A stretch of 28,670 nt of DNA, taken from the IMG/VR virus record IMGVR_UViG_3300043772_004289, positions 1-28,670 of that record; one strand, written 5' to 3'. The first letter of the stretch is position 1, and each line of letters begins with the position of its first letter. The notes under the pieces are model-generated. The model was not told where the DNA came from. It ran no database searches and worked only from the letters and a program-made list of their open reading frames with translations. This DNA comes from a virus. Below, in pieces: positions 1 to 28,670 of the stretch. Position numbers and translations under genes: made by a program.

Positions 1-508
1 CTAATTCAAATGTAGCTTTACTTTTATTTTCCCAATTCATCCATGGCTCAAACTGTTTTTCTATATGTAATTTAAATTCTTCAATTGTGCATCCTAAAAT
101 TTGCACTGATTTATTATTTTTATTTTTTTTTAAACTATCATTAATTAAATTTCTTATATCCAAATTTAATTTTCTCAATTGATTTTGTTTTAATTTTTCA
201 TAATAAATTTTATTATAATTTTCAATTTTTTGTCTATATTCTTTGTTTTTATTTATAATAATTGTTCTATTATTTTCATAATATTTTTTGTTTTTATTTT
301 TGACTTTGTTTGCATTATTCAATTTATAAAGTTTGTTTTTTAGCAATCTTTCTTTTGTGTTTTTTGCATATGCATTATAATTGTAAATTTTTATTTTTTC
401 GCTATTGGCATCACGCCAATTTTTGTGATCATGTGTAATTTTTTCTTTATTATTTTGACGCCAAAGTTGCATATATTCTGCTTGTTTTTCTTTACTTTTA
501 AAACCCAT
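1..508 (-). CDS. HNH-endonuclease-like protein, 3' end cut by the window edge
   Basis: 169 codons are open from ATG at 508 to the window edge. An AGGAG ribosome binding site sits 7 nt before the ATG. The N-terminal two thirds is very rich in Lys and Asn. Near the cut end is the segment LGCTIEEFKLHIEKQF followed by W-MNWEN. This is the stretch that precedes the catalytic DH-PL motif in a common phage HNH group, and it is closely paralleled in the gene at 27248-27724. The catalytic motif itself lies beyond the window, so nuclease activity is inferred from the family only. A terminator hairpin sits just upstream, so this gene is probably transcribed separately from 582-1142 or by read-through. 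It could be a free-standing homing-type nuclease. Confidence 0.75.
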   Translation of the reverse strand, partial: MGFKSKEKQAEYMQLWRQNNKEKITHDHKNWRDANSEKIKIYNYNAYAKNTKERLLKNKLYKLNNANKVKNKNKKYYENNRTIIINKNKEYRQKIENYNKIYYEKLKQNQLRKLNLDIRNLINDSLKKNKNNKSVQILGCTIEEFKLHIEKQFEPWMNWENKSKATFEL

Positions 509-532
509 ATCATTTCTCCTGTTTTATTCTAC

Positions 533-564
533 GAAAAAACCCACCCTGAAAATCAAGGTGGGTT
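533..564 (-). terminator. Intrinsic terminator after the 582-1142 gene
   Basis: An 8-bp perfect stem (538-545 with 557-564) is followed on the minus strand by a run of six T. It lies 18 nt past the stop of the 582-1142 gene, so it should end that transcript before the HNH-like gene. Confidence 0.8.
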
Positions 565-581
565 AATTAGATTCTTTAAAT

Positions 582-1142
582 TTAAGCTCTTTCCATTTCT
601 TCCCATCTAGATTGCGCATCTTCGTATTTTGCGCTACTGATATCACTGTACACATCTTCAATTTTTTCAAACCAGCTGGACAAGATTTGTTTTTTGGTTT
701 TTTCCATAATTTTTAGTTTGTCCGAATCAACTCGCCAAGTCGAATAATATTGGATCGCATGAATGGTTTCATATGCCTGCCAAGCGCCATGATGACTGCT
801 AAAATCCAATTGACATAGTTCATCGGTGCAGGTTTTTATTAATTTGAATTGTGCTGCTTTCCAAAAGGAATCCTTGTGAAAACTAATTTCTAATTTTGGC
901 AGTTTTCTCAGTATTTTTTTGCAAGGACCTTTATAGTCTGAACCTAAAGCCACAACCATGCCTACAAATGCTTCTTTTTCGCCTCTGGGCAAGCTAACAA
1001 GGTCACCAATCTCCACAGCGATGTCGGTACTATAGGTGTAGCGACTGTTAGCATTTAGAGGCTCGACAATTATTTTTTTGGAAGAAACGGCAGGTTTGCC
1101 AACCAAGCCCATGGTCACTGTGACGCTGTATGATTCAAACAT
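582..1142 (-). CDS. Unknown protein, 186 residues, separately promoted
   Basis: I do not recognise this protein. Residues about 20-80 look beta-rich (alternating Val/Ile/Leu with IGDLVSLPRGEKEAFVGMVV), vaguely like an OB- or SH3-type barrel as seen at the N-terminus of PriA-like proteins. Residues about 130-186 look helical and charged. No signal peptide or membrane segment is visible. The gene has its own consensus promoter (1231-1258), an unusually structured leader and its own terminator (533-564). It therefore forms a single-gene unit placed at the end of the head-gene block. The start ATG at 1142 follows a GAGG by 10 nt, and that GAGG is inside a small hairpin. It may be an early or constitutive gene rather than a structural one. 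Confidence 0.75.
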   Translation of the reverse strand: MFESYSVTVTMGLVGKPAVSSKKIIVEPLNANSRYTYSTDIAVEIGDLVSLPRGEKEAFVGMVVALGSDYKGPCKKILRKLPKLEISFHKDSFWKAAQFKLIKTCTDELCQLDFSSHHGAWQAYETIHAIQYYSTWRVDSDKLKIMEKTKKQILSSWFEKIEDVYSDISSAKYEDAQSRWEEMERA

Positions 1143-1149
1143 TCCATGG

Positions 1150-1198
1150 CCCTCATCAGGGAAACATCCCCCTTAAACACTTCTTGCGTTTAAGGGGG
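1150..1198 (-). promoter_or_regulatory. Structured leader of the 582-1142 gene
   Basis: Two hairpins lie between the promoter and the ATG. The first has an 11-bp perfect stem (1168-1178 with 1188-1198) and a 9-nt loop. The second (1150-1161) is CCCT-GATG-AGGG and holds the only plausible ribosome binding sequence. Neither is followed by a T-run, so they are not terminators. They may control translation or RNA stability. That function is inference. Confidence 0.5.
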
Positions 1199-1208
1199 CC
1201 AGTCACCT

Positions 1209-1258
1209 AGAACTTCCTGTTCTGCATGTCAGTGTAGCATGCCTTGTGCAGTTGTCAA
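1209..1258 (-). promoter_or_regulatory. Sigma-70-like promoter with 5'-terminal hairpin (P1)
   Basis: Minus-strand TTGACA (1253-1258), 16-nt spacer, TACACT (1231-1236). After 7 nt comes the hairpin AGAAC-aggaa-GTTCT (1209-1223), which would lie at the very start of the RNA. This matches five other promoters in the window. The same inverted repeat could alternatively be an operator. Confidence 0.75.
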
Positions 1259-1293
1259 CAAAAAAATCCCACCTTGCTAAAACAAGATGGGAT
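1259..1293 (-). terminator. Intrinsic terminator after the 1320-1550 gene
   Basis: Stem ATCCCATCTTG/CAAGGTGGGAT on the minus strand (1266-1293, one mismatch) followed by seven T. It directly abuts promoter P1, so it should stop the head-gene transcript before the separately controlled 582-1142 gene. Confidence 0.8.
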
Positions 1294-1319
1294 CGGAGGC
1301 ACTCAGAGGAGTTTTTTAA

Positions 1320-1550
1320 TTAACCAATTTTTTCAATGCTGTGTTTGTTAGCTGTTGCTAACACACCAGTAAATTTATCATACAAGGCTTTTGCATTAAC
1401 ACTATCAGTTGCTTGTATTTCCATTGGGGGCAAGCCCGGCAAGGATACTCTAAAAGTGCCTGCAGTATCATTGTCACCACTTTTTAATGCAGTGGGCAAT
1501 GCATTTACATTTTCAATTAAATTATCAAATTCATTATTTTTCTTAGCCAT
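1320..1550 (-). CDS. Small unknown protein downstream of the major capsid gene
   Basis: A 76-residue protein, start MAKKNNEFDN. ATG at 1550 is chosen because GAGG lies 7 nt upstream; a GTG three codons earlier would put the start inside the ribosome binding site. The central part contains FRVSLPGLPPMEIQA, probably beta structure, and the ends look helical. No family was recognised. It follows the major capsid gene after a strong hairpin, so it may be a minor head or completion protein. That role rests on position only. Confidence 0.7.
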   Translation of the reverse strand: MAKKNNEFDNLIENVNALPTALKSGDNDTAGTFRVSLPGLPPMEIQATDSVNAKALYDKFTGVLATANKHSIEKIG

Positions 1551-1578
1551 CTTAATCACCTCTTAAATATATATAAGT

Positions 1579-1614
1579 AATCCCCCAAAATTCTATCAGG
1601 AATTCTGGGGGATT
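1579..1614 (-). terminator. Strong hairpin just after the major capsid gene
   Basis: A near-perfect 15-bp stem (1579-1593 with 1600-1614, one G-T pair) and a 6-nt loop lie 28 nt past the capsid stop. On the minus strand it is followed by ATTACTTATAT rather than a T-run. It may therefore be a leaky terminator or a 3' stabiliser of the capsid mRNA. Confidence 0.5.
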
Positions 1615-1641
1615 GGTCAACCTCGGGAGAAGATTGTTTGG

Positions 1642-2829
1642 TTAGGATACAGCGCCGTACGCTACATAGCGGGGATCCATAATACCTGCCTTGGACATGG
1701 TCACAGCACGATAAGTAGCAATGATATCGTTTTGGATAGACCAAGTAGAAGGTTGAGGCAATGTATCGACGGTGAGCGGACGGAAGGTCCTCATCGTGAA
1801 GGCTTTCTTAAAATCGCCTAGAATCATGAAGTTTGCGCCATCAGCGTAAGGAACGCTATTGCTGTTAAGAACATTCTGGGTCCAGATATCGCTTAGGATT
1901 TGATACTCAGAGCTAACCAATGGGTTAGAAGCATAAGTATCGAATCTGTTAACTGCTGGATCATAGTTGCCATAACGAACGTTTTGGGCTCCAATGATAG
2001 AACGCACTTTATAGAGCGCCTGAGGAACAACCAAAATTTGCTTGTTGTCAAGCAATTGAATTGGCAATCCACTCACTGGATCAAGTTGATTGAGGATGGT
2101 CTGCTCAAGTTGGTTAACAGCTTGAAGTGAATCAATGCTAAAACCAGTAACCTTGTTTACAAACGGAGCGTTTGGAGTTGCTGCAGTGTAGTAGGTATTG
2201 AGGTTAGTCTCATTAAAGATATAAGACTGATCATATCCCAAAACTACATTTAGAATATCATAAATCTGATTGACTCTAACCATTTGGCCTATCATTTGAG
2301 CTTGCTGAGTAAGTTCATAGGTCTTATCAGTATATACTGCTTCATATGATAGATTCATGAGACTTCCCCACTTCTTAATGGCGGGTAATCTCACGCTTTG
2401 ACTTTTCACTAGATTAGAAGGAAAAGTAGCGCCTTCGTCAACAGACTCACCGATATTATAAGGAGAAGAATAGTATCCTACTACCTCACTACCGATGTTC
2501 ATGTTTGACACACCGATTTCGGTGACCAAGTCAAAAGCTACGGACTTTTGTAGTTCATAAGCTTTCTTGATAATTGATAGGTAGAGCTGACCAAGAATAC
2601 CGACAGAGACAGCGTTTGAGGCGCTGACAGATTCGGGGCCTTCGGTTAGTCTACGGGTGGCAAACTGTTCTGCCCAATCTGGACCATGAAAGGTCTCCAT
2701 TAGGCGTCTAACAGACCAGCCTTTGGTGACATCTAGTTTGTTCTCTGAAATGGCGTCGGTTAGGCAAGCTAAAGTTTGCTCTCTGCCCGAACTTTCCATT
2801 ACTTTCTTTAATTGTAATTCGAATGACAT
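1642..2829 (-). CDS. Major capsid protein
   Basis: At 395 residues, this is a typical size for an HK97-fold major capsid subunit. It lies downstream of prohead protease and decoration-like genes, the normal order. The N-terminal 60-80 residues are charged and helical (LKKVMESSGREQTLACLTDAI), as expected for a scaffold-like or cleaved delta segment. The middle has alternating strands and the long helix expected of the fold. The C-terminal part (YADGANFMILGDFKKAFTMRTFRPLTVD) resembles the P-domain end of capsid proteins. An AGGAG lies 9 nt before ATG 2829. The call combines position, length and overall composition. No single diagnostic motif was used, and the cleavage site cannot be placed. Confidence 0.85.
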   Translation of the reverse strand: MSFELQLKKVMESSGREQTLACLTDAISENKLDVTKGWSVRRLMETFHGPDWAEQFATRRLTEGPESVSASNAVSVGILGQLYLSIIKKAYELQKSVAFDLVTEIGVSNMNIGSEVVGYYSSPYNIGESVDEGATFPSNLVKSQSVRLPAIKKWGSLMNLSYEAVYTDKTYELTQQAQMIGQMVRVNQIYDILNVVLGYDQSYIFNETNLNTYYTAATPNAPFVNKVTGFSIDSLQAVNQLEQTILNQLDPVSGLPIQLLDNKQILVVPQALYKVRSIIGAQNVRYGNYDPAVNRFDTYASNPLVSSEYQILSDIWTQNVLNSNSVPYADGANFMILGDFKKAFTMRTFRPLTVDTLPQPSTWSIQNDIIATYRAVTMSKAGIMDPRYVAYGAVS

Positions 2830-2850
2830 TTGTATAATCTCCTTGTATAA

Positions 2851-3342
2851 TTAGCGGGCAAAAGGCACAACTGTAGGTAGCAATCTGAACGTGGCAGTAG
2901 TCAAACTAGTGCCGGGTTCAACGACAACACCTACGGCAGCGGCCTTGGTGGCGACTTTGACAACAATTTGAGATAGGAGGTTGTTGCTAGAAGGATTCTT
3001 AGCAAGACCTAAAAAGTCTCCAATTTTTAGGGTGGTAACGGTCTGCAATGGTGCATTGTAGGTGCCGCTGGTGGAAACAACAATTGATTCTACGTTGCCG
3101 TTGCCATAAACCTGAACATCGCCAAGTCTTTTATACTGTGGAATGTGACCGGCAAAAGCTGTTGCAAAATCAGTCTGGGTTGTGACCAAATCAGTATCCC
3201 AAGTAAAATCTGCACCTGAAACAACAAGGCCTGCAGCATCAAATGCGGCTAGATCACCAATGTTGTATTCGAGGGCAGGATCAAAAGGTGCGGAGATCGG
3301 ATTTGACTCCTCACGAATATAGATACACTGTTGAACTGCCAT
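2851..3342 (-). CDS. Putative capsid decoration or stabilisation protein
   Basis: A 163-residue, beta-rich, Ala/Val/Thr-rich protein between the prohead protease and the major capsid gene, where many phages encode a decoration protein. Visible segments include YNIGDLAAFDAAGLVVSG and LKIGDFLGLAKN, followed by VVVKVATKAAAVGVVVE-like strands. These resemble the short barrel repeats of DUF2190 or gpD-like capsid cement proteins. There is no signal peptide or membrane segment. The gene is closely packed (3 nt after the protease, 21 nt before the capsid gene) with a GGAG-type ribosome binding site. The role is inferred from position and fold type; it could instead be a head-fibre or minor capsid protein. 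Confidence 0.55.
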   Translation of the reverse strand: MAVQQCIYIREESNPISAPFDPALEYNIGDLAAFDAAGLVVSGADFTWDTDLVTTQTDFATAFAGHIPQYKRLGDVQVYGNGNVESIVVSTSGTYNAPLQTVTTLKIGDFLGLAKNPSSNNLLSQIVVKVATKAAAVGVVVEPGTSLTTATFRLLPTVVPFAR

Positions 3343-3345
3343 TAT

Positions 3346-4560
3346 TTAGCTCCTTAATTTCTTAACTAGTTCATCTACTGTTAGGGTTCTGTGGCCTGAG
3401 GCAACTTCGCCGCTAAAAGATATGGGTGTTCTTGTGCCGGTAGCAATGTTCTTCCTATCCGTCACTAGATGTTCCCATTTTGATTCATTCACAGAAACCA
3501 ACACATCGATGAAGGCTTCTGTTATTAACTTCTCATTCAATCCCGATTTGACACAGAATTCTTTAGCTTTACCCAAAGCCTTCTGTTGTGCTTCTTTAAT
3601 TCTGTAGGACTCTAGTTCCTCAAGAATCATTTTGAAACCTGTTTTATTAGTTTTCTTAAGTGACTCTTCAGCTTTAACCTTATCATCCTCATCGGATTCA
3701 TCTAAACCCATAACATCGGATGTAAGGCCTTCCTTTTTCGTTTCCTTGTCGCACATCTCAGTCTTTTTGCAAAGACCCATGACGGCTTCAATTTTTTCCT
3801 TGACATCAATATCAGCGCCAAGAACTGCTTCTAGAGCTTCTTTAAGATCTGCATTATAAGCTTCAAGTGTTTCATACTTTTTGCTTTTCAATGCTTCCAA
3901 TCTTGATTTGTGGGGAAGGTCTTTATCATCATCTAAAGCTTCCTTCATATCCTTATCATCACACATTGCTTCCATGTGATGAACTGGAACCTTGTTAGAC
4001 TCAACGGTAGTATGGGGCATGTCACTAACAAGTTCCACACCTCCACTAGCATCTTTTTTCTTCATTACACTCTCCAAAATTTGGGTATAAGACTCAAATA
4101 TATTCCTGTTAGTAGCTGGCACACAAACAACATCAGTGCTCTCAACTTCTTCAATACTCTGCACTGTCTCAGTGCCATCTCTTTCCATCTTTGTTCTACA
4201 TAATGCCGCATGGCTTAAACCAAGAGCATCAGGTTGGGTTTCAACAAAATACTTGAATGCAGCTGCATAAGGATGAGCAGGGTTATACATCAAGTCACCC
4301 CTAATACCATCCTCTTCCAACCTTACATTCTTAATCTGTCCAAACCTATCTAATACAGACCTTATTTCATTAGGCTTATGATCCAAGTTGACCACACAGC
4401 CCTCATATTTTTCTAGCGCATTCCTCATTGTACTCAATGGGTATATTCTGCCATTCTTACTGTATATACCAAGAACCTTTACGTTCTTAATTACATTGTC
4501 TTGAATATTGGCTGATTCAAGCAATTCTACAGATTCAGTGATAGTTTTATTTTTTCTCAT
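3346..4560 (-). CDS. Prohead protease with C-terminal scaffold-like region
   Basis: A 404-residue protein. Residues about 25-160 fit a herpes/T4-type prohead serine protease: VLGIYSKNGRIYPLSTM, then NLDHKP with the probable catalytic His61, LGLSHAAL with the probable nucleophile Ser116 followed by His117, and the closing segment VESTDVVCVPATN at 138-151. Residues about 165-330 are very acidic and helical (for example EALEAVLGADIDVKEKIEAV), as expected of a scaffold that is degraded during maturation. The C-terminal RTLTVDELVKKLRS could be the capsid-binding tail. It lies between the sigma-like gene and the decoration and capsid genes. A protease-scaffold fusion is common in tailed phages, and I see no separate scaffold gene. 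Confidence 0.8.
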   Translation of the reverse strand: MRKNKTITESVELLESANIQDNVIKNVKVLGIYSKNGRIYPLSTMRNALEKYEGCVVNLDHKPNEIRSVLDRFGQIKNVRLEEDGIRGDLMYNPAHPYAAAFKYFVETQPDALGLSHAALCRTKMERDGTETVQSIEEVESTDVVCVPATNRNIFESYTQILESVMKKKDASGGVELVSDMPHTTVESNKVPVHHMEAMCDDKDMKEALDDDKDLPHKSRLEALKSKKYETLEAYNADLKEALEAVLGADIDVKEKIEAVMGLCKKTEMCDKETKKEGLTSDVMGLDESDEDDKVKAEESLKKTNKTGFKMILEELESYRIKEAQQKALGKAKEFCVKSGLNEKLITEAFIDVLVSVNESKWEHLVTDRKNIATGTRTPISFSGEVASGHRTLTVDELVKKLRS

Positions 4561-4568
4561 ACCTATTA

Positions 4569-4578
4569 CATATATGAC
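4569..4578 (-). promoter_or_regulatory. GTCATATATG motif before the prohead protease (candidate late promoter)
   Basis: Minus strand, 8 nt before ATG 4560. One of six GTCAT(A/T)TA copies placed 4-21 nt before starts of structural or neighbouring genes. Confidence 0.4.
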
Positions 4579-4579
4579 A

Positions 4580-5119
4580 TTATGTCAACTTATTTTTGAA
4601 ATCTAATAACAATTCATCATAAAATTCATTAGTTATTTTATATTTTTTGGTAATTTCGCTTTTTTTATAATTCTGTATTACCATAATTAATATGTCAATC
4701 TCAAGTATAGTATAGTGAAAATTGATATGGTCTTGCAGCAATATAACAAATTCTTCTGTTTCATTTTGCTTGTCTTCTATCTTTTCTGGTATATCCAAAA
4801 GCAAAATTTTTCTTTCGTGTTGCAATCTTTTTGTGCCAATTAAACTTCTATAAATCCTTCCAAATATATATAATCGAGCAAAAGCGCCTAACGATACATT
4901 TTTAGATGGATCAAACCTTTTTTTAGCCATTAACAAACCATACCAGCCTTCTTGTATAGCATCTTCAAGTTCAATGCTTGAATTCATTTTTGAAAAATAA
5001 GATGCTATGTTTTTGACCAGTGGTTCATATTTCAAAATTTCATCATTTTGGTTTGATGGATCTTGTTTTAACGGACTTTTTTTCTGCGGGTTTTTTTTCT
5101 GGGATTTGTTGTTCGGCAT
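4580..5119 (-). CDS. Phage sigma-70-family factor, probably a late sigma
   Basis: A 179-residue protein. Residues about 27-95 match sigma region 2: YEPLVKNIASYF, then LEDAIQEGWYGLLMAKKRFDP, then SLGAFARLYIFGRIYRSL. This corresponds to the bacterial LIQEG-GL--A---FDP---FSTYA pattern that binds core polymerase and the -10 element. Residues 140-175 (EIDILIMVIQNYKKSEITKKYKI) resemble a degenerate region 4 helix-turn-helix. The first 25 residues are basic. ATG 5119 is chosen because GGAGG lies 3 nt upstream; the gene then overlaps the portal 3' end by 77 nt. Position inside the head operon suggests it redirects host RNA polymerase to late genes, as T4 gp55 does. That role is inferred. Confidence 0.8.
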   Translation of the reverse strand: MPNNKSQKKNPQKKSPLKQDPSNQNDEILKYEPLVKNIASYFSKMNSSIELEDAIQEGWYGLLMAKKRFDPSKNVSLGAFARLYIFGRIYRSLIGTKRLQHERKILLLDIPEKIEDKQNETEEFVILLQDHINFHYTILEIDILIMVIQNYKKSEITKKYKITNEFYDELLLDFKNKLT

Positions 5120-6713
5120 TATCCTCCACAGGTTCTGTAAACAATTCATTTATAATGTCATCAGGCAATACAGGATGGTATTGCTTCATTAGTTTTTTAC
5201 CCGCTTCTGGTGTCACTCCAACTGCCTTAATTGCCGCCACACTTTTCAAAATGTTTTCTAATCCATCATCATTCTGACTTTGCTTTTTCTGCTCATCATA
5301 TTCCATACCTTGTTCAGCTGCTATTGTATTGCTGCTCTTAATTCCCATATCCCAATAAATCTTATTAGTCTGCGCTTCCTCATATGGTTCCCTCGTAATT
5401 AAACTAGGACCAGTAGGAACGATTTTTAAATCGCTAAGAGCATTGGTAGGCAACAATCCCTTTTTAACAGCTGTGGTTATTTGCTTCCATAACAAACTTT
5501 GGTGAGGCTTGGTTCTCTTAGAAGCAAAGAAGTCGCCAACACGTTTTTGATATAAGCTAAAAGTCCTATAACTTGGACTCTCAGCCACCAAGTGACTAGC
5601 ATATGCAGAACTTTCCAACTTTTGTGTCAAGTGCGCCTCAGAAATACCAAAATTGGCTGCAATGGCTCTTAGATTAACCAACAATGTAATCTCAGCCTCA
5701 GCACTATCTAAATTCTGTTGTGGGAATTCATACTCGACGTTTGCACTGCTGGTAAGAATACTACTGTTAGGCAATGTTTCAATGTTTAAAGGTTGTTGAC
5801 CCGGTGCTGGATTTGTCACAGTTACATTCGTTGTCTTTGCCAATAAAGCATCTATTCCCTCAGGCGGAGCATTATCAATTTTACGAATCATACTTACTTT
5901 TGATCTGCTAATTGCCAAGCTAACCATACTATTCAAAATCTGCTCAGCATTCATAAAGTTTTGATACACAGGGAAGAATAGACTAATGCCTCTTTTTGAA
6001 TTACTATAAGTTCCGGCTTTATCATAATTAATATCATCAGCTGGCACTAAAGATGGCAGATAGGAAACACCTGTATCACTAAGTTTGTCACAAATCCAGT
6101 AGCCGACTACATCGTGCAAATCGTCTTTTCTACAAGCAATGCCAAAAGACATATCAGGATCATTAGTATCACTTGGGGGCAAAATAAGATCGTTTTCTAC
6201 CCACCTTAAATCTAAAAGACCATCTGAGTTCTCAAATATCCTACAACAAGCTTCACCTTCTACTACAATTCTATATATGTATTCTAATTCCATCTGTTGG
6301 AAATTATTTTTTTCTACACATAAATCAACAAGCTCTTGAGCAAGTGAAACTAATTTTGAATTAACGCCATCTTTGGTAGGTGTGACTTTATATTTAAAAC
6401 CTTCGCCAACACAGAAATCTTGAAAAATAGTAATGACAGCTTGGGCAAATTCATTGTATGCATAAATATTTCTGGCTTGTTCTCTGACCTGTTTAAGCTG
6501 CCAGTTGGTTAAATAAACCTGTTTATAATAACCTGAAAGATTGTTGTATTGAGCTGCAGTAGAATATGGGTTTACACCTGAAGCATTGCCCATATAACCA
6601 TATGGCCAATAACCTGAAGTGAAACTCTGAAGGCTATATGGAAAAAAGTCCATACCCTGACCAGCAGTAGGACCGGGTATTACAAAGTTTTCTTTTACAA
6701 ATTTTTTGGCCAT
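5043..6713 (-). CDS. Portal protein
   Basis: A 556-residue protein, the usual size for a tailed-phage portal, lying between the terminase and protease genes. The region LKQVREQARNIYAYNEFAQAVI at about 70-95 and the following IFQDFCVGEGFKYKV are typical of the portal wing start. The segment LDLRWVENDLILPP-GIACRKDDLHDVVGYWI fits the portal beta region, and VNLRAIAANFGISEAHLTQKLESSAYAS at about 350-375 fits the crown/stem helix with its conserved turn. The C-terminus is basic (KKPAEKKSVKTRSIKPK). A GTAGGT ribosome binding site lies about 8 nt before ATG 6713. The 3' end overlaps the sigma-like gene, which may couple their translation. Confidence 0.85.
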   Translation of the reverse strand: MAKKFVKENFVIPGPTAGQGMDFFPYSLQSFTSGYWPYGYMGNASGVNPYSTAAQYNNLSGYYKQVYLTNWQLKQVREQARNIYAYNEFAQAVITIFQDFCVGEGFKYKVTPTKDGVNSKLVSLAQELVDLCVEKNNFQQMELEYIYRIVVEGEACCRIFENSDGLLDLRWVENDLILPPSDTNDPDMSFGIACRKDDLHDVVGYWICDKLSDTGVSYLPSLVPADDINYDKAGTYSNSKRGISLFFPVYQNFMNAEQILNSMVSLAISRSKVSMIRKIDNAPPEGIDALLAKTTNVTVTNPAPGQQPLNIETLPNSSILTSSANVEYEFPQQNLDSAEAEITLLVNLRAIAANFGISEAHLTQKLESSAYASHLVAESPSYRTFSLYQKRVGDFFASKRTKPHQSLLWKQITTAVKKGLLPTNALSDLKIVPTGPSLITREPYEEAQTNKIYWDMGIKSSNTIAAEQGMEYDEQKKQSQNDDGLENILKSVAAIKAVGVTPEAGKKLMKQYHPVLPDDIINELFTEPVEDNAEQQIPEKKPAEKKSVKTRSIKPK

Positions 6714-6734
6714 AATTATATACCTACCTAGTTG

Positions 6735-6743
6735 TTAAATGAC
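6735..6743 (-). promoter_or_regulatory. GTCATTTAA motif before the portal gene (candidate late promoter)
   Basis: Minus strand, 21 nt before ATG 6713 and upstream of the portal ribosome binding site. It overlaps the last base of the stop codon of the 46-residue gene. Confidence 0.4.
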
Positions 6744-6883
6744 TATTTCTCATCCTCTTTAGTCGATAACATAATTAACTTTGCACCGGCCAATATCCAA
6801 ACCATACTGCAACACATAATAATATTAAATTTGACTATATCCCATACTTGATCAGCAAACCATCTAGCTAAGTCGGTTTCCAT
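6743..6883 (-). CDS. 46-residue single-span membrane protein
   Basis: Open frame METDLARWFADQ... ending ...TKEDEK with TAG at 6743-6745. Residues about 17-40 (VKFNIIMCCSMVWILAGAKLIM) form one hydrophobic segment flanked by an acidic/Trp-containing N-terminus and a charged C-tail. GGGGA lies about 8 nt before ATG 6883, and the start overlaps the end of the upstream peptidase gene by 16 nt, which fits tight phage packing. Candidate roles are a small holin or a membrane anchor for assembly. No family was recognised. It fills what would otherwise be an unexplained 150-nt gap between portal and peptidase. Confidence 0.6.
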   Translation of the reverse strand: METDLARWFADQVWDIVKFNIIMCCSMVWILAGAKLIMLSTKEDEK

Positions 6884-7296
6884 GCTATAATTCCCCAATT
6901 TGTTAATACTTCACCATCTTTTTCATTCCACCATTCCCTCATAAACTGTTTGCAACGTATCTTGCATTCACCTTGAACGGGACAGTTGTAATATATAGAA
7001 TAATCTGCTACATATTTAGCAACTACATAATGGTCTTTTTGTAAACATATAATGGGAACTTTATAATCCATGAAGTGTTTAAGATGAGCATAATTTAAAT
7101 TGCCAGCAATAACATGCATGCCTTTTTCTCTCAAGAAACTTTCAATAGTTCTAACTTGCACACCATCTATGCTATTGCTCAAGCTTTCTAAGCCTCTTTT
7201 ATTAATCTTGAAGTATTCCAATACCATTTCAACACAAGCAACGCCACAATCTGTACTTTTTTTCTGCAATATAGAAGGTAAATTATATTTCTTCAT
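6868..7296 (-). CDS. C39-like cysteine peptidase in the packaging module
   Basis: A 142-residue protein with the layout of a peptidase C39 domain, the family that cleaves double-glycine leaders in bacteriocin exporters. Gln11 and STDCGVACVEMVLEYF at 14-29 give the oxyanion Gln and nucleophile Cys17 in the DCG-AC pattern. DHYVVAKYVADYSI at 88-101 gives the likely His89 and Asp98. The C-terminal half has extra Cys residues (YNCPVQGECKIRCKQF) that could bind metal or form disulfides. There is no transporter domain and no membrane segment. It sits between terminase and portal, so a role in processing virion or host proteins is possible. C39-like folds also occur without peptidase activity, so function is uncertain. 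Confidence 0.75.
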   Translation of the reverse strand: MKKYNLPSILQKKSTDCGVACVEMVLEYFKINKRGLESLSNSIDGVQVRTIESFLREKGMHVIAGNLNYAHLKHFMDYKVPIICLQKDHYVVAKYVADYSIYYNCPVQGECKIRCKQFMREWWNEKDGEVLTNWGIIAWKPT

Positions 7297-7314
7297 GATT
7301 CCCCTATATATAGA

Positions 7315-8814
7315 TTAGCGTTTGAAATGACTTTCAAAAACGGGTTTTTCAATTAAACATGCCAAGCCAAAAGAATCACCGAAATCTGGTGAACGACCTA
7401 AACGTTTTATAATTTTTTCTTTAGATTCTAAAATTATTTGAGATTTATTGTTTACCTCAAAACAAGGCATTCGTAATTCCTGCAGCAATAATTCTTGTTG
7501 TTGTTTTGGCAACATAGCGATACTTAATGCTTTTTTTCGGGCTAAATCCCTTGCTCTCACCCATATTTCTGAACGCTTTCCTTGTACGTATGCTTCAATA
7601 TCTTCAGACGCCTTCTTATTATTAATAACCTCAATAAAGTTATATTTATCGTTTTTAGTTCCAGCCAAGTCAATAACTCCTGCTCCAAGACCTGATCCAT
7701 CAATATTGCATGGAATATTGTATGGAGATAGGGTTTTTGTGCCGTATTTTCTGCATAATTCTTTTATTTTTTCAGCTGATTGGACTATAGAAAAGCCTTT
7801 ATAAGCTTGAACTTCTACTATGTTGGGCCCCCTACGTACCACAAATACAGTGCTACAGCTACCATAACGGGCAATATCAGCGCCAATAGTAACAAGGTAG
7901 TCTTTGTGATCGGGAATAGGGAGTAAAAGGTTTGCAAGGTCTTGTTCTGAGTAGAGTGAGAAATCGGATTGACTGGGGTATTTGCCTCTAATTTGGACAT
8001 CAAAAATCGGATTCTCGCTGATATAATTCTTGCCCTCAAACTGAAAAGCCTTGTCGATTTCATGGGAATCGGCGGGTCTACAGTCAAGTTTAAGTCTTTC
8101 TTTGACCGTATTATACGTAATGGCACCCTCAATGACTTCTCGCTTTTCAACGATATTTGGGTGCGTAAGTGCCGACATGCTGACAATGTTATATTTACCA
8201 GTTAGGGCCTCCAAATACATAGGAGATGACTTGTTATATGGATTGCCAATGGCTAAAAAGTAATGGTTCTTTTTGCCTGACTCAAACATGCTATGGGCTC
8301 TATCCCAAAATATTTGATCAACACTGGCACATTCATCAAAAATGATTAATATACCGCCTTTGGAGTGTTTTCCCTGAAAAGCATCACCAGAGTTGGTCGC
8401 ATAACCATTTACCCACCAGCCTGAATTTTTAAACAAGCTATTGGCTTTGGGAGCGAAGTCCTTGCAATTAGGCATTATTCTCCGCATTTCCTTAAATATA
8501 ATTTCGGAAATTTGGCGGTTAACAGGTGCCGTTATTAATCCAATTGAGTCAGGATGTGTATCATAAAACCAACAGGCTAATAAAGCAGCAAGTAGAGACT
8601 TGCCCACTGAGTGAGCACTCTCTACTATTGTTGGTCTGTTAGTCAGGACGTTTTCTAAAACACGTATTTGGTCAAGGGTAAGGGTAATACCCCTGAATTT
8701 TGCATACTCAATTATGTTAGATGGGACTGCTTGTTTCTGTGTACGGGTTTTCTGGAGGGAGCAAGCAATTTGTGTCAATCGTTCTGCCTGTTTGATTAGC
8801 TTCAAGTAACTCAT
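7315..8814 (-). CDS. Large terminase subunit (TerL)
   Basis: A 499-residue protein that packages DNA into the prohead. The N-terminal ATPase has a Walker A variant ESAHSVGKS at 65-73 (Lys72), a Walker B ILIIFDE at 155-161, and the coupling motif AIGNPYN at about 188-194. The C-terminal RNase-H-like nuclease has IGADIARYG (Asp313), NIDGSGLGAGV (Asp372) and SPDFGDSFGLA near residue 478, giving the three acidic residues that hold metal. Length and order are normal for TerL. The start at 8814 overlaps the small-terminase gene by 98 nt and has no clear Shine-Dalgarno. No later Met is possible without losing the N-terminus, so expression may depend on coupling. Confidence 0.92.
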   Translation of the reverse strand: MSYLKLIKQAERLTQIACSLQKTRTQKQAVPSNIIEYAKFRGITLTLDQIRVLENVLTNRPTIVESAHSVGKSLLAALLACWFYDTHPDSIGLITAPVNRQISEIIFKEMRRIMPNCKDFAPKANSLFKNSGWWVNGYATNSGDAFQGKHSKGGILIIFDECASVDQIFWDRAHSMFESGKKNHYFLAIGNPYNKSSPMYLEALTGKYNIVSMSALTHPNIVEKREVIEGAITYNTVKERLKLDCRPADSHEIDKAFQFEGKNYISENPIFDVQIRGKYPSQSDFSLYSEQDLANLLLPIPDHKDYLVTIGADIARYGSCSTVFVVRRGPNIVEVQAYKGFSIVQSAEKIKELCRKYGTKTLSPYNIPCNIDGSGLGAGVIDLAGTKNDKYNFIEVINNKKASEDIEAYVQGKRSEIWVRARDLARKKALSIAMLPKQQQELLLQELRMPCFEVNNKSQIILESKEKIIKRLGRSPDFGDSFGLACLIEKPVFESHFKR

Positions 8815-9163
8815 GAATTATATTTTTCAGTTGTTTCATTTGCTTCTGCACAATTTGGAACTCCCATCTATGAACGGCAATGTTCCAGTGCTTAAACTTA
8901 CGCTCTAAATACCAAGCCTTCCACTTTTCATCCTTGCTGTTAACAAGACTGTTAACACATGCACTTTCAACAAAAGCTTCAGCTTCAATTACCTTTTTTG
9001 CAAAAACTTGATATTCAGGTCTTGGGTCTTTCATCCACCTGACTAAAGCTTTGTCGTTAATACCAGCTTCTTTACAGGCTGTGATTCTAAAATTGCCTTT
9101 ACGAATACTGTTAAGAATTACAGTTTGCGTATCAGCGTTAAATTTACAATTGTGCTTACTCAT
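8717..9163 (-). CDS. Putative small terminase subunit (TerS)
   Basis: A 148-residue protein directly before TerL. Residues about 10-50 form a helix-turn-helix: ILNSIRKGNFRITACKEAGINDKALVRWMKD, which is the DNA-recognition pattern (-ITACKEAGI---ALVRWM-) of many phage small terminases. Next is a coiled-coil-like segment (VFAKKVIEAEAFVESACVNSL), then WKAWYLERKFKHW, also common in this group, and a further helix. The C-terminus (PPENPYTETSSPI) is probably disordered and is encoded in the overlap with TerL. The start at 9163 overlaps the previous gene by 8 nt. TerS would recognise the packaging site and regulate TerL. Confidence 0.75.
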   Translation of the reverse strand: MSKHNCKFNADTQTVILNSIRKGNFRITACKEAGINDKALVRWMKDPRPEYQVFAKKVIEAEAFVESACVNSLVNSKDEKWKAWYLERKFKHWNIAVHRWEFQIVQKQMKQLKNIIHELLEANQTGRTIDTNCLLPPENPYTETSSPI

Positions 9164-9368
9164 AATCGTCTATATCCTCATCTTCGATATCTAAAGCCAT
9201 CAAATCATCAATATGTTTTTGTCTGTCGTAAATATCAAAAAGAATGTTCGCCAAATTAATTGCTGCGTTGCCTTTAATTAATGGATCGTTATTAGCGTTA
9301 ATAATTCCAATTAGAGCTTCCAAGCTTACTTTCATTGCATCATGAATGTCGCTGTCTCTGAATTGCAT
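9156..9368 (-). CDS. Small acidic unknown protein
   Basis: A 70-residue protein, start MQFRDSDIHD, almost wholly helical (ALIGIINANNDPLIKGNAAINLANILFDIYDRQKH) with a very acidic tail (LDIEDEDIDDYE). It lies between the beta-rich 9371-9709 gene and TerS, with a 2-nt gap and an 8-nt overlap respectively. No family was recognised. It could be a terminase or head accessory protein, but only position supports this. Confidence 0.65.
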   Translation of the reverse strand: MQFRDSDIHDAMKVSLEALIGIINANNDPLIKGNAAINLANILFDIYDRQKHIDDLMALDIEDEDIDDYE

Positions 9369-9370
9369 GT

Positions 9371-9709
9371 TTATCCGTTGAATACAAAAATTGATATATG
9401 ACCACCAACATTGGCTGCACCACTGAGATTTAAAATTAAATCATCATTGGACTGCACTGTCTTAAACAAGCCAATAGGAGAACCAACACCACCAGATAGG
9501 AAATTACTAGTAGTTGCAATGCCACCTGAAGCCAATATAGGCATCGGGCCAGTCAAATCAGTAGTATTACTCTTAAACTTAATCGTAATATTGGCATCAG
9601 TCAAAAGCGTATAACTAACCACCATAAAACACATGTTGGGATAAACGGAACCAGCTAGGATAACATTGTCTCCAGAAGCGGTAGCGAATATAGGCAAGTA
9701 TTTCATCAT
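9371..9709 (-). CDS. Small beta-sandwich-like protein, probably virion-associated
   Basis: A 112-residue protein that looks all-beta. Segments include NVILAGSVYPNMCFMVVSYTLLTDANITIKF, DDLILNLSGAANVGGHISIFVFNG and a Gly/Ser loop at about 62-78. This pattern is often seen in small phage decoration or fibre-knob proteins and resembles a jelly-roll. There is no signal peptide. AGGAG lies about 10 nt before tandem ATG codons, and GTCATATATA lies upstream of that. It is the first gene of the run towards TerS and TerL after the candidate late promoter. The specific structural role is not determinable. Confidence 0.6.
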   Translation of the reverse strand: MMKYLPIFATASGDNVILAGSVYPNMCFMVVSYTLLTDANITIKFKSNTTDLTGPMPILASGGIATTSNFLSGGVGSPIGLFKTVQSNDDLILNLSGAANVGGHISIFVFNG

Positions 9710-9728
9710 GTCAGTTTTTCTCCTACTT

Positions 9729-9738
9729 TATATATGAC
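9729..9738 (-). promoter_or_regulatory. GTCATATATA motif before the 9371-9709 gene (candidate late promoter)
   Basis: Minus strand, 19 nt before ATG 9709 and just upstream of its AGGAG. It is identical over 10 bases to the copy at 23483-23492. Confidence 0.45.
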
Positions 9739-9740
9739 GT

Positions 9741-10214
9741 TTAATCAATTTCTGTAATTTTTAAATCAATATTTCTGGTTGTTAAATTGCTAATTTCAAT
9801 TTTGGAATTATCAATGAATAAAGGTTGCATAACATCATGCACCAAACTTTTAACTCTACATCCAGAGTCTTCATAAATTACAGTAACGTAATTTCCCATA
9901 AATTCTGGTATGTTTAATCCAAGTGTCATAGGATATGGAGCAGGATCTAGACTATTGTAATGCACTGCAAGGTAACTTTTTGTGTCCTCTTTGCCTAACA
10001 GCTTAATTGAACAACTTGTAAACCCAGTTCCTTTATCGTCTAACACCCATTTCCACCCAGCGTTATTAGCTGGAATAAACATCTTATTCTTTTTCAATGG
10101 CAGAAAAAAAACATGCGAAAACCATATAAATTTCGCAAGAACATCCGTAATTTGAATGCTAATTTTGTCTTTGTAGACTACATTTTCATTATATTTTACG
10201 TTTAATGCTTCCAT
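9741..10214 (-). CDS. Unknown protein downstream of phoH
   Basis: A 157-residue protein, start MEALNVKYNENVVYKDK. The open frame extends upstream inside phoH, but the first Met past the phoH stop is at 10214 and is the sensible start. No Shine-Dalgarno is visible; the preceding 14 nt are AT-only apart from one C. Residues suggest a beta-rich fold (YVTVIYEDSGCRVKSLVHD, KIEISNLTTRNIDLKITEID). There is no signal peptide or transmembrane segment. Weak initiation might be compensated by coupling to phoH, whose stop is 14 nt upstream. No family was recognised. Confidence 0.65.
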   Translation of the reverse strand: MEALNVKYNENVVYKDKISIQITDVLAKFIWFSHVFFLPLKKNKMFIPANNAGWKWVLDDKGTGFTSCSIKLLGKEDTKSYLAVHYNSLDPAPYPMTLGLNIPEFMGNYVTVIYEDSGCRVKSLVHDVMQPLFIDNSKIEISNLTTRNIDLKITEID

Positions 10215-10228
10215 AATTTTATATAGTT

Positions 10229-10942
10229 TTAGGCATTGAATTTCTGAACATACTTTTGTCGTTCCAAAATTTTGCTTACGATTTGATTGCGTGTTTGCGC
10301 TTCTGGTGGTAAAGTATAACACAAAACGCCTTCCAACCCAAGAACCAAATTGTAAAAATCCATAAAACCAGAGTTTTTAATATCGGCTTGCGCTGAATCA
10401 CCAGTAAAAATAGTTTTGCATTTCTTGCCATGCCTTGTTGCAACAGTCATCATTTGATGAAAAGTTGCATTATTCATTTCATCAGCAATTACATAACAAT
10501 CATTGAATGTTCTGCCTCTAAGCATTCCTAAAGGTTCAAATCTTAATGCTTCTTGCACTCTTTTATAATCTTGTCCTTTTAAAGGACATGTTTGTTCAAT
10601 GTTATCCAGCAACGGCAAAAGCCACGGGTGTAATTTATCCGATAAAGTGCCGGGAATAAAACCATGCTCATCACCACCTGTATGAATGCATGGTCTAGTC
10701 ATATGAATTTTATGAATTCTTCTAGATAATAAAGCTTGAATGGCAGCTGTAATTGCAATAAATGATTTAGAAGTTCCTGCTTCACCAGCTATAACTATGA
10801 TCTCATTTTTTGGATTTTGTATTTGTATAAACAAATCTTTTTGAAAATCATTTAAAAAACTAAAATTAAATTTTCCATTTTGGTCAGGCAAACAAGCATC
10901 AGGTGGTTGTAATTCGTTTGTAATTTTATTTTTACGGCTCAT
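10229..10942 (-). CDS. phoH: PhoH-like P-loop ATPase
   Basis: A 237-residue protein of the PhoH family, common in phages with large genomes. It has a Walker A GEAGTSKS at 53-60 (family norm G-AGTGKT), the PhoH-specific segment TRPCIHTGGDEHGFIPGTLSDKL at about 82-104, LRGRTFNDCYVIADE with the Walker B acidic pair at 154-155, then TRHGKKCKTIFTGDSAQADI, which contains the sensor region. The Walker B is followed by MNN instead of the usual AQN. PhoH proteins bind and hydrolyse ATP, and RNA-related roles have been proposed; its job in phage is unknown. It is part of the minus-strand run between the ferritin-like gene and an unknown, with an AAGGT ribosome binding site. Confidence 0.88.
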   Translation of the reverse strand: MSRKNKITNELQPPDACLPDQNGKFNFSFLNDFQKDLFIQIQNPKNEIIVIAGEAGTSKSFIAITAAIQALLSRRIHKIHMTRPCIHTGGDEHGFIPGTLSDKLHPWLLPLLDNIEQTCPLKGQDYKRVQEALRFEPLGMLRGRTFNDCYVIADEMNNATFHQMMTVATRHGKKCKTIFTGDSAQADIKNSGFMDFYNLVLGLEGVLCYTLPPEAQTRNQIVSKILERQKYVQKFNA

Positions 10943-10957
10943 ATTACCTTTATTCTG

Positions 10958-11431
10958 TTAAATTGCAGGCAAATCTTCTTTTCTGCAAGAACCGGGACTA
11001 TATGGTTCTTTTCCCGCCACCGGCTCATAACCTTTCCAACATCTTTCTTCTTTTCTAGCAGTACTATCTACAAAATTCTTCAGTTTGTAAAGAGTTTTGA
11101 ACAACATAAATATCATAGCCTCAATTTCATTAACAAAAAAGCCGTAAGTTTCCATGTCTCCAGCCATTTCACCCTTCGCCGTCATCAATATTCCAACATA
11201 ATCCATCACACAATCTATAGAATTTGTTTTTGGTTCTGCATGCACAATGTCAAAATCAATGTCCCCATCAAAACCTTGCCAAGCCTCTAAAAAACTGTCA
11301 AGCCACTTCAATTGAAATTTATAAAGTTCTTCCAGTGCTATATGCTCAGGATACGATTTAGTCTTGAGATGAAGCATATGCAATTCATCTCTAAAGGCAA
11401 AACTTTTTGAAGCAAATTCTGTTATTTCCAT
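10958..11431 (-). CDS. Ferritin/Dps-like helical protein (DUF5856-like)
   Basis: A 157-residue protein. FRDELHMLHLKTKSYPEHIALEELYKFQLKWLDSFLEAWQG at about 13-53 has the H-T-S-EH-AL-ELY pattern of ferritin-like/Dps-type phage proteins. Further helices run to about 125. The end, CWKGYEPVAGKEPYSPGSCRKEDL, is a short Cys-containing tag that I associate with other phage proteins of this type. Conserved His and Glu could bind metal. A protective or DNA-binding role is only a family-based guess. It is preceded by GTCATTTAA, which overlaps the stop codon of the giant RCC1 gene, so it may begin a new transcript. Confidence 0.65.
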   Translation of the reverse strand: MEITEFASKSFAFRDELHMLHLKTKSYPEHIALEELYKFQLKWLDSFLEAWQGFDGDIDFDIVHAEPKTNSIDCVMDYVGILMTAKGEMAGDMETYGFFVNEIEAMIFMLFKTLYKLKNFVDSTARKEERCWKGYEPVAGKEPYSPGSCRKEDLPAI

Positions 11432-11440
11432 GTCTACCTT

Positions 11441-11449
11441 TTAAATGAC
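11441..11449 (-). promoter_or_regulatory. GTCATTTAA motif before the ferritin-like gene (candidate late promoter)
   Basis: Minus strand, 9 nt before ATG 11431, directly after the last codon of the giant RCC1 gene. Confidence 0.4.
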
Positions 11450-14400
11450 TTAAGTGGGTGTCGGTGTGGGGAATCCAGCTTGAACTCCTTGAGCTGACAT
11501 ACTATTTGAACCCGGTACCTGTTCACTAAACCTGAGCCAAGTCTTAGTGTTATCTATCATAACCGGGCTGCTTTGGGCAGTAGCAAAAGTATTCAATGAA
11601 AGATTAGCATTCAAAGCTCCTACAGCCCACAATGTGTTGTCGGATTTAATCATAAATACTGTAGTTGCACATGGCTTTACATCAATCCAAGGACCACCAA
11701 TCATTTGCACCCAACTTGATTTGCTGATAACAGTCCCATCTCCAATTGTTCCACTTGTATTTGATCCCGTTGACCAAATGTTCCCAGCATTATCAAGAAT
11801 AAATGTAATTGTTGAACCACCTGCAATCTTCTGGATGGTATATGCACCACCAATTTGAATAGGTGAAGAAGCAGGAATAACATTATTTAAACCAAATTGA
11901 CCAGTGCTATTACTGCCACAAGTCCAATAAGTATTATTATTCTTCTTGGCAATAAAGTTAACAGTTCCTACTGTAACATCTACCCAGTTTGTATCAGCAC
12001 CAATTTGAACAAATTGAGAACGATTTATAAGGTCACTTTTACCTAATTGACCTTGTCCATTAAACCCACAAGACCACAATCTACCAGAACTATCAAGAGC
12101 TACTTGGCAGTTTGAGAATCCAAAAGATTCTACCCAATCAGTTTTGCCAAGTGATTCTTGAACAGGACTACTAGCATTAATTATTGTATTATTTGCAAGT
12201 CCACCATTTGCACCTTGACCAGCACTCCACAATGTTCCGTTAGGGAAGATTCTGGTTTGAACGTTTGATATGCCAAAAGATGCAAAATTAGCACCAGTTA
12301 TTTGAACTTGACTGCTCTGATTTACTGTTGAATTTATGCCCAACCTACCGTATGAGTTTAACCCTGCTTGCCATAAAGTGCTGTCTTGTTTTCTAAATAG
12401 ACCGTTGTTTCCTATTGCCACATCAGCATAAACACTAGATGGATAGAAATTATTCAATGCATTTATATTAACGGCAAGTCCGTTGCCCATTTGACCATTT
12501 GTTCCTACACCCCAACCCCACCAATTTAAGACTTCAGGGGTTGCAGAAGGAGTTGGTGTAGGAGTAGGACTTGCTGTTGCTGTTGGTGTTGGCTGAGGTA
12601 GTCCATTTGCATATGCAAATGTTTGGGGTTGGAATGTTCCTCTGATCGAATTGAAATATTGCCAGCTGAATGTATTGTCTAACATTATAGGACTGGAAAC
12701 ATTCACAAGTGATGCATTTAATAATGGAGAACCACCACTGCCAACTCCCCATAAAGTATTATCAGTCTTTATAAACAATATATTGCTTCCATTAGCACAG
12801 GCATCTAGAACACCAGATGCTATTTGTGTATAGGAACTTCTAGGTGTAATATCATTTAGTCCTAATTGTTGTTGTCCAGTTCCCCATAAATTGCCACTCG
12901 TATCAAGCAGAATTATTCCACCCGAGCTACCAACAATTTTACTTATAGTTTTATCCGATACTACTTGAACAGGACTGCTCTTGCTTATATTGGTTCCATC
13001 ACCAATTTGACCTAATGTATTGAGTCCCCAAACATAAACAGAACCATTAGTTTTAAGGGCAGCAGAAAATGCATTACTTACAAAAGTACTAGACCAATCT
13101 GTTCCTGCACCTATTTGTGTAAATGTAGATTTTGCTACATTTAAAGTATTTAATCCTTGATTGCCACTTGAGTCAGAACCAACTGTCCACAATTTGCCAG
13201 CACTATCAATTGCTAATTGTGATGCACTTCCAATAAAATGAGTCACCCAATCTGTTTTACCTAAAATTTCTTGAACAGGAGTGCTTGTATTCAAATTTGT
13301 AAGATTTATGGCTGCAGATCCTTGACCGGCAGCACCCCAAGTCCACAATGTTCCATCGGCTTTAATACCACTAGACATGTTGACATTACTTATTGCTCTT
13401 GTCCACGAACCTGTTGCTTGAACCATGCTTGAACGAGGTATTACATCTCCTAATCCTAATTGAGCAGATGTATTGCTACCACAAACCCACAAAGTGTTGT
13501 CTGCTTTTAAACCAAAGAATGCAGTTCCAATAGCTATTTGTGTGAAATCTGATGGTTGTGGATTGTAAAGTCCAGTAACTTGGTTTGTATTACCTATCGA
13601 TAGAGAACCACCTGTGTTTGATCCCCAACCCCACCAAGCACTAACTGTGCCAATTGTAGGACTTGGGGTAGGAGTTGCAGGTGCTTCTGAGGCACTTGGA
13701 GTCGGACTAGGTGTTTCACTGGCACTCGGACTTGGTGTTGGACTTGCTGTTGCTGGTGCAACACTCGGACTTGGTGTTGGACTAGCCGTTGCTGGCCCAA
13801 TAGTTGGCTGAGGTGTAGGTCCCGGATTTGTCCACTTGCATTGTAGATAATCAGACACTTGTGTAACTTCTGCTGCACTTAGCTCTCTGTCGTATACTAT
13901 AACTTCAAGAACCTTAGTGTTGGCTGGTTCATTAGCATTTGCACCTGCACCACCAAAGCAAACCTGTGCCCAGTTGCTTGTGCTGGTTGGGGTACCACTA
14001 GTTCTATCTGTGCCATCAACATAATACTTAATTGCATTGGCAGCAGACTTAGTCATGATGCCGTTGTGCTTGCCGGTTCCTGATTGATAACCAGAAACTA
14101 TAGATGCTCCATAGAAGCAACCAATAGGAGTAGGTCCACCATATTGATTCAAACTGATAAGTGCATTAATTGAACTAGATTGAACTGTTCTGTGACTTGG
14201 ACTAATTGAGGCTGGTGCATCTTCCATAACCACTATTGTACAAGCCCCAGAAAGGCTATAAGCACCATTAGTTGTCATGCCATCAGCATTTGCCCCAGCT
14301 GTATTGTCAAATAGAACGTAACTTCCAGCAACAGTGCCATCTGAGAACCAAGTGGGTTGTTTCACACTTGTTGCCTGTTGCATACCAGTCCATGTAGCAT

Positions 14401-17400
14401 TCGTTGTGCTATTGCCCCAGCTAGATACTTGAACACCATTGGTAGGAGTGCCACCATTGATCTTGCTTGTATCACTTGCATCAAACCAACCTACCATTCC
14501 ACTTGTCACAGGCAATGGCACTGGTGTGCATGTTGCCGTAGGAGATGGAGTAGGACTTGGTGATGGACTTGGTGTTGGTGAAGGTGTAAATGTCGGTGTT
14601 AAAGTCGGTGATTCACTAGGACTTGGAGATGGTGTAGGACTTTCCGTTGGAGTTGGGGAAGGACTCTCACTAGGACTTGGAGTCGGACTTTCCGTAGGTG
14701 AAGGTGTAGGACTTTCACTAGGGCTAGGAGATGGTGTAGGACTTTCCGTTGGAGTCGGTGTAGGACTCTCACTAGGACTTGGTGTTGGGCTCAGAGTAAC
14801 TGTCGGGGTTGGAACATTGGCTTGTCTGAAAGCAAACACACCCGATTGAACACAATCTAAGTCAATCCAATAGTTATCAGCAATTACTGTTTGAACCATG
14901 CTGCTTTTATTTAAAGCAAGACTAATTCCTAACATTCCTGTTCCAGCAAGACCACATCCCCATAATGTTCCATCAGTTTTAACACCAATAATAACACTTC
15001 CTCTACTCCTAGCAATTCTCCAGCTGCCAGCTATTTGAACAGGACTTGAACGGGATATGATATCATTTTGACCCAGTTGACCCGAACTGTTAAAACCCCA
15101 AACCCATAATTCATTGAGTGTGTTTAAAGCACAAACACTGCTTTGCATAGTGCCTTCAACCCAATTGTTTGCTGTGCCAATTTGTGTCCAAGAAGACCTA
15201 TTTATAGTATCTCCTAGACCCAATTGACCAACGGAATTGGTTCCAGTTGACCACATAGTGCCATCGGTTTTAAATGCTAAGAAGTTTGCTCCACCCCAGT
15301 TAGTCACAATTTTCCAGTTAGTATCAGTTCCATATTGTGTGAAACTGCTGTATGAAACTTGTAGGGCAGATCCAAAGCTGCCAGACAACCATAATGTTCC
15401 GTCATTCTTAACTAAAGTCGTGCCTATATTACTGGGAGCTTGTCCTATGTTTGTCCAACCAGTTTCAGTGACTAATTGTATTGGGCTACTAATTGTATCA
15501 AAAATTGATATAATATTACCCAATGCAGATGAACCATTACTGCCCCATCCCCACAAAGTTCCATCTTTCTTGATAGCCAAACTATTTGTATTACCAATAA
15601 GTATTTGACTCCAATTATTCTCAGTTCCTAATTGGACAGGACTAGAATAATTAATTACATTATTTAAACCTAAACTGCCTTGAGTATTATTGCCCCAAAC
15701 CCATGCTGTTCCATCTGATTTAACAATGCCTGCATTACTTCCAGCAACACTATACGGTGGATTTACTCCAACATATTCACTACTTTGTGATTGGAATGTA
15801 GGAGTAAAACGAGTTATTGTATCATTTAAACCTAACTGACCATTTGCATTACTGCCCCATGCATACAAGTCGATCAGAGTTGTAGGACTTGGACTTGGTG
15901 TTGGAGTAGGACTCTCAGAAGGACTTGGTGAAGGAGTCGGACTTGGTGATTCACTAGGTGAAGGAGTCGGACTTGGTGATTCACTTGGTGAAGGACTTGG
16001 AGTAGGACTTTCAGTCACAGTAGGACTTAATGTTGTCGTTGGAATAGGACTTTCACTAGGACTTGGTGTAGGTGTCGGTGTACTAGCAATAGTTGCTGTA
16101 GGTGTAGAAGTTGCAGCATTAATCCTTACAATTCCAAAGCTAGTTCTGTTGTTTGCACTGCATGTAAACCAGTTTAGTCCACCAGATACCAAAACAGGAC
16201 TGCTTTGATTTTGAGTTGTATTGATTCCTAATTGGCCTGCAGAACCAGTTCCCCAGCCCCACATAGTTCCATCAACCTTACGTCCCAACATTGAAGCATA
16301 GCCACATTCAATTTGATTCCATGTGGTTTCACTACCAACTTGTACAGGACTACTACGGTTAAATGCAGAACCAATATTTGAACCCAATGATCCGTTGGTG
16401 TTTTGACCCCATGTCCAAAGTGTACCATCACTCTTTATTGCACCTACTGGCCAATAATCTGCACTGACTTGTGTCCAATTGCTATTAGTGCCAACTTGTG
16501 TCCAACTAGATCTATTAATTGTATTGTTAATACCCAAACTGCCATTCGTATTAATACCACAAGACCATAATGTGCCATTAGTTTTGATAGCCAAGGCAAA
16601 TCTTTGACCAGATACTGCCACACTAGACCAGTTCAAGTCTGCACCAACCTGAACAGGACTACTACGATTCACTGCATCTATAAATCCTAGCTGTCCGGCA
16701 CTGTTGTTACCCCAAGCCCACAAACTACCATTAGTTTTAATTGCAAATGCACTATCAAATGCAGCACCACTATAGAACCTAGATACATAAACTCTTGACC
16801 ATGTATTGTCAGCACCAATTTGAACAGGACTAGACCTACTAACAATATCATTTAGACCCAATTGTCCACTACTATTATTGCCCCAAGCCCAAAGTGTGCC
16901 GTTAGTCTTGACACCAATTGTAAATCGGTCATTCATAACCCATGACCAATCAGAAGAAACTCCTACTTGTGTAGGTGTAGAACGATTAATTATATTATTT
17001 TGACCCAACTCACCACTACTATTTAGACCCCACATGTATAGGGTGCCATTATTCTTTACACCAGATATTGAATCTCCACCACTAGGAATAGTTGCCCAAT
17101 CAGATACTGCAATGAAGATTGGTGTGGACCTTTGTGTAATACCACCTTGTGTATTATTAGAATACTCACCAGTCGTGTTATCACCCCAAACATAGAATTG
17201 ATCTGCCAAAGGTGCAATGCTAGGTGTCGGTGTTGGTGCAGTGCTACTCGGTGTAGGTGGTGCAGGTGTCGGTGTTGCTGTTCCCGTAGGTGCAGGACTA
17301 CTTGTCACTGTTGGTGTCAATGTGTTAGTCGGAGCAGGTGTCGGTGGGAACGTTGCTGTAGGAGTCGGTGTAGGACTTAATGTTGCTGTCGGTGTAGGTC

Positions 17401-19990
17401 CAGTTCCACTCGGTGTCGGTGTTGGAACAGCATTGCCTATCAATCTAATCGTATTATTATTTGCTGCTCCCTGAACAGCAAAATTCAACCACTCATAGCC
17501 AACATTGCCAAGCTGAATCAAACTACTTGCATTACCATTGCCGGGCAAACCATTTCTAGTTAATAACTTGCCACTTAAATAACTACCAGCTCCCCACAAC
17601 TTATTGTTAACATCTATAGTATAAATATTATTTATAATTGGATAATAATAATTGTATGTTCCTAACAATACCGGACTACTTCTATTAATTACATTGTTTT
17701 GAGCTAGTTGACCAGAAGTATTTACACCCCAACCCCAAACTGTTGAATCACCCTTTTGAGCATAGAAATTATTATAACTAGCATAAATTGTAGTCCATGT
17801 ATTGTCTGAACCAACTTGCACAGGACTACTTCTAGAAACAGTAACATTATTCCCCAATACTCCACTTGTGGCTGAACCCCATGTCCAGAGAGTGCCATCA
17901 GTTTTAATACAACCAGCTGTCAAATAGCCAGCTGCAGGTAGTTGCCAATCCGTTGCAGTGCCAATCTGTGTAGGAACACTTACATTGGCAACATTACTTA
18001 TCCCTAATTGACCACTACTATTATTGCCCCAAGCATATAGTCTGCCCAATCTAGTAGCTAAAACAAACTCATAACCAGCCGAAACATAATCCCACACTTC
18101 ACTAGTTGCTTCTCTAACAGGACTAGTTCTGCTAATAGTTGTATTATCACCCAATTGACCTGAAGTATTTTGTCCCCATGACCACAAGCTACCATCTTGT
18201 TTTGTAGCAACCATAAACTTATTGCCAGATGAGATCTGTTCCCATTGACCACCAGTAATCTCTTGGACTGGACTACTGTAATTTATAAAGTTGTTCTGTG
18301 CACACTGACCAACATCATTATCACCAGCCAACCATAATGTATTGTCAGTTTTAATAAAACCAGTTGTATTGCCGTCTGCAATCTTCCTTTGATATACATT
18401 CAAATTGCTGAAATATGTTATGGCAGTCAATATACCAGTTGAATCCAATCCAGCTTGTCCTTGATTATTAGATCCAAATACATAAATACCATCCGGCATA
18501 ACAGTCGGTGTAGGTGTGGGAGAAGATGTTACCGTAGGTGTAGGAGAAGCCGTTGTAGTAGGTGATTCCGTAGGTGTAGGACTCTCTGTGACCGTAGGTG
18601 TAGGAGATTCTGTTACCGTAGGTGTAGGACTCTCTGTTGTTGTCGGTGTAGGACTTGCTGTTACTGTAGGTGCTATAGTGGACGATGCAGTCGGTGTCGG
18701 TGTAGGTACAAAAGCACTTACACTCGGTGTAGGTGTATTCGTTGCACTTGTAGGACTTGGACTTGGACTTGGTGGAATTGCAATAGCCGATCCTATGCCT
18801 GAACTTCCAAATTGAATACTTGGGAAATCAATCCAAGTTCTGGTGCTATCCAACATAACCGGAGAAGATGTATTAGTGTTATAACCACCCGGACTCAATA
18901 TAGGTGCTGCCGTTCCAGTGCCCCACAATGTTCCATCATTCTTAATATACAATGTATCATTAGAAACAACTCTCATAGCAGTCCATTGAGCATTCTGCTG
19001 AACCGGACTTGACTTATTAATTATGGTGTTATCACCAAGCTGACCTTCTCCACCTCTACCCCACATCCAATAATTATTCGATGTATCTTTGCCTAATGCC
19101 GTAAAGTTGCCAATTTCTATGTCAGACCAAGTTTTATTATTTGATAGTATAGGACTGTTATTAGAAACAGCAGTGTTATTACCAAATATACCACTAGTAC
19201 CATTACCCCAAGCCCAAAGGCTTCCATCCTTCTTAATAGCAAAAGCAGATGTATTGCCACCAACTACTCTAGCCCAATCTGTTCCTGCACCAATTTGTGT
19301 CCAACTAGATACAGATACGGCACTACCTCTACCACCCTGACCTTGATTAGATGCACCTGTAGACCACAATCTACCAGAACTATCCACTGTAAATGCTGCA
19401 CTAGAAGCCAAACTTATATCAACATAAGTACCAGCAATTTGAACAGGACTAGAACGATTAACAACATCATCTAATCCAAGTTGTCCACTACCATTGTTGC
19501 CCCAAACATACAAACTACCATCATTCTTCAATGCTATGGTAGCTCCACCACCTGATAATGCATTAACCCAATCATTGCCACTTCCTACCTTAATTACACT
19601 ACTAACACCAACTGTAGAATTATTTCCCAAAGAACCAGTTGTATTTTGTCCACACATCCATAAAGATCCATCAGGTCTCAACCATACGGTCTGATTGCCA
19701 CCACCCATGTTGGTAAAATAATTGAGATTGAAATAGTTATTGAAGCTCTGAACGTTAGCAAGTCCACCAGTATTCAACTGCCCAAATGGATTATTACCCC
19801 AAACATATAAATATGCAGGATTTAAAGTAGGTGCAGGTGTAGGTGTGGGAGTAGCTGTAAATGCAATAGTAGGGGTAGGACTACTAGTAGGGGTAGGACT
19901 ATTAGTAGGAATAGGTGTAGGCAAACTAGCAGATCTACTACTACTTAGACCTGCATGCAAAAGTAATAAACTAGTTGAAGCTAACACCAT
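11450..19990 (-). CDS. Giant multi-propeller RCC1-repeat protein with a LamG-like domain
   Basis: A 2846-residue protein and nearly 30% of the window. Order: hydrophobic N-terminus (1-25), Pro/Thr linker, RCC1 propeller 1 (about 60-403), 2 (498-852), 3 (928-1290), 4 (1371-1724), a LamG/concanavalin-like domain (about 1825-2053: [14 protein letters not shown] ... [15 protein letters not shown]), propeller 5 (2115-2462), 6 (2486-2838), and a terminal PTPTPT tail. Propellers consist of about 50-residue blades of the form [22 protein letters not shown]. Linkers are runs of PTPSPSES type. It starts 5 nt after the fibre gene stop, so it is probably co-expressed as a virion surface or receptor-binding protein. 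Ligand and location are inferred. The abrupt end in a linker suggests loss of a further module. Confidence 0.85.
12533..12605 (-). repeat. Pro/Thr/Ser linker between RCC1 propellers 5 and 6
   Basis: Low-complexity coding repeat ([18 protein letters not shown]), the shortest internal linker of the giant gene. Confidence 0.8.
13645..13830 (-). repeat. Pro/Thr/Ser linker between LamG-like domain and propeller 5
   Basis: Coding tandem repeats including two [10 protein letters not shown] units. DNA-level repetition is high enough to allow slippage or recombination. Confidence 0.8.
14515..14815 (-). repeat. Pro/Thr/Ser linker between propeller 4 and the LamG-like domain
   Basis: The longest linker, about 100 residues, with repeated SPSESPTP units in tandem. 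It contains several near-identical 24-36 bp DNA repeats. Confidence 0.8.
15879..16118 (-). repeat. Pro/Thr/Ser linker between propellers 3 and 4
   Basis: Tandem [10 protein letters not shown] units, with two adjacent copies nearly identical in DNA at about 15925-15990. Confidence 0.8.
17208..17435 (-). repeat. Pro/Thr/Ala linker between propellers 2 and 3
   Basis: A more Ala- and Gly-containing linker ([13 protein letters not shown] and similar) than the Ser/Glu-rich ones. Confidence 0.8.
18498..18780 (-). repeat. Pro/Thr/Ser linker between propellers 1 and 2
   Basis: Tandem TESPTPTV units, three in a row at about 18560-18640, with near-identical DNA. Confidence 0.8.
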
Positions 19991-19994
19991 TTGT

Positions 19995-21323
19995 TTATCC
20001 TATTCCGTCCGTAAGACAGAGCCAACCACCAGTTGATCCACTAAGAGGCAAATTCGATAAATATAAGAAAACTACACTGTGATTCTGACTCAATGTTATT
20101 GAATTACCATGACCTTCCCAATATAACCTATAACCAGCTGTTCCACTTGCATTGTCTTTATGCAAAGTAATTGTGCTAGTTCCTATGTTCACTAATCTAA
20201 ATTGTTGACCATTAGCAGCACCATTTAAAGTAGAGAAATTAAAAATACTATTAATATCTACATTGCTTGTCTGATTTATTGCAAATACATTGCCAGCATT
20301 ATTGACACTCTGAACACTTAGATTTCCATTACCATCAGGTGCCCAGCTCGTTGTATTTGCTGCCGGTGGATTTACCGTCATACTTGTGTTATAACAAAGC
20401 TTGGTAGATTTCAACCTTATATTACAATCACCACCTACATAGGTTGATTGTGCACCCGGACTCGTTTCACTAAAACCATAACCACAGAAAACATTTATAT
20501 TACCACTACTAATAGTATTTTGCATACCAAATGCAAAAGTTCTACTGGAATTTCTTAACCTATTATTAAAACCAACTGCAACAACATCTAAACAATTATC
20601 AAAGTAAATTTGATACAACGGACTAGCTATCGGTGTCATACTCAAAGAAGCAAGCTGGAATGTATTTGAAGTCCCATTCCATGCAACATTACTATAAGCC
20701 AACCTTTCAGATACTCTAACATTTCCAGTGGTTCCAGCCACTAGATAAGTCAATACTATATAACCACTCTGAAAATAAGAAGATATGTCAGAAGGTGGAG
20801 TTATACTATAATTGTTTCCACCTGTGTTTGTAACATCAAATACACCACCACCAATTTCATTTGTATTCCCGGCACAATAAGTGTTGTTTCCCGAAATAAC
20901 GTTGTCTCTACCTACACTAAATGCTGGACCACCACCAATTACTGAACTAATGCTACCAGCTGTTTTATTGTTAGTGCCATAACCATATCCACCTGCCCAA
21001 GCCTGTTCTAAATAACCATAAGCAAAACTACAAGGGTCAACCGTGCCACATACTTGATTTTGATCACCAATTGCATATGCACAGCCTGCTAATTTATTGT
21101 TATTACCGACACAGTATCCTTCGGCTGGTGTCGAACTAGGACCGGCAATAACTTGATTTAAAGTACCTATAGTGGCATTAGACTGAGGTTGCATGCCTGC
21201 TGCCCATAATTCGGCTACAGTGCCCTTAAATGCATCACCGGATGCAGGGCCACTATAAGGCACTACATCCGTTGATACTGGTGTTCCATCAGTTAGCTGG
21301 TAAATTAACCTATTGTCAGCCAT
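19995..21323 (-). CDS. Tail-fibre or adhesin-like structural protein
   Basis: A 442-residue protein. The N-terminus ([21 protein letters not shown] ... [10 protein letters not shown]) resembles the attachment end of phage fibres. Residues about 60-150 are Gly/Asn-rich repeats ([61 protein letters not shown]) like the left-handed rolls of trimeric adhesin heads, and similar repeats recur at about 255-305. The C-terminal 100 residues ([25 protein letters not shown] ... SVVFLYLSN) look like a beta tip domain. It lies directly before the giant RCC1 gene (4-nt gap) and after the holin-like genes (1-nt gap). It is probably part of the host-contact apparatus. Whether it carries the RCC1 protein is unknown. 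Confidence 0.7.
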
Positions 21324-21324
21324 G

Positions 21325-21597
21325 TTACGTTACCTTTTGTTCTATTTTACTTATTCTATTTTCATGCTCTTCAAGCTTGTCCATTACTTTATCTATAAGC
21401 TCTACAACCTTATCTTGACTGGCAACTAAACGGTCCAAGCTTTTTTCCAACTTATCTACCAATTCAAAATGTTTCTTTTGCTGTGGTGCATAAATCTCCC
21501 AATAAAATATATTGGCAATTTTGTATACTACAATGGCCAATGCTATTGTTGAGACAATAGGAAACCCAACCGTTTGAATTAAATTATGCCAGTCCAT
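21325..21597 (-). CDS. Membrane-anchored coiled-coil protein, holin candidate
   Basis: A 90-residue protein. Residues about 4-32 (LIQTVGFPIVSTIALAIVVYKIANIFYW) form one membrane span, and 40-88 form a long amphipathic coiled coil (LVDKLEKSLDRLVASQDKVVELIDKVMDKLEEHENRISKIEQKV). This is the layout of several BhlA/UviB-like phage holins. AGGAG lies a few nt before ATG 21597. It sits in a cluster with another small membrane protein and a peptidase, consistent with a lysis module. It could also be a tail or assembly membrane protein. Confidence 0.6.
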   Translation of the reverse strand: MDWHNLIQTVGFPIVSTIALAIVVYKIANIFYWEIYAPQQKKHFELVDKLEKSLDRLVASQDKVVELIDKVMDKLEEHENRISKIEQKVT

Positions 21598-21604
21598 ATT
21601 ACTC

Positions 21605-21892
21605 CTACTTAGAAACTCTGGTTAATACTTTTTCTAGAATCCACAATCCAATCGTAACCCAAATGGCTGGTGTAAATTGTTTGGCTTCACTATTACCTTC
21701 ATCCAATGCAGCAGTTAAACACTCTTCAATGTTATCCGTGGAAACAGTTTCACTGTATGTTGCAGTTTTACTGAACATGTCCCAACAATACTTCAATACC
21801 TCTAAAGCGGCATCGATAACTTCTTTTGTAAATTTTAAATCACCCTTGGCAAACTTAAGCAAAACCAGTAAACTCTCTGATGGAAAATACAT
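21605..21892 (-). CDS. Small helical protein with C-terminal hydrophobic segment
   Basis: A 95-residue protein. Residues 1-65 are helical and acidic with no family recognised. Residues about 75-92 (FTPAIWVTIGLWILEKVLTRV) form a short hydrophobic, Trp-containing segment that could cross or lie on the membrane. TGAGGTG lies 4 nt before ATG 21892, and GTCATTTAT is just upstream. The adjacent holin-like gene starts 7 nt after this stop. A holin, antiholin or accessory lysis role is possible. Confidence 0.6.
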   Translation of the reverse strand: MYFPSESLLVLLKFAKGDLKFTKEVIDAALEVLKYCWDMFSKTATYSETVSTDNIEECLTAALDEGNSEAKQFTPAIWVTIGLWILEKVLTRVSK

Positions 21893-21907
21893 ATAACACC
21901 TCAGTTA

Positions 21908-21916
21908 ATAAATGAC
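21908..21916 (-). promoter_or_regulatory. GTCATTTAT motif before the 21605-21892 gene (candidate late promoter)
   Basis: Minus strand, 15 nt before ATG 21892, upstream of its TGAGGTG ribosome binding site and after the stop of the papain-like gene. Confidence 0.4.
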
Positions 21917-21926
21917 CTATACTAAC

Positions 21927-22853
21927 TTAGAAATCCCAAACAATTTTCCTGCGCATAAATCCATTGAGTCCACTAAATGCAAAACTATCTCTAGCACCTA
22001 ACATGCGGGAAAATGTATCGCCTTTACATAGGAATGTTGCTAGGTTGGCTCCCATAGGCGCTGGATTACTTTTACCCATATATTCGCCCCAAGAATTTTC
22101 TATGAAGAAATATAAGTCACTACCAATCCATGTATAACCAGAACACATCATGCAGTGCGCCCAACTACCTTTAGGATAACATATACCTGATTTATCTCTA
22201 GTTGTTGTAAAGCCTTGAGAACTACAAACACAAATACCATAACCTTGACTCAATGCTTTTCTGGCTTCATCTATATTTCCGATAAGAGTAGTGTTAGTAA
22301 TTTTATGTTGCTTAATATACGTTTCGAGTTTATCAGGTATGCCTCTTAAACCCCACTCTCTTGCCAATGGTATGTCATACTTGGACAAATCATATCCTTC
22401 ATAGATACCTTGGTCTAAGCATCCATATTCAGTTGAAAACTTAGCTGCCCAAGCACCAATACTTCCATCGCCTCTGCCTAATTGCCCTTTACCTATTTCG
22501 ACCCTACTACCAGCATATGTCACAGTTCTAGATAATAGTTTAAAGGTCTCTGGGTCACCTGCAACTATTTCCTGTAGGTTTGTATACTCAATAGCCCTAC
22601 ATGTTCCGAATCCCACACAGCTGCCTAGATTACCTTGTTGCATTACTGGTAGCGTTGGTTGCCCCGTTATGTTTGCACAATTGCGCCATAAAGCCACTTC
22701 TCTAGGTATATCGCCCAATACCATGCGTCCTGCTGGAGTGTCTCCAAAGGTCTTATATGCAAGCGTATCGACTACCGCTTCTACTGCAGCACGATCATCA
22801 ACCCAACCTGCATCAAAGTTATTCGCTTCCAACCATTTAATTTCATCCGTCAT
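21927..22853 (-). CDS. Papain-family (C1) cysteine peptidase
   Basis: A 308-residue protein. MQQGNLGSCVGFGTC at 71-85 supplies oxyanion Gln73 and nucleophile Cys79. GSWAHCMMCSGY at 229-240 supplies His233. IENSWGEYMG at 251-260 supplies Asn253 with the usual following Trp. All catalytic positions of a C1 peptidase are therefore present, in the right order and at family-like spacing. There is no pro-region of the secreted type and no signal peptide, so it is probably virion-borne or released at lysis. GGAGG lies 8 nt before ATG 22853, and only one base separates it from the upstream stop. Substrate unknown: host surface protein or lysis are possible. Confidence 0.85.
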   Translation of the reverse strand: MTDEIKWLEANNFDAGWVDDRAAVEAVVDTLAYKTFGDTPAGRMVLGDIPREVALWRNCANITGQPTLPVMQQGNLGSCVGFGTCRAIEYTNLQEIVAGDPETFKLLSRTVTYAGSRVEIGKGQLGRGDGSIGAWAAKFSTEYGCLDQGIYEGYDLSKYDIPLAREWGLRGIPDKLETYIKQHKITNTTLIGNIDEARKALSQGYGICVCSSQGFTTTRDKSGICYPKGSWAHCMMCSGYTWIGSDLYFFIENSWGEYMGKSNPAPMGANLATFLCKGDTFSRMLGARDSFAFSGLNGFMRRKIVWDF

Positions 22854-22854
22854 G

Positions 22855-23478
22855 TTATAGCCTCCCCAGAATATCTACTATGTTAGTCAATACTTTCTTG
22901 GCATTGTTTTTATCCAATGATACATCAGGATTAATTCCAAACTGATTTGATAGTTCATCTTTTAATACAGACCTTAATGCCCCACCTTCACCAACAGCTA
23001 GTTTGCTAGTCAATTTATCTTTTATAGATGTATTTAAGTCACCAACAATATTTAGACTATCTACATCCTTTAATACTGCTTTAAATCCATTCAACATTTT
23101 TTCTTTGTATTGTAGTTTATTGGGGTCGGCATCTGCACCATATACACTCTTTAATATTTCTTCTAACTCGTTATTGGGCTTAGGGTTATCACCAACAACA
23201 ATAGTAGTGAATACAGGGTCGCTTAGTTTATTATCTATGGCGGTGTAGGCAAGTAGTTTATAGCTACCTGACTTGCTTGAGGTTAATACCAGCTGTTTTT
23301 TATCTTTGAGTAGGTTTTGGTCTAAGAAGAATAGACCTTCAGTTAGCGGGACATACTTTACATCCAGCGCTTTTGTATCGGGTGTTATAACTAGGAATTG
23401 TCCTACTGGGACAATATATTGGGGTTTTAGGCTCAGGTCTTGTCCCCATATGAGCATTGTCAATAATAGTGTTTTCAT
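22855..23478 (-). CDS. Secreted Ig-like protein of a type reminiscent of planctomycetes
   Basis: A 207-residue protein. A short hydrophobic N-terminus (MKTLLLTMLIWGQ) looks like a signal peptide. Residues about 20-96 form a beta domain with VPVGQFLVITPDT, VKYVPLTEGLFFL, KKQLVLTSSKSGSYKLLAYTA and SDPVFTTIVVGD. This series, followed by SVYGADADPNKLQYKEKML, recalls a domain I associate with many planctomycete secreted proteins. The C-terminal half is helical. It may be host-derived. It is the most upstream gene of the fibre/lysis run, and GTCATATATA lies only 4 nt before its ATG. Function is unknown. Confidence 0.65.
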   Translation of the reverse strand: MKTLLLTMLIWGQDLSLKPQYIVPVGQFLVITPDTKALDVKYVPLTEGLFFLDQNLLKDKKQLVLTSSKSGSYKLLAYTAIDNKLSDPVFTTIVVGDNPKPNNELEEILKSVYGADADPNKLQYKEKMLNGFKAVLKDVDSLNIVGDLNTSIKDKLTSKLAVGEGGALRSVLKDELSNQFGINPDVSLDKNNAKKVLTNIVDILGRL

Positions 23479-23482
23479 ATCC

Positions 23483-23492
23483 TATATATGAC
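23483..23492 (-). promoter_or_regulatory. GTCATATATA motif before the 22855-23478 gene (candidate late promoter)
   Basis: Minus strand, 4 nt before ATG 23478 at the head of the fibre/lysis run. If it is a -10-type element, the mRNA would be nearly leaderless for this first gene. Confidence 0.45.
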
Positions 23493-23592
23493 TGTTTTAG
23501 ATTATTCAGTTATAAATATTAGATGTAAAATTTCTATGAAACCACTAAGACTATAGGGATTATATTTTTATATCCAAATAACAAAGGTAAAT

Positions 23593-23627
23593 AAAAAACC
23601 CCCCTAGGGGTTAGCCTAGGGGGGTTT
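23593..23627 (-). terminator. Intrinsic terminator after the 70-residue gene
   Basis: A 13-bp perfect stem (23596-23608 with 23615-23627), a 6-nt loop, then six T on the minus strand. It starts 5 nt after the stop at 23632 and insulates the small gene from the fibre/lysis operon. Confidence 0.85.
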
Positions 23628-23631
23628 AGGG

Positions 23632-23844
23632 TTAGGAGGATGAATTGGAACCCCATACACCGTCTGCGCAATTGGGACGCCTATGAGTCCATTCCCATGA
23701 GCACACTGTGGATTCATCTGTTAGTGCTGGGTGGCTTTCCCAATGTCGGCTTCTATCAAACCGGTCATTGTCGCCTTCAATGGGCTTGAAAATATATGAC
23801 CCAGCATACTGTGTGTTAGCCTGAACTACTTCAAACATACGCAT
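23632..23844 (-). CDS. Unknown 70-residue protein, separately promoted
   Basis: Start MRMFEVVQANTQ at ATG 23844, chosen because AGAGG lies 8 nt upstream and a perfect consensus promoter lies beyond that. An upstream in-frame extension to 24006 would start before the promoter and is rejected. The protein is polar and rich in Trp, Arg and Asp (DRFDRSRHWESHPAL, SWEWTHRRPNCADGVWG), with no membrane segment or recognised domain. It forms a single-gene unit between promoter P2 and a strong terminator. It is probably an early host-takeover type gene, judged only from its promoter class. Confidence 0.7.
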   Translation of the reverse strand: MRMFEVVQANTQYAGSYIFKPIEGDNDRFDRSRHWESHPALTDESTVCSWEWTHRRPNCADGVWGSNSSS

Positions 23845-23883
23845 TGACGTATCCTCTGTGTCGCACCGTGTTGTCAAAGAGTG

Positions 23884-23936
23884 GGACCTAGTTATGGTCC
23901 ATGCACTCATTATACCACACCTCACAACCTTGTCAA
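23884..23936 (-). promoter_or_regulatory. Consensus sigma-70 promoter with 5'-terminal hairpin (P2)
   Basis: Minus-strand TTGACA (23931-23936), 16-nt spacer, TATAAT (23909-23914), then GAGTGCA and the hairpin GGACC-n7-GGTCC (23884-23900). Farther down, GTGCGAC (23860-23866) precedes the AGAGG of the 70-residue gene. Both boxes match the sigma-70 consensus exactly. Confidence 0.88.
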
Positions 23937-24035
23937 GAAAATTTTTGTAAAATTTTGTTATACTAAATACCTGTATAAAACAACAAATCCGTATCATACC
24001 ATACACATTTTATCCAAGTCAATCCCATTTTACTT

Positions 24036-24079
24036 AATTTTTTTTAAGGAAGCGAAGCTTCTGAGCCTTAAGAAAAATT
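24036..24079. other. Nested hairpin between divergent promoters P2 and P3
   Basis: An outer 14-bp stem (24036-24049 with 24066-24079, one G-T pair) encloses a 4-bp AAGC-GAA-GCTT hairpin. The T-rich arm is 5' and the A-rich arm 3' on both strands, so it cannot be a normal intrinsic terminator in either direction. It may be an operator or a cruciform. Confidence 0.5.
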
Positions 24080-24092
24080 TATTTTATTGGGC

Positions 24093-24145
24093 TTGAAATT
24101 GGAATTGGTGTGGGCTATAGTGAGTGTGTAAGGCATGGGTTGCCT
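24093..24145 (+). promoter_or_regulatory. Sigma-70-like promoter with 5'-terminal hairpin (P3)
   Basis: TTGAAA (24093-24098), 17-nt spacer, TATAGT (24116-24121), then GAGTGTG and hairpin AGGCA-tgggt-TGCCT (24131-24145). It drives the 24170 gene. Confidence 0.75.
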
Positions 24146-24169
24146 GACTTAAAGCAACTGGAGGTTGAC

Positions 24170-24457
24170 ATGTATACGCTGGAAGAAGTTAAGGCTCTTG
24201 GTGAACAAACTCAGTACCCTGCTACGGTTTATCGGTATTGCAATGTGTCACCATCAATGTTTGGCGGATACAATAAAGAAGTATGGTGGGTTGTGACAAC
24301 TTTTGAATGGAATCGATACCGTCAAGAAGTGCAAAAAACCAAATTGACATACAAAAATAAAAAAGAAGCCATGAAGAATTTTCCTCATGCTGTCCACATT
24401 GAAAACAAATGTAATTGCAAAGGCATCAAACACAGAAACTGTTGCAACCAAAAATAA
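24170..24457 (+). CDS. Unknown 95-residue protein
   Basis: Start MYTLEEVKALGEQTQ at ATG 24170, chosen because GGAGG lies 5 nt upstream. A longer reading from 24110 would begin inside the promoter. The body has aromatic residues (EVWWVVTTFEWNRYRQEV) and then a basic segment (KTKLTYKNKKEAMKNF). It ends in a Cys/His-rich tail (HIENKCNCKGIKHRNCCNQK), which could bind zinc. It is a single-gene unit between promoter P3 and a UUCG-loop terminator. No family was recognised. Confidence 0.7.
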   Translation: MYTLEEVKALGEQTQYPATVYRYCNVSPSMFGGYNKEVWWVVTTFEWNRYRQEVQKTKLTYKNKKEAMKNFPHAVHIENKCNCKGIKHRNCCNQK

Positions 24458-24470
24458 ATAATTTACCAAC

Positions 24471-24499
24471 AGGGGGCTTCGGCCCCCTTTATTTTTTTT
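24471..24499 (+). terminator. Intrinsic terminator with UUCG tetraloop
   Basis: Stem AGGGGGC/GCCCCCT closed by a TTCG loop, followed by TTTATTTTTTTT, 13 nt after the stop of the 24170 gene. Confidence 0.92.
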
Positions 24500-24549
24500 A
24501 AATTATTTTTATACTAAACCTATCCATTATGCATGCTACTCAAAATTTA

Positions 24550-24567
24550 TTTAGACTATTTTTATCT
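24550..24567 (+). repeat. 18-bp direct repeat, copy 1
   Basis: TTTAGACTATTTTTATCT, identical to copy 2 at 24593-24610, in an AT-rich gene-free stretch. Confidence 0.7.
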
Positions 24568-24592
24568 CAAATTTTTTTATATTCAAAATAAT

Positions 24593-24610
24593 TTTAGACT
24601 ATTTTTATCT
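24593..24610 (+). repeat. 18-bp direct repeat, copy 2
   Basis: Identical to copy 1; spacing start to start is 43 bp, about four helical turns, which would place bound proteins on the same DNA face. Confidence 0.7.
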
Positions 24611-24850
24611 AGTTAAATTTGTTATAAACATACTTGGTTGGGCGCAATATATTTATACCTTATAAACGTAGTGAACATTGCAAAAAACACTACAAAATAC
24701 GGGGTTTTTATACATTATATATAGTTATTATGTGATTAGGAGGGTGGGTATAAGGGGGGGGCCATACTTAAATCGGACAAAGTTGTCTTATTATGATCAA
24801 TGGCTACGCCGTATTTGAGTAGATAAAATAAGGTTGAATGGTTTAAAAAT

Positions 24851-24918
24851 CTTCTTGACTTTTGATTTTTTGTGGCTAGTATGAGTGCAGACATCCAGCA
24901 GTTTGGTTGTCGTGCGAC
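24851..24918 (+). promoter_or_regulatory. Promoter/leader cassette, copy 1 (P4)
   Basis: TTGACT (24855-24860), 16-nt spacer, TAGTAT (24877-24882), hairpin 24890-24911, GTGCGAC (24912-24918) just before AGAGG. It is 64/68 identical to 26461-26528. Two of the four differences fall at positions that face each other in the hairpin: T-T here, C-G in copy 2. Confidence 0.8.
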
Positions 24919-24931
24919 AGAGGAAATGGTC

Positions 24932-25447
24932 ATGACGAAAATTGAAAAAGCGATTAATGATGCTCAGACTGAACTGGTGACACAGTGGTGTGCGAGGAAT
25001 GAGCGTGTGCCTAGCATTGACAGTGATGATATGCTAGAGAAAGGTTGGGGATTGTGGTTGGAAATGGAAAAAGCGTTGAGTGAAAAAGAGGAATTGATCT
25101 TCAATGAGGATGGGGATGAAATAATCAGCAACGCTATGACAGTGGCTCTGTGTGAATGGATTAAAAATCATGAGGGCAAAATGCCTAAGAAAAGCAGCGG
25201 TGATCTCATTGAGAAGGGATTGGCTTTTTGGCGGGAGGAGAAGTGCAAAGCTAAAAAGCGTCAGACTTTAAAAATAACCAAAGAAGATCACGAAGAAATT
25301 CAAGAAAACTTGATGCATTATAAAGATTTGTTGTTGAAAGCGATGCATACCGGTGAAGATAAACCTCGAATTGATACGCTGATGGGCAAAGCGTTCTTTT
25401 TGTTGACTACTAAGCACGTTGTGATCAAATATGTAGACAGCTATTGA
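24932..25447 (+). CDS. Unknown 171-residue helical protein with an internal duplication
   Basis: ATG 24932 is chosen because AGAGG lies 8 nt upstream; ATG 24926 would leave only 2 nt. Longer in-frame starts (GTG 24872, ATG 24881) lie in the promoter. The protein contains two copies of one motif: ELVTQWCARNERVPSIDSDDMLEKGWGLW, then ALCEWIKNHEGKMPKKSSGDLIEKGLAFW. Both follow W----NE--P---S-D--EKG---W. The rest is charged and helical. No family was recognised. Its promoter/leader and 3' tag are shared with the 56-residue gene at 26544, although the proteins are unrelated, so this looks like an exchangeable early-gene cassette. Confidence 0.75.
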   Translation: MTKIEKAINDAQTELVTQWCARNERVPSIDSDDMLEKGWGLWLEMEKALSEKEELIFNEDGDEIISNAMTVALCEWIKNHEGKMPKKSSGDLIEKGLAFWREEKCKAKKRQTLKITKEDHEEIQENLMHYKDLLLKAMHTGEDKPRIDTLMGKAFFLLTTKHVVIKYVDSY

Positions 25448-25448
25448 A

Positions 25449-25466
25449 CCACAGCTGAGTCGCACC
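25449..25466 (+). repeat. 18-bp 3' tag, copy 1
   Basis: CCACAGCTGAGTCGCACC, 1 nt after the stop of the 24932 gene, identical to 26705-26722. It contains GTCGCAC, the reverse complement of GTGCGAC in the same gene's leader. Confidence 0.8.
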
Positions 25467-25476
25467 AGTTTGGGGA

Positions 25477-25512
25477 ATCCCCTTCAGTGTAAAAACTGGA
25501 GGGGATTTTTTT
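25477..25512 (+). terminator. Intrinsic terminator after the 24932 gene
   Basis: A 12-bp stem (25477-25488 with 25495-25506, one G-T pair), GTAAAA loop, then seven T. An overlapping GGGG-AAT-CCCC hairpin (25472-25482) could compete for the 5' arm. Confidence 0.9.
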
Positions 25513-25523
25513 AAATATTTTAC

Positions 25524-25574
25524 TTGAATTTTTAAAAGTATGGTCTACTATGCATGTGTAGTCCACTCCGGGCT
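25524..25574 (+). promoter_or_regulatory. Sigma-70-like promoter with 5'-terminal hairpin (P5)
   Basis: TTGAAT (25524-25529), 16-nt spacer, TACTAT (25546-25551), then hairpin AGTCC-actcc-GGGCT (25560-25574). TGCGAC (25584-25589) abuts the GAGG of the DUF5131 gene. Confidence 0.75.
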
Positions 25575-25601
25575 GCTTTTAACTGCGACGAGGATTTTAA
25601 C

Positions 25602-26360
25602 ATGGCTGAGAAAACAGGAATTACTTGGTGCGACTCAACGATTAACTTTTGGTGGGGGTGCGTTAAAATTAGTGAGGGTTGCAAATTCTGCTATGCAGAA
25701 ATAGAAAATAGGCGGTATCAGCGTGCTGGTTGGGGACCTGATTCTGAAAGGACTTGGATAGTAGGTGCGCCTGCATTAGCTAAAAAATTAAATAAAAAAG
25801 CGATTGCAGAAAACAGAGACATTGTTGTGTTTTCAAATTCCATGGCTGATTTTTTTGAAGACCATAAGTCTTTAGAAAAATTTAGAAATGAAGCTTGGCA
25901 TATTATAAAAACCAACAATCGGATCAAATGGTTGCTTTTGACAAAACGGTCGGATAATATTATCAAGATGTTGCCAGAAGATTTCTTCGCTGGTGGCTAT
26001 TCCCATGTCAACCTTGGCGTGACCTGTGAAAGTGCTGATTATGTTTATAGGTTAGATGATTTGCGGGCGGTTTCGGAGTGGGGCGGTATTCGTTGGGTTT
26101 CCTATGAGCCTGCTATAGGTCCTATTCATGACGTTGTTGATTTGACAGGCATTTCGTGGATGATTTATGGCGGTGAATCTGGTCGGTCTCTAAGTGGTTA
26201 CAGGAAGGATTCTGATGACTGGGCATTGGGGATCAAAGCAAAATGTGATGCTTTGGGTGTCGATTTTTTCTACAAGCAGAACAGCGGTTTGTCTAGAGAT
26301 TTGTCCGACAAACTGTTAGGGACAGAATATAAAAAATTCCCTAAATTTTCATTAGTCTAA
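25602..26360 (+). CDS. Gp37/Gp68 family protein (DUF5131)
   Basis: A 252-residue protein. The start MAEKTGITWCDSTINFWWGC at ATG 25602 is set by GAGG 8 nt upstream; ATG 25554 is at or before the transcription start. The TGITWCDSTINFWWGCVKISEGCKFCYAE segment carries the family Cys set (Cys20, Cys27, Cys30). This recalls a radical-SAM cluster site but with longer spacing. Later come RIKWLLLTKRSDNI, LGVTCESADYVYRLDDLRAV, RWVSYEPAIGPI and SWMIYGGESGRS, all typical of the family. The C-terminus has DALGVDFFYKQNSG, as expected. The family is widespread in phages and bacteria and its reaction is not established. It is a single-gene unit with its own promoter and terminator. Confidence 0.9.
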   Translation: MAEKTGITWCDSTINFWWGCVKISEGCKFCYAEIENRRYQRAGWGPDSERTWIVGAPALAKKLNKKAIAENRDIVVFSNSMADFFEDHKSLEKFRNEAWHIIKTNNRIKWLLLTKRSDNIIKMLPEDFFAGGYSHVNLGVTCESADYVYRLDDLRAVSEWGGIRWVSYEPAIGPIHDVVDLTGISWMIYGGESGRSLSGYRKDSDDWALGIKAKCDALGVDFFYKQNSGLSRDLSDKLLGTEYKKFPKFSLV

Positions 26361-26361
26361 A

Positions 26362-26411
26362 TGAGCCTCCCTGTCGCAGGGGTGTAGTGGTGTGTAGCCA
26401 CTGAGCGGACC
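26362..26411 (+). other. 3' element of the DUF5131 unit
   Basis: CCCTG-TCG-CAGGG (26369-26381) contains GTCGCA (26373-26378), the reverse complement of TGCGAC in this gene's leader, with CCTC just before it that could pair with the GAGG. Further on, CCACTGAGCGGACC (26398-26411) looks like a degenerate copy of the 18-bp 3' tag. Confidence 0.4.
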
Positions 26412-26446
26412 AAGAGCTTTTTGTTCTTGGTCCGCTTCTTTTATTT
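26404..26446 (+). terminator. Intrinsic terminator after the DUF5131 gene
   Basis: Stem GCGGACCAAGA/TCTTGGTCCGC (26405-26415 with 26425-26435) followed by TTCTTTTATTTT. Confidence 0.9.
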
Positions 26447-26460
26447 TCGAATGAAAAAAA

Positions 26461-26528
26461 CTTCTTGACTTTTGATTTTTTGTGGCTAGTATGAATGCAG
26501 ACACCCAGCGGTTTGGGTGTCGTGCGAC
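26461..26528 (+). promoter_or_regulatory. Promoter/leader cassette, copy 2 (P6)
   Basis: TTGACT (26465-26470), 16-nt spacer, TAGTAT (26487-26492), then a perfect 7-bp hairpin (26500-26521) and GTGCGAC (26522-26528). It is a near copy of 24851-24918 but drives an unrelated gene. Confidence 0.8.
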
Positions 26529-26543
26529 TGACTCGAGGTTATT

Positions 26544-26714
26544 ATGCAAAAGACACAAAAGACACAAACATGCTGGACGTGCGATCAGAATGATTCATAC
26601 TGCCGCTGCAAGCGCTGCAAAGATTGTCATCGGACCGGGCATTTTGAGAACTATGGAGACGTAGTTTGCATTACATGCAAAGAACAAGCACAAAAACTAC
26701 TGAGCCACAGCTGA
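26544..26714 (+). CDS. 56-residue Cys-rich zinc-ribbon-like protein
   Basis: ATG 26544 with GAGG 5 nt upstream; TGA at 26712-26714. The sequence has eight Cys: Cys10-x2-Cys13, Cys20-x-Cys22-x2-Cys25-x2-Cys28 followed by His29 and His33, and Cys42-x2-Cys45. This would support one or two zinc sites, with CWTC and CITC as the likely paired knuckles. There is no membrane segment. It uses the same promoter/leader and 3' tag as the 24932 gene. The 3' tag begins inside its coding region, so its last residues (LLSHS) are encoded by the tag. Possible roles include nucleic-acid or protein binding; no family was recognised. Confidence 0.75.
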   Translation: MQKTQKTQTCWTCDQNDSYCRCKRCKDCHRTGHFENYGDVVCITCKEQAQKLLSHS

Positions 26715-26722
26715 GTCGCACC
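26705..26722 (+). repeat. 18-bp 3' tag, copy 2
   Basis: Identical to 25449-25466. It overlaps the last codons and stop of the 56-residue gene. GTCGCAC lies at 26715-26721, complementary to GTGCGAC at 26522-26528; pairing extends to 8 nt with the flanking T and A. Confidence 0.8.
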
Positions 26723-26733
26723 GGCGTGGAAAG

Positions 26734-26770
26734 TCCCCCTAAACTGTAATGGTTTAGGGGGATTTTTTTT
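26734..26770 (+). terminator. Intrinsic terminator after the 56-residue gene
   Basis: An 11-bp perfect stem (26734-26744 with 26752-26762) and eight T. The T-run overlaps the stop codon of the convergent gene at 26769. Confidence 0.92.
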
Positions 26771-27053
26771 ATTGATAACCTTTTTCTTTTGCCCAGTCCT
26801 GAACAATTTTAAAGATTTCATCGTGTTCGTCGGTTGAGATTACTTTGAAGCCGCTTTCTGTCAGTAGCATATCGATGCATTCGCACAGGTAGTTGGCTTC
26901 TTCTTCGTCTAGTCCTAAGTTATTGATTTTGACTGCTTCTTCGATGTATTCGTCATCGATGAATTGAGCAACGCTCATGGTATCCATCAGCAGCGTTTCA
27001 ACGACTTCTAACGCATAAGTTCTGATGATATGTAATCGACTACAATCGCCCAC
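26769..27053 (-). CDS. Unknown 94-residue acidic protein, GTG start
   Basis: The GTG at 27053 is accepted because GGAGG lies 4 nt upstream. It overlaps the previous stop by one base (TAGTG), a classic coupling arrangement. The protein is helical and acidic (FIDDEYIEEAVKINNLGLDEEEANYLCECIDMLL) with no membrane segment and no recognised domain. It is co-transcribed with the 55-residue gene at 27053-27220 and converges on the terminator at 26734-26770. Confidence 0.65.
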   Translation of the reverse strand: MGDCSRLHIIRTYALEVVETLLMDTMSVAQFIDDEYIEEAVKINNLGLDEEEANYLCECIDMLLTESGFKVISTDEHDEIFKIVQDWAKEKGYQ

Positions 27054-27220
27054 TATTCCTCCACTGGTGACATTTGGGGTTTCCCTGATGTTACCCAGCC
27101 GAATTGATTGGGCGGAACAATTGGATCTTGGATAATGATCACGTTGGTTGCTCCGAAGTCAACAAACTTTTGATTCGCCAGTAGGGCCGTTACTTCTGAT
27201 ACAGTTAATAATTTTGTCAT
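27053..27220 (-). CDS. Unknown 55-residue protein
   Basis: MTKLLTVSEVTALLANQKF..., ATG 27220 to TAG at 27053-27055. AGGAG lies 9 nt upstream and a TTGATA-17-TATAAT promoter precedes it. The N-terminus TVSEVTALLANQKFVDFG looks helical, then NVIIIQDPIVPPNQFGWV is probably strand and turn. No family was recognised. The one-base TAGTG overlap with the next gene supports that both frames are translated. Confidence 0.65.
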   Translation of the reverse strand: MTKLLTVSEVTALLANQKFVDFGATNVIIIQDPIVPPNQFGWVTSGKPQMSPVEE

Positions 27221-27239
27221 TGTTTTTTGCTCCTATATT

Positions 27240-27268
27240 ATTATAGGTTATCTGCCCCTCTCTATCAA
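27240..27268 (-). promoter_or_regulatory. Sigma-70-like promoter for the 55- and 94-residue genes
   Basis: Minus-strand TTGATA (27263-27268), 17-nt spacer, TATAAT (27240-27245). It lies mostly inside the 3' end of the HNH gene, and the ribosome binding site follows within a few bases. It lacks the 5' hairpin of P1-P6. Confidence 0.65.
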
Positions 27269-27724
27269 ATTTGCTCTTGAATCAAAAGGTCTGATATTTT
27301 TAAAATGAAGCAAAGGTATCAATTTTTCGATATCGCCTTCAGCACGACTGAGGGGGCATAGATGGTCCAAACTCCATGTCTTCTTTTTGGGATCATATCT
27401 TCCGTAGTTTTTCCACGACATTCCTCGGGTAAATTGCGCAGCAATCCATGCTCTGAATTGTTGTGCTGAACAACCTAGGTGCTCGATGTAGCCATTGTAG
27501 AACGGCTCTCTCATCGCCCTTCTTAGTTTATTTGTCTGCTGCTGCTGAAGTCGCCAGCATGCATCATTTGCCATTCTATATCTTGCCTTAGCCGCTAGTT
27601 CTTGTTTGTATTTTTCTCTATGTTTTCTAACAGCTAATTTAATTTTTTCCCTGTGTTCTTCAAGTGTTCCCGAAATCATGATTCGCATTTTGGCTCTAGC
27701 CCATTCTTTTTTTTGGTCTCGCAT
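27248..27724 (-). CDS. HNH-endonuclease-like protein
   Basis: A 158-residue protein. The N-terminal half is basic and helical. Then LGCSAQQFRAWIAAQFTRGMSWKNYG (83-108) leads to the HNH core WSLDHLCPLSRAEGD with Asp120-His121, and FKNIRPFDSRANLIER gives the following Asn residues (Asn143, Asn152). This is the phage HNH group in which His and Asn bind the catalytic metal. AAAGGAT lies 6 nt before ATG 27724. It is a paralogue or homologue of the truncated gene at 1-508, though much less Lys/Asn-rich. It could be a homing-type or packaging-associated nuclease; no intron or target is visible. Confidence 0.8.
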   Translation of the reverse strand: MRDQKKEWARAKMRIMISGTLEEHREKIKLAVRKHREKYKQELAAKARYRMANDACWRLQQQQTNKLRRAMREPFYNGYIEHLGCSAQQFRAWIAAQFTRGMSWKNYGRYDPKKKTWSLDHLCPLSRAEGDIEKLIPLLHFKNIRPFDSRANLIERGR

Positions 27725-27852
27725 AAAATTATCCTTTCTGTTGGATAACTTAACATAGTTAGTGTAAGCAGTTTTTTGATTTAAAATATTTGCTAATTTT
27801 TGTTAATTTTTTTGGTGTAAATTTTTATTTTTAAAAATTTTTGTTTTATTAA

Positions 27853-27858
27853 TATAAT
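27853..27858 (+). promoter_or_regulatory. Candidate TATAAT -10 element before the right-edge gene
   Basis: TATAAT ends 5 nt before ATG 27864, in a very T-rich stretch without a clear -35 box. If used, transcription would begin at or next to the A of ATG. Confidence 0.4.
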
Positions 27859-27863
27859 AAGGT

Positions 27864-28670
27864 ATGGGGAAAAAGCAGTTTAAAAATTATGCTTTTGAAA
27901 AACATTTGGATGCATTTTGCTTTAGCACATATGCGCCCTGCCAAAACATTTACGTCTGGTTAAATCAAACAACTGATTTTTACAATATCGGCTTTAAAAA
28001 TCCTGAAACTAACAAACCGCAGTATGTTCATACGAACACCAATCTACTTGAAAAAGTTAACAGCAATCTTTTAAATAATTACAAAACTCTTATTCCTAAT
28101 TATCAGCTGTTATCTCACGAGAAGAATGAGATTAAGTTGTATCGAGGTGGGAAGTTTGAAGATTTACGGCAAATTAGGGAATTAGATGGTTCTGTGCCTT
28201 CTGATATTTGTTACATCAATCCTGATTGTGATGTAAAACAAGATTTTATGACTGCACAAGATGCTGATATGGCTTGGGACATGTTTGAGCAGGTTATTGG
28301 CGTTAGTGTTTACAATGAGCGATCTAATGGAGGTAAAGGACTTCAAGGTTTGTTAGGGGTTAAATATTCATTGTCGTCCAGTTGTTTTGCCAAAACGACA
28401 ACGTATGATGAAGCTGCTGAAAATTTCAAACATACGCTTAAGAAGTTTTTTGAATTGTTTACAAATATTTGCAAGCTGAACAGTATTAACATTTCGGAGT
28501 TTGAAGTTAAAGGTTTGCCTTCTACTATAAAAGTTGATAAAGAAGGTTTTGTAACGGAATATGTTAGGGGTGCACTGGGTCAAATTCCTAGACATTTGGT
28601 GCGAAACAGTGAACAAATCCGAAATACTGGTGTTGTGACTTTTGAGAAAATTGAGGAATTAATTACGGTT
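27864..28670 (+). CDS. Unknown protein, cut by the right window edge
   Basis: 269 codons are open from ATG 27864 to the end. The protein starts MGKKQFKNYAFEKHLDAFCFSTYAP. It looks globular and mixed alpha/beta, with segments such as NIYVWLNQTTDFYNIGFKN, EIKLYRGGKFEDLRQIREL, SDICYINPDCDVKQDFM and GLLGVKYSLSSSCFAKTTTYDEAAENF. No motif was recognised, and the C-terminal part is missing. The ribosome binding site is poor (AAGG directly before TATG), and a TATAAT lies so close that the message may be leaderless. It is divergent from the HNH gene and may begin a plus-strand replication or early operon beyond the window. Confidence 0.7.
   Translation, partial: MGKKQFKNYAFEKHLDAFCFSTYAPCQNIYVWLNQTTDFYNIGFKNPETNKPQYVHTNTNLLEKVNSNLLNNYKTLIPNYQLLSHEKNEIKLYRGGKFEDLRQIRELDGSVPSDICYINPDCDVKQDFMTAQDADMAWDMFEQVIGVSVYNERSNGGKGLQGLLGVKYSLSSSCFAKTTTYDEAAENFKHTLKKFFELFTNICKLNSINISEFEVKGLPSTIKVDKEGFVTEYVRGALGQIPRHLVRNSEQIRNTGVVTFEKIEELITV

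Follow-up and report, generated by a model that had tools for sequence, protein, structure and literature searches.

The region at 23.6–26.8 kb of the phage DNA analysed here is reasonably likely to consist of five self-contained one-gene transcription units which carry one recurrent regulatory shell, resembling the promoter early stem-loop (PeSL) of T4-type phages. The DNA is a 28.7-kb IMG/VR record from an uncultured tailed phage, and "the window" refers to all 28,670 nt of it. The units are Y, on the minus strand, followed by Z, A, B (which encodes a DUF5131 protein) and C.

In the proposed 5′ shell, a host-sigma70-type promoter and a conserved start region would be joined by a hairpin that sits at the RNA 5′ end or close to it; four of the five units also have a TGCGAC box next to the Shine–Dalgarno (SD) sequence. 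The 3′ shell would comprise an intrinsic terminator, with a hairpin before it in A and C. Inside such a shell, expression of each gene could be independent and insulated and would probably be early, and the 5′ end of the mRNA could be protected; any inserted gene would therefore be expressed without needing an operon context. The shared shells may also act as short anchors at which homologous-recombination machinery exchanges the enclosed gene. Early timing, mRNA stabilisation and gene swapping are what we infer from this layout, and homologous swapping between shells is plausible by analogy with known phage elements.

Five leaders and five unrelated genes

Aligning the five leaders reveals a common class: CTTGAM, a spacer of 16–17, a TGG-type extended −10, TAnnnT, a GAGTGYA-like start region and then a hairpin. 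When both strands of the window are searched, this pattern matches five sites (Y 23937 on the minus strand, Z 24092, A 24854, B 25523 and C 26464) whereas 0.09 would be expected in shuffled sequence; as the pattern was derived from these same five leaders, the test demonstrates the specificity of the class, not an advance prediction. The pattern has zero matches in the available DNA of the relatives or of G001; a weak leader-like match in G001 (L009) was dismissed as a T-rich chance match. The promoters are predicted, being matches to the host-sigma70-type consensus, with A and C each scoring 9/12. In every unit, the predicted RNA 5′ end lies at or near the hairpin, and each unit ends with an intrinsic terminator of its own. 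Rfam gave no covariance match at gathering score anywhere in the window, only weak sub-threshold hits.

Unit Y (minus strand) has its leader at 23845–23945, with promoter TTGACA/TATAAT (23936–23909), a GGACC..GGTCC hairpin, the TGCGAC box (first base 23865) and an SD. It is followed by a 70-aa ORF (23632–23844) and a terminator (23627–23596). The other four units are on the plus strand. The leader of Z (24085–24169) has promoter TTGAAA/TATAGT (24093–24121), a GGCA..TGCC hairpin and a degenerate GCAAC preceding GGAGG; its ORF (24170–24457) encodes 95 aa and its terminator is at 24471–24488. The leader of A (24851–24931) has promoter TTGACT/TAGTAT, a hairpin close to the predicted 5′ end, box GTGCGAC (TGCGAC at 24913) and SD GAGG, and leads into a 171-aa ORF (24932–25447). 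In B, the leader (25520–25601) has promoter CTTGAA/TACTAT, a GTAGTCC..GGGCTGC hairpin and CTGCGAC immediately 5′ of GAGG (TGCGAC at 25584), and the ORF (25602–26360) encodes 252 aa. The leader of C (26461–26543) is a copy of the A leader, with box GTGCGACT (TGCGAC at 26523) and SD GAGG, and its ORF (26544–26714) encodes a 56-aa Cys-rich protein with CxxC pairs.

The box TGCGAC occurs 0–6 nt before the SD in Y, A, B and C, and before none of the 25 other gene starts; the combination of TGCGAC, SD and start codon was found four times where 0.1 was expected. The box abuts the SD and overlaps it only in B, and Z has neither box nor anti-box (its reverse complement) in canonical form.

The genes behind these leaders encode mutually unrelated proteins: no pairwise comparison of the five was significant. 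Only the B protein has a family match (DUF5131, PF07505), and it also matches a radical-SAM model weakly; the other four have none. Two PADLOC candidate defence models, PDC-M41B and PDC-M30B, also match the B protein, as does radical SAM mobile pair protein A, though below cutoff. The A protein is predicted to be helical, with low confidence (pLDDT 49). Separately, it contains an internal repeat of approximately 48 residues, in which the motif W..........DxLEKG...W.E occurs twice, with a score that none of 500 shuffles reached.

The box, its complement and possible 5′–3′ pairing

The 3′ shell of A (25440–25515) contains an 18-nt tag (25449–25466) and a terminator (25472–25511), and that of C (26694–26772) contains its own copy of the tag (26705–26722) and a terminator (26728–26768). 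In both, the tag forms the left arm and loop of a bulged hairpin directly before the terminator: CCA(C)AGCUG[AGUCGCAC]CAGUUUGG in A and CCAC(A)GCUG[AGUCGCAC]CGGCGUGG in C. All three differences between the two right arms preserve pairing, and taken with those in the leader stem, the A/C differences preserve or improve it. The leader box GUGCGACU and the 8-nt loop, AGUCGCAC, are reverse complements, which places an anti-box, GTCGCA, at 25459 in A and at 26715 in C, where it overlaps the stop codon. The 3′ shell of B (26361–26440, terminator 26403–26437) has the anti-box inside TCCCTGTCGCAG (GTCGCA at 26373).

These complements raise the alternative that leader and tag are conserved for RNA pairing. 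A tentative version is that the SD-adjacent box pairs with the 3′ UTR anti-box of the same or a sister mRNA, via the loop AGUCGCAC. Translation or decay may then be controlled in the style of the icaR 3′ UTR, with the repeats kept for pairing instead of for recombination, a reading we regard as possible. The box was defined from the leaders alone, and its reverse complement then appeared in the 3′ UTRs of A, C and B, with the tag-hairpin loop of A and C being exactly the anti-box. Were anti-boxes placed at random, two or more of the four independent 3′ UTRs would contain one with P = 2e-4. In B, the box CUGCGAC faces GUCGCAG in the 3′ UTR, so the outer pair is changed on both sides (in DNA letters, CTGCGAC/GTCGCAG). 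Folding of complete transcripts gives box:anti-box pair probabilities of 0.96 in A and 0.999 in B, and there are precedents for 5′–3′ UTR pairing in icaR and hbs (PMC3868564, PMC7821165).

Other results argue against this model. The pair probability in C is just 0.13 with its native coding sequence, rising to 0.86 without it. Net interaction energies between leader and 3′ UTR are no better than shuffles in A and C and marginal in B, and those of A and C are also unexceptional relative to the ends of other genes. Predicted SD accessibility is nearly equal in nascent and complete transcripts, and Y has the box and no anti-box. Given these unexceptional energies, the flat accessibility and the case of Y, we treat 5′–3′ pairing as a lead and not as a demonstrated structure: its support comes from motif statistics and a single co-changed pair, and folding energies do not back it. 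A translation timer, in which the finished 3′ UTR sequesters the SD, was considered and is unsupported by the predicted accessibility.

The pairing model can be combined with gene exchange. The units would then form an RNA-bound regulon of unrelated single genes, in which most members have an SD-adjacent box and most of those also have the complementary loop in the 3′ UTR of the same mRNA. Once complete, transcripts would fold back or act in trans as repressors of their sisters, and the shared identities would permit exchange of the genes; we consider this combination unlikely. The RNA-level constraint from hairpins, box and anti-box does explain part of the conservation of the regulatory shell without any swapping.

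Identity between units A and C

A sequence-only reading of this DNA had proposed that A and C carry unrelated genes within the same promoter/leader and 3′-tag shell. Recounting gives 64 identical bases of 68 between the leaders (24851–24918 and 26461–26528) and 18 of 18 between the tags (CCACAGCTGAGTCGCACC). The interiors share nothing, their DNA local score being at the level of shuffled sequence (P = 0.95). The proposal of a shared shell is supported, and a total of five units fall under it. Its suggestion that the DUF5131 unit has a diverged version of the same layout held for promoter class, hairpin and box; the 3′ shell is convincingly common to A and C only. Identity between A and C drops to background directly outside the leader block, both upstream and within the genes. 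As that reading had also stated, no recombinase site was seen at the shells.

The 3′ match proved longer than the tag. It covers approximately 77 alignable columns with 53 identities (69%), spans the last codons through the intrinsic terminator and has the 18 nt as its perfect core; a perfect run of that length at 69% identity has P = 0.02. The 5′ identity of 94% is significantly higher than the 3′ identity of 69% (Fisher P = 1e-4), which argues against the ageing of one duplicated unit. Whole-unit duplication fits this contrast less well than recent homogenisation/conversion or a 5′ part acquired separately, and the sequences are in line with recent homogenisation or copying of the A and C 5′ shells. 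PeSL-mediated exchange would be expected to produce this pattern, yet gene conversion alone would be expected to do so equally.

The simplest alternative is an ordinary partial duplication, in which one unit was duplicated, chance replaced or removed its coding part and the leaders are kept alike by gene conversion, making a cassette function unnecessary. The identical promoter spacers of A and C point to recent copying, and their homologous 3′ ends, terminators included, point to an older common origin of both units. However, duplication alone explains neither the promoter class in Y, Z and B, nor the box in Y and B, nor the total loss of coding similarity, and we consider it doubtful.

Highly improbable is a DNA-level cassette, in which the inverted repeats GTGCGACT and AGTCGCAC around each ORF are recombinase or transposase ends or sites: repeats in inverted orientation do flank A, B and C, and A/C identity ends exactly past the box, but the repeats are just 6–8 bp, differ in sequence among units and lack their second copy in Y, neither target duplications nor a recombinase were found, and the anti-box sits inside an RNA-like hairpin with co-varying arms. 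An integron- or transposon-like cassette was likewise set aside, with no supporting features.

Homologous exchange predicts that the shells occur around other genes in related phages, as the sequence-only reading noted. Exact leader and tag patterns had no match in IMG/VR, the leader core had none in GTDB contigs, and blastn with the region found none in INPHARED. The leader alone, searched against INPHARED and PLSDB at E up to 10, gave only partial low-score matches with E of 0.7 and above. Proteins A and C, along with 269-aa and 308-aa proteins, had no relatives in IMG/VR, and the DUF5131 protein had one distant IMG/VR relative, which lacks the shell. A terminase search identified five close relatives with 67–99.9% DNA identity, all covering only 1–19 kb of the window and ending before 20 kb; terminase alignment found nothing in GTDB contigs. 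No relative carrying the 23.6–26.8 kb region was found in IMG/VR, INPHARED, PLSDB or GTDB contigs. The leader and tag were found nowhere else in these collections only because no genome spanning the region turned up there, and for the same reason no gene swap was observed.

Relation to known systems and other loci in the window

The closest parallel to the five-unit shell is the PeSL of T4-type phages (Arbiol et al. 2010; Comeau et al. 2014, via PMC4503421 and PMC3950731). As described in those two articles, an early-type promoter and stem-loop are found ahead of numerous small, unrelated genes within a variable region, and homology-based shuffling has been proposed. The leaders described here likewise couple a promoter directly to a stem-loop, are repeated in one genome and have different, unrelated genes downstream. 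Unlike PeSLs, the shell adds a box next to the SD, which three units match with an anti-box on the 3′ side; it is known from one genome, with five copies in approximately 3 kb and no shuffling observed. Membership of this phage in the T4 type is also not established: the best annotated terminase relatives are at approximately 26% and include Arthrobacter phages, and in this phage fragment (not a full genome), neither terminase nor portal has a close T4 relative.

A second parallel is the haloarchaeal virus HGTV-1, in which, according to a passage of PMC3950731, a conserved promoter-like motif and inverted repeat precede most ORFs of one genome part. The likeness is a conserved promoter motif with an inverted repeat heading multiple ORFs. 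HGTV-1 differs in having an archaeal TATA-type promoter, and the passage describes no 3′ element.

For the 3′ half of the shell, the parallel is icaR of Staphylococcus aureus, where a 3′ UTR motif is complementary to the gene's own SD region (PMC3868564). Units A, B and C similarly have a 3′ UTR anti-box against an SD-region box, for example UCCCUGUCGCAG facing CUGCGACGAGGA in B. However, icaR is one bacterial gene, its 3′ UTR is long and its pairing has been proven by experiment, whereas here several unrelated phage genes share box and anti-box, which are known from sequence and have unexceptional energies. The possible 5′–3′ RNA link is the newest part.

If the five-unit reading is true, a PeSL-like plug-in expression shell exists in a phage lineage not established as T4-type, and it has gained a 3′ half which may communicate with the 5′ half. 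It would then become testable how phages take up orphan genes and express them one at a time, and whether pairing between 5′ and 3′ UTRs serves phage mRNAs as a common means of control.

Several other loci in the window deserve mention. Its terminase, portal and PhoH-like genes are all on the minus strand. Also on the minus strand, at 1143–1258, is another promoter (TTGACA/TACACT) with a GAACAGGAAGTTC hairpin, a second long hairpin and then a 186-aa ORF, a layout that resembles the five units but has no box. A 189-aa ORF (4580–5149, minus strand) overlaps the portal gene and, along 86 residues, matches the RNA polymerase sigma factor PHROG (E = 1e-12), an unusual location for a sigma-like domain. 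At 11450–19990, the window encodes a 2846-aa protein of RCC1-like repeats with Ser/Pro/Thr linkers between them, and a near-identical contig (L004, 18714–20438) runs beyond the left end of the window into a second RCC1-like-repeat protein.
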